A stretch of DNA of 64,000 nucleotides, taken from the NCBI RefSeq assembly GCF_001636345.1, contig NZ_KV440945.1, forward strand, positions 3,305,354 through 3,369,353. The letters run 5' to 3'. This DNA is from Cytobacillus gottheilii (GTDB lineage: Bacteria > Bacillota > Bacilli > Bacillales > Cytobacillaceae). A program made the position numbers and the translations under genes. Below are positions 1 through 64,000 of this stretch, in pieces. A model generated the notes under the pieces. It was not told where the DNA came from and made no database searches. It saw nothing but the letters and a program-made list of their open reading frames with translations. Numbering within the stretch: the first letter of the stretch is position 1; every line of letters begins with the position of its first letter.

Positions 1-1
1 A

Positions 2-262
2 GCTGTACAGCAGCTCTCACTTATGAAGGAGCTTGCCGTAGAGGTTTCGTCTATCATTGATCAAAAATCCGGAGGCCTCTTTGCTGAACTCGGCATTGAT
101 ATTGGGTTAGATGAAGAAGGAAAACTGTGGATTATTGAAGCAAATGTGAAACCCTCAAAAAATACAGAGGAGCAAACAAGCAAAGTTCGCCCCTCTGCCC
201 GTGCTGTCATTGAATATTGTCTATCCATGGCGTTTCGCCAAACTGCTAAAGGGGAGGAATAG
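2..262 (+). CDS. YheC/YheD-family ATP-grasp protein, C-terminal part
   Basis: The reading frame is already open at base 2, so the gene starts upstream of the window and only about 86 C-terminal residues are visible. They carry the end of an ATP-grasp fold: LGIDIGLDEEGKLW followed by IIEANVKPS, the acidic/Asn metal-binding segment that also ends the next three genes. The family is associated with the spore coat in Bacillus; its substrate is unknown. The stop lies 3 bp before the TTG start of the next gene, so the two are probably co-transcribed. The methionine at base 23 is internal. Confidence 0.85.
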   Translation, partial: AVQQLSLMKELAVEVSSIIDQKSGGLFAELGIDIGLDEEGKLWIIEANVKPSKNTEEQTSKVRPSARAVIEYCLSMAFRQTAKGEE

Positions 263-265
263 AAA

Positions 266-1366
266 TTGCGATCCATTGGAATTATGACTCTTAGTAAAAC
301 GAGTGAAACAACCTATCATACTGAAATGGCAAAAAAAGCTTCAGCGTTAAATCTATTATGTTACCGGTTTATTCCAAGCAGTATAAATCCCATGACGGAG
401 AAAGCAGATGGAGAACAATATAATCCTGAGAACGACAGGTGGGAAAGCTGTCAATTTGATATTCCTCCCATCCTATACGATCGCTGTTTTTATTCAGATA
501 GTGTTTATTCCAAGCATAACGCATCGATTGTTAACTGGCTGAAAAAGCGGGAGGATCTAACATTTATAGGATATGGCCTGCCGAATAAACTGTCATTATA
601 CGAACAGCTGCGCCAAACTGTGCTTAATCCCTATTTACCTATAACAGCAGCATTTACTAGTCCAGATGCGTTTATTAAAAGTTTGCATGATTCTGTGCCT
701 GTCGTATTAAAGCCTGCTAACGGCTCACAGGGACGCGGCATCTATAAAGTAACAAAGCTGAAGGATCATATCTTAATTGAAACAGATAAACAAAATCAAT
801 ATATGACTAAAACCTTTCCTGCCTCAAAGGCAGCATTATGGCTTGAACAGCTCACTGAAAATAATGCTTATTTTTATCAGCCATACTTAACACTTGTCAA
901 TCAGCATCAGGAGCCTTTTGATCTTCGCTTTCTTCTGCAAAAAGATAAAAGAGGAAAGTGGCATCAGGCTGGAAACGGCATTCGAACAGGCAGAAAGAAT
1001 GGACTCATTTCAAATATGAGTGCAGGCGGATTGGTTTCAAAAACAGATGATTGGCTAAAAACCTTACCAGCAAAACAAAGTGCCTTTATCATCGAGGAAT
1101 TGCAATATATTATAGAGACCATCCCTGTATTGCTGGAAAAACACTTTCCTCCCTTGTTTGAATTAGGCATTGATATAGGGATTGATACAAATGGAGCCAT
1201 TTGGATCCTCGATATCAATTCAAAGCCCGGCAGAAAAGTAATGCTTACATTGTATCCAGAAAGCTCTGATGACCTATATAAAGCCCCCCTTCTATACGCT
1301 AACTATTTAGCTGATAAGAATCTGCAATCTAAGGAGGACCACCATGAAAAAACAATATCAAATTAG
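266..1366 (+). CDS. yheC: YheC-like ATP-grasp endospore coat-associated protein
   Basis: This 366-aa protein is close to the length I recall for B. subtilis YheC (about 363 aa). The C-terminal two thirds is an ATP-grasp domain: a glycine-rich nucleotide loop VVLKPANGSQGRGIYKV near residue 150 and a terminal metal-binding strand LGIDIGIDTNGAIW plus DINSKPG near residue 310. The start is TTG at 266, set by the GGGGAGG at 251-257. The 3' end overlaps the next gene by 23 bp. ATP-grasp enzymes join a carboxylate to a nucleophile through an acyl phosphate; which molecule is used here is not known. Expression during sporulation is inferred from the family, as no promoter lies in the window. Confidence 0.85.
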   Translation: MRSIGIMTLSKTSETTYHTEMAKKASALNLLCYRFIPSSINPMTEKADGEQYNPENDRWESCQFDIPPILYDRCFYSDSVYSKHNASIVNWLKKREDLTFIGYGLPNKLSLYEQLRQTVLNPYLPITAAFTSPDAFIKSLHDSVPVVLKPANGSQGRGIYKVTKLKDHILIETDKQNQYMTKTFPASKAALWLEQLTENNAYFYQPYLTLVNQHQEPFDLRFLLQKDKRGKWHQAGNGIRTGRKNGLISNMSAGGLVSKTDDWLKTLPAKQSAFIIEELQYIIETIPVLLEKHFPPLFELGIDIGIDTNGAIWILDINSKPGRKVMLTLYPESSDDLYKAPLLYANYLADKNLQSKEDHHEKTISN

Positions 1367-2705
1367 CAGATCTGAGGATTTGCATAATACGATTATTGTA
1401 CCAAGCAGCCTAAAGCTGCCACAGCAGATGAAAATAACATTTGGCACCCATTCAGCAGAAAACGTAGAAGTAAAAACAGCAGGAAAAGAAGGAAGAGTCA
1501 TCCTTAGCTCTGAGCTTGCAGAACGTTTATTACTTCCGGATTTAAAGGTGCCTCTTCATTTATTTATTGAAGGAGAGGAAATGGTCATCGGACCGCTTAT
1601 TGGCATTTTCACTTCCGGATTTACCTCCTTTCCAATGAGACCTATTGGTGAACGGACGATGTTTTTTGCCAAACTGCTGTCTGTGAAAAGCAACATAGGT
1701 GCGATTCCATTTGTCTTTGGAGAACAGCATATCAATTGGGAACAAGGCACAATTAATGGATACTTTTACTTTAAAGAAGGCTGGATTACAATGGAAGTCC
1801 CTTATCCTAATGCCATTTATGATCGCTTGCCGAACCGTAAAACAGAAAGACAAAAGCAATATCGTGCCGTTAAAGCACGGCTGCAGGAAGAATACTTCAT
1901 TCCTTGGTATAACCCAGGATTTTTTAACAAGCTGGATATCAGTGAAAGACTGCAGCAAACTTCTGTAGAAAAATACTTGCCGGAAACACATCCTTTCACT
2001 TCTTTTTCCATCGTTGAAAGAATGCTGGCTGACTATGGTCATGTTTATATGAAGCCAATAAACGGCAGTCTGGGACTGGGTATTCATCAGATTATTTATG
2101 ATCGTCAGGATGAGGCTTATTATTGCCGGTACCGAGATGAAAATAAAGAAAACAAACTGCAAAAGTTCAGCAGCCTTGAGGCTTTAAGTAAATACATTTT
2201 TAAAAACAGAAATCTTAACAGTATGCTTGTTCAGCAAGGTATTCATTTAATCCGCAAAGAACAGCGGCCTATTGATTTCCGTGTGCATACAAACAAAGAT
2301 GAACATGGAGAGTGGCAGATTTCTGCCCTCGCAGCTAAGGTTGCCGGCCGGGGAAGTGTGACGACACATGTAAAAAGCGGTGGAGTCATTATGACAGCTG
2401 AAGAAATCTTTACAAACAAAGAGGAGCAAAAACAAGCTGTAGATTCATTAAGTAAAGCAGCTCTAGAGATAAGCAAAGCCTTGGAAGGAACAGTTGAAGG
2501 GCTAATCGGTGAAATCGGTTTTGATCTTGGACTCGACCGTCAGGGAAATGTCTGGCTGTTCGAAGCTAACAGCAAACCTGGCCGCTCTATTTTTAAACAC
2601 CCTGAGCTGAGAGAATTTGACTTGCTGACCCGGAAGCTCAGCTTATCCTATGCTGTCTTTTTGACTGAAAAGGCCATCACTTCACCTGGGGAAGTTATTA
2701 AATGA
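1344..2705 (+). CDS. yheD: YheD-like ATP-grasp endospore coat-associated protein
   Basis: This 453-aa protein matches the length I recall for B. subtilis YheD. The N-terminal 100 residues form an extra domain absent from YheC, containing the PLIGIFTSGF segment shared with the next gene. The ATP-grasp part follows: a nucleotide loop MKPINGSLGLGIHQI near residue 235 and a terminal GFDLGLDRQGNVWLF then EANSKPGRS near residue 400. A strong AAGGAGG at 1331-1337 precedes the ATG. It overlaps its upstream neighbour by 23 bp and its downstream neighbour by 4 bp, which suggests translational coupling in a sporulation operon. Ligase activity is inferred from the fold only. Confidence 0.87.
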   Translation: MKKQYQISRSEDLHNTIIVPSSLKLPQQMKITFGTHSAENVEVKTAGKEGRVILSSELAERLLLPDLKVPLHLFIEGEEMVIGPLIGIFTSGFTSFPMRPIGERTMFFAKLLSVKSNIGAIPFVFGEQHINWEQGTINGYFYFKEGWITMEVPYPNAIYDRLPNRKTERQKQYRAVKARLQEEYFIPWYNPGFFNKLDISERLQQTSVEKYLPETHPFTSFSIVERMLADYGHVYMKPINGSLGLGIHQIIYDRQDEAYYCRYRDENKENKLQKFSSLEALSKYIFKNRNLNSMLVQQGIHLIRKEQRPIDFRVHTNKDEHGEWQISALAAKVAGRGSVTTHVKSGGVIMTAEEIFTNKEEQKQAVDSLSKAALEISKALEGTVEGLIGEIGFDLGLDRQGNVWLFEANSKPGRSIFKHPELREFDLLTRKLSLSYAVFLTEKAITSPGEVIK

Positions 2706-3895
2706 ATGTATTCTATTGCCCTTCTGACAAAAGCTGGTATAGCGATGAAGTCCTGACATTTGGAAGCAGCGGGAAGCCAGTTCAAAGGAGGGAGACAGGG
2801 AATCATGAGATGATTCCTTTCTCTCTCTCCTTAAAGGGCAACAATGCTGGCCCCTTAGTCGGCATTTTAACAGGTGAAGATAAACACGGAAACCTGGCCG
2901 GCAACGGACCCTTGTTTATGCGGCTGCAGAAAGAGCTCTTGCACCAAGGGGGAGTTTCTGTTGTGTTCACCGCAAAACATTTGCACAAAAACGGTGTAAA
3001 CGGCTTTCTTTATTCGCCTGCAGAAGATAAATGGATTCCCGTGTCATGCCCATTCCCCCATCTAATTTATAACCGGGCACCATTTCGAAAGCACGAAAAT
3101 ACACAAAGCTTTCATAATGCTATTACAAATATTCGTAAAATGAATATCCCTTTCTTCAATCCAGGTTTTATTGAAAAAAAAGAACTCTATGAGTTAATCA
3201 GTTCCTCAGAGGACTTAGCTCCATATTTGCCGGCCACCTTAACAAATCCTACTGCATCCAAGCTTAAATCGCTGCTTCAGCAGTATAAGCGCATCTATTT
3301 AAAACCTTCACGCGGAGCCAAAGGAAAAGGCATATATGTTGCAGAATGGCGTGAAGACCATGCTATTGCACTCACTTCACACACTGCGCAATCCCTCTAT
3401 CCCTCTTTTCAACTATTTTGGAAAGATACAGAAAGCCAGTTTAAACATAAAGATTATATCGCTCAGGAAGCCATTTCCCCTGCTTTAATACACGGCTCCC
3501 GCTATGACTTTCGTATACTCGTGCACTACGCTGATCACAGCTATAATGTGACAGGAATTGGGCTGAGAGTCTCCAATTCTCAGCAGATTACCACACATAT
3601 CCCGAACGGAGGAAAAATCCTTCCTTATACGCTTATTCAAACAAAGCAACATGATCAATTCATTGAGTATATTGCAGCAAAGCTCGGACACAGTCTATCT
3701 GAAGCGTTTGGTTTTTTCGGAGAATTCTCCATAGATGCCGGCATTTCAGACACAGGGGATTATTATATTTACGAGGTCAATTCTAAACCGATGAGTTTTG
3801 ATGAAGAAGAAATCGAGTCGAAAAGAATTCAGCAGCTTTGCACCCTGTTTTTTAAAGAAACTGGATTTAAACCTTTTCAAAATGGAATGAAATAA
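2702..3895 (+). CDS. Additional YheC/YheD-family ATP-grasp protein
   Basis: This 397-aa paralogue begins with an ATGA overlap on the previous stop. It has the same plan: an N-terminal domain with GPLVGILTGED near residue 55, a nucleotide loop IYLKPSRGAKGKGIYVA near residue 200, and a terminal GEFSIDAGISDTGDYY then EVNSKPM near residue 360. B. subtilis, as I recall, has only YheC and YheD at this locus, so this and the truncated first gene are extra copies. A rho-independent terminator follows the stop directly, so this is the last gene of the operon. The function is unknown beyond the family link to the spore coat. Confidence 0.83.
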   Translation: MNVFYCPSDKSWYSDEVLTFGSSGKPVQRRETGNHEMIPFSLSLKGNNAGPLVGILTGEDKHGNLAGNGPLFMRLQKELLHQGGVSVVFTAKHLHKNGVNGFLYSPAEDKWIPVSCPFPHLIYNRAPFRKHENTQSFHNAITNIRKMNIPFFNPGFIEKKELYELISSSEDLAPYLPATLTNPTASKLKSLLQQYKRIYLKPSRGAKGKGIYVAEWREDHAIALTSHTAQSLYPSFQLFWKDTESQFKHKDYIAQEAISPALIHGSRYDFRILVHYADHSYNVTGIGLRVSNSQQITTHIPNGGKILPYTLIQTKQHDQFIEYIAAKLGHSLSEAFGFFGEFSIDAGISDTGDYYIYEVNSKPMSFDEEEIESKRIQQLCTLFFKETGFKPFQNGMK

Positions 3896-3926
3896 AGCCA
3901 GGCGAAACCTTCGCCTGGCTTTTTTG
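3896..3926 (+). terminator. Rho-independent terminator of the yheC/yheD operon
   Basis: Stem AGCCAGGCGAA pairs with TTCGCCTGGCT across a tiny loop and is followed by a T-run. It starts immediately after the stop codon at 3895. Confidence 0.9.
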
Positions 3927-3937
3927 CAGCTTTATCT

Positions 3938-4060
3938 TTAGGAACGTTTTGAGTTTGTAAAGGATTGAAACTGCTGTTTTAATTTTTGACGAGCGTCTTT
4001 ATTTCTCATTAAGTAAGCTGCTCCTAATGCTACGGTTGTAAATGCTAATTTATTTTTCAT
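3938..4060 (-). CDS. yheF: Small YheF-like protein
   Basis: The 40-aa product starts MKNKLAFTTVALGAAYLMRN and ends with a basic, amphipathic tail. The start at 4060 is preceded by a good CAGGAGGG site; the longer frame upstream has no ribosome site. A short hydrophobic stretch (residues 5-17) followed by a charged tail suggests membrane association. Between yheC/yheD and yheE it occupies the position of B. subtilis YheF, a tiny protein of unknown function. The assignment rests on synteny and size. Confidence 0.6.
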   Translation of the reverse strand: MKNKLAFTTVALGAAYLMRNKDARQKLKQQFQSFTNSKRS

Positions 4061-4267
4061 AAAGAATCCCTCCTGTATATATCGTGTTCTTTTTATTCCC
4101 TCAATTTCAAAAAACAAACACTTGTCACCCAAAAGCCATGACTATCTGTAAGTTTCCCTGAGAATCCGCCCTTTAATCTGCTGAAAAAGAAAAGTTTTTT
4201 TCCTCGTATTTAATGGTTGGGATTTCATATGTAAGCAGTTACAATGAAACATAAAGGGGGAATAAAT

Positions 4268-4477
4268 ATGCTTCAGCATTTTCAGTTTAAACCTTTATAC
4301 AATAATTCACAGCTTCCTGGATGGACTATTCATTTTTATTATGAAAAACAAAGGTATGATGGTGTTTATCATCAGGATGGCAAAATTGAATGGACACATT
4401 CCAAACCTCCTGCACAGGATCTCGATAAAATTAAATCGCAAATTCATGAATTAATGCTTTTTCATGTATACGAATAG
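4268..4477 (+). CDS. yheE: YheE family protein (DUF5342-like)
   Basis: This 69-aa soluble protein begins MLQHFQFKPLYNN. The start at 4268 is chosen because AAAGGGGG lies 7 bp upstream; the ATG at 4244 has no such site. The aromatic, beta-rich N-terminus (WTIHFYYEKQRYDGVYH) fits the small YheE/DUF5342 family known from Bacillus, whose function is not established. Neighbouring yheC, yheD and yheF genes support the name. Confidence 0.65.
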   Translation: MLQHFQFKPLYNNSQLPGWTIHFYYEKQRYDGVYHQDGKIEWTHSKPPAQDLDKIKSQIHELMLFHVYE

Positions 4478-4570
4478 GCTTTAACTTTTTTTCAAAGGCT
4501 ATGTTTAAGCACTTCTGAGCATATGATGATTGCTCAATGCTAATTTGCCCTTCTAAAAAGGAGTTTTTTA

Positions 4571-4771
4571 ATGAGCAAACATAAAAAGAAGAATATGACG
4601 CAAGATTTGCAATATGAAGGAAAAGACAAAGTTTATATGGACGTTGATCGTATGATCAATGAAGGTTTATCGGGCGGATCCGTTCATAGAAAAGATGAGT
4701 TTGCCAACATTGAGGAAGCCGTTGATTTCCCGGAAGAAACACCGCCGCATAATTCTGAATTGAATCGATAA
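4571..4771 (+). CDS. Hypothetical small hydrophilic protein
   Basis: This 66-aa protein is very hydrophilic, with a Lys-rich start (MSKHKKKNM) and an acidic C-terminal half (NIEEAVDFPEETPP). It has no membrane segment and no cysteines. An AAAAAGGAG site 7 bp before the ATG and a strong terminator right after the stop show that it is a real monocistronic gene. I do not recognise the family. Low complexity and high charge resemble small spore-core or stress proteins, but that is only an analogy. Confidence 0.65.
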   Translation: MSKHKKKNMTQDLQYEGKDKVYMDVDRMINEGLSGGSVHRKDEFANIEEAVDFPEETPPHNSELNR

Positions 4772-4775
4772 GCGA

Positions 4776-4813
4776 AAAAGGACATTTGAAAAATCTTCAA
4801 TGTCCTTTCTTTG
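4776..4813 (+). terminator. Rho-independent terminator
   Basis: AAAGGACATTTGAA pairs with TTCAATGTCCTTT with a short loop, followed by CTTTG. It lies 5 bp after the stop of the 66-aa gene. Confidence 0.8.
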
Positions 4814-4899
4814 TATCCTAAAAAAGAAGACTAACCTTAAAACGATTTCATAACCAAGGTTATGCTATAATTTTTAAAAAGGAAAATCGAGGTTTTATC

Positions 4900-5790
4900 A
4901 TGCTCTTAAAAATACATCGTCATTATCCAAATTCAATCCTGGCTGATGCTATACAAAATAATAGCCATTATCACTGGTTTCAAGAGGGCGCTCAATGGCT
5001 TGGCATTCCTTCTGCCGATCTGACAGCAAATGAGCTTCATTTACTGCAAACCCTCTTTACTCCGCAAATCCCCAATCTGAATCATTCACCTGCTGCCGAG
5101 TCATGGCGACAATTTTTATCCGAGGATGGGGCATTTCCACAGCATTCGAAAGATGCAGACTATCGAATTATTCACTTTGCTGTTACAAAAGGCGACTGGA
5201 CACCCTACGATTTTGAAACAGCCTTTAAAGGATTTTTTCACCAAAGTATGATCATGTTTTGGAAGAATGACTTCGAAGGCGCCATTATTGAAGAATATAA
5301 CCATCACTCACCTCAATCAGATGAATTTGAAGGAATCTGCCATGCGATTGAGAGTGATTTCTTAACAGATTTAACATTATACATTGGTACACCTCAGCCA
5401 GTTACAAAAGATTTACCAAGAAACTTTCAGCATGATCAAAACATATTTGAAACAGCCAAAAAAGGAAACCAAGCTGAAAAGATCTTTACTTTTGAGACTC
5501 TTCTTCCCGTCATACTCATTAATGAGATGCCAAAATACATACAGAACAGTCTGCTGGCTAGATTTTCATTTCTTTTAGATGACCAGGAATTATTAACTAC
5601 TATAATGGTCTTTTTGAATAATGGATCCAATGCTTCCATGACTGCGAAAAAGTTATTTATTCACCGCAACACATTGCAATATAGACTCGATAAGTTCAGT
5701 GAAAAAACAGGCATAAATTTAAAAGACTTTAAACAGGCATCTACCGTTTATCTTGCCTGTTTGTACTTAAAGCAAAGCAGTACAGAATAA
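4900..5790 (+). CDS. yxkF: YxkF-like PucR/CdaR-family transcriptional regulator
   Basis: The 296-aa protein ends in a PucR-type helix-turn-helix (residues about 225-290). The pattern MTAKKLFIHRNTLQYRLDKF followed by a DFKQASTVYLACL helix is diagnostic of the HTH_30 C-terminus. The first 200 residues have no recognisable ligand domain. Directly downstream is msmX, the same arrangement I recall for B. subtilis yxkF-msmX, so it may control that ATPase or sense a sugar-related signal. The gap of about 150 bp to msmX holds a cre-like sequence. The ligand is unknown. Confidence 0.75.
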   Translation: MLLKIHRHYPNSILADAIQNNSHYHWFQEGAQWLGIPSADLTANELHLLQTLFTPQIPNLNHSPAAESWRQFLSEDGAFPQHSKDADYRIIHFAVTKGDWTPYDFETAFKGFFHQSMIMFWKNDFEGAIIEEYNHHSPQSDEFEGICHAIESDFLTDLTLYIGTPQPVTKDLPRNFQHDQNIFETAKKGNQAEKIFTFETLLPVILINEMPKYIQNSLLARFSFLLDDQELLTTIMVFLNNGSNASMTAKKLFIHRNTLQYRLDKFSEKTGINLKDFKQASTVYLACLYLKQSSTE

Positions 5791-5848
5791 CATTCACCAT
5801 TGGTTTTGGCAATTGTGTAGAGCATTTAAACTTTTTTCAGCACATTGC

Positions 5849-5862
5849 ATAAAACGCTTTCA
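5849..5862 (+). promoter_or_regulatory. Candidate cre (CcpA) site upstream of msmX
   Basis: ATAAAACGCTTTCA matches 12 of 14 positions of the cre consensus TGNAARCGNWWWCA, including the central CG and the 3' CA; the first two positions differ. It lies about 85 bp before msmX. Inferred from sequence only. Confidence 0.4.
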
Positions 5863-5943
5863 TTATCTTTGTGCAGGTTTCCCATATGGTTTTAGAGTCC
5901 AGTGTTTTACAATAAACGTATCTAAGACGGGGAGCTGATTTAC

Positions 5944-7041
5944 ATGGCAGAATTGAAATTAGACCATATTTACAAAATTTATGATAACAAGGTAACTGCT
6001 GTAGAAGACTTTAACTTGCATATTAAAGATAAGGAATTTATTGTTTTTGTTGGACCATCTGGATGCGGAAAGTCCACTACACTCAGAATGATTGCAGGGC
6101 TGGAAGAAATTTCTCAAGGTGATTTTTATATAGATGATAAGCGTGTAAACGATGTTGCCCCTAAGGACCGTGACATCGCAATGGTATTCCAGAACTATGC
6201 ATTGTATCCGCATATGAGCGTATATGACAATATGGCTTTTGGATTAAAGCTGCGCAAGTTTCCAAAGGAAGAGATTGATCGACGTGTGCAGGATGCAGCA
6301 AGAATTCTTGGACTGGAAGCTTATTTGGAACGAAAGCCAAAGGCTTTATCAGGCGGTCAGCGCCAGCGTGTAGCACTAGGGCGTGCTATTGTCCGGGATG
6401 CTAAGGTATTCTTAATGGATGAGCCGCTTTCAAACCTGGATGCTAAGCTTCGTGTACAAATGAGAGCAGAAATTGCCAAGCTTCACCAGCGTCTGCAAAC
6501 TACTACGATTTATGTTACACATGACCAAACAGAAGCAATGACGATGGCGACTCGCCTTGTTGTTATGAAGGATGGCATCATTCAGCAAGTCGGAGCACCA
6601 AAAGAAGTATATGAAAAGCCTGAAAATGTTTTTGTCGGCGGCTTTATTGGCTCACCTGCTATGAACTTTTTCAACGGTAAGTTAAAAGAAGGCAAATTTT
6701 ATATTGGCGATGTTGCCCTGGCTGTACCAGAAGGAAAATTAAAGGCTCTTCGTGAACAAGGTTACGATGGAAAAGACATTATTTTTGGCATTCGTCCTGA
6801 GGATATTCATGATGAGCAGCTTATGATTGATTCATTCCCAGAGACTACGATTCAAGCGAAAATTGATGTTTCCGAATTAACAGGAGCTGAAACAATGATT
6901 TACGCCAGCCTTGCAGGTCAGGATTATATTGCACGTGTTGATTCCCGTTCTGATATTAAACCAGGACAGTCTCTGCAGCTTGCATTTGATATGAACAAAG
7001 GTCATTTCTTTGATGCTGGCACTGAGCAGAGAATTCACTAA
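5944..7041 (+). CDS. msmX: MsmX-type multi-sugar ABC transporter ATP-binding protein
   Basis: This 365-aa ATPase belongs to the MsmX/UgpC/MalK group. It has Walker A GPSGCGKST near residue 37, the signature LSGGQRQRVALGRA near residue 135, Walker B VFLMDEPLSNLDAKLR near residue 155 and the switch His in YVTHDQTEAMT. The last 130 residues form the OB-fold regulatory domain typical of carbohydrate importers. No permease or binding-protein genes are adjacent, as expected for an orphan ATPase that energises several sugar ABC importers in Bacillus. Strong terminator after the stop. It probably has no role in the neighbouring TRAP operon, since TRAP transport is ion-driven. Confidence 0.93.
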   Translation: MAELKLDHIYKIYDNKVTAVEDFNLHIKDKEFIVFVGPSGCGKSTTLRMIAGLEEISQGDFYIDDKRVNDVAPKDRDIAMVFQNYALYPHMSVYDNMAFGLKLRKFPKEEIDRRVQDAARILGLEAYLERKPKALSGGQRQRVALGRAIVRDAKVFLMDEPLSNLDAKLRVQMRAEIAKLHQRLQTTTIYVTHDQTEAMTMATRLVVMKDGIIQQVGAPKEVYEKPENVFVGGFIGSPAMNFFNGKLKEGKFYIGDVALAVPEGKLKALREQGYDGKDIIFGIRPEDIHDEQLMIDSFPETTIQAKIDVSELTGAETMIYASLAGQDYIARVDSRSDIKPGQSLQLAFDMNKGHFFDAGTEQRIH

Positions 7042-7058
7042 TTTAGATTAATGTAAAA

Positions 7059-7097
7059 GAAATCCCCGGGTTCATTCACCCGGGGATTTCCTTTTTT
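7059..7097 (+). terminator. Rho-independent terminator after msmX
   Basis: GAAATCCCCGGG pairs with CCCGGGGATTTC over an 8-nt loop, followed by CTTTTTT. Its near-symmetry would also let it act weakly on the convergent hxlA transcript. Confidence 0.9.
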
Positions 7098-7115
7098 AGA
7101 CTTTTTATATTGGTT

Positions 7116-7733
7116 CTATTGAAGATTAGCTTTCATCATGTGTGCAGCCGCCGCCGGGTCTTTTGCACCTGTCAGAGAGCTGCCAGCAATGATGATATCC
7201 GGCTTGTGTCCGGCAATTTCACGTACGTTATCGAGATTAATTCCACCTGCTACTGCCACTTTAAAATCAAAACCTGACACAAGTGAAAACAATTCCGTGT
7301 TAAACTTGCCAACCGTCTGCTGATCTTTACCAACATGCAAGCTGACAAGCTGAACACCAAGCTCCTTAAGCTCCTCTATTCTTGCTCTTGAATGAACCTC
7401 CAGTAAATCGACCATGACCTGTTTACCCATTTCTCGTGCAGCCTGCATTGTGTCCTTTATTGTCACATCTGACGAAAACGCCATGACTGTCGTAATATCT
7501 GCTCCTGCCTCAAAGGCTTGCCAGGCTTCATGCTTACCTGCGTCACATGTCTTCATATCAGCAAGAATTAATTTTTCTGGGAAAAGAGTGCGCAATTCAC
7601 GAATGATCGACATTCCATACTCTTTAATAACGCCTGTTCCCACCTCAATAATATCAATGTTCGCCTCAGTTTCTTTCGCAATGGTGATACACTTTTCTTT
7701 TGTTAATCGATCTAATGCCAGCTGTAATTTCAA
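7116..7733 (-). CDS. hxlA: 3-hexulose-6-phosphate synthase-like protein (HxlA/HPS)
   Basis: The 205-aa protein is an OMP-decarboxylase-superfamily TIM barrel. Near the N-terminus is QLALDRL, near residue 58 the catalytic Asp-x-Lys-x-x-Asp (ADMKTCDAG), then DLLEVHS, and C-terminal phosphate-binding VAGGINLDNV and IIIAGSSLTGA. Length and the DxKTxDAG motif fit HPS, which joins or splits formaldehyde and ribulose 5-phosphate; 3-keto-L-gulonate-6-P decarboxylase (UlaD) is the main alternative. HxlB is encoded in the same operon, favouring HPS. The start is TTG at 7733 with GAGGTG 5 bp upstream. It is the last gene of the TRAP operon. The direction in vivo (formaldehyde fixation or release) cannot be read from sequence. 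Confidence 0.82.
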   Translation of the reverse strand: MKLQLALDRLTKEKCITIAKETEANIDIIEVGTGVIKEYGMSIIRELRTLFPEKLILADMKTCDAGKHEAWQAFEAGADITTVMAFSSDVTIKDTMQAAREMGKQVMVDLLEVHSRARIEELKELGVQLVSLHVGKDQQTVGKFNTELFSLVSGFDFKVAVAGGINLDNVREIAGHKPDIIIAGSSLTGAKDPAAAAHMMKANLQ

Positions 7734-7794
7734 TATAACACCTCGTTTATCTTTCGTTCACAACTGTCAGTACCCTAAGACTGCTGCAAATCTA

Positions 7795-8745
7795 TTATCT
7801 TTCAATCCGTTCCACTTCTCCAAGTCTAGCTTGAACATCTTGCAAATACGGCAACCCCTCATTATCTCCCTTAACAGAAACCACCATCGAACCAATCGTA
7901 TTTGCAAAATGAAGAATCTTCTCAAGAGGCCACTGATATAAAAATCCATAAATGAAACCTGCATTAAATCCATCCCCTGCTCCAACCGTGTCAACAACCT
8001 TTGCAGCTTTTACAGGGGCAGCATTCACTGTTTTACCTTCCATGTATCCAACAGAGCCTTTATCGCCTTGCTTTATTGCAATCACTGAAATACCTAATGC
8101 CTTTGCTTTTTCAATAATAATGGCTGGATCCTTTTCACCGAGAATAATCTCCATTTCTTCATCGCCAGCCAGTAAAATATCAACTTGCGGAAGGATTTCT
8201 GATAACACTTTGCGTGCCTCTTCTTTACTCCACATGCGAAGGCGGATATTGGGATCAAATGAGACTTTCACGCCATTTGTTTTGGCGTATTCAATCGCCT
8301 TCTTAATCACTTCAATATTTCTCTCGCCTATTGCAGGATAGATGCCTGTAATGTGAAGAATTTTTGCCTGACTGATATACGTTTCATCTAAGTCCTGCCC
8401 CGTCATTGTCAATGTCGGTGATTTATCACGGTAGAAAAAGGTTCGTACATTGCCGTCCTCCATAATCTCTTTGAAATTAACGGAAGTCGGATAGCCGTCT
8501 ACAAATTCTACTTCTGAAACATCGATGCCTTCTCCGCGGGCATAATTTAGAATATACCTTCCAAATTCATCATTGCCCAGTCTGCTGATGAAGCCAGCTT
8601 TTAAGCCAAGACGGGCACAGCCAATTGCTGTGTTAAGCTCTGCACCGCCTATTCTTTTCTCAAAACTGTTTACAAACTTCATCGGACCTGTTGCTATTGG
8701 GTTAAATGCGATCATCGCTTCCCCAATCGTAATAATATCCATCAT
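7795..8745 (-). CDS. kdgK: PfkB-family sugar kinase, 2-keto-3-deoxygluconate kinase-like
   Basis: This 316-aa protein is a ribokinase/PfkB-fold kinase: N-terminal ITIGEAMIAF and GGAELNTAIGCARLG, FDPNIRLRMW near residue 175, and catalytic DTVGAGDGFNAGF near residue 250 with the base Asp and anion-hole glycines. FDPNxRxxxW and GEAMI are typical of KdgK rather than ribokinase. The usual partner, KDPG aldolase (KdgA), is missing; HxlA, HxlB and RpiA surround it instead, so the substrate may not be KDG. GGAGG 7 bp before the ATG supports the start. The symbol reflects family, not proven substrate. Confidence 0.78.
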   Translation of the reverse strand: MMDIITIGEAMIAFNPIATGPMKFVNSFEKRIGGAELNTAIGCARLGLKAGFISRLGNDEFGRYILNYARGEGIDVSEVEFVDGYPTSVNFKEIMEDGNVRTFFYRDKSPTLTMTGQDLDETYISQAKILHITGIYPAIGERNIEVIKKAIEYAKTNGVKVSFDPNIRLRMWSKEEARKVLSEILPQVDILLAGDEEMEIILGEKDPAIIIEKAKALGISVIAIKQGDKGSVGYMEGKTVNAAPVKAAKVVDTVGAGDGFNAGFIYGFLYQWPLEKILHFANTIGSMVVSVKGDNEGLPYLQDVQARLGEVERIER

Positions 8746-8793
8746 GTTGAAGCCTCCAAACTTTTCTCCCCTGATTCTTTCTCTTGGAGAATA

Positions 8794-9468
8794 CTACTCT
8801 TGCTTTTTTTGAAACAATTCGATTTCTCCCTTGTTGGCAACAATCACTTTGTCTGCCATATCTGCAAAAATCCCCGTGTCCACTACTCCAACCAATTCAA
8901 CTAATTTTTCATGTAATGTAGCAGCATCATCGATGTGGCCAAAGGAACAATCAAGGATGTAGTTCCCATTATCACTGATAAAAACTTCCCCATCTTTTTT
9001 CCTTAATACTGGGTCACCGCCTAGCTTTTTAATATATTCAGCGGTAACTTCAAAACCAAACGTCAGAACCTCAATCGGCAGCGGAAAACGGCCTAATGCG
9101 GAAACCACTTTTGATGAATCGGCAATAATAATCAGCTCATCTGCACAAGCATCGACTACTTTTTCACGGACGAGCGATCCGCCCCCTCCTTTGATCAGAT
9201 TCAAGGAGGGATCAATTTCATCAGCTCCATCAATTGCCAAGTCAATATGTGTGGTTACTGAAAAATCTACTAGCGGAATCCCCAATTCTTTAGCCAGTTT
9301 CTCCGTCTTTTTTGATGAAGGAATTCCTTGTATTTGGAGTCCTTCTTGAACCCGTTTCCCAAGCGCATGAAGCATGAAATCAACGGTTGATCCTGAGCCT
9401 AAACCAACAGTCATGCCATTTTTCACATATTTCACAGCTTCCTCAGCAGCTATACGTTTATCGTCCAT
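8794..9468 (-). CDS. rpiA: Ribose-5-phosphate isomerase A
   Basis: This about 224-aa enzyme interconverts ribulose 5-P and ribose 5-P. All RpiA hallmarks are present: the phosphate loop GLGSGSTVDFML near residue 20, IDGADEIDPSL near residue 82 with the catalytic Asp pair, and KGGGGSLVREK near residue 95. I chose the ATG at 9468 rather than the TTG at 9477 because the GGAGTG site is too close to the latter. Bacilli commonly use RpiB for housekeeping, so a dedicated RpiA inside a catabolic operon suggests that ribulose 5-P is made there in quantity. It sits between dctM and the PfkB kinase with short gaps. Confidence 0.9.
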   Translation of the reverse strand: MDDKRIAAEEAVKYVKNGMTVGLGSGSTVDFMLHALGKRVQEGLQIQGIPSSKKTEKLAKELGIPLVDFSVTTHIDLAIDGADEIDPSLNLIKGGGGSLVREKVVDACADELIIIADSSKVVSALGRFPLPIEVLTFGFEVTAEYIKKLGGDPVLRKKDGEVFISDNGNYILDCSFGHIDDAATLHEKLVELVGVVDTGIFADMADKVIVANKGEIELFQKKQE

Positions 9469-9496
9469 CTTAATCAATCACTCCTCAAACATTAAC

Positions 9497-10783
9497 TTAG
9501 AATAATCCCGGATTAATCGCTTTCGGAATAAAGAATGCAATCTCTGGGAAAAACGCGATAAACAGCAGGACAATCACAACAATTGCAATATAAGGAATAA
9601 CAGCTACAAACGATCTTTCGATTGACATATCGCCAATTTTTGCTGCCAGTAATAGACAGAGCCCATATGGCGGTGTAATCAGCCCAATTGCTAAGGTGAT
9701 TACAACAATAAGTCCTAAGTGAACTGGATCCATTCCAAATTCTAATGCTGTCGGCAGAATGACTGGCACGAATAATATCATCGCTGGAATTGCATCCATA
9801 AAGGTTCCAATGAAAAGGAAGAATGCGATTAGAATAATAATGAACAGCCATTCTGAGCCAACATTATTTGTAAAGAATTCTTGCGCTGCTGTTCCCAGCT
9901 GATAATAACTCATCAATTCGCCAAGCGCGCTTGCACAAGCTAAAGCAAATAAAGACAATGAACTTAATGCAAGTGTATCCATTAAAATCTTCGGCAAATC
10001 TTTTACTTTTAGCGTTTTATAATAAAACATACAAACTAGTAAAGTATACAGTGAGGCTACTGCAGCAGCCTCTGTAGCTGTAAAAAAGCCCGTTACGATT
10101 CCTCCAATAATGATGATTGGTGTCAGCAGGGCCGGAATCGCTTCAAGGAACAGCCTCGCAAATTTTTTAAACTCGACTGCTTGTGAACGAGGATAATTTC
10201 TTTTTACAGCAAGTATATAGACAAAAAGCATCATGCCTAAACCAATTAAAATTCCTGGTACAATCCCGCCAAGGAACAGTGCACCAATACTAGCGTTTGT
10301 TAAACCAGCAAAAATAATCATTGGAATACTTGGCGGTATAACAACTCCTACCGTAGAAGAGGCAGCTGTTACACCAACAGCCGTTTCTTTGTCATAGCCT
10401 TTTTTAAGCATACTGGGAATAAGAATTTTCCCTACTCCAGCTGTATCGGCCTGGGCCGCACCTGAGACACCTGCAAACATCATGGAAACAAGAATATTGG
10501 CATGCGCCAGACCTCCGCGGATTGGTCCCACAATCGCGAGTGCCAGATTAATCAGTTTTTCGGAAATTTTTCCTGAGTTCATTAAGTTGGCTGCCAAAAT
10601 AAATAATGGTACCGCTAACAAAACAAAGGAATCAAGACCATTGACCATCTTCATTGGTACAGTGGCTTCAGGAGTGTATGGAATTCCTGTTATGCCGAGA
10701 AGCGCAACGATCCCTATGACGAAAGCAATTGGCACACCAATTAGCATTAAAATAATAAATAAGCCAAGCAGTAAAAATCCCAT
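9497..10783 (-). CDS. dctM: TRAP transporter large permease subunit (DctM)
   Basis: The 428-aa polytopic protein starts MGFLLLGLFIILMLIGVPIA and has about 12 hydrophobic segments, the usual size of a TRAP large subunit. Typical motifs include AGVSGAAQADTAGVG near residue 110, SSTVGVVIPPSIPMI near residue 145 and ITPPYGLCL near residue 370. It forms the ion-coupled channel that takes substrate from the periplasmic-type binding protein. Its ATG overlaps the dctQ stop by one base (TAATG), so the subunits are translationally coupled. The substrate is not predictable from this subunit. Confidence 0.93.
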   Translation of the reverse strand: MGFLLLGLFIILMLIGVPIAFVIGIVALLGITGIPYTPEATVPMKMVNGLDSFVLLAVPLFILAANLMNSGKISEKLINLALAIVGPIRGGLAHANILVSMMFAGVSGAAQADTAGVGKILIPSMLKKGYDKETAVGVTAASSTVGVVIPPSIPMIIFAGLTNASIGALFLGGIVPGILIGLGMMLFVYILAVKRNYPRSQAVEFKKFARLFLEAIPALLTPIIIIGGIVTGFFTATEAAAVASLYTLLVCMFYYKTLKVKDLPKILMDTLALSSLSLFALACASALGELMSYYQLGTAAQEFFTNNVGSEWLFIIILIAFFLFIGTFMDAIPAMILFVPVILPTALEFGMDPVHLGLIVVITLAIGLITPPYGLCLLLAAKIGDMSIERSFVAVIPYIAIVVIVLLFIAFFPEIAFFIPKAINPGLF

Positions 10784-11268
10784 TACGCTCTAACCTCCTT
10801 CTCTTTAAGAGATTGGATGTGATTCAGCAGATGTGAAAAAGAATAAATCAGCATGGTTCCTGCCATAACAGGGATAGCAAGCCAAATGTAGCCCATTTGC
10901 ATTTCAGGGAATGTTGCCCATGTGTAATTCCAAAATTCCCTTACAACAATGATTCCCAAAAAGAAAATACAAACGTTAAAAGCAATTAAGACAAGATCAT
11001 TAAAGATATTAAGAAAGACTCTATTTTTTCCTTTTAATTTTCTCTGGAAAAAATCAAAATTAAAATGTTCACGACGGTTGACCATAACGGCTGCACCCAT
11101 AAACATGGCCCAAATAAACGAATAATTAGCGACTTCTTCTGTCCATAGTATCGATATGCCTAAATGCCTTGTAACAATTTGCAATAAGATAACTGCAAAG
11201 AACACCGTTAAGAAGACAATTCCGAGTGTCATTTGGATTTTTTCAAGTGTCTGAACAAAACGTTTCAT
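10783..11268 (-). CDS. dctQ: TRAP transporter small permease subunit (DctQ)
   Basis: The 161-aa protein has four predicted membrane segments (about residues 13-35, 48-68, 88-108, 127-147) and the family signature ILWTEEVANYSFIWAMFMGAA near residue 38. DctQ bridges the binding protein and DctM and is essential for TRAP transport. A GGGGGG-type ribosome site precedes the ATG. It lies directly between dctP and dctM in canonical P-Q-M order. Confidence 0.92.
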   Translation of the reverse strand: MKRFVQTLEKIQMTLGIVFLTVFFAVILLQIVTRHLGISILWTEEVANYSFIWAMFMGAAVMVNRREHFNFDFFQRKLKGKNRVFLNIFNDLVLIAFNVCIFFLGIIVVREFWNYTWATFPEMQMGYIWLAIPVMAGTMLIYSFSHLLNHIQSLKEKEVRA

Positions 11269-11286
11269 CCCGATCCCCCCTTTGGA

Positions 11287-12309
11287 TTATTCCAGGTCAA
11301 CAATTTTCTGCAGCAGCTCTTCTACTTCAATTTCCTTTGCAAAATCTTCTAGAATGGGTCGTGCGATATCAATAAAAGGCTGTGTATCTATTTCGTTAAC
11401 AGTCGCACCTTCATCAATAGCTTTTTCCTTATACTCTACATCTTGGGCATTTGTTGCATCACGCTCAGCTTTCACCGATTCTTCCGCTGCTTTTAAAAGA
11501 ATTTCTTGTTGTTCTTCTGAATATTGATCAAATTTCTCCCCATTGATTAATAGAAACCTAGTTGTATAGTCATGACCTGTTTCCGTGATATACTTTCCGT
11601 TTGGTGTCGTATGGTGAGATTGCTGCACAAAAAACGGGTAAGCGTTTTCAGATGAATCAACAACATCCTGCTGTAATCCTTGATATAGTTCTCCCCAAGA
11701 GATCCCTGATGGAATGGCTCCAGTTGCTTCCCAGAAATCAGAAACAACACCAGACGTTTGCGTTCTTATTGAAACACCTTGAAGGTCTTCTAAAGCGTTA
11801 AGCGGTTTCTTGCCATAATAATGACGGACACCAGCAGACCAATAGCCTAACAGTTTAAAAGAATTATTGGATTTTTCATTGATAATATCTCCCATCTCTT
11901 TTCCAATCTCACCATCCACGACATTTAGCCAATGATCATAACTGGTAAACAGATATGGAGCAGAGAATAAATCAACTTCCCTAATTCCGGTTTGAGTCAT
12001 AAATCCAGGAGAAACAAGAACCACATCCGCCGCACCTAACTGAAGCTTCTCAACCAGCTGTGATTCTTCTGTCCCAATTGTCCCAGCATGGACTTCAACT
12101 TCTATACTTCCGTTTGATTCACGTTCAGCTACTTCTTTAAACTTTAGCATTCCAACCTGATAAGGATTATCTGGAGAGGTTTGATTATGAGCAGCGATAA
12201 TTTTTATTTTGCCGTCTCCATCGCCATCAACTTCATTGCTGCTGCATGCAGCCAAAATACCAATGGTCATACTAATAAGTAATAGAAAAGTAAATTTGTG
12301 TTTCAGCAT
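11287..12309 (-). CDS. dctP: TRAP transporter substrate-binding lipoprotein (DctP)
   Basis: This 340-aa protein has a lipoprotein signal (ISMTIGILAACSS, lipobox Cys near residue 22), so it is anchored outside the membrane. The mature part is a DctP-family solute-binding protein, with QLVEKLQLGAADVVLVSPG and the region around SIRTQTSGVVSDFW near residue 185, where the carboxylate-binding Arg of the family is expected. The relatives of this DctP branch bind sugar acids such as uronates and hexonates, which fits a kinase and lower-pathway enzymes in the same operon. The exact ligand is unknown. Confidence 0.9.
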   Translation of the reverse strand: MLKHKFTFLLLISMTIGILAACSSNEVDGDGDGKIKIIAAHNQTSPDNPYQVGMLKFKEVAERESNGSIEVEVHAGTIGTEESQLVEKLQLGAADVVLVSPGFMTQTGIREVDLFSAPYLFTSYDHWLNVVDGEIGKEMGDIINEKSNNSFKLLGYWSAGVRHYYGKKPLNALEDLQGVSIRTQTSGVVSDFWEATGAIPSGISWGELYQGLQQDVVDSSENAYPFFVQQSHHTTPNGKYITETGHDYTTRFLLINGEKFDQYSEEQQEILLKAAEESVKAERDATNAQDVEYKEKAIDEGATVNEIDTQPFIDIARPILEDFAKEIEVEELLQKIVDLE

Positions 12310-12344
12310 GTTTCTTTCCCCCTTGTCGTCATTGTTTTACCAAA

Positions 12345-12905
12345 CTATTCTAAATTTGCATGTTTCTGATTTAGACTTTTATGGCTTTTTCCCTCAGGCT
12401 GCTGCTCAAGCAGATAAACCACAATCGCATCTAAAAGCAGATGTGCTGCCTGATCGAATTGACTTCCAAGCGGCTGAATCGTCTCTGGCTCTGTGGCAAG
12501 ACGTTTTTTTGTTGCAGCAGGAATCACAACTGTACACTCGCTGAATTCTCCAATAACCGAATCTTTGTTCGTCGTTACTAACGCTACTTTTGCATCAATT
12601 TCTCTTGCTTTTTTAGCATATTGCACTAATGTGCCGGTGCTCCCGGAACCGGAAATCGTCAGCAGCACATCTCCTGTTTCAATACTTGGTGTAATGGTTT
12701 CACCGACTACGTAAACAGGGTATTCGCTATGCATGAGCCTCATGGCAAATACTTTCCCGACCAGCCCCGAACGACCTGTGCCCGCAATAAAAATTCTCTT
12801 TGCGTTTTGCAGAACATCTGCCAACTGTGTTGCTTCCTTTTCGTCAATCTGTGCTAATACGCCAGAAATTTCACCAGCAATCGTATCAATGATTCTTTTC
12901 ATCAT
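12345..12905 (-). CDS. hxlB: 6-phospho-3-hexuloisomerase (HxlB/PHI)
   Basis: This about 186-aa SIS-domain protein fits PHI, which interconverts arabino-3-hexulose 6-P and fructose 6-P. Visible motifs are IFIAGTGRSGLVGKVFAMRL near residue 40, VGETITPSIETGDVLLTISG near residue 70 with sugar-phosphate-binding Ser residues, and QPLGSQFDQAAHLLLDA near residue 150. The start is the ATG at 12905, 6 bp after GAGGTG. It follows the LacI gene by only 15 bp and precedes dctP. PHI is normally adjacent to HPS; here the two lie at opposite ends of one operon, separated by transport genes, kinase and RpiA. Confidence 0.87.
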   Translation of the reverse strand: MMKRIIDTIAGEISGVLAQIDEKEATQLADVLQNAKRIFIAGTGRSGLVGKVFAMRLMHSEYPVYVVGETITPSIETGDVLLTISGSGSTGTLVQYAKKAREIDAKVALVTTNKDSVIGEFSECTVVIPAATKKRLATEPETIQPLGSQFDQAAHLLLDAIVVYLLEQQPEGKSHKSLNQKHANLE

Positions 12906-12920
12906 GTTCACCTCTAAAAT

Positions 12921-13925
12921 TTATAATGATTCTCTTTCTATTAACGTTGGTTCAAAACGATAAATTTCTGCTTGATTTGGCTCTTCTTTTTGCTGAATCC
13001 TTTTAAATAAAAGCTCTGCAGCCTTCTCTCCCATTTCAAAAGCAGGCTGAGCCACTGTCGTCAGACCTGGATTGTAGATATCTGCAAAAGAAACATCATC
13101 TATTCCAATCAGCCCGATGTCTTCAGGTATACTTAGCTTATTTTTCTTCACATAAGACAGAAGCTCCATTAAACTGCGGTCATTTGTCGCCAAAATTGCT
13201 TTTGGCGGTTCACTGAGCTGAAATAAATGGTGTATTAGACTCTGCATGTCTGTCGTCTTTCCACTCACAATAAATTCTTCCCGAATGGAAAGCTGATGGT
13301 GCTCTAACGCTTTCTTATATCCGCTCAATCGCTCCACCCTTGGTGTAACGCCTGGCTCTATTGGCGGAGATAAAACGGCAATTTTTGAATAGCCATGCTT
13401 TACGAATGAATCTACTGCCAGAAAAGAGGCTTTCTCGTTATCAAGCAATACAGTATCTGTCTGCAGTCCATTAATCAGGCGATCAATAAATACTACAGGA
13501 TAGTTCTCAGAGATTAACTCTTGATATTGCTCAATATTCTTCCCGGTTGGAAACAATATGAGGCCATCAACTTGCTTGGCTCTTAACATATCAATATACT
13601 TCTTTTCTTTTTCCGGCTGATCATCTGCATTGCAAATAATTACGTGAAAATCCTTCTCATTGCAAACATCTTCAATTGCCCGTATTACCTGTGTTGAAAA
13701 AACATGCAAGATGTTCGCGACGATCACACCAATCGTGGTAGTCGATTTTTGTTTTAAACTTCTTGCTAAAATATTGGGTCTATAGCCGAGTTCATTAATC
13801 GTTTCTTCAATACGGATTTTTGTATCTTCTCTCATATAATCAAAACGCTGATTTAAATATTGAGATACCGTGCTTTTTGAAACACCTGCATGCTTTGCAA
13901 CATCTGCAATTGTAACTTTCTTCAT
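12921..13925 (-). CDS. LacI-family transcriptional regulator, KdgR-like
   Basis: The 334-aa repressor has an N-terminal LacI helix-turn-helix (TIADVAKHAGVSKSTVSQYL, residues 4-23), the hinge helix NILARSLKQKS near residue 52, then a periplasmic-binding-protein-like effector domain beginning TIGVIVANILHVF. The N-terminus resembles B. subtilis KdgR. It is the first gene of the operon, and LacI-type palindromes lie 25-55 bp before its start, so it most likely represses itself, the operon and the divergent gene at 14137. The inducer is probably a pathway sugar or sugar phosphate. Confidence 0.9.
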   Translation of the reverse strand: MKKVTIADVAKHAGVSKSTVSQYLNQRFDYMREDTKIRIEETINELGYRPNILARSLKQKSTTTIGVIVANILHVFSTQVIRAIEDVCNEKDFHVIICNADDQPEKEKKYIDMLRAKQVDGLILFPTGKNIEQYQELISENYPVVFIDRLINGLQTDTVLLDNEKASFLAVDSFVKHGYSKIAVLSPPIEPGVTPRVERLSGYKKALEHHQLSIREEFIVSGKTTDMQSLIHHLFQLSEPPKAILATNDRSLMELLSYVKKNKLSIPEDIGLIGIDDVSFADIYNPGLTTVAQPAFEMGEKAAELLFKRIQQKEEPNQAEIYRFEPTLIERESL

Positions 13926-13950
13926 TCCGTTTCTCCTAGCTATATGAAAA

Positions 13951-13978
13951 TTAAATCGGTTTACTAAATCGGTTTAGT
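13951..13978 (-). promoter_or_regulatory. LacI-type operator(s) before the TRAP/HPS operon
   Basis: ACTAAATCGGTTTAGT (13963-13978) is a CG-centred palindrome with one mismatch. An overlapping half-matched copy, TTAAATCGGTTTAC, begins at 13951. Both share the core AAATCG[GA]TTT with the perfect palindrome at 14093-14112, as expected for repeated binding sites of one LacI-family repressor. Confidence 0.75.
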
Positions 13979-13994
13979 GAAATTATAAAATAAA

Positions 13995-14009
13995 TGTAAG
14001 CGTTTTACA
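13995..14009. promoter_or_regulatory. Candidate cre (CcpA) site 1
   Basis: TGTAAGCGTTTTACA contains TGTAAGCG and a TTACA end. Read on the minus strand it fits 12 of 14 cre positions. It lies between the operators and would permit glucose repression of the operon. Confidence 0.45.
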
Positions 14010-14061
14010 ACCCGTAATTTAAAAATAGTATTTTTATTTTCAAAACCGTCACACAATTATA

Positions 14062-14075
14062 GATAAGCGTTTACA
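14062..14075 (+). promoter_or_regulatory. Candidate cre (CcpA) site 2
   Basis: GATAAGCGTTTACA matches the cre consensus in 12 of 14 positions (AAGCG, WWW, CA). It lies 18 bp upstream of the perfect operator, in the divergent promoter region. Confidence 0.45.
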
Positions 14076-14092
14076 TCCATGTTATGATGAAT

Positions 14093-14112
14093 CAACTAAA
14101 TCGATTTAGTTG
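14093..14112 (+). promoter_or_regulatory. Perfect LacI-type operator palindrome
   Basis: CAACTAAATCGATTTAGTTG is a perfect 20-bp palindrome centred on CG, the hallmark of LacI-family sites. It ends 24 bp before the GTG start of the TIM-barrel gene, where bound repressor would block its transcription. The operator at 13963 shares its core. Confidence 0.82.
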
Positions 14113-14136
14113 TTAAATTGCCTGGGAGGTTCGATC

Positions 14137-14856
14137 GTGACAAAAGTAATTCTGCCAACACTCATTTTTACTAAACAACTTTCAATAGAAGAACAAGTGG
14201 CTATGATAAAGGAATTTGGTGCTGATGGCATTGAAATTCGCCGGGAGCGACTGGAGAATATCTCGGAGGATTTAAGGTTATTTAAACAGGAGATTGGTAT
14301 GGCGGTTTTTGATGCTGTCATTTATTCTGTTCCAGTAGAGTTATGGCAAGACCCTTTCTCTCTAAATCCGGATGCGATACGTGCATTAAAAGAAGCAGAA
14401 TTTCTAAATGCAACTCACATAAAGTTTTCACTAGGAAAATTTGACGCAAAACATGCTGATGCAAAAGGGTTTAAAGAATGGATCGCATCAAATCTGCCAA
14501 GTTCAATCAAGGTGTTAGTAGAAAATGATCAAACTCCTTATGGAGGAACGCTGAATTCGATCTTGTCTTTTTTTCAATGGCAAGAAGAAACGTCTATCCG
14601 GATGACTTTTGACGTTGGCAACTGGACTGTACAAGATGAAAACTGGAGTGCTGCCCATCAGGAACTAAGCACCTGGATCGAATATCTTCATTTAAAAACT
14701 GCAGCAAAAACGAATGAAGGCTGGGTTAATAAACCGGTGGATCTTGAACATTTAAAACTCCATTTTCCAGCGTATACAGCGATCGAATTTCCATTAGATA
14801 ACCCGGGGGTTGAGGCACCGCAGTGGATTGATATGATTAGGAGAGCAAATGGCTAA
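14137..14856 (+). CDS. Xylose-isomerase-like TIM-barrel sugar isomerase/epimerase
   Basis: The 239-aa protein has the fold of the AP-endonuclease-2/sugar phosphate isomerase-epimerase family: FGADGIEIRRERLE near residue 28, THIKFSLGKFD near residue 95, VLVENDQTPYGG near residue 125 with the metal Glu, MTFDVGNW near residue 155, LHLKTA near residue 185, and YTAIEFPLD near the end. Start GTG at 14137 with GGGAGG 7 bp upstream; an in-frame TTG at 14110 lies inside the operator and has no ribosome site. Divergent from the TRAP/HPS operon and sharing its operators, it probably supplies an epimerase or isomerase step for the same sugar. It is shorter than typical ketose 3-epimerases (about 290 aa). 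Confidence 0.72.
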   Translation: MTKVILPTLIFTKQLSIEEQVAMIKEFGADGIEIRRERLENISEDLRLFKQEIGMAVFDAVIYSVPVELWQDPFSLNPDAIRALKEAEFLNATHIKFSLGKFDAKHADAKGFKEWIASNLPSSIKVLVENDQTPYGGTLNSILSFFQWQEETSIRMTFDVGNWTVQDENWSAAHQELSTWIEYLHLKTAAKTNEGWVNKPVDLEHLKLHFPAYTAIEFPLDNPGVEAPQWIDMIRRANG

Positions 14857-14924
14857 TTAATAGAATTTAACCTGCTGATAAATATGGGGGTGTTGTGATT
14901 TGGAATGCGGCCGCGGAAACCAGA

Positions 14925-15420
14925 TAAAGGGGAATTGTGGATGATATATGCGTAAGTAGACAGCGTTATCCAAATAAAGGTAATTAGGGGCGTAATAAAC
15001 GCTTAATCACGACAGCATTATCCAGAGAAAGGTAATTAGGGGCGTGATAAACGCTTAATCACGACAGTATTTTCCAGATAACGGTAATTAGGGGCGTGAT
15101 AAACGCTTAATCACGACAACATTTTCCAGAGAAAGGTAATTAGGGGCGTAATAAACGCTTAATCACGACAGTATTATCCAGATAACGGTAATTCGTGGCC
15201 TGATAACGCTTAATCACGACAGTATTATCCAGATAACGGTAATTCGTGGCGTGACAAACGCTTAATCACGACAGTATTATCCAGATAACGGTAATTCGCG
15301 GCCTGATAAACGCTTAATCACGACAGTATTATCCAGATAACGGTAATTCGTGGCCTGATAAACGCATAAACACGACAGTATTTTCCAGATAATAGAAACC
15401 AGTGGCATGATATGCTTAGT
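14925..15420. repeat. Tandem array of about nine 52-bp units with internal dyads
   Basis: GGTAATT starts recur at 14979, 15031, 15083, 15135, 15187, 15238, 15290 and 15342, a spacing of 52 bp except one 51-bp step caused by a lost A. Degenerate half-units flank both ends. Each unit contains a near-perfect palindrome, best seen as CGTGATAAACGCTTAATCACG minus its last base, and a second small inverted repeat TTATCCAGATAA. The array fills the gap between the TIM-barrel gene and the zinc-ribbon gene. No unique spacers exist, so it is not CRISPR. No open frame persists because 52 is not divisible by 3. Function unknown. Confidence 0.9.
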
Positions 15421-15553
15421 TCGCGACTATTTCCTTTATGACAATATCCACACCAAGCTAATGAGGGGTATGAGAAATTCATACGCCTTATTTCCTTTTC
15501 CATTTACAGCAGCTCAATGTATGACCCACCTATCCCCTCTCTGAGCTCTCAAT

Positions 15554-15796
15554 TTATTCCTCCAAAAGCTTCACGCTTTCACTTCCGCAATGATTACATG
15601 TCAGCAAATGCGGACACAATTGATCTCTATAATCATTTTGGTAGCCATCCTCCATTTTCATAAGATCTGTCGGCATGTACGCACTATAGTCATCATAATA
15701 ATCCATAATCTTGCCATGATCATTCATCTCTTTGCCGCATTTATTACATAATTCATGAAGCTCTCTAAAACCATTACATATTGAACAGACTCCCAT
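15554..15796 (-). CDS. Small zinc-ribbon-like protein
   Basis: This 80-aa acidic protein has three cysteine clusters: CSIC at residues 3-6, CNKC near residue 18, and CPHLLTCNHCG near residue 63. Paired CxxC motifs suggest one or two structural zinc sites. The start is set at the second ATG (15796) because the AGAGAGG site abuts the first (15803-15805) but is 9 bp from the second. The middle is rich in Asp and Tyr (DYYDDYSAYMP). I do not recognise a named family. It is transcribed away from sspB. Confidence 0.6.
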   Translation of the reverse strand: MGVCSICNGFRELHELCNKCGKEMNDHGKIMDYYDDYSAYMPTDLMKMEDGYQNDYRDQLCPHLLTCNHCGSESVKLLEE

Positions 15797-15884
15797 TGTT
15801 CCCATCCTCTCTAACGTTATAGGTAATGATAGGTTATGTAAAAAGTACGTTTTTTCAGATGGAAAAAATTACTGTATTTATTTC

Positions 15885-15913
15885 GCATAAACTTCTCAGA
15901 ATCAAACATAATA
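15885..15913 (+). promoter_or_regulatory. Sigma-G-type promoter of sspB
   Basis: GCATA (15885-15889) and CATAATA (15907-15913), 17 bp apart, fit the forespore sigma-G consensus. The predicted start near 15920 gives sspB an untranslated leader of about 135 nt, unusually long for a SASP gene, and that leader contains the tRNA-like element. Confidence 0.75.
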
Positions 15914-15959
15914 GTTAGTACAAACAGCGGGTCACACACACCGCAGCAACTTATACCGA

Positions 15960-16022
15960 TGGGTTAACCCACTAGATGGAGCAAGAGATCTTGCGCTGGT
16001 GCAAGTCCAGCTAACCCAACCA
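15960..16022 (+). ncRNA. tRNA-like cloverleaf in the sspB leader, ending in CCA
   Basis: The 63 nt fold into a cloverleaf. The acceptor stem TGGGTTA/TAACCCA has 7 perfect pairs and is followed by A and CCA at 16019-16022. A small D-like arm (CCA-loop-TGG, 15969-15979) comes first. A shortened anticodon-position arm (GCAAG AGAT CTTGC, 15981-15994) has only a 4-nt loop. A 5-bp T-arm with a 7-nt loop (GCTGG TGCAAGT CCAGC, 15995-16011) matches six of seven T-loop consensus positions. With no variable loop and no 7-nt anticodon loop it cannot be a decoding tRNA. It may be a tRNA mimic, processing signal or tRNA relic. Its location downstream of a sigma-G promoter places it in the sspB mRNA. Confidence 0.65.
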
Positions 16023-16057
16023 TCAAACAAAAAAATTCATGAGGAGATGAATCAAAA

Positions 16058-16276
16058 ATGACAAACCAAACATCAAGCAGAAGCAATTCCTCAAACCAAC
16101 TTTTAGTACCAGGAGTATCTCAAGCACTTGACCAAATGAAGTACGAAATCGCTTCAGAATTCGGTGTAAACTTAGGTGCTGAAACAACTTCACGCGCTAA
16201 CGGATCTGTCGGCGGTGAAATCACTAAACGCCTTGTGCAAATGGCTGAACAACAACTTGGCGGCGGTTCATTCTAA
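16058..16276 (+). CDS. sspB: Alpha/beta-type small acid-soluble spore protein
   Basis: This 72-aa protein is a typical DNA-binding alpha/beta SASP that coats spore DNA in the forespore and is degraded by the Gpr protease at germination. Family blocks are [23 protein letters not shown] split across residues 15-37, with the Gpr cleavage site in EIASEF, and [20 protein letters not shown] near residue 46. A GAGGAG site lies 11 bp upstream and a symmetric terminator follows. In B. subtilis sspB is part of the yhe cluster, which agrees with yheE/yheF and yheH/yheI in this window. Confidence 0.95.
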
Positions 16277-16314
16277 TATCATTTACATTTTGTAAAAAAT
16301 TTAATATTATGGCT

Positions 16315-16337
16315 TGGCCCCCTTATAAAGGGGGCCA
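16315..16337. terminator. Bidirectional terminator between sspB and fumC
   Basis: TGGCCCCCTT pairs with AAGGGGGCCA around ATA. The genes converge here, so it can serve both; the T-rich run is better on the sspB side. Confidence 0.75.
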
Positions 16338-16346
16338 TTTCCAATA

Positions 16347-17726
16347 TTAAACCATTTTTTGCGGATCAACCCATTGGTTAAATTCTGCTGTATTAACATA
16401 ACCCGTTTTTAGTGCAGCTTCCCGTAACGTAGTCCCTTCATTAAATGCCAGCTTCGCAATCTCCGCTGCTTTTTCATATCCAATATGAGGATTTAATGCT
16501 GTGACAAGCATAAGTGAATTCTGGACATGCTCTTGAATCATTTCAACATTTGCTTCCAAGCCGACCATGCAATTTTTGTTAAAAGAGGTCATTCCGTCCG
16601 CTAAAAGAGTGACGGATTGAATAAAGTTATAAATGATTACCGGCTTAAAAACATTCAATTCAAAATTCCCCTGACTCGCAGCAAAACCAATGGTTGCATC
16701 GTTTCCAAAGATCTGACTGGCGATCATCGTCAATGCCTCACTCTGTGTCGGGTTTACTTTCCCTGGCATGATGGAGCTGCCAGGTTCATTGGCAGGGATG
16801 GATAATTCACCAATTCCGCTGCGCGGTCCACTTGACAGCCACCTAACATCATTGGCTATTTTCATAAGATCAGCCGCCAGTGCCTTTAGTGTGCCATGAG
16901 CCTGCACCGTTTCACTATGACTCGTCAAAGCCTGGAATTTATTATCAGAGGATTTAAAAGGATAACCAGTAAAACTGGAAATTTCTTTGGCTGTTTCTTC
17001 TCCAAATTGTTTATGTGCATTAATTCCCGTTCCTACAGCAGTCCCGCCAATCGCAAGGTCTTGTAAGTATTTTAAAGCATCTGAAATCATGTGCTGATTT
17101 TTCTCAAGACTGCAGCGCCAGCCGCTGATTTCTTGTCCTAATGTGAGTGGTGTCGCATCCTGCAAATGTGTGCGCCCAATTTTAACGATCGATTGATATG
17201 CTTCTTCTTTTAATTTGATGGTTTGTTTAAGATCGTGCAAAGCAGGCAGGAGATTTTCTGAAAGCCCTTTGTATGCAGCAATATGCATAGCCGTCGGAAA
17301 AGTATCATTCGAGCTTTGTGACATATTGACATCATCATTCGGATGAATGTGCTCATCACTTTTCTCTGCTTCTAAAATTTCATTTCCCCTTTTCGCAATT
17401 ACTTCATTCATATTCATATTCGTTTGTGTTCCACTTCCTGTTTGCCATACTGATAAAGGAAAATGCGTATCCCATTTTCCTTCCAGGATTTCATCACAAG
17501 CTTTTACAATGGCCGAACTCTTTGCTTTTGACAATCCGCTTAATCTTTCATTCACGATTGCAGCTGATCTCTTTAAAACCGCGAAAGCATAGATTAGTTC
17601 CAATGGCATTTTTTCAATGCCGATATTAAAATTCTCCTTGCTCCTCTGCGTTTGGGCACCCCAATATTTATCCGCTGGAACATTGATCTCTCCAAGTGTA
17701 TCTCTTTCAATTCTATATTCACTCAT
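16347..17726 (-). CDS. fumC: Class II fumarate hydratase
   Basis: The 459-aa enzyme hydrates fumarate to malate in the TCA cycle. It carries the superfamily signature [15 protein letters not shown] near residue 317, [15 protein letters not shown] near residue 97, [15 protein letters not shown] near residue 137 and [16 protein letters not shown] near residue 185, all intact. The length equals the usual class II size (about 460 aa; B. subtilis CitG). It is monocistronic between sspB and the ABC exporter genes. Confidence 0.96.
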
Positions 17727-17840
17727 GTTTCCTTTGTCCCTCCTTAAATTTCTACTACCCTAATATATTCATTTCCCCCATATTTAAACGTTTATAAACA
17801 TATTTGCCAGTTAAAATGAAAAAAGGTGGTGTTTAAATTA

Positions 17841-17910
17841 GTTATGGGTCAGGAAACCTGTCCCTTAGATCCCACATGGATCAAGGAACCTGTCCCCATA
17901 ACCCATAACC
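17841..17910. repeat. Complex inverted/direct repeat with CCTGTCCC motifs
   Basis: GTTATGGG (17841) is inverted as CCCATAAC (17897), which is then repeated. Inside are the direct repeats GGAAACCTGTCCC and GGAACCTGTCCCC and a small ATCC-N5-GGAT hairpin. Elements with the motif GGGACAGGTTCC are, as I recall, dispersed in Bacillus intergenic regions. No gene lies here. Confidence 0.6.
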
Positions 17911-17913
17911 CAT

Positions 17914-17949
17914 AAAAAAAACTGCCTCACGGAAACCCCGCAGACAGTT
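17914..17949 (-). terminator. Terminator after the 27-aa membrane peptide
   Basis: On the minus strand AACTGTCT pairs with AGGCAGTT (one G-U pair), followed by eight Ts. It overlaps the stop codon of the small gene. Confidence 0.75.
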
Positions 17950-18031
17950 ATGCTTTCGCAATAGCATAGCCAATAAAATAACCAAGTATCATAATGCTTG
18001 CTATTGCTAGTGTAATTGAAAAGTCTTCCAT
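17948..18031 (-). CDS. Predicted 27-aa single-span membrane peptide
   Basis: The frame starts MEDFSITLAIASIMILGYF and ends IAKA. It is an acidic N-terminus followed by about 20 hydrophobic residues with GxxxG-like spacing (GYFIGYAIAKA). AAAGGGGGAT lies 8 bp before the ATG and a terminator overlaps the stop, strong signs of a real gene despite its size. It lies downstream of the YheH exporter gene on the same strand, about 105 bp away. The function is unknown; such peptides often modulate membrane complexes. Confidence 0.65.
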   Translation of the reverse strand: MEDFSITLAIASIMILGYFIGYAIAKA

Positions 18032-18136
18032 TTATGTTATCCCCCTTTAAAAGGAATCTTCCTTTTTAACATACCACGCATTAGAAGGGGATTTTCATAC
18101 ATGTCAGTACGATTCTGTGTCCTTTATTTGAACATT

Positions 18137-19897
18137 TTATGAACGAATGCCGAGAGCAGATTCCTTATATAATGATTTTGCCTGCATTTCGTACATTTGC
18201 TGATAAATGCCGCCACTCTCTAAAAGCTCGTCATGAGTACCTTGTTCTTTAATGACACCTTTTTCGAGCACAATTATTCGGTCTGCATTTTTGATCGTTG
18301 ACAGACGATGTGCAATGATAAATGTCGTACGTCCTTGCTTTAAGACATCCATAGCATGCTGAATGATTTCTTCTGTCTCTGTATCAATATTGGAGGTTGC
18401 TTCATCTAAAATAAGAATAGCTGGATCAAAGGCCAATGCTCTTGCAAATGAGATGAGCTGCCGCTGACCGGACGATAACGTGCTTCCTTTTTCAATAACC
18501 GGTTCATCAATGCCTTTTTCCAAGTGTCCCAGCACACGATCGGCACCAACTGCTTTTAATGAAGCTTCTACTTTTTCTCTTGAAATCGTCGGATCATTAA
18601 GATTGACATTAGAAGCAATGGTTCCTGTAAAAAGGTATGGATCCTGTAGCACAATCCCCATATGTTTGCGGATGGATTGTCTTGGCATGGACGTAATATC
18701 TATCCCATCGATCATGATCTTCCCTTTTGATGGATCATAAAATCTGAATAGCAGGTTCATAATTGAACTTTTTCCTGAGCCTGTATGACCCACAAGTGCA
18801 ATTGTTTCTCCTTTTTTCGCTTCAAACGATAAATCCTTCAAAACGTAGTTGTCAGCTTTATAAGCAAAAGAAACATGCTCAAAAACGACATGGCCGTCGT
18901 ATCGAGGAATATTCTTTTCTGACACATTTTCTCCAGTAAGCTGCAAAACTTCAAACACACGGTTCCCGGCTACTAATGACCGTTCAAGCTGTGAAAACTG
19001 GTTAACGACATTTGTTATAGGATTAAATAGTCGAGTTAAATAGTCAACAAAGGCATACAAGGTTCCGGCCGATGCAACCTCCCCAGCTGTAAAAGACTGT
19101 GTGCCAAAGTAGATAATAAAAATCATAAACATAATCAGACGGATCGTATTCACTAGATTAAATGAAGTAGCTGAATCTAAAAACAGCAGCTTTCGCTGAT
19201 TTTCATAATGAGATTCATTCATCTCATCAAATTCTTTTGTCATTTGTTTTTCGCGGCGAAAAGCCTGAATAATCGTCATTCCTTGTATCGATTCATTAAT
19301 CATGGCGTTCAAATCAGCAATTTTTGTCCGAATGATATCATTATATTCAGCTGCATATTTGCGATAAAGAATCATCCATAAATAAACAATCGGGATCATG
19401 ACCAAAGATATGGAAGCCATTTTCCAGTTCAGTATGAATAACGCTGCATACACGCCCAAAATCGATATTGCACTAGTTGCAAAATTGGATAGCACCTGAA
19501 CATATAAATTTCGAATTGCTTCCGTATCATTCGTAACACGTGCAACCACCTTTCCAGCGGGAAGATGATCAAAATATTGAATCGGCAGCTTTTGGATGTG
19601 TCCAAAAACGTCTTTGCGCAATTTTTGAATAATCCTATTAGCGCCCATCTGAAGATAAATATACATAAAATATCTGAGCAGTGCTGTTGCCAGTGCTAAT
19701 ACAAAATATAAGGACAGCAGCCAAGCAATCGGTTCAATTTGCAGATCCCCCACTACCATATGCTCATCAATAATATATTTAGCTATAAACGGACCTGCAA
19801 GCTCTGTCAAAACTGCGATCGATAAGAAAAACAATCCTAAAAAAATCGGTTTCTTAAAATACATGGCATATTGAAATAATTGTTTACCTGTGCTCAT
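18137..19897 (-). CDS. yheH: Heterodimeric multidrug ABC exporter half, YheH/BmrD-like
   Basis: The 586-aa half-transporter has a six-helix type IV exporter domain (residues 1-310) and an ABC domain with Walker A GHTGSGKSS near residue 369, a degenerate signature LSSGQRQL near residue 470 and a canonical Walker B ILILDEATSNID with catalytic Glu. Its partner YheI has the reverse pattern, so the pair has one complete and one degenerate ATP site, as in BmrCD of B. subtilis. It is shorter than the BmrD I recall (about 670 aa) and lacks that protein's extra domain. It starts 1 bp after the yheI stop. Confidence 0.9.
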   Translation of the reverse strand: MSTGKQLFQYAMYFKKPIFLGLFFLSIAVLTELAGPFIAKYIIDEHMVVGDLQIEPIAWLLSLYFVLALATALLRYFMYIYLQMGANRIIQKLRKDVFGHIQKLPIQYFDHLPAGKVVARVTNDTEAIRNLYVQVLSNFATSAISILGVYAALFILNWKMASISLVMIPIVYLWMILYRKYAAEYNDIIRTKIADLNAMINESIQGMTIIQAFRREKQMTKEFDEMNESHYENQRKLLFLDSATSFNLVNTIRLIMFMIFIIYFGTQSFTAGEVASAGTLYAFVDYLTRLFNPITNVVNQFSQLERSLVAGNRVFEVLQLTGENVSEKNIPRYDGHVVFEHVSFAYKADNYVLKDLSFEAKKGETIALVGHTGSGKSSIMNLLFRFYDPSKGKIMIDGIDITSMPRQSIRKHMGIVLQDPYLFTGTIASNVNLNDPTISREKVEASLKAVGADRVLGHLEKGIDEPVIEKGSTLSSGQRQLISFARALAFDPAILILDEATSNIDTETEEIIQHAMDVLKQGRTTFIIAHRLSTIKNADRIIVLEKGVIKEQGTHDELLESGGIYQQMYEMQAKSLYKESALGIRS

Positions 19898-19898
19898 T

Positions 19899-21641
19899 TT
19901 ATGCCTCGCCTCCTTCTAGCTGCTGGCGGTCATATTGCTCTTTGTACCAGCCTTTTTGCTGCAGGAGCTCTTCATGTGTACCTTGTTCAATAACTTGCCC
20001 GTTATCCAAAACAATGATTAAATCTGCATGCTGTATTCCGGAGAGACGATGTGTGGTGATAATCGTTGTTTTATCACTTCGTTCGCTCTGTATATTTTTG
20101 ATAATACTCGTCTCTGTCTTTGCATCCACTGCAGATAACGAATCATCAAGGATCAAAATTTCTGGATCTTTTATTAATGCGCGTGCGATGGAAACACGCT
20201 GCTTTTGACCACCAGATAAAGAGACACCTTTTTCTCCTACAAGGGTATTTAATCCATCAGGCAGATTTTCTAAATCCTTAGTAAAGTGAGCAAGGTGAAT
20301 CGCCTTATTAATTTCCTCTTCAGAAGCATTTTCTTTTCCAAAAAGGATATTTTCTCTAATCGTCCTTGAAAATAAAACATGATCCTGCGGCACATAGCCG
20401 ATCCAATCCAGGATTTGATCTTTCGTTTGTGAAGCTATATCCACATTGTTAATACTTAGTCTGCCTTCTCCAATTGGATATTCACGGAGCAATTGTCTTA
20501 AAAAAGTTGTTTTTCCAGCACCTGTTTTGCCAACAATTCCAAGTGTTTCACCCTTCTTCAAGGCTAATGAGATTTCCTGCAGGTTTTTCACCTGACTTGT
20601 TGGATACTGGAACATTAATGATGTAAAACCAATTGAATCAGGGCTTTTCACAGCAATCGGAGATACGCTATCACGAACATCTGCCTGATAATTCAACGTT
20701 TCTTGCACACGATCAAGCGATGCATTTCCCTGCTGCATGACATTAATCAGTTCTCCAATGGCAAAAATGGGCCAAACAACGATTCCTAAGTAAACATTGA
20801 ATGTAACAAGCTGGCCGACTGTAAGCTCTCCTGCTGATACGAGAACAGCTCCATAACCAATCGCCACAACATAACTGATACCCGTTCCAATTTTCGTTAT
20901 TGGATTAAAAAGTGCATTGATTTTCACAGTATCCATATTCTTTTGGTATACATCCTCCGACATGTCAGCGAAGTTCTTTTCATCCTTCTTTTCCTGCACA
21001 TATGCGCGTACAACCCGGACACCTGCAACAGATTCAAGAACATTGTCATTTAGCACACCAAACGAATCCTGAGCAAGCATATACCTCTCGTGTACAAGCT
21101 TTCCAAGATACTGAATAAGTACCGCCATAATCGGGACAGGCAGCATCGCGAAAAAAGTCAGCTTCCATGAAATTAAGAAACCCATTGCACAAATAATGGC
21201 TCCCATGTAAAGAGTCGAGTCAATTAATGTCATAATACCGAAGCCAGCTGTCAGAGAAACAGCATTTAAATCATTCGTTGCCCGGGCCATTAAGTCACCA
21301 GTCCGGTTTTTTTCATAAAATGTAGGTGTCATCTTCAAAAACTGAAGCATCAGCTTTCGGCGCATAATCTTTTCTAAATCAATAGCACCGCGAAATAAAC
21401 GGTATTGCCAAATAAAGTTTAAAATATATCCGCCTATAATAATGCCAATAAAAATATAAACATACTGCATTAGATTTGCTCTGGTAAATTCTCCAGACGT
21501 AATCTGATCAATAATTTCTCCCAGCAAAAAGGGAGGAATGACCTCTAAGACACTTGCAATGATCAGCAATACAATTGCTATTGTATATTGCTTCCAATAC
21601 TGTTTAAAAAACCAGCCTAGCTTTCCTAATACATCAAACAT
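19899..21641 (-). CDS. yheI: Heterodimeric multidrug ABC exporter half, YheI/BmrC-like
   Basis: This 580-aa protein has the N-terminus MFDVLGKLGWFFKQYW typical of YheI and about 585 aa in the family. Six membrane helices precede an ABC domain with Walker A GKTGAGKTT near residue 375, a perfect LSGGQKQR near residue 478 and a Walker B with Asp in place of the catalytic Glu (ILILDDSLSAVD). This makes it the degenerate-site partner of YheH. It exports drugs in B. subtilis, induced by translation inhibitors. Upstream lie a 21-aa leader ORF and a terminator hairpin, suggesting attenuation control. Confidence 0.93.
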   Translation of the reverse strand: MFDVLGKLGWFFKQYWKQYTIAIVLLIIASVLEVIPPFLLGEIIDQITSGEFTRANLMQYVYIFIGIIIGGYILNFIWQYRLFRGAIDLEKIMRRKLMLQFLKMTPTFYEKNRTGDLMARATNDLNAVSLTAGFGIMTLIDSTLYMGAIICAMGFLISWKLTFFAMLPVPIMAVLIQYLGKLVHERYMLAQDSFGVLNDNVLESVAGVRVVRAYVQEKKDEKNFADMSEDVYQKNMDTVKINALFNPITKIGTGISYVVAIGYGAVLVSAGELTVGQLVTFNVYLGIVVWPIFAIGELINVMQQGNASLDRVQETLNYQADVRDSVSPIAVKSPDSIGFTSLMFQYPTSQVKNLQEISLALKKGETLGIVGKTGAGKTTFLRQLLREYPIGEGRLSINNVDIASQTKDQILDWIGYVPQDHVLFSRTIRENILFGKENASEEEINKAIHLAHFTKDLENLPDGLNTLVGEKGVSLSGGQKQRVSIARALIKDPEILILDDSLSAVDAKTETSIIKNIQSERSDKTTIITTHRLSGIQHADLIIVLDNGQVIEQGTHEELLQQKGWYKEQYDRQQLEGGEA

Positions 21642-21777
21642 AATTTACACCTGCTTTCTCTTTCAGTAAGCCGAAGCTACCCTCCATCCAGCAACACCTT
21701 TTTAAAATTCAGTTGGGTTTGTCTGTTCCAAATCATCATCCGCCAGCTCCTTTTATTTCGAGTCACTAAATTTAGGC

Positions 21778-21848
21778 AAAAATAAAGATGCATACCCAAA
21801 AAGAGCATGCATCTCATCTTAGGAGGTATAGCGATTTGCTCATACCTC
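21778..21848 (-). promoter_or_regulatory. Putative transcription attenuator of yheIH
   Basis: On the minus strand, after the leader stop, a 7-bp hairpin (GAGGTAT, 21842-21848, with ATACCTC, 21823-21829) is followed by an 8-bp terminator hairpin (AGATGCAT/ATGCATCT, 21786-21814) and TTTATTTTT. GAGCA in the loop of the first hairpin can pair with TGCTC in the second, a possible antiterminator. B. subtilis bmrCD is controlled by ribosome-mediated attenuation at the bmrB leader; this arrangement is analogous. Confidence 0.65.
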
Positions 21849-21867
21849 ACGTATAATTGCCAGAAGT

Positions 21868-21933
21868 TTACGCGAAATTCGGATATGAACAATGTATGAA
21901 GTTGGATTTATATACTAGTCTTTTCATTTTCAT
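21868..21933 (-). CDS. Leader peptide of the yheIH attenuator (BmrB-like role)
   Basis: This 21-aa frame begins MKMKRLVYKSNFIH and ends NFA. It has one of the best ribosome sites in the region, AAGGAGG 8 bp before the ATG at 21933. The stop lies 20 nt before the first attenuator hairpin. Position and strong initiation but a tiny product suggest that translation itself is the signal: a drug-stalled ribosome would alter folding of the downstream hairpins. It is shorter than the bmrB leader I recall from B. subtilis (about 54 aa). Confidence 0.65.
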   Translation of the reverse strand: MKMKRLVYKSNFIHCSYPNFA

Positions 21934-22038
21934 TGTTCTCTCCTCCTTTTTTGTAAAAATATTAGTGCTCTTGAAGATTACCATTTTTTTCTGATAATTG
22001 TCAACAGTCAGAAGTCCGTATTTACACTTTTTAGAGTA

Positions 22039-22359
22039 TTACCCTTCTTCCACATATACCGCCGTTCCATAAGCAATGATTTCGGCAGCATTTTGCATAA
22101 CCCCCGCTGTCTGCAGACGCATACCAATGATCGCATTTGCACCTTTGCTCCTCGCATCTTCCACCATTCGTCCAATTGCTTTTTGACGCGCTTCCTCCAT
22201 CATCTCAGTGTACTCCGAAATCTCACCGCCAACAATCGTCTTTAATCCTGCAAGAATGTCTTTTCCGATATGTTTTGACTGAATGGTACCTCCTCTGACA
22301 AACCCTTTCCATTCTTTAATGACCTTGCCTGGTACTGTATCAGTAGTTGTGATAATCAT
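22039..22359 (-). CDS. YbjQ-family (DUF74) protein
   Basis: The 106-aa protein matches the YbjQ/DUF74 family: N-terminal ITTTDTVPGKVIKEWKGFVRG, central GGEISEYTEMMEEARQKA and C-terminal GANAIIGMRLQTA plus EIIAYGTAV. Members form beta-rich pentamers and were once called heavy-metal binding; their function is uncertain. GAGGAGG lies 9 bp upstream of the ATG. It overlaps the preceding small membrane gene by 20 bp, so it is the last gene of the sigY operon here. Confidence 0.9.
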   Translation of the reverse strand: MIITTTDTVPGKVIKEWKGFVRGGTIQSKHIGKDILAGLKTIVGGEISEYTEMMEEARQKAIGRMVEDARSKGANAIIGMRLQTAGVMQNAAEIIAYGTAVYVEEG

Positions 22360-22543
22360 TTTGATCGTCCTCCTCTTTTTCTTTTTTACGCTCTGCTATT
22401 AAAACGATTATTAATATAATGACAGCAGCAAAGTATAGGATATAAAAAATAATGGCAGTCCAAATATGAATAAATAACATAACAAAACAAACCAATTGTC
22501 CTAAGAGTGCTAACCATAAAAGCCATTGTTTCATTCTCTGCAT
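22340..22543 (-). CDS. Small two-span membrane protein in the sigY operon (YxlE position)
   Basis: This 67-aa protein (start ATG at 22543, MQRMKQWLLWLALLGQ) has two hydrophobic spans (residues 6-25 and 28-52) and a Lys/Glu/Asp-rich tail. It lies third after sigY, the place of YxlE in the B. subtilis sigY-yxlCDE cluster. It lacks clear PLDc_N motifs, so I do not assign the name. It probably helps hold the anti-sigma complex in the membrane. Confidence 0.7.
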   Translation of the reverse strand: MQRMKQWLLWLALLGQLVCFVMLFIHIWTAIIFYILYFAAVIILIIVLIAERKKEKEEDDQNDYHNY

Positions 22544-22557
22544 AGGCACCATTTCCT

Positions 22558-22767
22558 TTACCTTTTATCGTCCTTCCTCCATTGCTTTTTAATAAAAAAT
22601 ATATATACCAGCAATGGAACTGGAGCTTGAATCATGCCGATAACTCCCCAAAACCAATAATTATGTCCGTTTTTTCTTGCATCTCTAAACAAAAAGACGC
22701 TTTGACAAATCAATATGACTGCCGCACAGATAATAACGGGTAGAGAATGTTCAACCTCGGTATTCAT
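22558..22767 (-). CDS. yxlD: YxlD-like sigma-Y anti-sigma component
   Basis: The 69-aa membrane protein has two helices with the PLDc_N-type signature FLFRDARKNGHNYWFWGVIG between them (residues 26-45). B. subtilis YxlD is a similar 68-aa protein required with YxlE for sigma-Y inhibition. Its ATG overlaps the yxlC stop by 4 bp (ATGA). Family and gene order both support the assignment. Confidence 0.82.
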   Translation of the reverse strand: MNTEVEHSLPVIICAAVILICQSVFLFRDARKNGHNYWFWGVIGMIQAPVPLLVYIFFIKKQWRKDDKR

Positions 22768-23099
22768 AACTGTCTCCCCCTTTTCCGGGAACTAGACAAG
22801 GTGCCATAGATCAGTATGAGCAGGAAAACAGCTATTTGAATCAGAATAAAAATCTTTGGACTGCTATACAGCGTGAATAGGACGAAGCAAAGAACGGTTA
22901 ATCCTATGAAGGCAAAGAGCCAATTGTCCCGATGCTGCTTTTTCTTAATATGCTGTATTTGATGCGCAGTATACCGTTCAAACCAATCTAAACCCCTGCT
23001 TTCTTCCTCAACACTATTATCTAATCCGCTCAGACCGCGAACAAGCTCTTCTTCTATTCTTTTCAGGTCCACATCTTGCCTATTTTGATTCTCTTCCAT
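22764..23099 (-). CDS. yxlC: YxlC-like sigma-Y anti-sigma component
   Basis: The 111-aa protein has an acidic, soluble N-terminal half (DVDLKRIEEELVRGLSGLDN) likely to face sigma-Y, then two membrane spans (about residues 57-75 and 80-100). B. subtilis YxlC has about 106 aa and the same plan. It overlaps the sigY 3' end by 20 bp, typical of sigma/anti-sigma pairs. Confidence 0.8.
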   Translation of the reverse strand: MEENQNRQDVDLKRIEEELVRGLSGLDNSVEEESRGLDWFERYTAHQIQHIKKKQHRDNWLFAFIGLTVLCFVLFTLYSSPKIFILIQIAVFLLILIYGTLSSSRKRGRQL

Positions 23100-23616
23100 C
23101 TGCCTTCAGCTCCTTTCTGATCGCTTCGATCCCATTGTGTACCCTTGATTTTATGGTCCCTTCGGATTTATTCATCATCTCAGCAATATCAGCGTAAGAA
23201 TAGCCGTAATAATGCTTTAATATGATCGGTATTCTCATGTTATCTGAAAGAGTGCCAAGTACCTGCATCGTATCATTCCAGTCTTCATTATGGTATTCGA
23301 TCTGCCATCTCATTTGGCGTTGATGGATCTGTTCCTGTCTCCATAACTGATATCGGCTGTTTTTCCGTTTGCTATCTACATATACATTTGTAGCAATTGT
23401 AATCAGCCATGAAGAAAACTTTGCTTCACCTTTATATAAGGAAATCTTCTCGATCGCCTTTGCCATTGTTTCTTGTGTTAGGTCTTCGGCTGTATACTTG
23501 TTCATTGTAAGCTTGATGCAATATTTAAAAAGGAAAGGATAATGTGTATGCAGCAGCACTGCCAGGGATTGCTGGTCACCTCTTTTAGCTTTTCTTATTA
23601 ATACCTTATCTTCCAT
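23080..23616 (-). CDS. sigY: ECF RNA polymerase sigma factor SigY
   Basis: This about 178-aa protein has the two ECF regions: sigma-2 (residues about 15-85, with the -10 recognition segment AEDLTQETMAKAIEK and FSSWLITIATN) and sigma-4 (residues about 115-170, with YYGYSYADIAEMMNKSEGTI then KSRVHNGIE). I start it at the ATG at 23616, 7 bp after GGGGG; the longer frame from 23640 runs through that site. yxlC, yxlD and a YxlE-position gene follow. A sigma-Y-type promoter precedes it, implying autoregulation. Confidence 0.88.
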   Translation of the reverse strand: MEDKVLIRKAKRGDQQSLAVLLHTHYPFLFKYCIKLTMNKYTAEDLTQETMAKAIEKISLYKGEAKFSSWLITIATNVYVDSKRKNSRYQLWRQEQIHQRQMRWQIEYHNEDWNDTMQVLGTLSDNMRIPIILKHYYGYSYADIAEMMNKSEGTIKSRVHNGIEAIRKELKADGRESK

Positions 23617-23651
23617 CCAAATCCCCCGCTTCTGCTTCACTCTATCTATAT

Positions 23652-23676
23652 GACGAATAAGTCGGACAAAAGTTCA
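23652..23676 (-). promoter_or_regulatory. Sigma-Y autoregulatory promoter
   Basis: On the minus strand TGAACT and CGTC are separated by 16 nt, matching the sigma-Y consensus I recall from B. subtilis (TGAAC and CGTC). It ends 36 bp before the sigY ATG. Confidence 0.7.
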
Positions 23677-23830
23677 TTTTTATTTTTACATTTTTCCTGA
23701 GATGATTTTTTCCATGACACTATGTCTGCTGACATAAATGAATTAGTGCGATACACCGGCAGGAAAACGCTTGCCTTAAAGTAGAAATCCACCTAGCTCT
23801 GTAACAAAAAAACAGTATTGTCGTACAATT

Positions 23831-23858
23831 TAGGACTAATGTAACGATTTTAGTCCTA
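23831..23858. promoter_or_regulatory. Perfect 9-bp inverted repeat between two stress promoters
   Basis: TAGGACTAA and TTAGTCCTA are exact inverse copies with a 10-nt spacer. No T-run follows, so a terminator is unlikely. Centred 36 bp before the sigma-B -35 box, it looks like an operator. The rest of 23677-23963 shows no gene. Confidence 0.5.
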
Positions 23859-23880
23859 TTATCACATTTTCCTTTGAACG

Positions 23881-23906
23881 GTTTACTTTGTTTTTTCCAC
23901 GGGTAT
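23881..23906 (+). promoter_or_regulatory. Sigma-B-type promoter of the HPr-like/usp operon
   Basis: GTTTAC and GGGTAT with a 14-nt spacer match the general-stress sigma-B consensus (GTTTAA, 12-15 nt, GGGTAT) almost perfectly. The downstream universal stress protein gene fits. Confidence 0.75.
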
Positions 23907-23963
23907 TTTTCAGATAACAAAGCAAAGTGATCAGATATTACATCATTAAAAGGAGTTTTTATC

Positions 23964-24278
23964 ATGAATAAAATCGAATCAGCATCAGTAATCATAAAAA
24001 ACAAATTATCTATGAAAACAATTTTAGATCTATATCAAAAAAGCAAAAGCTTCAATGGCTCAGCATTCTTATATAGCGGAAATAAACTGACTCAGGTTAA
24101 AAACCTGCCTAAACTGGTATCTTTCTTATTAACCGTCACTCCTGGAAGTATTGTAAAAATTATTGTGGAGGGCAGCAGTTCAGAAAAACACCTGCAAAGC
24201 ATAGCAGACATCTGTCAGCAGTCCCACAGTAAACATTCTCTCAAAAGCAATACATCTTATAACTCAATCCAGATTTAA
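23964..24278 (+). CDS. HPr-like protein lacking the phosphorylatable histidine
   Basis: This 104-aa protein aligns with HPr of the sugar phosphotransferase system over most of its length: LYQKSKSFNGSAFLYSGNKL corresponds to the HPr strand after helix 1, followed by KNLPKLVSFLLTVTPGS and VKIIVEGSSSEKHL. The active-site block GxHARP is replaced by IIKNKLSMKTI, with no His, and no Ser46-type context remains. It therefore cannot carry PEP-derived phosphate at the usual site and may be a regulator or decoy. AAAAGGAG precedes the ATG. It is transcribed with the uspA-like gene 33 bp downstream, behind a sigma-B-type promoter. Confidence 0.65.
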   Translation: MNKIESASVIIKNKLSMKTILDLYQKSKSFNGSAFLYSGNKLTQVKNLPKLVSFLLTVTPGSIVKIIVEGSSSEKHLQSIADICQQSHSKHSLKSNTSYNSIQI

Positions 24279-24311
24279 TTCTTATTAAAATTGCTAAGGA
24301 AGGTGATGGCC

Positions 24312-24830
24312 ATGAATGAACAATTAAACTGTATAGTAGTCGCATATGACGATTCAACTGCAAGCCAAAATGCACTGAAAATGGCAAGTAATCTTGTAAA
24401 AGGCAATCCTGAATGTTCATTATATATTGCTCACGTTTTCGAAGAAAAGGTAGCAAATACAACTTTAGATTCACAGCCTGGTTATCAGCCGCTCCGGGCA
24501 AACGGATTTGGTTTAGAAGGCATGCCTATTCCACCTGCAGAGGATCGATATGAAGATATTTATCCCAACACCCATGCCCAAGTCAGCAATAGTGCAGATC
24601 AGGCCCTCTTTAACGCGAAACAAATCACAGCTGGTCTTCATGCCAAAACAGACTATGAAGTGTTAAGCGGAGACCCTGCAGAAAGCGTTTGCGAATTTGC
24701 AGCTGAAAAAAATGCAGATCTCATTTTAACTGGAAGTTCTCAAAAAAGCGGATTAAAAAAATTATTTGTTGGCAGCACAAGTGAAAAAATATTAAAAAAT
24801 GCACCATGCTCTGTTTTAGTTGCACAATAA
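24312..24830 (+). CDS. Universal stress protein (UspA family)
   Basis: The 172-aa protein has the UspA fold: N-terminal NCIVVAYDDSTASQNALKMA with the nucleotide-contact Asp, and C-terminal ILTGSSQKSGLKKLFVGSTS, the G-x2-G-x9-G(S/T)-type ATP-binding loop, then APCSVLVAQ. An insertion near residues 55-85 (QPGYQPLRANGF, proline-rich) lengthens it beyond the usual 140-150 aa. The start ATG at 24312 lies 8 bp after AAGGAAGG; the earlier in-frame ATG and TTG do not fit. Probably expressed under general stress. Confidence 0.88.
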   Translation: MNEQLNCIVVAYDDSTASQNALKMASNLVKGNPECSLYIAHVFEEKVANTTLDSQPGYQPLRANGFGLEGMPIPPAEDRYEDIYPNTHAQVSNSADQALFNAKQITAGLHAKTDYEVLSGDPAESVCEFAAEKNADLILTGSSQKSGLKKLFVGSTSEKILKNAPCSVLVAQ

Positions 24831-24841
24831 ATAGATTGATA

Positions 24842-24876
24842 AAAAAGAAAGCATCTCTAAAGAGGTGTTTTCTTTT
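24842..24876 (+). terminator. Probable terminator after the usp gene
   Basis: AGAAAGCATCTCT pairs imperfectly with AGAGGTGTTTTCT, followed by TTTTT, 12 bp after the stop. Confidence 0.65.
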
Positions 24877-25029
24877 TATGGCTTCATGTAATTTAAACTT
24901 ATAGGCACCTATAGATTCCTAAAATAAAAAAAAGCAGCCGCAGCCGCTTATCAATTGTTTTCTCATCATTCTTTTAGCATCTCTACAATTCTTCTATTCA
25001 TCTCAAACCGCAATGAATCAGTTATAAGG

Positions 25030-25467
25030 TTATAAGTACTCTTTCACTGCTTCCTGAAATCGTTCTTTAGAAGATTGTTCATCAAAACTGCTATAAATTC
25101 GAAAGTGGTCTTGATCAATAATACGGAAATGCTGACTAATAATGTTTTGCTGAAGAATTAGACCATTTTTCTTCTCCATTTCACGCCACCATATTTTTCC
25201 GCCCATTGTTTTTTCTTTTCTGTAGTCAATTCCTTCTCTTGCAATTGTTTCAAGGACTTCCAATGGTTCGTTTCCAAATAAGAATCTAACTGTTTCGGTT
25301 TCGCGAAAAAGTGCACATACAGCTACAACTGTAGACCATCCGGCTTCAGCTCTGCCTTTTTCAATTTGCACGAGGGTTTTCTTTGAAACACCGATGATCT
25401 CAGCCATTTTGTCTTGGGTGTAGCCAGCCTCAGTTCGAATGAGCCGTAATTTTTCGGATACTTTCAT
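25030..25467 (-). CDS. XRE-family transcriptional regulator
   Basis: The 145-aa protein has an N-terminal helix-turn-helix (residues 4-58): LRLIRTEAGYTQDKMAEIIG followed by VSKKTLVQIEKGRAEAGW. The rest (residues 65-145) is an uncharacterised tail with an aromatic-basic segment KIWWREMEKKNG. I start at ATG 25467, since GAGAAG lies 9 bp before it. It is divergent from the histidine kinase gene, and a perfect 16-bp palindrome lies 45 bp before its start, a likely autoregulatory operator. Confidence 0.8.
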   Translation of the reverse strand: MKVSEKLRLIRTEAGYTQDKMAEIIGVSKKTLVQIEKGRAEAGWSTVVAVCALFRETETVRFLFGNEPLEVLETIAREGIDYRKEKTMGGKIWWREMEKKNGLILQQNIISQHFRIIDQDHFRIYSSFDEQSSKERFQEAVKEYL

Positions 25468-25511
25468 AATAATTTCTTCTCGAGTCAATATCGATTCAGT
25501 CCTTTTTACTT

Positions 25512-25527
25512 CGTGTAAATTTACACG
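25512..25527. promoter_or_regulatory. Perfect 16-bp palindrome, probable XRE operator
   Basis: CGTGTAAATTTACACG is fully symmetric. It lies in the divergent region between the XRE gene and the kinase gene, near where the XRE promoter should be. Confidence 0.6.
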
Positions 25528-25703
25528 TGATATCTCTATTATAAAACGAAATCCTATTTTATTTCAAATTCTAAATATCTTTATTCATATGATTCGAAAT
25601 ACCGATTTTACGATTTTTCTATTTCTCCTAAAAAGGAATTTAGTGTTTGTAAGCGAATCTATTATAGTAAATAAACGAAAATCACTAAATTATGGAGGCC
25701 TTC

Positions 25704-26834
25704 ATGCAAACTGTCACAAAAGAAACTGTCCTGCGTTGTTTGCAAGCGAATAAACAAGAACTGTTAAGTGATTGGATGAAACAACTTAAAACGAAAACCG
25801 ATGACCCTCATGCACAGCAGATCTTCATGAACGGAAACGATATGTTTGAATTATTTATTGAGTCACTTTTAGATCAAGAACATGTTCTCAATGAAAAGAT
25901 CAGCATTTTTGCTTTAAAAATTGCACATCAGCGCGTAGAAGCCAATATAAACATTGGTGATTTTGTTTTCAATGTGAATTGCGGAAGAGCAGTCATATTA
26001 AAATTTGCCTTAACATTACAATTAGAACTTGATGAACTGCAGCTGTTTGTAGATCGATTAAATTCCTGCTTTGACCAATTCTTATATTATTCCGTATCCC
26101 ATTATAGTGAAACTCAAAATAACATAATTAAAGAAAAAACACAGTTTATCGATTCTACCCATAAAGATCGGCTGACACTGCTTGGACAAATGACATCAAG
26201 CTTTATCCATGAATTCAGAAACCCGCTTACCTCAATTCAAGGTTTTATCCAGCTGCTAAAGGCAGAACATTCTGATATGAAATATTTAGATATCATCTCA
26301 AATGAAATCGAGCAGCTGAATTTCCGCATTTCCCAATTCCTGCTTCTTTCTAAAAAAGAACTAATAGGAAAAGAAAAGATCGTTTTTTCTTTAAACGATT
26401 TAATAGAAGAAGTACTGATCTTTCTTTATCCGAGTATACTTGATGGCAAGGTAAAAACAATACAGGCGCTTGCTGAAGATATATATCTTGAAGGCTATGA
26501 AGACGAAATAAGACAAGTATTTATTAATATTATTTTTAATGCAATTGATGTTTTAAGCCCTGACAGAATAAATCCCATTATTGAAATCAGAACTTTAAAG
26601 GTCGATGACAAAGTTAAGGTAGATATTGAGAATAACGGGCCGCAAATCCCTGACAATCTTGTTTCAACCATATTCGAGCCCTTCTTTACAACCAAAACAC
26701 TTGGAACTGGGCTGGGTCTCTTTGTTTGCCGGGAAATTATTGAAAAGCACCGCGGCACCCTTACATGTACATCAGAAACAAGCAAAACAGTGTTTAGCAT
26801 TCTGCTTCCGATTGCTAAAAGGAACCATAACTGA
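25704..26834 (+). CDS. Sporulation-type sensor histidine kinase, soluble
   Basis: This 376-aa kinase has no membrane segment. Residues 1-140 form an all-helical RsbR/globin-like sensor region. The HisKA motif follows (SSFIHEFRNPLTSIQGFIQL near residue 172, His in HEFRNP), then the ATPase with N box FINIIFNAIDVL near residue 275 and G boxes FFTTKTLGTGLGLFVCREI near residue 330. HEFRNPLT is typical of the Bacillus sporulation kinases that feed the Spo0F phosphorelay, and no response regulator is adjacent. Start ATG at 25704 with TGGAGG upstream. Orphan kinases of this kind often sense metabolic signals; the ligand is unknown. Confidence 0.82.
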   Translation: MQTVTKETVLRCLQANKQELLSDWMKQLKTKTDDPHAQQIFMNGNDMFELFIESLLDQEHVLNEKISIFALKIAHQRVEANINIGDFVFNVNCGRAVILKFALTLQLELDELQLFVDRLNSCFDQFLYYSVSHYSETQNNIIKEKTQFIDSTHKDRLTLLGQMTSSFIHEFRNPLTSIQGFIQLLKAEHSDMKYLDIISNEIEQLNFRISQFLLLSKKELIGKEKIVFSLNDLIEEVLIFLYPSILDGKVKTIQALAEDIYLEGYEDEIRQVFINIIFNAIDVLSPDRINPIIEIRTLKVDDKVKVDIENNGPQIPDNLVSTIFEPFFTTKTLGTGLGLFVCREIIEKHRGTLTCTSETSKTVFSILLPIAKRNHN

Positions 26835-26845
26835 TTATCAGATCA

Positions 26846-26874
26846 AAAAAAGCTTGCCGAGCGGCAAGCTTTTT
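26846..26874. terminator. Terminator after the kinase gene
   Basis: AAAAAGCTTGCC and GGCAAGCTTTTT form a 12-bp stem around GAGC. A- and T-runs on both sides let it act for the kinase and for the convergent symporter gene. Confidence 0.88.
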
Positions 26875-26917
26875 GACTTTCAATATAGAATGGCATCATC
26901 ATATTGTCTTTTAATCT

Positions 26918-28141
26918 TTAGGCTTTCTTCTGTAACCTTTTCTCCTCTGTATTAGCTACCACTACCGCACAGGCAGCGTCACCTGTAATGTTCACAGAGG
27001 TTCTAACCATATCAAGCAAACGGTCGATCCCAATAATTAAAGCAATTCCTTCAACTGGAAGGTCTACTGATTGCAGAACCATTGCCAGCATGATCAAACC
27101 TACTCCTGGAACACCAGCAGTCCCAATACTTGCTAATACAGCAGTTAAAACAACGGTCATCAATTGCGTTAATGACAAATCTGATCCGTATACCTGTGCA
27201 ATAAAAATTGTTGCCACACCTTGCATAATAGCCGTTCCATCCATATTAATGGTAGCTCCAAGCGGCTGTACAAAACTGCTGATAGGTTCAGGAACACCCA
27301 ATTTTTTCTGCGCCGTTTCCATTGATAGCGGCAATGTTGCATTACTGCTTGAGGTACTAAAGCCAACTCCCATTGCAGGAGAAAACCCTTTAAAGAACTT
27401 AAGTGGACTCATTCCGCCAAGAAAGTATACAGACGAGCCATATGTTACTGCTGCATGAACAAATAAGGCGCCTAAAACGACAAGCATATAAACACCCATT
27501 GCCTTTATTGCGGAAAAGCCTTGACTGCCTATTGCTGAGGCAATTAAACCAAATGTACCATAAGGTGCTACCTTCATCGCCAAGCCAACTAAATACATCA
27601 TAACTTCGTTTCCTTGCTCGATGAGATTCACAATTCCCTTTGTTTTCTCTCCCAATCTAGTTAAAGCAAATCCTACTAATACGGCAAACACAATAATCTG
27701 CAGCATATTACCTGAGGTAAGTGCTTCAAAAGGATTGCTCGGTATAATGTTAATCAATGTTTCACTAACAGGCGGTGCTTCCTCTGTACTATACTCTGCA
27801 TCTGCCGTATTAAATTCTCCAATCAGACCTGGTTTAAAAATCATAGCAAATCCTATACCAATAATGATGGCAATGGCTGTCGTAATTAAGTAATAACTTA
27901 CCGTTTTAACCCCTATTCTTCCAAGATTTTTGGGTTCACCTAATCCCGTCACACCTAGAATAATAGAAAATAGAACGATAGGAACGACAAGCATACTAAT
28001 AAGGTTAATAAAGATGGTTCCTAAAGGATTAAATAAATACGTATCAAGGGTGGAAAATAAGTCTGGCGCAGATAAATTTAATATAATCCCAACAATTGCT
28101 CCAGCAATCAACCCAATGATTATTTTAGTTGTTAATTTCAT
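26918..28141 (-). CDS. Dicarboxylate/amino acid:cation symporter (SDF family)
   Basis: The 407-aa protein is a GltP/DctA-type secondary transporter for glutamate, aspartate or C4-dicarboxylates. The re-entrant loop 1 motif is FSTSSSNATLPLSMETA near residue 260, followed by LGATINMDGTAIMQG in the metal- and substrate-binding helix, AGVPGVGLIMLAMVL in loop 2, and DRLLDMVRTSVNITGDAAC with the substrate Asp and Arg near residue 375. The extracellular insertion near residues 120-135 (Glu-rich) is normal. GGAGG precedes the ATG. Confidence 0.93.
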   Translation of the reverse strand: MKLTTKIIIGLIAGAIVGIILNLSAPDLFSTLDTYLFNPLGTIFINLISMLVVPIVLFSIILGVTGLGEPKNLGRIGVKTVSYYLITTAIAIIIGIGFAMIFKPGLIGEFNTADAEYSTEEAPPVSETLINIIPSNPFEALTSGNMLQIIVFAVLVGFALTRLGEKTKGIVNLIEQGNEVMMYLVGLAMKVAPYGTFGLIASAIGSQGFSAIKAMGVYMLVVLGALFVHAAVTYGSSVYFLGGMSPLKFFKGFSPAMGVGFSTSSSNATLPLSMETAQKKLGVPEPISSFVQPLGATINMDGTAIMQGVATIFIAQVYGSDLSLTQLMTVVLTAVLASIGTAGVPGVGLIMLAMVLQSVDLPVEGIALIIGIDRLLDMVRTSVNITGDAACAVVVANTEEKRLQKKA

Positions 28142-28388
28142 GTATGTCTTCCTCCATCATTCATTTTCGAGCTGAAAACCATTTAAGGAAAATCCTTCTA
28201 ATTTTCGTATTTATACCCTTTTATAGTATAGCTGAAACTAAGCCGCCAACAAAATAAAATACACTATACAAATACATCCAGTCTGTAATCCCTTTACTAA
28301 GCTTGTTTATTTTTAAAATACTGAAAATAATCTTTTTTTTTCTTCATACATTCGTTATGATGATGTTAATTCAGGAGGGGGAATCATC

Positions 28389-28940
28389 ATGTTTACGTTA
28401 AAAGTTGACGAAGAATTAGAGCTGCAATTATTTCAGCTTCAGCATACCGAGGAATTATTTGCTTTAGTTGATTTTAACCGGCAGCATTTGCGAAAATGGC
28501 TTCCGTGGGTAGATAACACCACATCTGCTGTTCAATACAACTCGATTATCCCAATGTGGCTAAAGCAATTTGCCGATAATAATGGCTTTAATGCGGGCAT
28601 TCGGTATAAAGGAAAATTAGCAGGCTCGATCGGCCTTCATCAAATCGATTGGCATAATAAACAGACAAGCATTGGATATTTTCTGGGTGAGGGCTTCCAG
28701 GGCAAAGGGATTATGACAAGAAGTGTACAGGCAATAGTAAACTACAGCTTTTTAGAACTTAAGTTAAACCGGATTGAAATCCGCTGCGGAATCGGCAACA
28801 CGAAGAGCAGGGCTATACCAGAAAGACTTGGATTCACACAAGAAGGAATTGTTCGCGATGCTGAATTTCTTTACGATGATTTTCATGATCTTGCTGTATA
28901 TGGCTTGCTGTACCGTGAATGGTTTGAAAGTTTAAAGTAA
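28389..28940 (+). CDS. ydaF: GNAT acetyltransferase, RimJ/RimL type (YdaF-like)
   Basis: This 183-aa enzyme is a RimL-like N-acetyltransferase. Visible are EELFALVDFNRQHLRKWLPW near residue 17, the IGYFLGEGFQGKGIMTRSV segment near residue 97 containing the acetyl-CoA loop Q/R-x-x-G-x-G/A, and CGIGNTKSRAIPERLGF with the usual Asn. The length equals the B. subtilis YdaF I recall. The substrate may be a ribosomal protein or a small amine. It has a strong GGAGGGGG site and an imperfect terminator, so it is monocistronic. Confidence 0.86.
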   Translation: MFTLKVDEELELQLFQLQHTEELFALVDFNRQHLRKWLPWVDNTTSAVQYNSIIPMWLKQFADNNGFNAGIRYKGKLAGSIGLHQIDWHNKQTSIGYFLGEGFQGKGIMTRSVQAIVNYSFLELKLNRIEIRCGIGNTKSRAIPERLGFTQEGIVRDAEFLYDDFHDLAVYGLLYREWFESLK

Positions 28941-28951
28941 CAATAAGAATC

Positions 28952-29008
28952 AGCGATCTTCCCATATGAAAAAATAAGACATTTCATTATGGGGAGGATT
29001 GCTCTTTT
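28952..29008 (+). terminator. Imperfect long hairpin terminator after ydaF
   Basis: AGCGATCTTCCC..CATATGAAA pairs imperfectly with TTTCATTATGGGGAGGATTGCT and is followed by CTTTTT. The rest of the gap to 29226 shows no gene. Confidence 0.6.
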
Positions 29009-29226
29009 TATCTGCCACATATCCCCTCCTCACTCTAAAATCAATCTGTTTCCCCACATACTTAACAAATCAAATGACCACCATTAAAATCAGAATATTT
29101 CGTAATCATTTTTTTATTCAAATTTCATATACTTTTATATATCCATTTTTTCCAACTGGAACGTTTGACTGTATGGTTTTTAGTAACGTATAATAATTAC
29201 AACTAATGATAAGCTGAGGTGGTAAG

Positions 29227-29645
29227 ATGGGGCATTATATCGCATCGGTGAACTAGCAGAAATCGCAAATGTTTCTAAAAGAACAATAGACTACTATACA
29301 TCTATAGGTCTAATCCAAGCGACGCGTTCAAAGTCTAATTATCGATTTTATTCGGAAGAAGTATTAGTTGATTTACGCTTTATTGAGGAATGCAAAAAAA
29401 TGCATATTCCTTTAGAGGAGATTAAGAGAAAACTAGAAATGAGGACAAATAGGGAAATTCGCACTGTAGAAGTTGAAATGCAAATCGATGCAGTAACATT
29501 GCAAATGAAACAGCTTCAAAATGAAATATCCGTCCTTATGCCGCTCATTAAGAATTTGGATGAGAAAAACAAAAACGGTTTTTCTAAAAAGCTTTCACTG
29601 GAAGGATCTGCATTGCTGCAATCACTTGTCAGTCTAACGAGTTAA
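29227..29645 (+). pseudogene. MerR-family regulator with a frameshift in the start region
   Basis: From 29241 one frame encodes RIGELAEIANVSKRTIDYYT, the MerR helix-turn-helix, then SNYRFYSEEVLVDLRFIEEC and a C-terminal coiled coil. No start codon exists in that frame: the only ATG with a ribosome site (29227, after GAGGTGG) is out of frame by one and stops after nine codons. One more G in the GGGG at 29229-29232 would give MGALYRIGEL and repair it. This is either a 1-bp deletion, a sequencing error in a homopolymer, or a phase-variable tract. The remaining 130 residues are intact, which argues for recent loss or error. The target genes are unknown; the CNNM gene follows directly. Confidence 0.75.
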
Positions 29646-29709
29646 CCTTATTTTTCCATTAATCAGGAGGTGACACCCTGCCCGTTAACACGGGAGAAGG
29701 GGAACTTAT

Positions 29710-31086
29710 TTGGACATATTTAATTTGGTTATTTTCGCCACTTTAATTGCTTTGACGGCATTTTTTGTAGTTTCGGAATTTGCCATTGTGAAGATTAGAA
29801 GCTCACGAATCGATCAATTAATTGAAGAAGGCAGTACAAGAGCGATAGCCGCAAAAAAATTAATTACCAATTTAGATGAGTATTTATCAGCATGTCAGTT
29901 AGGGATAACCATTACTGCCTTAGCACTCGGATGGCTTGGAGAGCCTACTTTTGAAGTATTGCTTAGTCCAATTATCCAGTTTTTCGGTTTATCCGATGAT
30001 GTTTCACATGTACTCATTATTGCATGTGCATTTTTAATTGTTACATTCCTTCATGTTGTAGTTGGAGAGCTTGCACCGAAAACGCTGGCGATTCAAAAGG
30101 CTGAAGCAGTGACATTAATTATTGCACATCCACTTATTTGGTTCTATCGCATCATGTATCCATTTATTTGGTTCTTAAATGGATCTGCACGCTTTTTAAC
30201 CGGATTATTCGGATTAAAGCCTGCATCTGAACATGAACTTGCCCATTCCGAGGAAGAGCTTCGCATCATTCTTTCAGAAAGCTATGAGAGCGGGGAAATT
30301 AACCAATCAGAGTTCAAGTATGTAAATAAAATATTTGAGTTTGACAATCGAATTGCAAAAGAAATTATGGTTCCGCGGACAGAAATTATTTCCTTATCAA
30401 AGGAAGACAATGTAGAAACCGTCCTTCAGACGGCACAAACAGAAAACTTCACAAGATATCCTATTATCGATGGTGATAAAGACCATATTATTGGCATGAT
30501 TAATATGAAGGAAGTCATGACCGACTTAATTGCAAAAAAGAATACAGCGGTGAAAACACTTGAGCCTTATATTCGTCCAATTATCCGTGTAATTGACAGT
30601 ACCCCAATTCATGACCTGCTGTTAAAAATGCAAAAAGAACGCATTCATTTAGCTATTTTAATGGATGAATACGGCGGTACATCAGGTCTTGTAACCGTGG
30701 AAGATATTATTGAGGAAATCGTTGGAGAGATTCGCGACGAATTTGACAATGACGAAATCCCAATGATTCAAACGGTTAAGGAAGATCATTTTATCATCGA
30801 TTCAAAAGTGCTTGTCAGCGAGATCAATGACATGCTCGGAATCGATATCAATGATGAAGATGTTGATACTATTGGCGGCTGGATTTTAACGGAGAATTAT
30901 GAAGCACAAGAAGGTGACGTGATTACCCACGGTTCATATCGATTTAAAGTGATGGAAATGGAAGACCATCACATTAAATACCTTGAAGTAAACCGTCTTC
31001 CTGAAATATTGGAACAGGCTCCTCAAGCTCTGCCGCAGCAGCAGACAAAACCGGTCGCATTAACAGAAACAGAAGTTATGCCATAA
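29710..31086 (+). CDS. CNNM/CorC-family membrane protein (DUF21-CBS-CorC)
   Basis: This 458-aa protein has a DUF21 membrane domain of four helices (residues 5-190, with SACQLGITITALALGWLGEP near residue 58 and HVVVGELAPKTLA near residue 115), a CBS pair (residues about 215-340, MVPRTEIISLS and YPIIDGDKDHIIGMINMKEV), EYGGTSGLVTVEDIIEEIVG near residue 320 and a CorC_HlyC tail. Relatives export magnesium or cobalt rather than lyse cells, despite the hemolysin label. Start TTG at 29710 with AAGGGGA upstream. It lies 64 bp after the MerR gene and ends at a clear terminator. Confidence 0.9.
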   Translation: MDIFNLVIFATLIALTAFFVVSEFAIVKIRSSRIDQLIEEGSTRAIAAKKLITNLDEYLSACQLGITITALALGWLGEPTFEVLLSPIIQFFGLSDDVSHVLIIACAFLIVTFLHVVVGELAPKTLAIQKAEAVTLIIAHPLIWFYRIMYPFIWFLNGSARFLTGLFGLKPASEHELAHSEEELRIILSESYESGEINQSEFKYVNKIFEFDNRIAKEIMVPRTEIISLSKEDNVETVLQTAQTENFTRYPIIDGDKDHIIGMINMKEVMTDLIAKKNTAVKTLEPYIRPIIRVIDSTPIHDLLLKMQKERIHLAILMDEYGGTSGLVTVEDIIEEIVGEIRDEFDNDEIPMIQTVKEDHFIIDSKVLVSEINDMLGIDINDEDVDTIGGWILTENYEAQEGDVITHGSYRFKVMEMEDHHIKYLEVNRLPEILEQAPQALPQQQTKPVALTETEVMP

Positions 31087-31099
31087 TTGAATGAAGCAG

Positions 31100-31128
31100 A
31101 AAATCTCGGCTATTGGCCGAGATTTTTT
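31100..31128 (+). terminator. Rho-independent terminator
   Basis: AAATCTCGGC pairs with GCCGAGATTT around a small loop, followed by TTTT, 14 bp after the CNNM stop. Confidence 0.88.
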
Positions 31129-31145
31129 GTTTCCATTTTAGGTAT

Positions 31146-32552
31146 TCAAGATACATTTGGCAGCTGAATAAAAAATGTTGTACCCATCCCTTTTTCACTA
31201 TTCACTTCAATTTTCCCATCGTGCAGTTCCACCAGCTGTTTGACAATTGATAATCCAATGCCGAATTCTCCGAAAGAATTGCTTGTCCTCGAAACATCCG
31301 CTTTATAAAATCTTTCCCAAATCATTTCTACTTCTTCAGGATCGATTCCAATCCCATTGTCTTCTATCATGATATTTGTTGCATGATCGCTTTCCTCGCA
31401 CCTTAAATAAATCTCTCCGTTTTCAGTGAATTGAATGCTGTTTTTTAATATATTTACAAGGATTTGCACTAAACGATCATAATCCGCTACAACTGTTGTT
31501 TGCGGCTCTGCCTCAATTATAATTGTATTGTTTTTTTCTTCGGCCTGAAGAAGGAGCTGATCAGCTACAACCTCAAAGGTCTCGAGCAGATTCACGTTTA
31601 TCTTATGAAGCTGTAATTGATTGGATCGGATTTTCTCATAATCGAGATTCTCATTGACCAGCCGAATCAGCCTTTTCGCCTCGCGATCAATTAAAATCAT
31701 CCCCTTTTCCATTTCCTGCTCAGGAATGAGATTATTCTGGATTCCTTCAGCTAATCCGCTAATCGTCGTGAGCGGAGTTCTCATTTCGTGTGAAACATCC
31801 GCTATAAATTTTCTTCTTCTGTTTTCCAGCCGATCGATTTCTTCATTCGATTTTTTTAACTTTGCGGCCATTTCATTAAAATCCTTTGCCAGCTGGCCAA
31901 TCTCATCCATGTGCACATGAGGAACATGGACATCATAATTGCCGGATGAAATCATAGAAGTAGCATCTCTAAGGTCCCGAATCCGTTTAATTAAGTTTTT
32001 CGCAAGGAACCAGCTTAACAGAATGGTAGCAGTCAAAGAAATAATGATCGTATAAAGCAGAAATTTATTAAGCTGGCTAATCATTTGAATCGCGCCGCTG
32101 ATCGGGGAAAGAAGAATAACTCCACCAATGAGCTGATCACCATTCATATAAGGCAGTGCAACAAGTGTTACCTCCTGATCAAAGCGTTTGATATCATGGA
32201 GGACTGAAATGCCATTTCCCGCGGAAAGCTCCAGCCATTCTTGTTCAGATAAAAGGACAACCGGCTCCTGCAGTTCTGGATAAAGAACTCTTCCCTTTCG
32301 ATCAAATAAAATATACTGAATATTACGGGCTTCAAGAATCTCGCTATATTCATTTAAAAACTCTTCTGTTCCTTCGATTCTAACTGTCAGATCAGTCAGG
32401 ATCTGCTTACCATAGGATTCCAGTTCTTCTACCTTATTTTCAAAAATATAGTTCTCCAGGAATTGTGAAAACAGCAGACTAAGCAGCAAAAAAGCTAGAA
32501 TCAGAATAATAATATGGCTGATCAGCAGCTGATAAAAATATTTAACTTTCAT
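31146..32552 (-). CDS. Two-component sensor histidine kinase
   Basis: This 468-aa membrane kinase has helix 1 (residues 7-30), an extracellular sensor of about 130 residues, helix 2 near residue 165, a HAMP linker, HisKA HEMRTPLTTISGLAEGI near residue 258, and an ATPase domain with NILKNSIQF, DNGIGIDPEEV and FGEFGIGLSIVKQLVELHDG. I choose ATG 32552, because ATGAAAGTTAA overlaps the regulator's last codons by 11 bp. It pairs with the downstream-coded OmpR regulator on the same transcript. The signal is unknown; a secreted protein gene lies divergently on the other side of the pair. Confidence 0.88.
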   Translation of the reverse strand: MKVKYFYQLLISHIIILILAFLLLSLLFSQFLENYIFENKVEELESYGKQILTDLTVRIEGTEEFLNEYSEILEARNIQYILFDRKGRVLYPELQEPVVLLSEQEWLELSAGNGISVLHDIKRFDQEVTLVALPYMNGDQLIGGVILLSPISGAIQMISQLNKFLLYTIIISLTATILLSWFLAKNLIKRIRDLRDATSMISSGNYDVHVPHVHMDEIGQLAKDFNEMAAKLKKSNEEIDRLENRRRKFIADVSHEMRTPLTTISGLAEGIQNNLIPEQEMEKGMILIDREAKRLIRLVNENLDYEKIRSNQLQLHKINVNLLETFEVVADQLLLQAEEKNNTIIIEAEPQTTVVADYDRLVQILVNILKNSIQFTENGEIYLRCEESDHATNIMIEDNGIGIDPEEVEMIWERFYKADVSRTSNSFGEFGIGLSIVKQLVELHDGKIEVNSEKGMGTTFFIQLPNVS

Positions 32553-33243
32553 GATCATCCGCACTTTCATCAAACTTATAGCCTATACCCCATACTGTAT
32601 GAATAAACGGCTGGCGTGCTGTGCCGATCTTTTTTCTTAATCGTTTAATATGAACGTCAACTGTCCGTTCATCTCCATAAAATTGATAACCCCACACCTT
32701 ATCGAGCAGCTGCTCTCTTGTAAATACTTGCTTAGGATTTTTCACAAAGTAATACAAAAGATCAAACTCTTTTGGTGTTAAATTTCCAAGCAAATTACCG
32801 TTAAAATAAACTTCTCTTGTTTCTTTGCTGATTTTAAAATGAGCCGTTGTGATGTATTTATCTTCCTCTTTTTCCTCCGTGTCCATATTAAATCTTCTGG
32901 TGACGGCTCTAATTCTCGCCATTAATGTCAGCGGGCTAAACGGTTTTGTCACATAGTCATCAGCCCCCATTTCAAGTCCCAGCACCTGATCTGATTCGCT
33001 ATCTTTTGCAGTCAGCATAATAATGGGCACTTTACTAAGCTCCCGAATCTTACGGCATAACGTCACACCATCCATCACTGGCAGCATCCAATCCAAAATA
33101 ATTAAATCCCATGCTTCCTTATTAAAATGCTCAAAACCGGATTGCCCATCATGTATGAATGTTCCCTCATATCCTTCTTTCATAAAAAACATTTCGAGCA
33201 TAGAGCAAACACTTTGATTATCTTCCACTACTAGTATTTTCAT
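32542..33243 (-). CDS. OmpR/PhoB-family response regulator
   Basis: The 233-aa regulator has a receiver domain (MKILVVEDNQ, phospho-acceptor Asp in DLIILDWMLPVMDGV near residue 52, Lys in YVTKPFSPL) and a winged-helix output domain (FDLLYYFVKNPKQVFTREQL, then RTVDVHIKRLRKKIG). Start ATG at 33243; the frame extends upstream to 33264 but GGTGG fits the inner start. It activates unknown targets; the adjacent secreted-protein gene is a candidate. Confidence 0.9.
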   Translation of the reverse strand: MKILVVEDNQSVCSMLEMFFMKEGYEGTFIHDGQSGFEHFNKEAWDLIILDWMLPVMDGVTLCRKIRELSKVPIIMLTAKDSESDQVLGLEMGADDYVTKPFSPLTLMARIRAVTRRFNMDTEEKEEDKYITTAHFKISKETREVYFNGNLLGNLTPKEFDLLYYFVKNPKQVFTREQLLDKVWGYQFYGDERTVDVHIKRLRKKIGTARQPFIHTVWGIGYKFDESADDHES

Positions 33244-33432
33244 ATCCACCATCCTATGGCACATTCAGTCATTACGTTTAGGTATAGTTACATTAAAGCG
33301 AAATAATATCATTTTTTCAATTTTTATACGCTCATTTCTTCACTTTCTCTCTTTTTCAAGTTTACCTTCATGAATTGCCTTTTTTTGGACAAGCTAAAGT
33401 TTGAAGTTTATTAACGATAAAGGAGATCAAAT

Positions 33433-34047
33433 ATGAAAAAAATCCTTATAGTATTCTTGTCGATTTTCACTCTTCTTTGCCCTTCATTAGGAAGTGCATT
33501 AGCTCAGGAAGGCGGAGAAGGAGATCATCATGGACATCGTTTTATGGATAAAGAACTGGTTGATTCCTTAATAGATAAGGGCTACAGCAAAGAAGAAATC
33601 TATAAAGCATCGTTTATAGCAAAATTTTCGCAGGCAAAAGTTGAAGATGTATTAGCTTCATATAAAAAGAACGGTTCATCTTGGGACAAAACAGCACAGC
33701 AATTCGGTGTAGATCTACAGAAAATGAAACAGCATTATAAAGCAAAGGGACGATTTCTCAAGAAGCATCAGACGGAGGTTCTCAAAACTTTATCCGTTTA
33801 TACAGGTAAAAATGAAGCTGATCTTGAAGCATTAATAAAAGAAGAAAATATGAGCCTGCACTTTATCATTACAGCTGCAGCCATGTCTAAGTCTTCAGGT
33901 GAAGACTTCAATACAATCATTCAATTAAAAAAAGACGGAAAAAGCTTTCAAGAGATGAAGGAAAAGCTTAATCTGACGGATGACAAGCTTCACCAGGAAA
34001 TGAAAACGCTAATGGGCGAAATAAAAAATAGCATTAAAGAAGAATAA
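33433..34047 (+). CDS. Secreted helical repeat protein of unknown function
   Basis: The 204-aa protein starts with a signal peptide (MKKILIVFLSIFTLLCPSLG, cut probably after ALA-Q near residue 25) and a His-rich stretch (GEGDHHGHRF). The mature part is helical and contains two related blocks: ASFIAKFSQAKVEDVLASYK with WDKTAQQFGVD, and ITAAAMSKSSGEDFNTIIQL with FQEMKEKLNLTD. I do not recognise the family. It is divergent from a two-component system, 190 bp away, suggesting that it is a target or accessory sensor. The His cluster could bind metal. A terminator follows. Confidence 0.7.
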   Translation: MKKILIVFLSIFTLLCPSLGSALAQEGGEGDHHGHRFMDKELVDSLIDKGYSKEEIYKASFIAKFSQAKVEDVLASYKKNGSSWDKTAQQFGVDLQKMKQHYKAKGRFLKKHQTEVLKTLSVYTGKNEADLEALIKEENMSLHFIITAAAMSKSSGEDFNTIIQLKKDGKSFQEMKEKLNLTDDKLHQEMKTLMGEIKNSIKEE

Positions 34048-34066
34048 TTTCTTCTGCTCCATCAAA

Positions 34067-34090
34067 AAAACCACCTTAACCGGTGGTTTT
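34067..34090 (+). terminator. Rho-independent terminator
   Basis: AAAACCACC pairs with GGTGGTTTT around TTAACC, 20 bp after the secreted-protein stop. Confidence 0.8.
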
Positions 34091-34149
34091 CTTTGCTGTA
34101 AGAGCCTAATCAGGATTATAATATCAATAATTAGGAGGTGTGTTCTGCA

Positions 34150-34470
34150 ATGACAAATGAACAGCCATACTCTTTACTTGATGACGATTTTGATGAAGAA
34201 ACTTTATTTATTGTTTCTCAGACATTTAAAGCATTGTCAGATCCTACTCGCCTGCGAATCCTGCATTTGCTTTCGAAGGGAGAGTTTTCTGTTAATGATA
34301 TTGCCGAGAAACTATCATTACTGCAATCAACGGTCTCACATCAGCTGCGCTTCCTTAAAAACCTGCGCTTAGTGAAGTTCCGCCGAGAGGGAACGACCCT
34401 TTATTATAGTCATGATGATGAACACGTCTTAAGCATTTTAAAGCAAACTATCGATCATGCACAGCATTAA
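34150..34470 (+). CDS. czrA: ArsR/SmtB-family metal-sensing repressor (CzrA-like)
   Basis: This 106-aa repressor has a winged helix: [20 protein letters not shown] near residue 25, recognition helix [20 protein letters not shown], and the C-terminal alpha5 metal site with Asp/His residues ([17 protein letters not shown] ending in AQH). The DDEHV...H pattern is the Zn/Co sensor site of CzrA. Start ATG 34150 lies 9 bp after AGGAGGTG. It converges on the CDF zinc exporter gene with a 4-bp overlap, and a SmtB-type palindrome lies before that exporter, so it very likely represses it until zinc rises. Confidence 0.87.
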
Positions 34471-35396
34471 TTACATGTGCCATGATGACTTGGACATCCC
34501 TCTGTCTTCCCTTCAACCTGAATTGTGCTGTGCTCAATGCCATATTCATCATGTAATATGCCTTGAGCCTTTTTCAGTACAGCATCATGCCCCTGATCAC
34601 CTGTTAAGACGACATGACAGCTTAACGCCGGAAAACCAGAAGTAATTGTCCATATATGCAAGTCATGCACATCGGCCACCTGGCCAATCTTTAAGAGTGC
34701 GTTTTTTATTGTTTCGGGATTCAAATCCTCTGGGGTTCCCTCCATTAAAATATGAAAGGAATCCTTCATGACTCGCCATCCACTGATTAATACTAAGATT
34801 GCGACAATAATACTTGCAATCGGATCCGCTATTCCCCAGCCAAAGAAATACATAAGCAATGCAGCTGTAATGGCACCAACAGAACCAAGCAAGTCACCAA
34901 TAACATGCAGGAATGCACTGCGGACATTTAAATTATGGTCCTTATCACCGCTCATTAAAATAAATGCGGCAATAATATTCACAATAAGTCCGATAACAGA
35001 GATCGTCAGCATGCCAAGACTTTGAACCTCTGGCGGGTCAAGAAGCCTGTGATAAGCCTCATAAAAAATATAAAGTGAGATAATTAAGAGTGTAACACCA
35101 TTAACCCAAGCTGCAATGATTTCAAAGCGTTTATACCCAAAGGATTTGCTTATGGTCGCCTTTTTCTCACCCAGCTTGATCGCTAAAAAGCTCAGCCCTA
35201 AAGCCGCCGCGTCACTAAGCATATGTCCTGCATCTGACAAAAGTGCGAGACTATTTGTAACCAGCCCTCCAATCACCTCTACGACCATAAAGCCGGCAAT
35301 TAATATAAAGGCAGTAAGCAAGGCTTTCTTATTGTTGGTTGAATGATGATGATGTGAATGACCGTGTGAATGTGAGTGTGAGTGTGAATGTCCCAT
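34467..35396 (-). CDS. czcD: CDF-family zinc/cobalt efflux transporter (CzcD)
   Basis: This 309-aa exporter starts [18 protein letters not shown], a His-rich metal-binding N-terminus, then six helices. The transport site residues are in [16 protein letters not shown] (HxxxD-type, near residue 52) and [13 protein letters not shown] near residue 155. The C-terminal cytoplasmic domain includes [10 protein letters not shown] near residue 245. Start ATG at 35396 has AAGGAGGG upstream; the longer frame to 35468 runs through the operator and is not used. It removes zinc, cadmium or cobalt by proton antiport and is regulated by the CzrA-like repressor. Confidence 0.93.
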
Positions 35397-35416
35397 CGAA
35401 TTCCCTCCTTTTTTCG

Positions 35417-35438
35417 TATATGAATATATGCTCATATA
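35417..35438 (-). promoter_or_regulatory. SmtB/CzrA-type operator of czcD
   Basis: TATATGA and TCATATA are exact inverse copies separated by 8 bp, the typical form of ArsR/SmtB sites (TATATGAA..TTCATATA-like). It lies about 20 bp upstream of the czcD ATG, overlapping the leader or promoter. Confidence 0.75.
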
Positions 35439-35630
35439 TATTATGTACCACACAAACAGATTGTTCAATCTTTTTTGTGAAAGAATAATAATAATTGTCG
35501 GATTTCTAATGCAAACTTGACTATATTTTTTAACAGTTGTTATTTTTCATGCTTAAAGGGTAAAAAAAGAATACAATTAGTTTATCCATTAAATGATGCC
35601 AACACATCCGACAACTTTGGGAGGGATAGA

Positions 35631-35942
35631 ATGTTTATTGTGTATGCAAGTATCGCTGTAATTGTGCTTGCAATTGTTTATTTTATCATTTCGGCAGTAA
35701 AAACATTGAAAGAGGCACAGCCAAGTATTGAACGACTGAATGAGACAAATAGCCGATTGCAGCATAAGATGAATGTACTGAAGCATGAAACTGACGCACT
35801 TAAAATGCAGCAGCAAGAGCTGCAGAAGGATTTTGAATTTAAAAAAGGTGTTTTTACATCGCTTATTTCCAGCGTGAAGGAGACACCTAAATCCATTACC
35901 AAGTGGTGGAAAATTAAAATTCCTTTTATCCATAAACTATAA
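35631..35942 (+). CDS. DUF948-like small membrane protein
   Basis: The 103-aa protein begins with one transmembrane helix (MFIVYASIAVIVLAIVYFII) and continues as a long coiled coil (SIERLNETNSRLQHKMNVL, heptad pattern, residues 30-75) before a basic tail. This is the plan of DUF948 proteins of Bacillus such as YtxG. The ATG at 35631 follows GGGAGGG closely. It is monocistronic with a terminator. The function is unknown; it may be stress-linked like YtxG. Confidence 0.7.
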   Translation: MFIVYASIAVIVLAIVYFIISAVKTLKEAQPSIERLNETNSRLQHKMNVLKHETDALKMQQQELQKDFEFKKGVFTSLISSVKETPKSITKWWKIKIPFIHKL

Positions 35943-35959
35943 AACGTTTGTGAATAGAA

Positions 35960-35988
35960 AAAAGCGAGGAACAGTCCTCGCTTTTTTT
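35960..35988 (+). terminator. Rho-independent terminator
   Basis: AAAGCGAGGA pairs with TCCTCGCTTT around ACAG, followed by TTTT. Confidence 0.87.
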
Positions 35989-36033
35989 ATGTGTTCAATT
36001 GTCAAAATGGAGCGGTATATGTCTCCAAGTCAT

Positions 36034-36885
36034 TTACATTGCAGCTGTTTTTGCTTTGTTCATGGCTTGTCCTTTTTTCCTTCTGTGAAGCAAGGCGTTA
36101 ATTTCTCCCCCAAGAACAAAGGTCAAGCCTGTTAAGTAAAACCAAAGCATTAGCACAATTACACCACCAAGGCTTCCGTATGTGGCTGAGTAGTTGGCAA
36201 AATTATTAACATAAATGGATAAACCAAAGGAGATAATTTGCCAAATAACTGTCGCTGCAAAAGCTCCAGGCAATACTTCCTTAAATGGATAATGCTTGTC
36301 TGGCGCAAATTTATAAAGACAAGCCAGTACAGTTGCCATAACAACAATCGCAATGACATAGCGTAAAATATTGATCAAAACTTCCATATTATTGGGGATA
36401 TAAATGAATTGTCCAATAAAGTCGACAATGACATTCCCGAATATCGGAAGCAGCATTGCGGTTACAATAGCAAGGATTAAACCAAGCGTTAACCCAATTG
36501 ATATAAGCCTAACTATGATAAAAGATCTGGAATCCTCTACATCAAATGCCGTATTCATAGCACGAATAAAGGCCATCATTCCATTGGATGCCGACCAAAG
36601 TGTACCGATGATCCCGAAGGTCAGTAACCCTCCATTTGGCACCGTTATAATATTAATAACATTTTCCTCAATTAAGCTGAACGTATCTCCAGGCAAAATA
36701 CTGCTTAAATATGTGAGCACCGTTTGCGGATCAATAGATAAATATGGCAAAATAGAGATCATTAAGATCAACAACGGGAATATTGCCAACATATAATAGT
36801 AAGCCTGCTCTGCTGCAAGTCCTGTTGCACGATCTTCTTTTAATTCTGCAGACAGCTTTTTTCCAAAAGTAATTGCACGGTTCAC
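36034..36885 (-). CDS. YihY/BrkB-family inner membrane protein
   Basis: This 283-aa protein has six or seven hydrophobic segments. Family features are QAYYYMLAIFPLLILMISIL near residue 28, LWSASNGMMAFIRAMNTAFD near residue 108, and FAATVIWQIISFGLSIYVNN and YGSLGGVIVLMLWFYLTGL near residue 215-255. It was long mislabelled as ribonuclease BN; the real role is unknown, perhaps transport. The C-terminal tail is basic (RRKKGQAMNK). Confidence 0.88.
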   Translation of the reverse strand: MNRAITFGKKLSAELKEDRATGLAAEQAYYYMLAIFPLLILMISILPYLSIDPQTVLTYLSSILPGDTFSLIEENVINIITVPNGGLLTFGIIGTLWSASNGMMAFIRAMNTAFDVEDSRSFIIVRLISIGLTLGLILAIVTAMLLPIFGNVIVDFIGQFIYIPNNMEVLINILRYVIAIVVMATVLACLYKFAPDKHYPFKEVLPGAFAATVIWQIISFGLSIYVNNFANYSATYGSLGGVIVLMLWFYLTGLTFVLGGEINALLHRRKKGQAMNKAKTAAM

Positions 36886-37053
36886 TTTTATTCACATCCT
36901 TTACAGTAGATTTGAGAGTATAGTCTCCTTTTCCCAGATAAGGACAGAGATAATCATTTATAATAAGTCATTTTATACAGATACTGGACAGAATTTTCAT
37001 TTTATTTTTTCTAATCGTGCTAAAATAGATAGGATAGGAAAGGAGGTTTGCTG

Positions 37054-37947
37054 ATGGAATTGACTCCTGAAGAAATGAACAATCAGCAGTTGCACAGAGC
37101 AACATCGAAAGGGAAAGTCTTTAAGAGAATTATATTTATTATTATTGGAGCCATTTTTATGGGAATTGGCATTGAAGAGTTTTTAGTGCCAAATCAAATT
37201 CTGGATGGTGGTATTGTAGGCATATCGATTATATTGTCTCACTTAACACATATAAAGCTTGGGATTTTTATATTTCTTCTGAATATCCCCTTCTTCTATA
37301 TAGGTTATAAACAAATTGGAAAAACCTTTGCTCTTTCTACTCTGCTCGGCATTGGCGTTCTCTCTCTCACCACATTGCTGCTCCATAATGTCCCTGTCTT
37401 CACGAGTGACCTGTTATTAGCCACCGTTTTTGGCGGCATCAGCTTAGGAATTGGCGTTGGCATTGTCATTCGTTATGGCGGATCCCTGGATGGCACAGAA
37501 ATTCTTGCCATTTTACTTAATAAAAATCTTCCGTTTTCAGTTGGCGAAATAATCATGTTTTTTAATGTCTTTATTTTTGTGACAGCTGGTTTCGTATTTG
37601 GCTGGGATCGGGCGATGTACTCGATTATTACATACTTTATTGCTTTTAAAACAATTGATGTTGTGATTCAAGGTTTAGATGAATCAAAATCAGCATGGAT
37701 CATTAGTGAGAATCACCAATTAATAGGAGAAGCAATTATAGCTCGGCTTGGCCGAGGAGTCACATATTTAAATGGCGAAGGCGCTTTTACAGGGGACAAT
37801 AAAAAAGTGATCTTTGTCGTGATTACACGGCTTGAGGAAGCAAAATTAAAAACAATTGTAGAAGAATTAGACCCCAATGCGTTTTTGGCAGTTGCCAATA
37901 TATCTGAGGTGCGCGGCGGCAGATTTAAGAAAAAGGCGATACACTAA
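37054..37947 (+). CDS. YitT-family membrane protein (DUF161/DUF2179)
   Basis: The 297-aa protein has five or six membrane spans in the YitT domain (IGAIFMGIGIEEFLVPNQIL near residue 30, GIGVGIVIRYGGSLDGTEIL near residue 135), and a C-terminal DUF2179 domain (GRGVTYLNGEGAFTGDNKK, VANISEVRGGRF). Bacillus species carry several paralogues of unknown function. The start is ATG 37054, 6 bp after AAGGAGGT. The gene is monocistronic. Confidence 0.9.
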   Translation: MELTPEEMNNQQLHRATSKGKVFKRIIFIIIGAIFMGIGIEEFLVPNQILDGGIVGISIILSHLTHIKLGIFIFLLNIPFFYIGYKQIGKTFALSTLLGIGVLSLTTLLLHNVPVFTSDLLLATVFGGISLGIGVGIVIRYGGSLDGTEILAILLNKNLPFSVGEIIMFFNVFIFVTAGFVFGWDRAMYSIITYFIAFKTIDVVIQGLDESKSAWIISENHQLIGEAIIARLGRGVTYLNGEGAFTGDNKKVIFVVITRLEEAKLKTIVEELDPNAFLAVANISEVRGGRFKKKAIH

Positions 37948-37984
37948 ACTATTACTAGTGTTTACTAATTATTAAGCACAAGGA

Positions 37985-38029
37985 AGCCGCAAAACGCACG
38001 GAATTCCATGCAATTTTGCGGCTTTTCAA
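37985..38029. terminator. Bidirectional terminator between yitT-like gene and spoVR
   Basis: AAGCCGCAAAA pairs with TTTTGCGGCTT, enclosing an inner GGAATTCC. It lies between convergent genes. Confidence 0.8.
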
Positions 38030-38045
38030 TTCTATAGAGATGCCT

Positions 38046-39458
38046 TTATAGGTACTTGCGGTGGATAGACTTTCCATCATAAGAAAATACCATTTCCTTG
38101 CCTTCCACCATGCTCTCCATGTGGACATTTCTCCCCCATAGCTGATGGATATATGGAAGTACTTTTTCCAAATATTTCAGATCAAGTTCAATGCCTTCAT
38201 ACCAATGCTTTATATACAGCTCGCCATTTTTCAGATAATCGCCATCCGTTACCGTTAGATAAGGAAAGCCTCCATTTACTCTCATGCCAACCAGCTGATC
38301 ACGCACGTTCTCCCATTGTTTATCAACTACTTTGTAATCCTTGCCCTGCTTTTGGAATAAATACATATCCTCTCTCATGACAAGGTCTTTTGTTAGATAA
38401 TTGCGTAAAAAGGAAATATCGGATTCAATTTCACGCACCTCAAACATCTTTTCCCGACCTGAACCTGGCTGAACTCCACGCCGCTTCATTTCCTCAGTAG
38501 GATGATTGTAGCGCTCTTCGATATCCTCAAACACTTTTAAGCCTAGATAATAAGGGTTGATGCCCGTTCTGGATGGCTGCACAACACCAGCATTTAATTT
38601 TGCAAATTCAATTGCTTCTGAGCTTGTTAAATCAAGTTCTCTTAAAATCCGCTGATGCCAATAGGAAGCCCAGCCTTCGTTCATAATTTTCGTTTCAAGC
38701 TGCGGCCAGAAATACAGCATTTCCTCGCGCATCATGGTTAAAATATCGCGCTGCCAATCTGTCAATTCACGGCTATAGCTTTCAATAAAAAGCATTAAAT
38801 CCTTCTCAGGACGAGGCGGAAATTTGCGTTTTTTCTTTATTTTTTCCTGCTTTGGCCCGCGATCATCTAAACCCCATAGATCATCATATGGAGAAGCCGC
38901 TATGCTATCAGAGCTTTCAAATTCACTTTCTTCTGTGCTCCACGCAAACCTTGGCCGCATTAAGGAAGGATCAATATGCTCCTCAATGGCAAGAACCGCA
39001 TCTAAAAATGTCTCAACCTCTTTTCTGCCATGTTCAACTTCATATAAGCGAATCCTTTCAGCTGTTGCTGCCATACTTTCAACCATATCGCGCTTTGTAT
39101 TCTGGAAGCGAACATTGTTTTTGAAGAAGTCACAGTGCGCCAAGACGTGCGCGACGATGAGCTTATTTTGTATAAGTGAATTTGAATCAAGCAAAAAGGC
39201 ATAACATGGATCGGAATTGATTACAAGTTCATATATTTTTGAAAGTCCAAGATCATATTGAAGCTTCATTTTAAAGAATTGCTTGCCAAAGCTCCAGTGT
39301 GAGAAACGAGTTGGCATTCCATAGGCTCCAAATGTATAAATAATATCTGCCGGACAAATTTCATAACGCATCGGATAAAAGTCGAGACCAAACCCGCTGG
39401 CAATTTCCGTAATCTCATGTATCGCATATTCGAGTGCTTTCGCATCCTCCACTTGCAT
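38046..39458 (-). CDS. spoVR: SpoVR family protein
   Basis: This 470-aa protein shows the SpoVR signatures [21 protein letters not shown]... in parts: [20 protein letters not shown] near residue 33, [20 protein letters not shown] near residue 84, [12 protein letters not shown] near residue 110 and [17 protein letters not shown] near residue 260. B. subtilis SpoVR (about 468 aa) acts in spore cortex formation; the biochemical role is unknown. The conserved His/Glu cluster suggests a metalloprotein. It is monocistronic, and the yhbH/prkA partners seen in other bacteria are not adjacent. Confidence 0.95.
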
Positions 39459-39562
39459 TTGCCACTCCCCCTTTAAGTCCTTATCCTAATCTATGAGCAG
39501 GGACGGGGAATGATGATTCATGCTCATATTTTTATAGATGTCTCTTAAATTCATTACTGCAT

Positions 39563-39589
39563 AAAAAAACAGGCTGTTTAACAGCCTGC
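39563..39589 (-). terminator. Terminator of the 199-aa PepSY gene
   Basis: On the minus strand CAGGCTG pairs with CAGCCTG around TTAA-type loop and is followed by seven Ts. Confidence 0.85.
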
Positions 39590-39595
39590 CGGAAA

Positions 39596-40195
39596 TTAGT
39601 CATTATCGTTATCAAATTCCAGTTCCAATACTTCGCCTGTTACTGCGTCTAATTCAATTTCTGCTTCGCCATTTTTTGTGCGCAACTCGAATTCATACTT
39701 CATTGTGCCATCATCGCTATCCAAGTCCATTTCCTTTACTTTGCCGTTAGTTTCTTTTTCTGCAATGGCAATGGCGTCTTTTTCAGATAAGATCTTTTGA
39801 TCAGCAGTTTGTGTGCTTTGACCTGATGCTGAAGAGTTTGCTTGACTGTTTTGTACATGATCATCATCCTGATCATCGAAATCATCGTCATCATCACGAT
39901 CTTCTCTAACAGATAAAACTTCGCCAGTATATGCATCAATATCCACGTCATAATCCATGCGGTCATCATTGTTATCAATATCAACGTCATAGTAGCGTCC
40001 TTTTAAATTGCTTTCCAGTTCAATGCTTTCAATTACACCTGGCTGTTCTTTTAAGGCCAGCTCCTTCGCCTTCTCCAAAGTAATCATTTCTTTTGTTGCC
40101 TGCTCCTCAGCTGATTTTTGTGTTGCGCCAGCTGCAGCTGCTCCTCCTAATACAACTAACCCTGCAAGTGCACCAATCCAAATTTTCTTTTTCAT
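39596..40195 (-). CDS. PepSY-domain exported protein
   Basis: The 199-aa protein has an N-terminal signal or anchor (WIGALAGLVVLGGAAAAGA) and two PepSY domains: ITLEKAKELALKEQPGVIES near residue 37 with YDVDIDAYTGEVLSVREDRD, and LSEKDAIAIAEKETNGKVKE near residue 135 with IELDAVTGEVLELEFDND. An Asp-rich linker (DRDDDDDFDDQDDDH) lies between, likely a calcium- or cation-binding stretch. It lies downstream of a second PepSY gene and a two-component system, as in B. subtilis ykoG-ykoH-ykoI. The function is unknown, possibly protease inhibition or cell-wall signalling. Confidence 0.82.
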   Translation of the reverse strand: MKKKIWIGALAGLVVLGGAAAAGATQKSAEEQATKEMITLEKAKELALKEQPGVIESIELESNLKGRYYDVDIDNNDDRMDYDVDIDAYTGEVLSVREDRDDDDDFDDQDDDHVQNSQANSSASGQSTQTADQKILSEKDAIAIAEKETNGKVKEMDLDSDDGTMKYEFELRTKNGEAEIELDAVTGEVLELEFDNDND

Positions 40196-40538
40196 TTTGT
40201 TTCCTCCTTCAATTTGTTTTCTACAATATCAATATAGTCTTCTTATCTTAAAGAAACGGTAGAATAACATTAGAAAATGATGAGAAAGAAATGAAATTTA
40301 CTCATTTAGGAGTAAAAATGCTGGCGGATAGCGATTTTAGCAGGTTTTATATCTAAAAAGAGGCACAAAATTAATGAATTTGCTTTTTTATCTGCTGAAT
40401 TTAATTCAAGAGGAGTTTGATAAGATGGATAGTCGCCCGTTATTTTTCGGAGTTATCTGCCAGACCGAAGTCCATGAAATTTATCAAGATGGATCGTTAA
40501 AGCCATTGATACACCCCTCCTCCACTCGAAGCAGAATC
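40196..40538. other. Intergenic gap between the two PepSY genes
   Basis: I see no convincing gene. An open frame from 40374 (inner ATG at 40425 after GAGGAG) runs through the terminator of the opposite gene and looks accidental. The minus strand must hold the promoter of the 199-aa PepSY gene, but I cannot place it. Confidence 0.5.
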
Positions 40539-40568
40539 AAAAAAACCAAGGGAATCCCATTCCCCTGG
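40539..40568 (-). terminator. Terminator of the 233-aa PepSY gene
   Basis: On the minus strand CCAGGGGAAT pairs with ATTCCCTTGG and is followed by seven Ts, 8 bp after the stop. Confidence 0.87.
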
Positions 40569-40575
40569 CCAATCT

Positions 40576-41277
40576 TTAATCTTCTTCCCATGATATAGTG
40601 TATTTGCCTGTGATCGCGTTGATTTGGACGACGGCTTCTTGATCATCTTCTGTCTCAATTTCCACTAGGTAGTAGGGCTGGTCATTGATGGATTCAAAAT
40701 CAACGTCATCAATAGAGCCATTAACCGTTTGCAGGGCAATTTCTTTCGCTTGCTCTTCTGTTAAAATTTTTGTAGTCGTCTCTTCTAAAGGAGTTGTCTT
40801 AAGAATTTCGCCTGTTACAGCATCTATTTCAAGCTGGCTTTTTTGATCTCCCTTTTCCACTTCAGCCACATACAGTTTATTCTCATTTGATGTGCTGCTT
40901 TTAACAGAAGTCACCTTATGACCTGCTGCTTTAAGCTGATCTTTAATCTGCTGTTGTGTTAAGATTTCCTTTTCAACTGGTTCATCGCTTTTTTCAGGAG
41001 TATCTGTGTTCTCGTTCGTTCCTGTTTTTTCGAGGGATCTTGTTTCTCCATTGAAGGCATCAATGGCAACCTGATAGTTTCCGGTATCGCGATTCATCTC
41101 GGCAATAAACTCTCCGTCCATTTCTTCAATATTGATTACCTCGCCTGTATAACGATTCGCAATAAGTGTTTTGGCTTCTTCCATTGTCATTGCTTTTTCC
41201 TGATTAAATAGAAAAAAACCTGCGATAAAACCAGCCAAAACCAATACAGTTAGGATCCATATCCATTTGTTTTTCAT
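40576..41277 (-). CDS. PepSY-domain membrane-anchored protein
   Basis: The 233-aa protein has one N-terminal membrane helix (WILTVLVLAGFIAGFFLF) and three PepSY-like repeats: MTMEEAKTLIANRYTGEVIN, LTQQQIKDQLKAAGHKVTSV with LEIDAVTGEILK, and LTEEQAKEIALQTVNGSIDD with VVQINAITGKYTI. A Thr/Glu-rich linker follows the first repeat. It lies 67 bp after the kinase gene, on the same strand, so it is probably an output or sensor partner of that two-component system, as proposed for YkoI. Confidence 0.82.
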   Translation of the reverse strand: MKNKWIWILTVLVLAGFIAGFFLFNQEKAMTMEEAKTLIANRYTGEVINIEEMDGEFIAEMNRDTGNYQVAIDAFNGETRSLEKTGTNENTDTPEKSDEPVEKEILTQQQIKDQLKAAGHKVTSVKSSTSNENKLYVAEVEKGDQKSQLEIDAVTGEILKTTPLEETTTKILTEEQAKEIALQTVNGSIDDVDFESINDQPYYLVEIETEDDQEAVVQINAITGKYTISWEED

Positions 41278-41344
41278 CTATTTCCCCCTCCATCCTTCTC
41301 TCCACATTATGAAACAGAAAAATGAGAAATGGATGAGAATTTCC

Positions 41345-42700
41345 TTAATTAAACATTAAAGTGACCGTGGTACCAGCCCCTTTTTCACTTTTAAGCTCCA
41401 GCTGGATGCCCATTACATCTGCCATTTCCTTTGCCAGTGAAAGTCCGAGACCAGTACCGCCATTTTGCCTTGTTCTTGCTTCATCCACCCGATAAAATCG
41501 TTCAAATACCCGCGGCAAATCCTTTTCACCGATGCCTGAACCAAAATCCTGAATATGGATAAGTACTTTCTGGTTCTTTTTTTCACATGAAAGAATGATG
41601 TCATCATCACTATATTTCCTCGCATTATCCAGAAAGATAAACAGCAGCTGTTTGAGCTTTTGCTCATCTGTACGCACAATGGAAGTCTCGTCACAATTAA
41701 ATGAGATTTTTCGGTTATAGGCTTGCTCAAACGCCTTAGCAGTTTGAAGCAAAAAAGGTCTCAGCTGAATGTCGTTCCATTCAATATTCCATTGTTCATG
41801 GTGCTTTGCCAGCAATAACAGCTGTTCAGTCATTTCTCTCATTCTTATGGCTTCAGAATGAATCGCTTCAACAGATTCCTCGAATAAAGCCGGATCTTGT
41901 AAGCCTCTTCGTTTTAATAAACTCGCATAACTTTCAATAACGGTTAAAGGGGTTTTGAATTCATGGGAAGCATTGGAAACAAACTGTTTTTGCTTTTCAT
42001 AATTATTTTCCAATAAAGTAATCATGTGATTAAACGTATCTCCCATTATATGAAGTTCGTCCTTCGATTTCCCCTCTAGCTTAAGCTGTTTAAACTGTCC
42101 GCTCTCCCTGATTTCCTTCATCGTCTCAATCATTGAAATGATTGGATTCATGATAAAACTGCTCAAGATTCTGCTTGATATTAACACAGGAACAAGTGTC
42201 AGCAATGTCACAATGACAAGAACAATCCGAAACAGCTGCAGGATATTAATGGCTGATTGAATGCTTTTGACCGTCTGCAGATTGGCAACTTCTCCATCCG
42301 GTAAAATAATGGGAATAGACGAAAAGGCATAATGCTGATTGCCAAGAACCAATTCTTCCGTTTGTTCTGACTGATAAAATTGTTCATCCATCTCGTCTAA
42401 TAATTTCCGGTTTTCTTCTGAATTTGAGCCTATCGTGCTTTTCAAATCACCATTAACATCTTGCACTATTTGAATAACCCCATCTAAAGGAGCATATGCC
42501 CTAAGCAGATCTGCTGGAGGTATTTGTCCTAGGGATTGGTCAATCTCCTGCGCCAGGTTTTCTAACTCATCCCTTGCAGTATCCAGTTCACTGTCTACAA
42601 TCATTTTTGAAAACAGAAAGAAAAGAGCAGCATTCATGACAATAATAAGGAAGGCAAATAATACAGATGTGTACAAGTTGATTTTATTTCGAAGCTTCAT
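41345..42700 (-). CDS. YkoH-like sensor histidine kinase
   Basis: This 451-aa membrane kinase has two helices (residues 10-32 and 158-180) around an extracellular domain of about 125 residues, HAMP, HisKA SHEFKTPLTVIESYASLL near residue 245 and ATPase motifs FIFLDNARKYSDD, IQDFGSGIGEKDL and GGTGLGLSLAKEMADVM. Its ATG overlaps the regulator stop by 4 bp. The domain plan and PepSY neighbours match YkoH of B. subtilis. The signal is unknown. Confidence 0.87.
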   Translation of the reverse strand: MKLRNKINLYTSVLFAFLIIVMNAALFFLFSKMIVDSELDTARDELENLAQEIDQSLGQIPPADLLRAYAPLDGVIQIVQDVNGDLKSTIGSNSEENRKLLDEMDEQFYQSEQTEELVLGNQHYAFSSIPIILPDGEVANLQTVKSIQSAINILQLFRIVLVIVTLLTLVPVLISSRILSSFIMNPIISMIETMKEIRESGQFKQLKLEGKSKDELHIMGDTFNHMITLLENNYEKQKQFVSNASHEFKTPLTVIESYASLLKRRGLQDPALFEESVEAIHSEAIRMREMTEQLLLLAKHHEQWNIEWNDIQLRPFLLQTAKAFEQAYNRKISFNCDETSIVRTDEQKLKQLLFIFLDNARKYSDDDIILSCEKKNQKVLIHIQDFGSGIGEKDLPRVFERFYRVDEARTRQNGGTGLGLSLAKEMADVMGIQLELKSEKGAGTTVTLMFN

Positions 42701-43392
42701 TTTGGCTCCTTTATGACGTAGCCTACTCCCCGGATCGTATGAATAAGGGAGGGCTCTCCTGCTGGTTCAATTTTTTTGCGGACATAGCGAATATACACAT
42801 CAACCACATTTGTATCACCCATGAAATCGTAGCCCCATACAGCCTCTAATATTTGATCTCTGGACAGCACCTGTCTCTTATTGCGAAGCAGGAATGATAA
42901 AAGATCAAATTCCCGCGGTGTTAATTCAATTTGTACATCCCCTCTAATCACTTCTCTTGTCTTTTCATCGATTTTCAAATTTTCTATTTCTAAAGTATCT
43001 ATTTGTTCTTCATTTTGTTCACTCTGTTTGTTGCGCAGTGCAACCCGGACTCTTGCAAGCAGTTCTTCAATTTGAAAAGGCTTTGTAATATAATCATTTG
43101 CACCTAAATCAAGTCCAGAAACTTTATCCTCCACCGAACTTTTGGCCGTAAGAAGGAGCACAGGTGTAGATTTATTCCCTGCTCTGATTCTGCGCAGCAG
43201 TTCAATTCCGCTTAGTCCCGGCAGCATCACATCTAGCAGGATTAAATCCCAGTTTTCTGTTCTGAATTTTTCCAATCCATCTAAACCATCAAACACCTTG
43301 GTCACTTCATATCCTTCAAATCCCAGTTCCAATTCAAGCAAGCGCGCAATTTTCACTTCGTCTTCAACAACGAGTATTTTCTCTTTCGCCAC
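42697..43392 (-). CDS. YkoG-like OmpR-family response regulator
   Basis: The 231-aa regulator has a receiver domain (ILVVEDEVKIARLLELEL, Asp in DLILLDVMLPGLSGIELL near residue 53, Lys in YITKPFQIEELL) and an OmpR winged helix (LTPREFDLLSFLLRNKRQVL, NVVDVYIRYVRKKIE). It is the first gene of a regulator-kinase-PepSY transcript. Its targets are probably the PepSY genes. Confidence 0.9.
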   Translation of the reverse strand: MAKEKILVVEDEVKIARLLELELGFEGYEVTKVFDGLDGLEKFRTENWDLILLDVMLPGLSGIELLRRIRAGNKSTPVLLLTAKSSVEDKVSGLDLGANDYITKPFQIEELLARVRVALRNKQSEQNEEQIDTLEIENLKIDEKTREVIRGDVQIELTPREFDLLSFLLRNKRQVLSRDQILEAVWGYDFMGDTNVVDVYIRYVRKKIEPAGEPSLIHTIRGVGYVIKEPK

Positions 43393-43478
43393 CAGGTCTG
43401 CCTCCCCGCCATCTCTTCATATCTTTAGACTAGCAGAAACATTTTTTAAAATCCATTTCTTATTGCATTAAAAAGACC

Positions 43479-43507
43479 AAAAAAAAACACCAAGCAAGGC
43501 TGCTGGT
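43479..43507 (-). terminator. Terminator of the DUF3889-like gene
   Basis: On the minus strand CACCAGC pairs with GCTTGGTG-type sequence (CACCA/TGGTG core), followed by nine Ts. Confidence 0.7.
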
Positions 43508-43599
43508 GAGGCGGTTTACAAATATAGAAAAACGAATGCCCTTTCATGCAATCTCAGCAGAATTACATTGAAAAAACATTCGCTGGAAACAAACAATCC

Positions 43600-43914
43600 C
43601 TATTTCTGTTCTTCAACGGTCAGGCTTAACGACTTATTATCACTAAGCAAATGAGTGACTTTAACTAGAATGGTTTTGTCTTTACCGTTCTCTTTTACAA
43701 TGAAGACAAAAGTGTCCATTACTTCTTCTTCCGTCAATTTTCTGCGGCCGCCGTATTTATACTCTACTACTGCCTCGCCAGGATAATCCTCTTTCACAAC
43801 AACTGTTGCAATTCTTCCGTATTTTTCATAATCCGGCTTTTCTTCCGCATGGACAGGAAGAGCTGCATTTATTATGAAAAAAAGTGCTAATAACAGGACG
43901 GATAATCGTTTCAT
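43600..43914 (-). CDS. Small exported protein, DUF3889/YqzG-like
   Basis: The 104-aa protein has a signal peptide (MKRLSVLLLALFFIINAALP, cut near VHA-E). The mature 80 residues are beta-rich: YGRIATVVVKEDYPGEAVVE, then YGGRRKLTEEEVMDTFVFIV. This resembles the DUF3889 family (YqzG in B. subtilis) of unknown extracellular function. The start is ATG 43914 after GGAGGT. It is monocistronic. Confidence 0.7.
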   Translation of the reverse strand: MKRLSVLLLALFFIINAALPVHAEEKPDYEKYGRIATVVVKEDYPGEAVVEYKYGGRRKLTEEEVMDTFVFIVKENGKDKTILVKVTHLLSDNKSLSLTVEEQK

Positions 43915-43971
43915 GCGTACCTCCATATGTTTGTCATTGCCTTTATTTTTTCAAAAAATGTATTTTTTATG

Positions 43972-44967
43972 TCAACGATTTTCCTTTTCGATCATTTTTC
44001 TCGCTTCATTTGCCAGGAGGATGCCGACATGCTGATTCCTTTCCCATTCCTCATAGAGCTCGCTTATGGGCGGAGCACGATCTTCGACCAGCCTGCATAT
44101 CTCAATGGTCATGGCTGGTTTGCGGAATTCTGTTATAAACCAGTCTTTAAAGCCACCTCCTACAGCTTCAGCGGAGGGCTCAGATAATGGGTATCCTGTT
44201 AATTCTGCTACTTCATTTGCAATAGCCCGATCTCTTGCAGAATGAGCATCATTATGATAATCCCAGAAAATTTCCTGCCCGGAAGAATGGTATGCCACTG
44301 CAAGCTCTGGATTTATTTTATTCACAAAACGAACAAGCGCTTTTACTTCCGCAGCTTCAATTGGATGCTCTCCTTTATAAAATTGCCAGGAAGGCTTTTC
44401 AGATCCCGTCTGCAATTCATCCCAGCCTGAAGGATATTGCCTATTCAAATCAATTCCAATTCCATTCGCTTTCCAGCTTGTAAAATCAGAACGGCCATCA
44501 TTCATTTCAAGCAGTCTTGCATGAAAACCTTTTGGAAAAGCATCTATTCCTTCCTGCTGCAGGACGACTCCATCAGGATTCAGCATAGGAATAAACCAGA
44601 TAGAGACCTCGTCTAAGAGGCTGTATGAATATCCTCCAATCCCTTTTTTCTGCTGATAGGCATAGGCATAATCCTCCATCATTTTCATTGTTAAGCTTGT
44701 TGTCAGCCATTCACGCCCATGATGGGAACCAACAATAAGAATATTATGTTTTCCTTCGCCTAGTCTTACAGCATAAAGATTCCGCCCAAATGATGATTTG
44801 CCGAACTTCTTAACCTTGATAAAACGGTATTGCTTTTTCATCTTTTTCAAATCTTGTTTCAAAATATCGTAATGATATGGAACATAAGGATTAATAATAG
44901 CAACTTTTGCCGCTATGCCTCCCGTTAAAAAGAATAAAGCAAATAGTATTAGCACAATTCGTTTCAT
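43972..44967 (-). CDS. Exported M14-family zinc carboxypeptidase
   Basis: The 331-aa enzyme has an N-terminal signal or anchor (IVLILFALFFLTGGIAA). M14 metal ligands are visible: HxxE in VGSHHGREW near residue 83 and the third His in AVAYHSSGQE near residue 225. Substrate residues are in NGIGIDLNRQYPSGW (Asn-Arg pair) near residue 170, and the catalytic Glu is in AMTIEICRL near residue 295. M14 proteins of this bacterial type often cleave gamma-D-Glu-diaminopimelate bonds in cell-wall peptides, but there is no LysM domain here. The substrate is therefore open. Confidence 0.86.
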   Translation of the reverse strand: MKRIVLILFALFFLTGGIAAKVAIINPYVPYHYDILKQDLKKMKKQYRFIKVKKFGKSSFGRNLYAVRLGEGKHNILIVGSHHGREWLTTSLTMKMMEDYAYAYQQKKGIGGYSYSLLDEVSIWFIPMLNPDGVVLQQEGIDAFPKGFHARLLEMNDGRSDFTSWKANGIGIDLNRQYPSGWDELQTGSEKPSWQFYKGEHPIEAAEVKALVRFVNKINPELAVAYHSSGQEIFWDYHNDAHSARDRAIANEVAELTGYPLSEPSAEAVGGGFKDWFITEFRKPAMTIEICRLVEDRAPPISELYEEWERNQHVGILLANEARKMIEKENR

Positions 44968-45134
44968 GAAAAAATCCTTCCTCTTTCATTTCATTTTTAC
45001 CTTCCGCAAAAACAAAAAGCTTATACAGGTAAAAGTTGAAAAGCCCTGTAAACATGGATGACCAACATTTACTGAGAAATAAAACATTAAGTTGACATAC
45101 ACTATTATCAACTCCTGAAAGAGGAGGCAAGATG

Positions 45135-45389
45135 ATGAATAAAGTTGATTATGACCGCGCCTTGTATTACACCCATCGTTCTGAATGGGATAACTTGTTA
45201 ATATTAATGGTTCGTACACACGATCAGTTTCTTTCAAAAAAAATTGAGCATTTCCTGCATGCTTATAATTTTGAAAAAGACTACACAGTAGTAGAAAGAA
45301 ACTTATATTCTTTACTGAGATATATTGACCATGCCAATGAATTGTCTGCGGAACATATTCTTGAACATACAGAAGCACATTCTATATAG
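45135..45389 (+). CDS. yhdB: YhdB-like small protein
   Basis: The 84-aa soluble helical protein contains KVDYDRALYYTHRSEWDNLL and HDQFLSKKIEHFLHAYNFEK. Size and pattern fit the Bacillus YhdB family of unknown function. GAGGAGG precedes two ATGs; the second (45135) has the better 7-bp spacing. It converges with the yhcZ-like gene across a shared terminator. Confidence 0.62.
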   Translation: MNKVDYDRALYYTHRSEWDNLLILMVRTHDQFLSKKIEHFLHAYNFEKDYTVVERNLYSLLRYIDHANELSAEHILEHTEAHSI

Positions 45390-45401
45390 GCGAATTCCAC
45401 C

Positions 45402-45434
45402 AAAAAAACACGAGCGTTGCTGCTCGTGTTTTTC
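45402..45434. terminator. Bidirectional terminator
   Basis: AAAACACGAGC pairs with GCTCGTGTTTT around GTTGCT, with A- and T-runs on each side, between convergent genes. Confidence 0.88.
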
Positions 45435-45439
45435 TTGCG

Positions 45440-46081
45440 TTAATACTTATGTATTCCAAGCCGCACCGCCAGCAGTGCTGCTTGTGTGCGGTCTGTTACC
45501 TGAAGCTTAGATAGGAGGTTGGAGACATGTGTTTTGACTGTTTTTTCTGTAATAAAAAGAGCTGCTGCGATTTCTTTATTGCTTTTGCCTGCAGCAATTT
45601 CCCGCAATACATCCTTTTCTCTTTTGGTAAGGACATTTAATTCATTCTGCTCTGATTGACGCTGGCTAAGCTGTTTAAGCAAATGTGCAGTTGCTTTTGG
45701 ATGAATTTCATTTTCTCCCTTTACAAGCTTTTCAATGGCTTGCACCAGCACATCTGGCTGAACATCTTTTAACTGATATCCAGCTGCGCCTGCTTCAATG
45801 GCAGGGATTACATGGTCTTGATCAGAAAAGCTCGTAAGGATCATGATTTTAGAGGGCAATGATCTCTTAGTAATTTCCCTCGTAGCCTCAATGCCATTCA
45901 TGACAGGCATATCAAGGTCCATTAAAATAACATCTGGCTGAAAAGCCTCGGCCATCGAAACTGCTTCTTGTCCGTTTGAAGCTTCTCCGATGATTTCAAT
46001 GTTTTTTTGTGTTTTTAAGAAGAACGCCAGACCGCGTCTGACAATATGGTGATCGTCTGCAATTAATAACCGAATGGCCAT
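45440..46081 (-). CDS. yhcZ: NarL/LuxR-family response regulator (YhcZ-like)
   Basis: The 213-aa regulator has a receiver domain (LLIADDHHIVRRGLAFFL, Asp in DVILMDLDMPVMNGIEA near residue 53, then Thr/Ser and Lys positions) and a LuxR helix-turn-helix (LTKREKDVLREIAAGKSNKE, LFITEKTVKTHVSNLLSKL). It starts 12 bp after the kinase stop. The pair corresponds to YhcY/YhcZ of B. subtilis, whose stimulus is unknown. Confidence 0.88.
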   Translation of the reverse strand: MAIRLLIADDHHIVRRGLAFFLKTQKNIEIIGEASNGQEAVSMAEAFQPDVILMDLDMPVMNGIEATREITKRSLPSKIMILTSFSDQDHVIPAIEAGAAGYQLKDVQPDVLVQAIEKLVKGENEIHPKATAHLLKQLSQRQSEQNELNVLTKREKDVLREIAAGKSNKEIAAALFITEKTVKTHVSNLLSKLQVTDRTQAALLAVRLGIHKY

Positions 46082-46093
46082 TTTTTCAACTCC

Positions 46094-47212
46094 TTATGAC
46101 AAGGGCAATGTAATGATAATGTCTGTTCCATCACCTGGTGAGCTTTTCAGCTGGAAGGAACCTTGCATCTGTTCAGCACGCTCTTTCATGCTTTTTAAGC
46201 CAAGTGATGGAATCAATGCTTTTTGATCGTAATGAAATCCTGTACCTTCATCTCTTATCTGAAAAAAGATACTTTCTGAATCTACTTCACATACTAAATA
46301 AACATCACTCTCTCCAGAGTGCTTCTTGCTATTTGCCAGTGCTTCCTGGCCGATTCTCCATAATGCTGCTTCCATCTGTTCTGACAAACATATAAGACCT
46401 TGCACTGTAGTATGAAGCCTTATGCCAATCATTTCACTATAGGTCGTTAGAGCAGAGATTAAGCCATTTTCAAGTCCATGCGGTTTTAGCTGCCAGATCA
46501 GAGCTCTCATTTCTTGTAAGGCTTCCTGTGCTAAATCTTGAATATATGTAAATGTTTCTTTTGTTTCTGTGTTTTCTGCGATCTCTGCTCCTCCTCTTGC
46601 TGTTAAACTCAAGGAAAACAGCAATTGATTAACAGAATCATGAAGATCGCGGGCAAGACGATTACGCTCAGCTGATAGTGCAGCTTCCTGCTCAAGCCGT
46701 GTAAGATGTATTCTCTTCAATGCTGTTCCAATTTGAAATGCAACCGACTCTAACAGTGCAAGCTCACCGTCATTAAAAGTCGTTTTTTCAGGTGTTCCTA
46801 CATTTAGAATGCCAAACCGTTCGTTTCCGGCACGAAGCGGTACAGATGCATGATGTGTAAGCCCGTTTGTATGCTCCACTTTTTCAGCCAGTATTTTTTC
46901 AATTCGTTTGCAGCCCATAATATTTGTAGCCTCACACAGATGGCCATTTTTATATTTATTAAGACACCAGCAGTCTCCTGAACACATTCGGGCAGTGTTG
47001 TTTCGCGCCAGCGCCCTTGGCAGATTCACAGCTGCAGCCAGCTCATGATTTCCATCCTCATCAATTAAAAAAATCCATCCTGTCTCGAGCTCAGTAATAT
47101 GAAGCAGCCTTTCGAGAACATTTTTGAGAAGAGAATCTACATCAGTGCCAGTGTTTAAAAGCTCAGCAATCTCCTTTAAGGTTTGTAATTCATGATCTCT
47201 TTTCTCTTTCAT
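46094..47212 (-). CDS. yhcY: GAF-domain sensor histidine kinase (YhcY-like)
   Basis: The 372-aa soluble kinase has a GAF domain (residues about 20-170), a HisKA_3 dimerisation domain with RLARDLHDSVNQLLFSLSL near residue 185, and a short ATPase domain (IGQEALANSKKHS, FQIRDEGTGFHYD, LGLKSMKERAEQMQG). The GAF domain contains an unusual cysteine cluster ARMCSGDCWCLN..GHLC..GC near residues 77-101, suited to bind a metal or Fe-S cluster or to sense redox. Start ATG 47212 is 5 bp after GGGGGAG. It phosphorylates the YhcZ-like regulator downstream. Confidence 0.87.
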   Translation of the reverse strand: MKEKRDHELQTLKEIAELLNTGTDVDSLLKNVLERLLHITELETGWIFLIDEDGNHELAAAVNLPRALARNNTARMCSGDCWCLNKYKNGHLCEATNIMGCKRIEKILAEKVEHTNGLTHHASVPLRAGNERFGILNVGTPEKTTFNDGELALLESVAFQIGTALKRIHLTRLEQEAALSAERNRLARDLHDSVNQLLFSLSLTARGGAEIAENTETKETFTYIQDLAQEALQEMRALIWQLKPHGLENGLISALTTYSEMIGIRLHTTVQGLICLSEQMEAALWRIGQEALANSKKHSGESDVYLVCEVDSESIFFQIRDEGTGFHYDQKALIPSLGLKSMKERAEQMQGSFQLKSSPGDGTDIIITLPLS

Positions 47213-47346
47213 CATAACTCCCCCTGTTATAGCTAATTCCATTATAAAACGTTTCTGTACCGCTTGCGTTCGAAATTAGGAGGAATTTTATACATCAAAA
47301 GTCGTAGATTGCTGCAAAAATGGGGCTGAAAAAAAAACAAAAAAGC

Positions 47347-47375
47347 GTCCAATAGTCAAATGATGACTATTGGAC
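47347..47375 (-). terminator. Terminator of pgcA
   Basis: GTCCAATAGTCA and TGACTATTGGAC form a perfect 12-bp stem around five bases; on the minus strand it is followed by GCTTTTTTG. It lies 7 bp after the pgcA stop. Confidence 0.92.
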
Positions 47376-47381
47376 ACCCAA

Positions 47382-49118
47382 TTATTTTGCTAATACCTGC
47401 AATTTATTTTCAACATTCTTCATAAATGACTCTTTTATCTTGTCTAATTTCTCACTGCTGGCTTCAAAGGAGTCTGCCGTGATGCCAAAGTAGAACTTAA
47501 TCTTTGGTTCGGTTCCGGATGGACGAAGACAAATCCATGTGCCATCTTCAAAAAAGTATTTGATAACATTTGATTTTGGCAGCGATATTTGATTTTCTGC
47601 TCCATCCAATTCTGTACGAATGCCTGTTAAATAATCCTCAACTGCATTTACCTTTATAGTTTCTAATTCTGTTAAAGGCTCAGAACGGAATGATGATAAA
47701 ATTTGCTGAATGGTTTCAGCACCTTCTTTTCCTTTTAAAGTTAAAGACTCAAGTCCTTCCATGTAGTATCCATGTGTCTCGTATATTTCTATAAGAACAT
47801 CATAAAGTGATTTGCCTTCCTTCTTATAAAAGGCTGCTGCTTCTACAGCTAGCAGTGCTGCCTGCACAGCGTCTTTATCCCGCGCAAAATCACCAATTAA
47901 ATAACCATAGCTTTCTTCATATCCAAACAAGAATTTATATGTACCTTCATATTCATTTATTTTTTCGGCAATGAATTTAAAGCCTGTCAGCACATCTTCT
48001 GATTTCACTCCAAAGGAGGCTGCTACCTTGCTTCCAAGCTCTGAAGTAACGATTGTTTTCATCATGATGCCATTGTCTGGAAGCGTTCCTTTCGCCTTTT
48101 TCTGCGTCAGTACATAGTGCAGCAATAACGCACCAGTTTGATTTCCGCTTAATAGCGTATATTCTCCATCCTGCACCTTCACCGCAACACCGATACGGTC
48201 AGCGTCTGGATCCGTGGCAATTAATATATCACCATTCACGCGTTTCCCTTCCTCAATGGCAAGGAGAAATGCAGACCTTTCCTCAGGGTTTGGACTAGCT
48301 ACAGTTGAAAAATTAGGATCAGGCAGTTCCTGTTCCTTAACCGTATAAATATGTTTATAGTGAAGAGATTGGAGACCATTGCGAACAGGTTTATTCGCAG
48401 TGCCATGAAGCGGCGTAAAGACAATCTTTATATCAGAATCCTCTCCCAGATGCGGATGCTCGGAAATCGTCATAAGCTTCTGATTGTAGGCCCGATCAAT
48501 ATTTTCACCGATCATGGTAATGAGTCCTTGTTCTTTTAACTCATTTTCATCATTTACTTCAATCGTAAGTTCATTTTCAATTTCATTAACCTTGCCGATG
48601 ACCTCATCTGCTGCTGCAAGACCAAGCTGTGCACCGTCTGGTCCGTAAACTTTATAGCCATTATATTCAGGCGGATTATGACTAGCTGTTATAACAATAC
48701 CTGCAAACGCATGCAAATATCTGACTGCAAAAGACAGCTCTGGAGTTGGTCTTAGCCCATCAAAAACATAGGTCTGGATTCCGCGGGTTGCCAATGTTTT
48801 CGCAGCCTCCATCGCAAATTCAGGCGACATATGTCTGGAATCGTAAGCAATTGCTACTCCGCGATGCTTGGCTTCTAATCCTTGTTCTTCTATGTATGCA
48901 GCCAATCCTGCTGAAGCCTTGCGAACGGTATAGATATTCATGCGGTTTGTGCCAGGCCCAATAACACCGCGCATGCCACCCGTTCCGAATTCTAATTCCT
49001 TATAGAAGGCATCTTCTAAAAGCTTTTCATCTTGTTTTAAATTTTGGAGTTCAAGCTTTAAATCTTCCTGTACTTGCTCAAATTGACTCCAGCGTTCAGC
49101 TTTCTCTTTCCATGTCAT
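47382..49118 (-). CDS. pgcA: Alpha-phosphoglucomutase
   Basis: This 578-aa enzyme interconverts glucose 1-P and glucose 6-P for UDP-glucose, teichoic acid and glycolipid synthesis. It has the catalytic phosphoserine loop [20 protein letters not shown] near residue 143, the metal loop [10 protein letters not shown] near residue 300, the sugar loop GYEESYGYL near residue 400 and the phosphate loop [13 protein letters not shown] near residue 530. The length fits B. subtilis PgcA (YhxB). A strong AGGAGG precedes the ATG and a perfect terminator follows the stop. Confidence 0.95.
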
Positions 49119-49175
49119 TCACCATCAGCCTCCTAAAAAAAATCCATATGTATGCTTATTACATTCGCTAAAACA

Positions 49176-49255
49176 AACAGAAATCCTTTTGAATCTGTCC
49201 CTGAATTTGTGACAATTCATGACAGAACCAAAAGGATTAAACATGCATTTCTGTT
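49176..49255 (-). terminator. Long nested hairpin after yhcX
   Basis: Four helices nest on one axis: AACAGAAAT/ATTTCTGTT, CCTTTTG/CAAAAGG, TCTGTC/GACAGA and TGAATT/AATTCA with small bulges, about 28 paired bases in 80 nt. On the minus strand TTTGTTTT follows, so it can terminate yhcX, but it is far larger than an ordinary terminator. Confidence 0.7.
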
Positions 49256-49261
49256 TTAATT

Positions 49262-50800
49262 TTACTTTTTATATTCAATTCTGTAAACATCATGACGGCG
49301 ATCTTTTAAGTGAAGGACCGTACCGTCCTGACGCTGTCTTCTTAAAACTTCCAGGTCTACATCACCAATCTGAACCATTTCGATATTTGCGTTGGCTTCA
49401 CCAATAATTCCGTCTCTGGCAAATTCCACGTCAGATGGAGAAAATATACCGGATTGCGCATACTGGATATCCATATTATCAGCTTGAGGCAAATTGCCGA
49501 CAGTACCAGAAATTACGGTATAGATTTGATTTTCGATGGCACGTGCCTGTGCACAATAGCGTACTCGTAAATACCCTTCCCGATTGTCAGTACAGAATGG
49601 TGTAAAGATGATATTTGCTCCTTTATCTGTGGCAATACGGGCAAGCTCTGGGAATTCAATATCATAGCAGATTTGTATAGCGATCTTCCCGCAGTCTGTA
49701 TTAAAGACTTCTACTTCGTCGCCCTCGCTAATTCCCCACCATTTTCTTTCATTCGGTGTAATATGAATTTTATATTGCTTTTCAATGGTTCCATCCCGGC
49801 GGAATAAATACGCAATATTGTAGATCTTATCGTCATCTTCTTTTACAAAATGAGAGCCGCCGATAATATTAATATTGTAACGGACGGCTAAATCCGTGAA
49901 GAGCTGAATATAGTCCTCGGTAAACTCTGTTAATTTTCTGATCGCAAGGCTAGGCGTTTTCTCATCTAAAAAGGACAGCAGCTGTGTCGTGAAAATTTCA
50001 GGGAATACAGCAAAATCGGATTCAGCATCAGAAGCAACATCAGTAAAATACTCCACCTGATTCGCAAAGTCTTCAAATGAATTTATTTGACGCATCATAT
50101 ATTGAACAACACAGATGCGTACAGGATAACTTGTTTTGTAAAAACGTTTTGATGTAGGGCGATAATCAACGTTATTCCATTCCATTAAGGTAGCATATTT
50201 ATTGGACTGCATATCATCAGGCAGATAATTAGGGTTAATCCGCATCAGCGAAAACCCATTTAGAAGCTGAAACGAAAGGACTGGATCATAAATAATATGC
50301 AAAGAGACCTCATTCACATATTCCCTCGGGCTCATTTGGTCAGCATGTTTATGATAGTTGGGGATTCTGCCGCCAATGATTATGCTTTTTAAATTCAGGG
50401 CCCGAACTAATTCTTTTCGTTCTTCATATAACCGATGCCCAATCTTCATTCGGCGATAAGCGGGATGCACCATGACTTCAATTCCATATAGATTATAGCC
50501 ATCTGGGTTGTGATTGGTAATATAGCCATTATCCGTCACATCTGCCCATGTATGCCGGTCATCATATTCATCAAAATTGATGATAAGACTCGAACATGAA
50601 CCGATAATTTCACCATCGTATTCTGCCACAAACTGCCCTTCCGGAAAGATGCTCAAATGACTTTCCAAGTGTTCCTCTTTCCACGGGTCCATTCCCGGAA
50701 AACATTTTCCCTGAAGACTGATAATCTCCGGTATATCATTTCTTTGCATATTTCGAATAATCATCTTTTTCTCAAATCGACTTAAATCAAGCTCACTCAA
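49262..50800 (-). CDS. yhcX: GNAT acetyltransferase-nitrilase fusion (YhcX-like)
   Basis: The 512-aa protein has an N-terminal GNAT domain (residues about 10-190; VHPAYRRMKIGHRLYEERKE is the acetyl-CoA loop) and a C-terminal carbon-nitrogen hydrolase domain (residues about 220-500). The hydrolase catalytic triad is present: Glu in DFAVFPEIFTTQL, Lys in KQYKIHITPNE and Cys in IAIQICYDIEFPE. The size fits B. subtilis YhcX (about 513 aa). I choose the TTG at 50800, 8 bp after GGGAG. Relatives hydrolyse amides; the physiological substrate is unknown. Confidence 0.87.
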   Translation of the reverse strand: MSELDLSRFEKKMIIRNMQRNDIPEIISLQGKCFPGMDPWKEEHLESHLSIFPEGQFVAEYDGEIIGSCSSLIINFDEYDDRHTWADVTDNGYITNHNPDGYNLYGIEVMVHPAYRRMKIGHRLYEERKELVRALNLKSIIIGGRIPNYHKHADQMSPREYVNEVSLHIIYDPVLSFQLLNGFSLMRINPNYLPDDMQSNKYATLMEWNNVDYRPTSKRFYKTSYPVRICVVQYMMRQINSFEDFANQVEYFTDVASDAESDFAVFPEIFTTQLLSFLDEKTPSLAIRKLTEFTEDYIQLFTDLAVRYNINIIGGSHFVKEDDDKIYNIAYLFRRDGTIEKQYKIHITPNERKWWGISEGDEVEVFNTDCGKIAIQICYDIEFPELARIATDKGANIIFTPFCTDNREGYLRVRYCAQARAIENQIYTVISGTVGNLPQADNMDIQYAQSGIFSPSDVEFARDGIIGEANANIEMVQIGDVDLEVLRRQRQDGTVLHLKDRRHDVYRIEYKK

Positions 50801-51160
50801 ACATAACACTCCCTATTTTTATATACACAATTGATTTTCTTCTTTGCTAAACATCTGTTCTATGTATAATCAATTATTTCCTATACCCTCTTTTCTCAGC
50901 AATCTAACATCATTTTCTATTATTTCTATTTCTAGCATATGAATTTCATAAAAAATCTATAATTGAATTGGAAAATTATCTTTTAATCGAGACAGTTTCG
51001 TTTACTTTAAAACAGGTGGACCTTATAATTTTTACAGCAAGGAATTTTAACCAGGTTTTATCACCAAATTTAAGGCTGTTTTTGCATCTTGCGGCTCATT
51101 TAATCATTCTTCAATTATGTAAAAAATGAATCAAGACAGCCGGTCAAAAAGGAGACAAGT
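50801..51160. other. Intergenic gap upstream of the BdbC-like gene
   Basis: This AT-rich stretch between divergent genes has no open frame with a ribosome site, no repeats and no clear hairpin. Both promoters must lie here, but none matches a known sigma consensus convincingly. Confidence 0.5.
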
Positions 51161-51598
51161 ATGAACAAGTCTGTTAAAGACAAAAGGGAGAACACCCTCT
51201 TTATTGCCTGGGCAGCATCTATTATTGCCATGTTTGGCAGTCTGTATTTCTCAGAAATCAGACAGTATGAGCCTTGTGAGCTTTGCTGGTATCAGCGGAT
51301 CGTCATGTATCCATTCACGGTCATTTTAGGAATCGCTGTTGTAAAAAAGGATTATAAAATAGCTTTATATTCCATGATTTTATCAGCGATTGGCGGTTGT
51401 ATTTCTCTTTATCATTACGCTCTGCAGAAGCTGCCCTTTTTACAGGATGCCGCCCCTTCATGCGGACGAGTGCCATGCACAGGCCAATATATAAATTGGT
51501 TCGGATTTATAACAATTCCGTTTTTAGCTCTTATTGCTTTTATGATCATTTTTGTATGCAGCTTTTTGATTTGGAAACAATCGAAGGAGGAAAATTAA
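51161..51598 (+). CDS. bdbC: BdbC/DsbB-family disulfide bond formation protein
   Basis: The 145-aa protein has four membrane helices. The quinone-linked CxxC pair is in YEPCELCWYQRIVMYP near residue 40, and the second redox pair is in PSCGRVPCTGQYI near residue 105. This is the BdbB/BdbC type of Bacillus, which reoxidises a thiol-disulfide oxidoreductase. The next gene, 2 bp downstream, encodes an anchored thioredoxin-like protein that is the obvious partner. The gene is smaller than proteobacterial DsbB, as usual for Bacillus. Confidence 0.9.
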   Translation: MNKSVKDKRENTLFIAWAASIIAMFGSLYFSEIRQYEPCELCWYQRIVMYPFTVILGIAVVKKDYKIALYSMILSAIGGCISLYHYALQKLPFLQDAAPSCGRVPCTGQYINWFGFITIPFLALIAFMIIFVCSFLIWKQSKEEN

Positions 51599-51600
51599 AA

Positions 51601-52065
51601 ATGAAAAAAATCATTATTTTTCTAGCCATTATGCTGGTTTTATTCGGTGGAGTTGGCGTATTAACGTATATGCAGAATAAAGCACCAGAAGATAATGTCT
51701 ATCAGAAAGATACACTTGAGCCGGAAACATTAGCTCAGCTTGACGATCCTAATTATCAAAATATCATCCTGCCCGAAGCACTTGGGGATAAATTGGAGAA
51801 TGGCGAAGATGCAACAGTATATTTTTATAGCCCAACCTGTCAGTATTGCCAGCAAACCACTCCGATTGTGGCTCCTTTAACAGACGATATGGGGATTGAT
51901 CTTGTTCAATATAATCTGCTTGAATTTGAACAAGGCTGGGATGACTTTAATATCTCTGAAACACCTACGATTATCCAATTCAAAGATGGCGAAGAAGCTG
52001 CAAGAATTACTGGTTTAAGAGAAGAAGCTGTTTTTGAGGATTGGTTTAACGAGAATTCAATGTAA
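51601..52065 (+). CDS. Membrane-anchored thioredoxin-like thiol-disulfide protein
   Basis: The 154-aa protein has an N-terminal helix (IIIFLAIMLVLFGGVGVLTY) and an extracellular thioredoxin fold with the active site YFYSPTCQYCQQTTP near residue 80 and the cis-Pro segment SETPTIIQF near residue 122. The CQYC dipeptide differs from reducing thioredoxins (CGPC). AAGGAGG precedes the ATG, overlapping the end of the previous gene. It probably introduces or reshuffles disulfides in exported proteins together with the BdbC-like oxidase, comparable to BdbA/BdbD roles. Confidence 0.87.
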   Translation: MKKIIIFLAIMLVLFGGVGVLTYMQNKAPEDNVYQKDTLEPETLAQLDDPNYQNIILPEALGDKLENGEDATVYFYSPTCQYCQQTTPIVAPLTDDMGIDLVQYNLLEFEQGWDDFNISETPTIIQFKDGEEAARITGLREEAVFEDWFNENSM

Positions 52066-52077
52066 CTTTAAGCATAA

Positions 52078-52117
52078 AAAATCCTGCTGATGAGTGCTTC
52101 AGCAGGATTTTTTTAGC
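52078..52117. terminator. Terminator between the thiol-redox pair and yhcU
   Basis: AAAATCCTGCTGA pairs with TCAGCAGGATTTT around a short loop, followed by TTT. It lies between convergent genes. Confidence 0.87.
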
Positions 52118-52125
52118 ATTGCAGG

Positions 52126-52527
52126 TTAAACAAGCCATTCATTTGCCGCTTTTGTATATACACTAAATCGTGTATCTGTGTTAGCTTCTTTTTCATGGCT
52201 GAATTGGCTAAAATGGAAGGGGAAGGAAAGTTCAAATCTTTCCAGGATTTCAACGTTTCTACTAAACATATCCTCATACTTTTCATGAATTTCTGCCATT
52301 TCCAATATAGAGTAAATCGTTTCCAGCCCGCATATGACTTGATACGCCTCCCTCAGCGTGCCAAAATATTCAAAATGGCGGGTGGATGTGTGCAGCACCT
52401 TCAATGATTCAAATTCTTTAATCTCCTCATCAGTAAAATATTTCGGAAAAATATCTGCGTAAAATTTCTGAATGAGCCGGGCAATACGCTGTTCCTGATC
52501 TGGAGTAGATGCAAATACAACCTTCAC
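52126..52527 (-). CDS. yhcU: YhcU family protein (DUF5365-like)
   Basis: The 133-aa soluble protein is helical and aromatic-rich: FYADIFPKYFTDEEIKEFES near residue 22 and SRNVEILERFELSFPFHFSQ near residue 88. Size and proximity to yhcT and yhcX point to Bacillus YhcU, of unknown function. The start is GTG at 52527 with AAGGTGG upstream. It is divergent from yhcT. Confidence 0.7.
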   Translation of the reverse strand: MKVVFASTPDQEQRIARLIQKFYADIFPKYFTDEEIKEFESLKVLHTSTRHFEYFGTLREAYQVICGLETIYSILEMAEIHEKYEDMFSRNVEILERFELSFPFHFSQFSHEKEANTDTRFSVYTKAANEWLV

Positions 52528-52771
52528 CGAAAAAAACCACCTTTAAACACCTGTAATAATTTCGTAATATATAATAAGAATAGCATATTCTAAGCTGGTA
52601 ACAGGGTGGTAATTATACCCACGCATAAGTAAAATATTAGCAATTATCTATTCCATTAAAGCTAAACTCAGATTTTTGGAAATATCTAGTTATACCCTTA
52701 CGAAATCATGGGATATAATTCATTATATGGTGGAAGAACCTGATTTTATCTTCCAAAGTTAGGAGTAAATT

Positions 52772-53680
52772 ATGGTAACAACCAAGGTAAAAGGAGAATG
52801 GTATGAAATTACCATTCCAGAACAATGGAATCAAGTCTCAGTGGACCATCTATTCAGAAATATTTGGAAAGCTTCGAAAAAACAAATTCATTTTATGCGG
52901 ATGGAAAAGCATGTATTAATGAATGGAGAAATAGCTCAATGGGAAAAACCATTACAAACAGGCGATCTGCTGATGATGAAAGTATTTGGAGAAGAGGCAT
53001 CTGAAGTGCTCCCAGAATATATGCCAATTGAAGTTCTGTTTGAGGATGAACATTTTATTATTTTTAATAAGCCTGCTGGAAGAGATACGCACCCAAATGA
53101 ACCAGGACAAAAAAATACACTTGCTAACGCAGCAGCATTTCATGTTCTTTCTCAAGGAGTTCAGAGAAATGTAAGACATATACATCGCCTTGATCAGGAT
53201 ACGTCCGGATGCATTCTTTTTGCCAAACATTCATTGGCAGGAGTCATTGCCGATAAGCTGCTTGAAGAAAGAAAAATCAAACGAACCTATTCAGCTCTAG
53301 TCCATGGTCATCTCAAGAAATTGAGCGGAACTATTCACGAGCCTATTGGACGAGACAGGCATCATCCAACAAGAAGACGGGTTTCACCCAAAGGTCAGGA
53401 TGCCATCACCCATTTTTCAGCACTTCAATTTTTTGAAAAAGAAAAACTTACGTTTATTCAATGTCAGCTGGATACAGGAAGAACTCATCAAATTCGTGTA
53501 CATCTTAGTCATATGAAACACCCTTTGGCCGGAGACACTCTTTATGGAGGCAAACCGATATTTTCAAGACAAGCCCTGCATGCAGCGAGACTAACCTTTA
53601 CACATCCTTTTACACTCGAAAAGGTTGATGTAACCTGCCCGCCGCCAAAGGAATTTTGTGCCTATATGAAAGATCAATAA
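52772..53680 (+). CDS. yhcT: RluA-family RNA pseudouridine synthase (YhcT-like)
   Basis: This 302-aa enzyme isomerises uridines in rRNA or tRNA. The catalytic motif HIHRLDQDTSGCILFAKHS lies near residue 140 with the nucleophilic Asp, preceded by FNKPAGRDTHPN and followed by DTGRTHQIRVHLSHMKHPLA near residue 230. The N-terminal 85 residues are a degenerate S4-like region (MRMEKHVLMNGEI). The length equals the B. subtilis YhcT I recall. The target base is not known. GGAGTAAATT precedes the ATG. Confidence 0.93.
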   Translation: MVTTKVKGEWYEITIPEQWNQVSVDHLFRNIWKASKKQIHFMRMEKHVLMNGEIAQWEKPLQTGDLLMMKVFGEEASEVLPEYMPIEVLFEDEHFIIFNKPAGRDTHPNEPGQKNTLANAAAFHVLSQGVQRNVRHIHRLDQDTSGCILFAKHSLAGVIADKLLEERKIKRTYSALVHGHLKKLSGTIHEPIGRDRHHPTRRRVSPKGQDAITHFSALQFFEKEKLTFIQCQLDTGRTHQIRVHLSHMKHPLAGDTLYGGKPIFSRQALHAARLTFTHPFTLEKVDVTCPPPKEFCAYMKDQ

Positions 53681-53684
53681 ACAC

Positions 53685-53717
53685 AGAAAAGCCTCCCATT
53701 ATTAGGAAGGCTTTTCT
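53685..53717. terminator. Bidirectional terminator between yhcT and the GlsB-like gene
   Basis: AGAAAAGCCT and AGGCTTTTCT are exact inverse copies around a 13-nt loop. Confidence 0.85.
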
Positions 53718-53738
53718 ATTTCAATCTGCATGTAAATA

Positions 53739-53999
53739 TTAGTCAGTAGATTTTCTAAATGCTCTCATTGCAAAGCTAACAACTAGCACAAGTACAATTG
53801 CACCAATTAGAGCTGGTAAGATGGCAAAGTCTGCAACAACTGGACCCCAATCTCCTAAGATTAATGATCCAAGCCATGCCCCGATGAATCCGGCAATAAT
53901 ATTACCAATAACTCCGCCTGGTACGTCTCTTCCTGTAATTAGGCCGGCAACCCAACCAATAATACCACCTATAATTAATGCCCAAAGAAAGCTTAACAT
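53739..53999 (-). CDS. GlsB/YeaQ/YmgE-family stress membrane protein
   Basis: The 86-aa protein is a three-span membrane protein of the transglycosylase-associated family: MLSFLWALIIGGIIGWVAGL, then RDVPGGVIGNIIAGFIGAWL and a third span near residue 55-78. In B. subtilis homologues such as YwzA and YdaS belong to the sigma-B general stress regulon; a sigma-B-type promoter is visible 110 bp upstream here. The start is ATG 53999 with GGAGGAA. The molecular role is unknown. Confidence 0.92.
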   Translation of the reverse strand: MLSFLWALIIGGIIGWVAGLITGRDVPGGVIGNIIAGFIGAWLGSLILGDWGPVVADFAILPALIGAIVLVLVVSFAMRAFRKSTD

Positions 54000-54110
54000 T
54001 ATAATTCCTCCTTGTTCGTTTTGAATAGTTTTTGTTATATAGTGTAACTTATACAACTAGCAGAAAGTTTTCCTTTTCCACATGTGGTTTTTTCTGCTTG
54101 TACAAGTTAA

Positions 54111-54135
54111 ATACCCCGCATTCAAAAACTGAAAC
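54111..54135 (-). promoter_or_regulatory. Sigma-B-type promoter of the GlsB-like gene
   Basis: On the minus strand GTTTCA and GGGTAT are separated by 13 nt, one base from the sigma-B consensus. The predicted leader is about 105 nt. Confidence 0.65.
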
Positions 54136-54219
54136 ATATTAATAAAATAGTGATTGAAAAGGACCTAGATGAAAACGTTTTATTGTTGGTTGCTTAAATA
54201 TTCCCTCACAAAAACAAAA

Positions 54220-54242
54220 AGCGATTGCTCTTTGCAATCGCT
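54220..54242 (-). terminator. Terminator of helD
   Basis: AGCGATTGC pairs perfectly with GCAATCGCT around five bases; on the minus strand it is followed by TTTTGTTTTTG. It lies about 57 bp after the helD stop. Confidence 0.8.
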
Positions 54243-54299
54243 CGTTTATTTGAACGGCGTTAGCCAGTTAGTTAGGATATTCCCGGCCAAAAATTTGTC

Positions 54300-56570
54300 C
54301 TAAACCTCTTCAAGCAAAAAATCAGATGAATGTAATCCATAAAAATATAAGCGATGCAGCGGACGTGTCATGGCTACATATAAAAGCTTAATATCCAGCG
54401 GGGAGGCATCTGAGTACACTTCATCCAGAGAAAAAACAATGACTGCATCAAACTCCAATCCTTTAACTAAATATGAAGGAACAATAACTGCCTCGTCCTT
54501 TGGTATTTCTTCTTGTTCCTGCAGCAATTTTACACGTTCATTAGAAAAGTCCTTGAAAAGCTGATATAGCTGATCACAATCTGTCCTGGTTTTGCCAATA
54601 ATCGCAAAGGTTTTAAAATGCTCATTCTTCAGTTCCTGCAATTTTTCTTCAAGCTGCTTTATAAAAAACTTGCCTTCTTTTCGTCGATAAAAAGCTGGTG
54701 CCTCTCCGTGCCTGACAACAGGAACTACCTTCGGAAAAGAAACCGGGAGTTTTTCGAGAAGGGTATTGGCTTCTTCCATAATCTCTACAGTCGTTCGATA
54801 GCTTTTTTGCAATTCCGTATAGGTTGCACGGGGAAAAATATGTTCAATCACCGTTTCCCATGAAGAAAGACCTCGATAAGAATGAATGCCTTGAGCCAGA
54901 TCTCCAACTAATGTAAACATATCTGTATCTGCCGCTTTTTTTAAGGATAAAAGCTCCATAAAGCTGTAATCCTGAGCTTCGTCAATCACTATGTTTTTGG
55001 CTCGGTGTTCTTTTTCAAGACCATATAAATGAACCTGTAAAAATAATAGGAGTGCTAAGTCCTCCCGTTCATACTCATTTTTCTTAAATAACTGCTGATT
55101 GTAGTCACAAAGCAGCTCTGCTTCCTCCATAGATAAGGTTCCGTCTGAAAGTGAATGAAGTTCTTTTGCATTCTGAAATAATTCGCGATAGTAAGAACGC
55201 AGATCTTTTTTAGGGAAAGGCTTCATATAGTTTCTGACTGCCCCTTTAATGGCAGACTGTATCTCACCCACTCTCTTTTCTTTTTTATCCATAGCTTCAA
55301 TTACATACTGTCGCCTTTTTTCCGGATCATCGCCGCGATAGAGAGCCCGTTCAATCCTTACATCATAGTAGGTTTGAATCTTTTCCAGCATATTTTTCTT
55401 CTTTAATCGCACATCATTCTGCAGGATTCCCTTTAATTTTTCAAGCCTGCGGTAAAGAGGCAAATAATGATAGTCATCTCTAAAAAGCTTTATAAACTTT
55501 TTACGGCTGAATAAACGAAATTTATCTACATAGAAATCCTCAGCTGGATAAAAGGTTTTGCTTATTTTTATTAAATAATTGGTTAGAATAGTTTGAAATA
55601 CATCCGATCCTTTAAGGGCGGACAGCTGCTGAATTACTTTTGAAGACTGTGAATCCTTATCTTCAATGATCCTGATCAGCTTATCGTCCTTTTGTATTTC
55701 CATTTTCAGATCAATACAAAGTTTGACATAGTCCTGAAAGGTTGTCTGGCGGATTCTTTCCACTCCAAGTTCTGGCAGAGCTTCAGATATGTAATGCAGG
55801 AACAATCCGCTTGGGGCAATGATCATCAGCTGTTCCGGAGCAAAATTCTCTTTATATTGGTAAATAAAATAACTTATCCTGTGCAGCGCAATCGTCGTTT
55901 TGCCGCTGCCCGCTCCTCCCTGAACAATTATGGGCTTGTTCAAATCAGCTCGGATAATTTTATTCTGTTCTTCCTGGATCGTGGTAATAATTTCGGTGAG
56001 GCGATTACTTGAGCTTTTAGCTAAAGACTCCTGCAATAATTCATCTGTTGTGGTTAAGTCAATATCACGTATTTCCTGCATGAACCCGTCTTCAATCATA
56101 AATTGTCTCTTTAACGACAAATCACCAGAAAAACTCTCCTCATAGGATTCATACTGGACTGGTCCAAGTCTGCCCTCATAATAAAGGTTTGCAATCGGTG
56201 AGCGCCAATCCACTATGATTTGCTCCTGGCTTTCCCGAGAATATAAAGAAGTTTTGCCAAGATATAGAACTTCCTTTTCTCCTCCACCATCACGGTTAAA
56301 ATCAATCCTCGCAAAATAAGGCGTTCTTCTGGCTTTTTTTAAAGACTTCAACTCATCCTTAGACATTTCAAAAAACCTTGCATTGGTTAACAGGGAAGAA
56401 TAGCTTAAACTGGATTCAAGCCAATCGGTATCCGAAAAGGCTTCTTTCATATTTTCCTGAAATTGTTCCTTACTGGATTCAGCTGTTTTCACAACAGCTT
56501 CAATATACCGTTTAGTAAATTCTAATCGCTGCAGTTCTGTTTCGTAATCGGGGTGGTTCTGAAGAGACAT
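54300..56570 (-). CDS. helD: RNA polymerase recycling ATPase HelD
   Basis: The 756-aa protein is a UvrD/Rep-like superfamily 1 ATPase that binds RNA polymerase and frees stalled complexes. An N-terminal coiled coil (residues 1-90) that enters the secondary channel precedes the helicase motifs: Walker A IVQGGAGSGKTTIALHRISY near residue 215, motif II IVIDEAQDYSFMELL near residue 525, LQKSYRTTVEIMEEANTLL near residue 580, and a C-terminal KGLEFDAVIVFSLDEVY and YVAMTRPLHRLY. Length fits B. subtilis HelD (about 774 aa). Start ATG 56570 follows GGAGGT. Confidence 0.93.
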   Translation of the reverse strand: MSLQNHPDYETELQRLEFTKRYIEAVVKTAESSKEQFQENMKEAFSDTDWLESSLSYSSLLTNARFFEMSKDELKSLKKARRTPYFARIDFNRDGGGEKEVLYLGKTSLYSRESQEQIIVDWRSPIANLYYEGRLGPVQYESYEESFSGDLSLKRQFMIEDGFMQEIRDIDLTTTDELLQESLAKSSSNRLTEIITTIQEEQNKIIRADLNKPIIVQGGAGSGKTTIALHRISYFIYQYKENFAPEQLMIIAPSGLFLHYISEALPELGVERIRQTTFQDYVKLCIDLKMEIQKDDKLIRIIEDKDSQSSKVIQQLSALKGSDVFQTILTNYLIKISKTFYPAEDFYVDKFRLFSRKKFIKLFRDDYHYLPLYRRLEKLKGILQNDVRLKKKNMLEKIQTYYDVRIERALYRGDDPEKRRQYVIEAMDKKEKRVGEIQSAIKGAVRNYMKPFPKKDLRSYYRELFQNAKELHSLSDGTLSMEEAELLCDYNQQLFKKNEYEREDLALLLFLQVHLYGLEKEHRAKNIVIDEAQDYSFMELLSLKKAADTDMFTLVGDLAQGIHSYRGLSSWETVIEHIFPRATYTELQKSYRTTVEIMEEANTLLEKLPVSFPKVVPVVRHGEAPAFYRRKEGKFFIKQLEEKLQELKNEHFKTFAIIGKTRTDCDQLYQLFKDFSNERVKLLQEQEEIPKDEAVIVPSYLVKGLEFDAVIVFSLDEVYSDASPLDIKLLYVAMTRPLHRLYFYGLHSSDFLLEEV

Positions 56571-56829
56571 TCTTTTTACCTCCAAAGATTAATTTCAGCC
56601 GCAATGGAGAAAGAAAAAGCACACAGCACTTCGCCCGGGAATTCTAATCATCCTAAGCTTTAAGTGCAAATGCTTTTAAGAATAGCAAAACGCGTGAGAA
56701 GAAGAATATATTATCAGAAAAATCTGGATCAGGCAATGTTTTATGAAAAAAAGCAGCGATACACGTTGTTCGGAAATGAACTAGGGTTTCCGAAAACCGG
56801 TGGCCGGGGAGAATTTTTCTTATTGGATA

Positions 56830-57740
56830 TTTACGAGGTTTTTTGGTCTTAGATATTTCTGGAATCTGTGCTTCTTGTTCTTTTTGGGAATGACTCGCCT
56901 TGGGGGATTCCTGAAATCTGTGCCTTCCCTGCTTTTCGGGAATGACTCGCCTTGGGGGATTCCTGAAATCTGTGGCGTCCGCTCTTTTCGGGAATGACTC
57001 ACGTTGGGGGATTCCTGAAATCTGTGCCTTCCCTTCTTTTCGGGAATGACTCGCCTTGGGGGATTCCTGAAATCTGTGGCTTCCCTGCTTTTCGGGAATG
57101 ACTCGCCTTGGGGGATTCCTGAAATCTGTGGCGTCCGCTCTTTTCGGGAATGACTCACGTTGGGGGATTCCTGAAATCTGTGCCTTCCCTGCTTTTCGGG
57201 AATGACTCGCCTTGGGGGATTCCTGAAATCTGTGGCTTCCCTGCTTTTCGGGAATGACTCGCCTTGAGGGATTCCTGAAATCTGTGGCGTCCGCTCTTTT
57301 CGGGAATGACTCGCCTTGGGGGATTCCTGAAATCTGTGGCTTCCCTGCTTTTCGGGAATGACTCGCCCGTGGTAATTCCTGAAATCTGTGCCTTCCCTGC
57401 TTTTCGGGAATGACTCGCCTTGGGGGATTCCTGAAATCTGTGGCGTCCGCTCTTTTCGGGAATGACTCGCCTTGGGGGATTCCTGAAATCTGTGGCTTCC
57501 GCTCTTTTCGGGAATGACTCGCCCGTGGTAATTCCTGAAATTTGTGCCTTCCCCTGCTTTTCGGGAATGACTCGCCCGTGGTAATTCCTGAAATTTGTGC
57601 CTTCCCCTCTTTTCGGGAATAACTCGCCTTGGGTAATTCCTGAAATCTGTGGCTACCGCACTTTCCGGGAATGACTTGCCCGCAGTTATTCCTCTAAACT
57701 TTGACCCACACGTTTTTTGGGATTACTCCCACGCCCTAAC
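56830..57740. repeat. Tandem array of about seventeen 52-bp hairpin units
   Basis: GGGAATGACT starts recur at 56886, 56938, 56990, 57042, 57094, 57146, 57198, 57250, 57302, 57354, 57406, 57458, 57510, 57563, 57615 and 57667, so the period is 52 bp with one 53-bp step. Each unit holds a 10-bp inverted repeat, TTTCGGGAAT with ATTCCTGAAA (one G-U), around a loop of about 15 nt; a variable GTGGCTTCC/GTGCCTTCC/GTGGCGTCC segment follows. Flanking copies decay on both sides (56835 and 57719). There are no unique spacers or cas genes. The array fills the space between helD and the peroxidase gene. Confidence 0.92.
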
Positions 57741-57802
57741 TCTGACATACACACCTTTTAAGAAATATTCATTGGCCCTTACTTTAAAGAGAACTCTCCA
57801 AT

Positions 57803-57834
57803 TAAAAAAGCCGGAAAATAAATTCCGACTTTCC
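57803..57834 (-). terminator. Terminator of the di-heme peroxidase gene
   Basis: On the minus strand AAGTCGGAA pairs with TTCCGGCTT (one G-U) around a T-rich loop, followed by TTTT, 13 bp after the stop. Confidence 0.8.
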
Positions 57835-57846
57835 CAGTAATAACAT

Positions 57847-58899
57847 TTAAGGTATCTCAGGTGTTTCAACTTCAGGCAGTTCACCGCTTAAGCTTTCCAT
57901 AAAAGCAACAAGCTGCTGTACTTCTTTATCTGTTAAGCCTAATGGATTGATCAGATCACTTTTGTTTACATGATCTCCTCCGCCGTCGTTATAATAATTT
58001 ACCACATCTTCTAAAGTGGCAAAGCTGCCATCATGCATAAATGGTGCCGTATGAGCTACACCTCTTAAACCCGTTGTACGGAATTTCCCTTTATCTTCTT
58101 CGTTTTTGGTTACCTCGTATCTTCCTTCATCACCTGTCATTCCAAGATTATGATAGCTATAATCAGAGAGCATTGGGCCGGCATGGCAGGTAATACAGCT
58201 TGCTTTTCCGGCAAAAAGCTTCATACCTTCTTGTGCATCTGCACTAATTGCATCCTCCTGACCCTGTAAATAGCGATCAAAGGCTGTATCTGAGATGACA
58301 ATGGTTCGTTCAAATGCAGCGATTGCCTTCGCAATATTATTCGCACTGATCGGATCATTAAAAACAGTGTTAAATTGTTCTACATATGTTGGCACACCAT
58401 TAAGTTCAATAACAAGTTCATCAATGTCCTGATTCATTTCCACTTCAGATTGTATCGGTCCGAGTGCCTGTTCTTCCAGACTTCCTGCTCTGCCGTCCCA
58501 AAAGTATTCAGGATAATAGCCCGAATTGATAATAGTGGGGCTATTTCTGCTCCCTTGTGCGCCTTCAAATCCAAAAAATGTTTCCAGTCCATCTCCATAA
58601 CCTGCACCTGGAGCATGACATGTCATACAGCTCAATTTATTATTTCCAGACAATCTAGGATCAAAATAAAGTGTTTTTCCTAATTCAACCTTCTCATCTG
58701 TCATTTCATTATCAGCAGGTACTGGCATTTCACCTAACGGCTCAAACATCGCTTTTGCATTTTCTAACTCTTCATCGACACCAGCTGTTTCGGTTTCAGG
58801 CTGCTCTTTTTCAGGAGCTGCAGTATTCTCGTTTTCATTGCCGCACGCGCTGAGCATTAGAAGAACCATAAATATGAATAACGGATATCTTAATTTCAT
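57847..58899 (-). CDS. Di-heme cytochrome c peroxidase/MauG-family lipoprotein
   Basis: The 350-aa protein has a lipoprotein signal (FIFMVLLMLSACGN, lipobox Cys near residue 19), so it faces outside. Two c-type heme motifs are present: CMTCH near residue 92 in the LSCMTCHAPGAGYGDG block, and CITCH near residue 235 in KASCITCHAGPMLSDY. Other family blocks are SRNSPTIINSGYYPEYFWDG and GLRGVAHTAPFMHDGSFATL with a distal ligand region. It reduces hydrogen peroxide using electrons from small c-type cytochromes, or modifies a protein as MauG does. A perfect FNR/CRP-type palindrome lies about 105 bp upstream. Confidence 0.92.
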   Translation of the reverse strand: MKLRYPLFIFMVLLMLSACGNENENTAAPEKEQPETETAGVDEELENAKAMFEPLGEMPVPADNEMTDEKVELGKTLYFDPRLSGNNKLSCMTCHAPGAGYGDGLETFFGFEGAQGSRNSPTIINSGYYPEYFWDGRAGSLEEQALGPIQSEVEMNQDIDELVIELNGVPTYVEQFNTVFNDPISANNIAKAIAAFERTIVISDTAFDRYLQGQEDAISADAQEGMKLFAGKASCITCHAGPMLSDYSYHNLGMTGDEGRYEVTKNEEDKGKFRTTGLRGVAHTAPFMHDGSFATLEDVVNYYNDGGGDHVNKSDLINPLGLTDKEVQQLVAFMESLSGELPEVETPEIP

Positions 58900-59004
58900 C
58901 AGTTACTCCCCCTCTTTTTCAATTTCCCAATGATAACGCTATCTTTATTTTTCAGTTTGAGTATATAACTAAAATAATGATGATTTAGCAACCATTTCCG
59001 AAAA

Positions 59005-59024
59005 GTTTGTGACACTTATCACAA
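59005..59024 (-). promoter_or_regulatory. FNR/CRP-type site upstream of the peroxidase gene
   Basis: TTTGTGA and TCACAAA are exact inverse copies with 6 bp between, matching the TGTGA-N6-TCACA consensus shared by Bacillus Fnr. It lies about 105 bp before the peroxidase ATG, a position suited to activation. The rest of 58900-59260 is AT-rich and shows no gene. Confidence 0.7.
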
Positions 59025-59260
59025 ATCAACTTATGCCTTGTAAACAACTTATTTAAGTTATAAAGACTGCAAAGTTATTTCATAAGATCCTATTATCTAT
59101 CATTCTCTATTTAACAGATGTTATTTCTTTATACCTATTTTCATTATCATTATGTTTTTATTACCATAGTAATAATTTACTATTTATGTATTTTAATTGA
59201 AAAAAGTGTATTAATTCCCTTATAATGAACAGAAAAAAATTACATAACGAGGTGTAAACA

Positions 59261-60517
59261 GTGAAAACAAAAATTTTGGCAGTTTCTATGTTATCAACAG
59301 CACTATTATTAGCTGCATGTGGAAATGGCAGCAATGAGGAAACATCAGCAGCAAACGAAACTGAGGAAACAGTAAAATCTGAACAAACAGAGGAAGTTGA
59401 ACCAGCAGAACAAGAAGAAACAGAGGAAAGCAGTCAGACAAGTGAATATTTAAATCCGCTCTTAGAAGAAACGGAAGGCACTATTGAAAGCATCTATAAA
59501 AACGAATCACCACAGTATACCCATAGTTTAGATGGCTTTAACATTTCCGTGAATCAATATGAAATGACTAAAATCACAGATATGAATCAGGATTACGCTT
59601 CTTATTTTAATGATGAAGTAAATGGGTATGTTGTTTCGGCAGAAGTGACACTCGAAAATACAACAGATAAAAATCTATACTATAATAACTTCCATAAAAT
59701 CCAACTCGAAAATGAGTTAGATTATATAAATTCAGAAAGCAAAAATTTAATACCTGAAGACCAGCAGATTCAAAAGCTCAGAAAGAATCAAGATGAAATC
59801 AGCTTATATGAAGCTGGCGAAAAAGTAACGGGTTTGATAACGTTTATTTTAACAGAAGCAGAATTTGAAAAAATGAAAACAGTAACTCCTAAATATATTA
59901 TTGAGGGTGGAATAGCTGATAATAAGGATTACTCCGGCAGCAATCTTGAAAATTCACCAGCCTATGATTTCGTCTATGCTGGTGAGCAGGCTTCTGCTGT
60001 TGCTGATCAGCCTTCTCTTTACCAGGATCGCCTCACAACAGATAACTGGGCTGATAAGACCATCCTCTTTGAAGAAGAAGGAATAAATGAGACAAAGCAA
60101 ATCGGTGACGTAACAGTAACACTTGAAGGGGTCCAATACACCGATGTTGTTCCGACAGATGCGAATGCATCCATGTTCACTGATTTTGGTGACAGCGGAA
60201 TTGTTGCCCTAACCGTTAAATTGAACATTGATAATCAGTCTGATTCTGCAGTTAATATTTCTAATTTAGGTACGATGCTTGATGTGGATGACAGCAGAGC
60301 AAGATATTTAAACGTTGCACAAGCTGAGCCACGAGACCCGCGTGAGATAGCTGCAGGAGAAGCTGGAGAGAAATATCATGTCTTTTTATTCAGAAAAGAT
60401 GAATTTTCCATCTATAAAAAATTTACGATGGAATTTGGTCCATTTTATCTTGAAAGCGGCGAAAAAGCATTCAAAGGCGAGCAAGCCATCTTTGAACTTC
60501 CAAATCCGCACCAATAA
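59261..60517 (+). CDS. Surface lipoprotein with two Ig-like/DUF5068-type domains
   Basis: The 418-aa protein has a lipoprotein signal ending LLLAACGNGSN (Cys near residue 20), an acidic Glu/Thr-rich linker (residues 25-65), and two related beta-rich halves: SLDGFNISVNQYEMTKITDM followed by VTLENTTDKNLYYNN, and GDVTVTLEGVQYTDVVPTDA followed by LTVKLNIDNQSDSAVN. Such duplicated domains resemble DUF4352/DUF5068-type lipoproteins of Bacillus. The start is GTG at 59261 with GAGGTG 7 bp upstream. It is monocistronic with a terminator. Its role is unknown. Confidence 0.75.
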   Translation: MKTKILAVSMLSTALLLAACGNGSNEETSAANETEETVKSEQTEEVEPAEQEETEESSQTSEYLNPLLEETEGTIESIYKNESPQYTHSLDGFNISVNQYEMTKITDMNQDYASYFNDEVNGYVVSAEVTLENTTDKNLYYNNFHKIQLENELDYINSESKNLIPEDQQIQKLRKNQDEISLYEAGEKVTGLITFILTEAEFEKMKTVTPKYIIEGGIADNKDYSGSNLENSPAYDFVYAGEQASAVADQPSLYQDRLTTDNWADKTILFEEEGINETKQIGDVTVTLEGVQYTDVVPTDANASMFTDFGDSGIVALTVKLNIDNQSDSAVNISNLGTMLDVDDSRARYLNVAQAEPRDPREIAAGEAGEKYHVFLFRKDEFSIYKKFTMEFGPFYLESGEKAFKGEQAIFELPNPHQ

Positions 60518-60527
60518 TGCGCTAACA

Positions 60528-60555
60528 AACCCCAGAAGATTTTCTGGGGTTTTTC
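60528..60555 (+). terminator. Rho-independent terminator
   Basis: AACCCCAGAA pairs with TTCTGGGGTT around GATT, followed by TTT, about 10 bp after the lipoprotein stop. Confidence 0.9.
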
Positions 60556-60793
60556 TGTTTTACCCAATCCCCCGTTCAAACCTTCCATGCTTATGTTCAT
60601 GAGGGATATTTTAAAAGTCTTGTACACTCCGAGTGAGAATTCTGTACTGCTTCTAGTGTTGATATTTTATTATAAAGCTTTCTCCTTCAAATGCTCTGTA
60701 ATTTCCTATTCTCACCATGATAAAATATTTATAGTTTCATAAAGTTTTAAAGCCGTTACAAATATAACGTCATTGTAAGAATGAGGTGATCAT

Positions 60794-62608
60794 ATGCCTG
60801 ATTGGTCTTATCATACAATTTTTAAACCTTTCTTATCTCGCCTTCCTGCTCAAACCGGAAGAGCTTTTATTCACAATGCAATGAATACGATGGTTCATCT
60901 TCCGTTCGGCAGCAGGCTTGTTGAATTTTTAGGACATTTAAAACCATCAGCTTCTCTAGAGCAACCATTTTTTAAATACCAGCTGAAAAGCAGAGTCGGA
61001 TTAAGCGGAAGAATTGATCCGCATTTACTTGGCACATCGGCATTTAATCAGCTTGGTTTTGGCTTCTTAGAAATTGGCCCGGTTTCCCTTCATCAGGATG
61101 CAGCAGAAGAAATGCCTTTATTTTCAGAAGATCGAAAATCCTTATATTTACCATCACAAACCTATTCAATTGGCTTAAGTCAAACCATCACACAGTTAAA
61201 AGAGCATACAATGGATATTCCATTATTAATCCGGCTTCGCCATCCCCGGGGAAACGCAATTGAAAAGCAAAACGAGCTCCGTGAAATGGCTCATAGATTA
61301 GAAGAGTTTGCAGCCGCTTTTGTGATCGAAGCCGATGGGGATGGCTGCAATCTCGAGGAAATCAGCAGGATGGCTGCATCCCTTCCATGTCCCGTTATTC
61401 CCGCTATAAAGGCTGAAGATATTAGCATCATAGAATGGGATCACTTAACAAAACATGAAATGATATTGATTGATACAGATCAGCATGGTTCAATTGAATC
61501 TCTTCTGGAAGATGTTCAGAATTTACAGCGCTATACAAACATCATGGTTTCAGGAAGCATTCATGAGCCCGATGACGCTGTAAAACTTTATCATGCCGGC
61601 TGCAGATTTATGATGCTATCAGAAGGGTATGTTATATCAGGTCCAGGACTTCCAAAGCGCATCAACGAGGCACTTGCAGATGAAAGCAAAGAAGACATTT
61701 CTGATGGAAAGCAATCTGGCTGGATTTATTTTTGGCTTTTTGGGTTATGCATTTTAATTGGCGGACTTATTGCCTTGCTGTTCAGTATGAGCAGAGTGAT
61801 TTTACCTTATGATGAAACTTTTTTGGGCATGACAAGAGAACAGCTTTTGCTCGTTAACCCGAAAATCATCCAATTCATGGCACATGATCGGATGACACTT
61901 GCCGGAACAATGATTTCAGGAGGGTTTCTGTATATGCAGCTGGCAAAACATGCTGTCAGAAACAACATCCATTGGGCAAGAAAAGCTGTCATTATTGCAG
62001 GCACTGCTGGTTTTCTTGGTATTCTCTTATTCATTGGGTTTGGGTACTTCGATTGGCTGCATGGATTACTTTGGCTGATCCTCTTGCCTTTTTTTATCCT
62101 TGGGTCAAAAAAAACGAAGGAAGCATGGCAATCTCCCTTGTCTAAAAACAGAAAAAATACAGCAGCATGGAAAACAGCCCTCTGGGGGCAGCTATGCTTT
62201 GTTGTACTTGGATTTTCATTTGTCATAGGGGGAATTGTGATCTCAGTCATTGGCGTATCAAATGTTTTTGTAAGCACAGATTTAACTTTTATCTGTATGA
62301 CACCAGAACAGCTCAGCATGTTAAATGAACAGCTGATTCCTGTCATAGCACATGACCGCGCCGGGTTTGGCAGCGCCTTGTTTAGCGTTGGACTGCTCGT
62401 ACTAATGATTTCATTGTGGGGATTTCATGAAGGAGCAAGCTGGGTATGGAACACACTTTTGATTGGGGGAATCCCTGCTTTTGCTGCAGGGATTTCAACC
62501 CATTTTATCATCGGCTATACTTCTTTTATCCACTTGCTTCCTGCCTATTTTGCTCTATTTTTATTTGTGGCAGGACTGCTGCTATCAAGGAGATTTTTAA
62601 GAAAATAA
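60794..62608 (+). CDS. DHODH-like domain fused to a polytopic membrane domain
   Basis: The 604-aa protein begins with a TIM barrel related to class 2 dihydroorotate dehydrogenase (residues about 1-300): VGLSGRIDPHLLGTSAFNQL with GFGFLEIGPVSL, and a C-terminal FMN-phosphate region MVSGSIHEPDDAVKLYHAGC with SEGYVISGPGLPKRINEAL. The catalytic and FMN residues of the middle strands (Asn-rich SxPN and the Lys of VKIxPD) are replaced (IRLRHPRGN), so activity is doubtful. The C-terminal half has about eight helices in two homologous repeats, each with D-x-T/F-F-x-x-MT-x-EQL then AHDR. GAGGTG precedes the ATG. The membrane part is of unknown function. Confidence 0.75.
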   Translation: MPDWSYHTIFKPFLSRLPAQTGRAFIHNAMNTMVHLPFGSRLVEFLGHLKPSASLEQPFFKYQLKSRVGLSGRIDPHLLGTSAFNQLGFGFLEIGPVSLHQDAAEEMPLFSEDRKSLYLPSQTYSIGLSQTITQLKEHTMDIPLLIRLRHPRGNAIEKQNELREMAHRLEEFAAAFVIEADGDGCNLEEISRMAASLPCPVIPAIKAEDISIIEWDHLTKHEMILIDTDQHGSIESLLEDVQNLQRYTNIMVSGSIHEPDDAVKLYHAGCRFMMLSEGYVISGPGLPKRINEALADESKEDISDGKQSGWIYFWLFGLCILIGGLIALLFSMSRVILPYDETFLGMTREQLLLVNPKIIQFMAHDRMTLAGTMISGGFLYMQLAKHAVRNNIHWARKAVIIAGTAGFLGILLFIGFGYFDWLHGLLWLILLPFFILGSKKTKEAWQSPLSKNRKNTAAWKTALWGQLCFVVLGFSFVIGGIVISVIGVSNVFVSTDLTFICMTPEQLSMLNEQLIPVIAHDRAGFGSALFSVGLLVLMISLWGFHEGASWVWNTLLIGGIPAFAAGISTHFIIGYTSFIHLLPAYFALFLFVAGLLLSRRFLRK

Positions 62609-62612
62609 ACAA

Positions 62613-64000
62613 TCACAAAATACTATTAGTAAAATCACGAATCAGCTTAGGTAAAGTATGAAACGTATATGGCTTATACACACGTTCGGTCCACTTATGA
62701 CCGCCTTTGCCGAATACACCGAGATTAATAGAAGGGATATTCAGCTGTGTCATTGTTTTAAGAGGCAGAGGAAAGAGAGCGTCCATAGCAGGGAAGTTTT
62801 TCCGCAATGTGCTTATATCTTCCTCGCTTCCTTGAAATGACATAAAGCTTCCGTCGGCTAAATAGGGGAAATATTTTCTTACCTTAAAGGTTTCCCCTGT
62901 TTCAGCTGATGTTTGCTCCAGGATGTTCATTAATTTGGATCTTAAGCTATTGCCTTTTGATTCTGACTCTGACAATGAATTAGACGGTAAAAAAGGTGTT
63001 CCATAGAACAAGATGACGCGCGGCTTCTTTTCTGGATCGGCGTGCTGCAATGCTTCCACAATTTCAAAAGCAGTCATTCTGGCATCCATTTTTGCCAACT
63101 GGCATAAATGGAGTGTCTCGCTTATGATCTCTTCTGTTTCAATTCCTTCCCTGTTAAGTCTGTCCAATAAATCTTTGAGCGTTAGAACCTCGATTGCCCA
63201 ATTGACATCTCTTTTCGGAAGATTATTTGTCTTTCTATATAACTCGAACGTATCTTCAAGCCGCTTTTCAATCGCTGTACATGCTTCCGCTGCTATTTTT
63301 ACTAGCTCATCCGTAACGGTTTGAAGAGGTTTTTCGTATATAAAATAGTGAAAAAAGATCCTGCTTGTTACCGCTGTCTGGACATCATACCTCTTTTTTT
63401 CATCTCTCATATATAAGCAGCTGGGCGGCAGAACAAGCTCATCAGAGAGCTTTTCAGTAAGATGAAAATTTTGATTGATTCTTGTATTTAATTCTGCTGC
63501 AATTAAGGTTGAATCTACTCCAAGAAGACTTTCACCTACATGTGACTCTCTTCCAAAGACCGCAAAGCTCGGAAGTAATTTCCCAGCTGCCCCTGTGTAA
63601 ATATATTTCGTTTCATCTCCATCTGCTAAAGGGGATATAAAATCATTGTTTATAGCAGCCACATAATGCAGACCCTTTTTCTCCTTTAATGAGATCAGCT
63701 CAGAAAGTGCTGAGCGAATGCCCGCATGTTCTCCCTCTTCATCAGGATTAAACATTACCAGCAGATTTCCAGGAACTTCTTCTCTATTTTCACAATAGTA
63801 GAGCAGATTAACGAGATGGACAGCGATGCCGCTTTGCATATCCAAAGCTCCTCTTCCGAATAACCATTGTCCTGAAGCCGCATCTTCTTCAAGCTCTGGG
63901 TCATTGGGTGAAGATGAAAAGAATTCTTTTAACCCTTGAGGATCGTGGGCAATATCCTGTATAGCTCCATAATCCTCTGTTCCGACTGTATCAATATGAG
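62613..64000 (-). CDS. M20-family peptidase, RocB-like, N-terminus outside the window
   Basis: The frame stays open to the window edge; 462 codons are present and roughly 80-90 N-terminal residues are missing if the length is like B. subtilis RocB (about 566 aa). M20 metal-site motifs are intact: HIDTVG at the edge, GRGALDMQSGIAVHLV, and NPDEEGEHAGIRSA with the catalytic Glu pair. RocB is part of arginine catabolism in B. subtilis, but its exact reaction is uncertain. No other roc genes are visible. The methionine at 63845 (DMQSG) is internal. Confidence 0.83.
   Translation of the reverse strand, partial: HIDTVGTEDYGAIQDIAHDPQGLKEFFSSSPNDPELEEDAASGQWLFGRGALDMQSGIAVHLVNLLYYCENREEVPGNLLVMFNPDEEGEHAGIRSALSELISLKEKKGLHYVAAINNDFISPLADGDETKYIYTGAAGKLLPSFAVFGRESHVGESLLGVDSTLIAAELNTRINQNFHLTEKLSDELVLPPSCLYMRDEKKRYDVQTAVTSRIFFHYFIYEKPLQTVTDELVKIAAEACTAIEKRLEDTFELYRKTNNLPKRDVNWAIEVLTLKDLLDRLNREGIETEEIISETLHLCQLAKMDARMTAFEIVEALQHADPEKKPRVILFYGTPFLPSNSLSESESKGNSLRSKLMNILEQTSAETGETFKVRKYFPYLADGSFMSFQGSEEDISTLRKNFPAMDALFPLPLKTMTQLNIPSINLGVFGKGGHKWTERVYKPYTFHTLPKLIRDFTNSIL

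What the first reader, a model, noticed from the sequence alone, without database searches (positions are those of the whole stretch)
15960..16022. tRNA-like cloverleaf with 3' CCA inside the leader of a sigma-G-dependent SASP gene
A 63-nt segment has a perfect 7-bp acceptor stem, a single A then CCA, and a T-arm with 5 bp and a 7-nt loop that fits the tRNA consensus in six of seven places. A 3-bp D-like arm and a shrunken middle arm complete a cloverleaf. It cannot decode, since the middle loop has only four bases. It lies between a strong sigma-G promoter and the sspB start, so it should be part of the mRNA made in the forespore. It could be cut by RNase P or RNase Z, charged, or used to control SASP translation or mRNA decay. 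I know of no described element of this kind in SASP leaders.
Basis: partly seen in the sequence, partly recalled or inferred. Interest (0 to 1): 0.82.

Follow-up and report, generated by a model that had tools for sequence, protein, structure and literature searches.

The report
tRNA-shaped leader on spore-protein mRNA
Just before a gene for a DNA-protecting spore protein lies a stretch whose predicted fold is that of a transfer RNA and which is conserved, with matching changes in its paired bases, across many Bacillus relatives; it would likely be cut by the tRNA-trimming enzyme RNase P and so is predicted to cap and protect the spore-protein messenger, a kind of control that none of our searches found described.

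Summary
Window 15960-16022 gives the described cloverleaf as its predicted fold; a strict descriptor finds it once in the window and never in 150 simulated 64-kb sequences. It belongs to an undescribed RNA family. A covariance model finds it in 135 of 397 genomes of the order at a strict cut-off; one of the 135 is real tRNA-Gln. I read the flank in 81 of the 135: 79 lead into an open alpha/beta SASP frame. It occurs in 44 of 44 genomes of one Bacillus genus, including one that looks like B. subtilis 168, in the sspB leader. Seventeen of 20 pairs change on both sides. Acceptor stem, T-arm and RCCA are strongly conserved, the D-like arm partly, the middle arm only in pairing. The nearest tRNA is tRNA-Gln(UUG). 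Most likely mechanism (inferred, untested): RNase P reads the acceptor/T-arm/RCCA module and cuts at 15960, leaving the cloverleaf as a structured 5' cap on a forespore mRNA. Charging and RNase Z cleavage are less likely. Rfam 15 has no such family.

The parts
15885..15889 (+). sigma-G-like -35 element (GCATA)
   Evidence: sequence; consensus recalled
15907..15913 (+). sigma-G-like -10 element (CATAATA), 17 nt downstream of the -35; transcription predicted to start near 15920
   Evidence: start site inferred from spacing
15920..15959 (+). predicted short leader upstream of the cloverleaf; it would be removed by the proposed RNase P cut
   Evidence: extent inferred
15957..15959 (+). conserved C-R-W trinucleotide just 5' of the cloverleaf (here CGA); role unexplained
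   Evidence: C at -3 in 118, R at -2 in 133, W at -1 in 121 of 136 distinct elements; C at -3 in 1 of 27 tRNA leaders of the same genome
15960..16022 (+). tRNA-like cloverleaf (63 nt) ending in ACCA
15960..15966 (+). acceptor stem 5' strand UGGGUUA, pairs with 16012-16018; proposed RNase P cut is between 15959 and 15960
   Evidence: pairs kept in relatives; the cut is inferred
15969..15979 (+). D-like arm (3 bp, 15969-15971 with 15977-15979, 5-nt loop)
15981..15994 (+). variable middle arm (5 bp, 4-nt loop), without an anticodon loop
15995..16011 (+). T-arm, 5 bp with loop UGCAAGU (G at position 55)
16012..16018 (+). acceptor stem 3' strand UAACCCA
16019..16022 (+). RCCA tail (ACCA), internal to the predicted mRNA
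   Evidence: RCCA in 132 of 136 distinct elements
16041..16046 (+). Shine-Dalgarno-like sequence GAGGAG
16058..16276 (+). alpha/beta-type SASP gene (sspB-like), 72 aa
   Evidence: PF00269, 82.8 bits

Best explanation
The segment is a conserved tRNA-Gln-like cloverleaf ending in RCCA, placed between a sigma-G-like promoter and an sspB-like SASP gene, that is likely recognised as a substrate by RNase P and predicted to be cut at its 5' edge (between 15959 and 15960), which would leave the cloverleaf as a structured 5' cap that would protect the presumed forespore mRNA. Shown here: the predicted fold, its covariation, its repeated place before SASP genes, and the concentration of sequence conservation in the acceptor stem, T-arm and RCCA. 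Inferred: transcription from the promoter, recognition by RNase P, the cut, and the gain in mRNA stability or translation. The element probably arose from a tRNA-Gln gene (inferred from similarity); the middle arm then lost any anticodon, and in most species U55 became G.
For: 1) Constraint sits mostly where RNase P reads. Among 82 aligned rows G2, the T-stem GG/CC and U54 are invariant, C56 is kept in 79, A58 in 81, C75 and A76 in 81, and R73 and C74 in all 80 rows that have a letter there; the middle arm keeps pairing, not sequence. The stretch between acceptor and T-arm varies from 17 to 76 nt, while the 7+5 bp geometry is perfect in 102 of 136; the other 34 have one to three mismatched pairs or an indel. 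2) PMC4919913 (passages): the RNase P ruler fits the T-stem-loop plus acceptor stem, the D-loop appears dispensable, the T-loop or a similar loop is needed. PMC12710915 (passages): a 3' RCC(A) pairs with RNase P RNA and is needed for cleavage of a non-tRNA substrate; RNase P also processes mRNAs and riboswitches. 3) Precedent in B. subtilis: RNase P affects the stability of pbuE mRNA (PMC2777011, passage and the title in its reference list). 4) Covariation: 17 of 20 pairs change on both sides, 250 double-change cells against 62.6 +- 9.7 in shuffles and at most 52 when slid; also on an alignment not fitted to the structure. 5) 79 of 81 flanks read from the strict order hits lead into an open alpha/beta SASP frame; a -10-like motif lies within 90 nt upstream in 154 of 168 loci, against 486 of 3000 random stretches. 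6) In this genome the element-trained model R1 scores the element first and tRNA-Gln(UUG) second; the third and last match is no tRNA (150 of 1684 first-look candidates were scored). All 13 fetched hits outside the order are tRNA-Gln. 7) 16 loci carry a second cloverleaf-like copy in tandem.
Against: No cleavage or mRNA data were available. RNase P does not need the near-invariant U1-A72 (131 of 136) or the GGG of the acceptor, which hints at a more sequence-specific partner. The D-like arm keeps its central C-G pair in 81 of 82 rows although the D-loop is said to be dispensable for RNase P. The C-R-W triplet just upstream is not typical of tRNA leaders in the same genome, and N-1 is U in only 59 of 136 elements against 22 of 27 tRNA genes. 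Recalled, not from a call: type B RNase P of B. subtilis depends less on the CCA contact than the E. coli enzyme. Only 1 of the 6 PF00269 genes of this genome has the element, so SASP mRNAs do not need it in general. The tandem second copies lack CCA.
Confidence: 0.46

Rival explanations
1. The cloverleaf is a passive structured 5' barrier that blocks 5'-to-3' decay or sets translation level, without RNase P cutting.
For: It lies a few tens of nt from the predicted start and 17-38 nt before the start codon in single-copy leaders; acceptor and T-arm are both in the predicted fold of 74 of 80 representatives.
Against: A plain hairpin would do; this does not explain the kept T-loop, RCCA and 7+5 bp geometry.
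Confidence: 0.2
2. A tRNA-binding factor other than RNase P binds it to control SASP translation, for example part of the Glu-tRNA(Gln) amidation pathway reading U1-A72, a ribosomal site, or a SASP feedback loop.
For: Closest tRNA is tRNA-Gln; U1-A72 in 131 of 136, which I recall as an identity element of the amidotransferase; the conserved D-like arm pair and the C-R-W motif need a reader.
Against: A1-U72 variants exist; there is no anticodon and the CCA end is not free.
Confidence: 0.2
3. The cloverleaf is released as a small tRNA-like RNA (cut at both sides) that acts in trans or is charged in the forespore, like a pseudo-tRNA.
For: Encoded RCCA in 132 of 136; Bacillus cereus tRNAOther is a non-translating tRNA-like RNA (PMC3399842, passages).
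Against: I saw no conserved motif in the A/U-rich bases after CCA; the middle arm varies freely.
Confidence: 0.1
4. A decayed tRNA-Gln gene without function.
For: Similarity to tRNA-Gln.
Against: Strong covariation and presence in tens of genera.
Confidence: 0.01

Closest known systems
tRNA-Gln(UUG) of the same genome
   Same: U1-A72, UGGG acceptor start, 5-bp T-arm with 7-nt loop, RCCA; the only tRNA among the three R1 matches in this genome
   Different: the element has no anticodon loop, a shorter D-like arm, mostly G55, and sits before a coding gene; ARAGORN and Rfam do not call it
tmRNA tRNA-like domain
   Same: acceptor plus T-arm, no anticodon (recalled); 5' end processed by RNase P (PMC3985003, start of abstract in the listing)
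   Different: no tag reading frame called here, alanine identity not tested; here it is the leader of an ordinary coding gene
Viral 3' tRNA-like structures (TYMV type)
   Same: tRNA mimic ending in CCA that is an RNase P substrate (PMC12710915, passages)
   Different: those lie at the 3' end of a viral RNA and need a pseudoknot; here it is a cloverleaf in a predicted 5' leader
mRNA structures cut by RNase P (B. subtilis pbuE leader; human IFNA5 mRNA)
   Same: mRNA structure read by a tRNA enzyme (PMC2777011, passage; PMC4565877, abstract)
   Different: I saw no RCCA tail or order-wide bacterial conservation in the parts I read; not compared by sequence
Pseudo-tRNA tRNAOther of Bacillus cereus
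   Same: tRNA-like RNA outside translation (PMC3399842, passages)
   Different: it has a Trp anticodon and flanks an island; not in a SASP leader
T-box leaders
   Same: tRNA biology in Firmicute mRNA leaders
   Different: a T-box binds tRNA; this element mimics one (recalled; no T-box match)

Membership tests
Canonical tRNA | called by tRNA finders | tested here: not met
   ARAGORN 0 genes in the window; no RF00005 match at E<=10 in 15800-16400
Canonical tRNA | anticodon arm with a 7-nt loop | tested here: not met
   4-nt loop here; length and sequence of this arm vary in relatives
Canonical tRNA | 7-bp acceptor, 5-bp T-arm with 7-nt loop, RCCA | tested here: met
tmRNA | tmRNA called / tag frame | tested here: not met
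   ARAGORN reports no tmRNA; no Rfam match at gathering score
Any Rfam 15 family | match at the gathering score | tested here: not met
   0 matches in the window; at E<=10 only a sub-threshold Twister-sister touches the element; in 19 relatives no match at E<=1 lies on the element
RNase P substrate | acceptor plus T-stem-loop module with RCCA | tested here: met
RNase P substrate | cleavage at the 5' end of the acceptor stem | not testable with these tools
   needs an enzyme assay or 5'-end mapping
RNase Z substrate | no CCA after the discriminator | tested here: not met
   RCCA in 132 of 136; the tandem second copies lack it
SASP-leader cloverleaf (family defined here) | covariance-model match followed by an alpha/beta SASP ORF | tested here: met
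   76.1 bits with R2 (this element was also in R2's training set); PF00269

The most novel reading that the evidence does not exclude
The spore DNA-protecting protein SspB of Bacillus and its kin is made from a tRNA-capped mRNA: a former tRNA-Gln gene was built into the promoter-proximal leader, RNase P matures the mRNA's 5' end as if it were a tRNA, and the tRNA fold serves as a cellular 5' cap for an mRNA that must outlast the drying forespore, a cap doubled in some genera.
Probability: 0.4. Interest if true: 0.93.

Novelty: new variant of a known kind. Interest (0 to 1): 0.82.

Why it matters
Alpha/beta SASPs shield spore DNA and are long-studied sporulation products (recalled), yet a covarying RNA structure, present in many families of the order and in what looks like the B. 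subtilis sspB leader, turned up in none of my literature searches (an open-licence library that lacks most subscription papers). If RNase P processes it, this would be a cellular mRNA with a tRNA-like 5' end as a regular, old trait, and a handle on how forespore mRNAs are stabilised and translated. It can be tested at once in a laboratory strain.

Tried and rejected
Chance fold: rejected. Decoding tRNA or tmRNA: rejected. Known Rfam family: none. Decayed tRNA: rejected by covariation. Repeat or mobile copy: a single strong copy in the genome; 1 of 6 PF00269 genes carries it. Pairing of the upstream C-R-W triplet with the bases after CCA: no consistent partner; left unexplained. A mini reading frame AUG-GGU-UAA across 15959 exists where -1 is A and the stem continues UAA, but not where -1 is U, and I saw no ribosome site before it here, so I did not pursue it. 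The first comparison with own tRNAs used line-wrapped ARAGORN output (discarded) and was redone (a few of its 33 sequences are off by a base at an end). The first alignment A1 had two misregistered rows (L016, L049) and a one-base offset (L004); A2 replaced it and dropped 11 of A1's 34 rows, those two and 9 divergent ones (A2 has 24 rows, L004 corrected). L223 was skipped in the position counts because its record is short and looked at alone later. Limits: no Clostridia were searched; the surveys over 40 genomes used stricter filters, so 135 of 397 (one of them tRNA-Gln) is probably a lower bound, and the 262 misses can include diverged elements (in the genus of G253 five genomes score only 34-37 bits).

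Full report
What was claimed.

The observation. The bases are as described. Folded alone, the segment gives exactly the cloverleaf as its minimum-energy structure (-23.2 kcal/mol, z -3.2, 2 of 200 shuffles as good), and the same fold appears in the leader 15920-16060. A strict descriptor hits only this place in the window and nothing in 150 simulated 64-kb sequences. ARAGORN and Rfam at gathering scores find nothing in the window; at E<=10 only a sub-threshold Twister-sister match touches the element (15.1 bits, cut-off 34). The gene downstream is an alpha/beta SASP (PF00269); fumarase C lies beyond it on the other strand. A sigma-G-like promoter (GCATA-17 nt-CATAATA) precedes the element (consensus recalled). 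The start near 15920 is inferred.

Relatives. The leader DNA matches at E 2.2e-7 or better in 34 of 35 same-genus genomes; the remaining one, G016, has only a 0.014 match downstream of the cloverleaf. In this genome 1 of 6 PF00269 genes has the element.

Survey. Model R2 (45 elements) was run on 397 genomes of the order. At E<=1e-3, 366 match, but this includes tRNA-Gln. At E<=5e-7, 135 of 397 match, in 50 of 135 genera; one, G081, is tRNA-Gln (three tandem genes). I read the flank in 81 of the 135: 79 lead to an open alpha/beta SASP frame, one (L189) to a SASP-like sequence whose frame is interrupted, one is G081. In a sample of 398 genomes of the class, 72 match at E<=1e-5; 40 of these lie outside the order, every match listed from them is 75 nt long, and the 13 that I fetched are all tRNA-Gln by ARAGORN. 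So I have no evidence of the element outside the order at that cut-off. No Clostridia were searched.

Bacillus subtilis. In the genus of G253, each of 44 genomes has a listed hit whose length is not the 75 nt of tRNA-Gln, five of them only at 34-37 bits. I fetched 43 of the 44, and 43 of 43 are followed by an open SASP frame (42 by the script, L223 looked at alone). G458 is a single contig of 4,215,606 bases, the length I recall for strain 168; its element is 72 nt and lies 26 nt before a SASP ORF that begins MANQNSSNDLLVPGAAQAIDQMK, which I recall as SspB.

Structure test. On A2, a MAFFT alignment of 24 not fitted to structure, 95.5% of cells pair and 27 cells change on both sides against 9.0 +- 3.9 in shuffles (0 of 500) and at most 10 when slid; the count of further pair types is not above shuffles there (209 of 500). 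On A4 (45 elements) 14 of 20 pairs change on both sides. On A5 (82 rows from 80 sources, fitted to the model and so leaning to it) 17 of 20 do, with 250 such cells against 62.6 +- 9.7 and at most 52 when slid. For A5 I used 79 of 80 representatives (L211 dropped as not a SASP leader) and added L263; two rows are second copies. In 74 of 80 representatives the single-sequence fold holds both the acceptor and T-arm; in leader context 65 of 80.

What is conserved. Over 136 distinct elements (from 157 loci, L223 skipped): RCCA 132, U1-A72 131, U54 with A58 133, C56 131, G55 122, U55 13. Perfect 7+5 bp in 102 of 136; the other 34 have one to three mismatched pairs or an indel. The stretch between acceptor and T-arm varies from 17 to 76 nt. 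The D-like arm is partly fixed: its central C-G pair is in 81 of 82 rows. Four later loci of family f45 carry a UUC T-loop (L284-L287), so G55 is common but not required. Upstream, C at -3 in 118, R at -2 in 133 and W at -1 in 121 of 136; 27 CCA-bearing tRNA genes of this genome show C at -3 in 1 and U at -1 in 22. I cannot explain this triplet. Sixteen loci have a long spacer with a second cloverleaf-like copy between the first and the gene, without CCA; a script that re-found 12 of them kept the second T-arm and acceptor in the predicted fold in 10, by a loose count.

Origin. In its own genome R1 scores the element 78.1 bits, tRNA-Gln(UUG) 33.6 bits and one other place, no tRNA, 15.1 bits (150 of 1684 first-look candidates scored). 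In direct comparison tRNA-Gln is first of 33 tRNA sequences (26 of 35 positions in acceptor, T-arm and tail; tRNA-Ile is next with 24). Descent from tRNA-Gln is an inference.

How it likely works. The part kept most strictly is what RNase P reads: acceptor stem, T-arm and RCCA (PMC4919913 and PMC12710915, passages). The anticodon, which decoding needs, is missing. CCA discourages RNase Z. I therefore infer a cut at 15960 that leaves the cloverleaf as a 5' cap. A base-paired 5' monophosphate end resists 5'-end-dependent decay (recalled). RNase P is known to affect an mRNA's stability in B. subtilis (PMC2777011, passage). Against this stand the near-invariant U1-A72 and GGG, the fixed D-arm pair and the C-R-W triplet, which RNase P is not known to demand. 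On checking I lowered the mechanism's confidence by 0.01 and raised the other-factor rival by 0.02 because of the D-arm pair.

Novelty. Searches for a described element listed no paper that, by title or abstract start, deals with a tRNA-like SASP leader; two RNA-discovery papers have no hit for acid-soluble or tRNA-like in their text. The library lacks most subscription papers, which include the older SASP literature. I call it a new variant of a known kind: tRNA mimics are known; this place, taxon range and architecture are not, as far as I could search.

Noticed in passing
14959-15392: Tandem array of a 52-bp unit, 8.4 copies, 91% matches, between the ORF at 14110-14856 and the SASP region.
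   Followed up: no
L211 (G232) 601-673: A stand-alone tRNA-Gln-like gene with CCA, a sigma-G-like promoter upstream and a terminator-like hairpin right after it, not followed by a SASP gene; ARAGORN calls it tRNA-Leu(cag). It may be a forespore-specific tRNA or tRNA-like RNA.
   Followed up: partly
L025, L028, L030, L031, L038, L050, L066, L073, L155, L156, L160, L161, L165, L171, L197, L198: Second cloverleaf-like copy in tandem, without CCA, next to the SASP gene (some spacers are identical, and in L031, L156 and L171 the predicted fold of the spacer does not show it cleanly).
   Followed up: partly
15957-15959: Conserved C-R-W triplet directly upstream of the cloverleaf in relatives, not typical of tRNA leaders of this genome.
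   Followed up: partly
L189 (G069): Cloverleaf with an enlarged middle arm (111 nt in all) before a SASP-like sequence whose reading frame is interrupted.
   Followed up: no
15554-15805 (-): An 83-aa ORF with several Cys pairs, divergent from the SASP gene, without a Pfam match.
   Followed up: no
L016 1409-1467 and L049 1415-1478: SASP leaders with a cloverleaf-like element whose acceptor stem is entirely different (GGACUAU) but keeps ACCA and a UUC T-loop; weak R1 matches.
   Followed up: no
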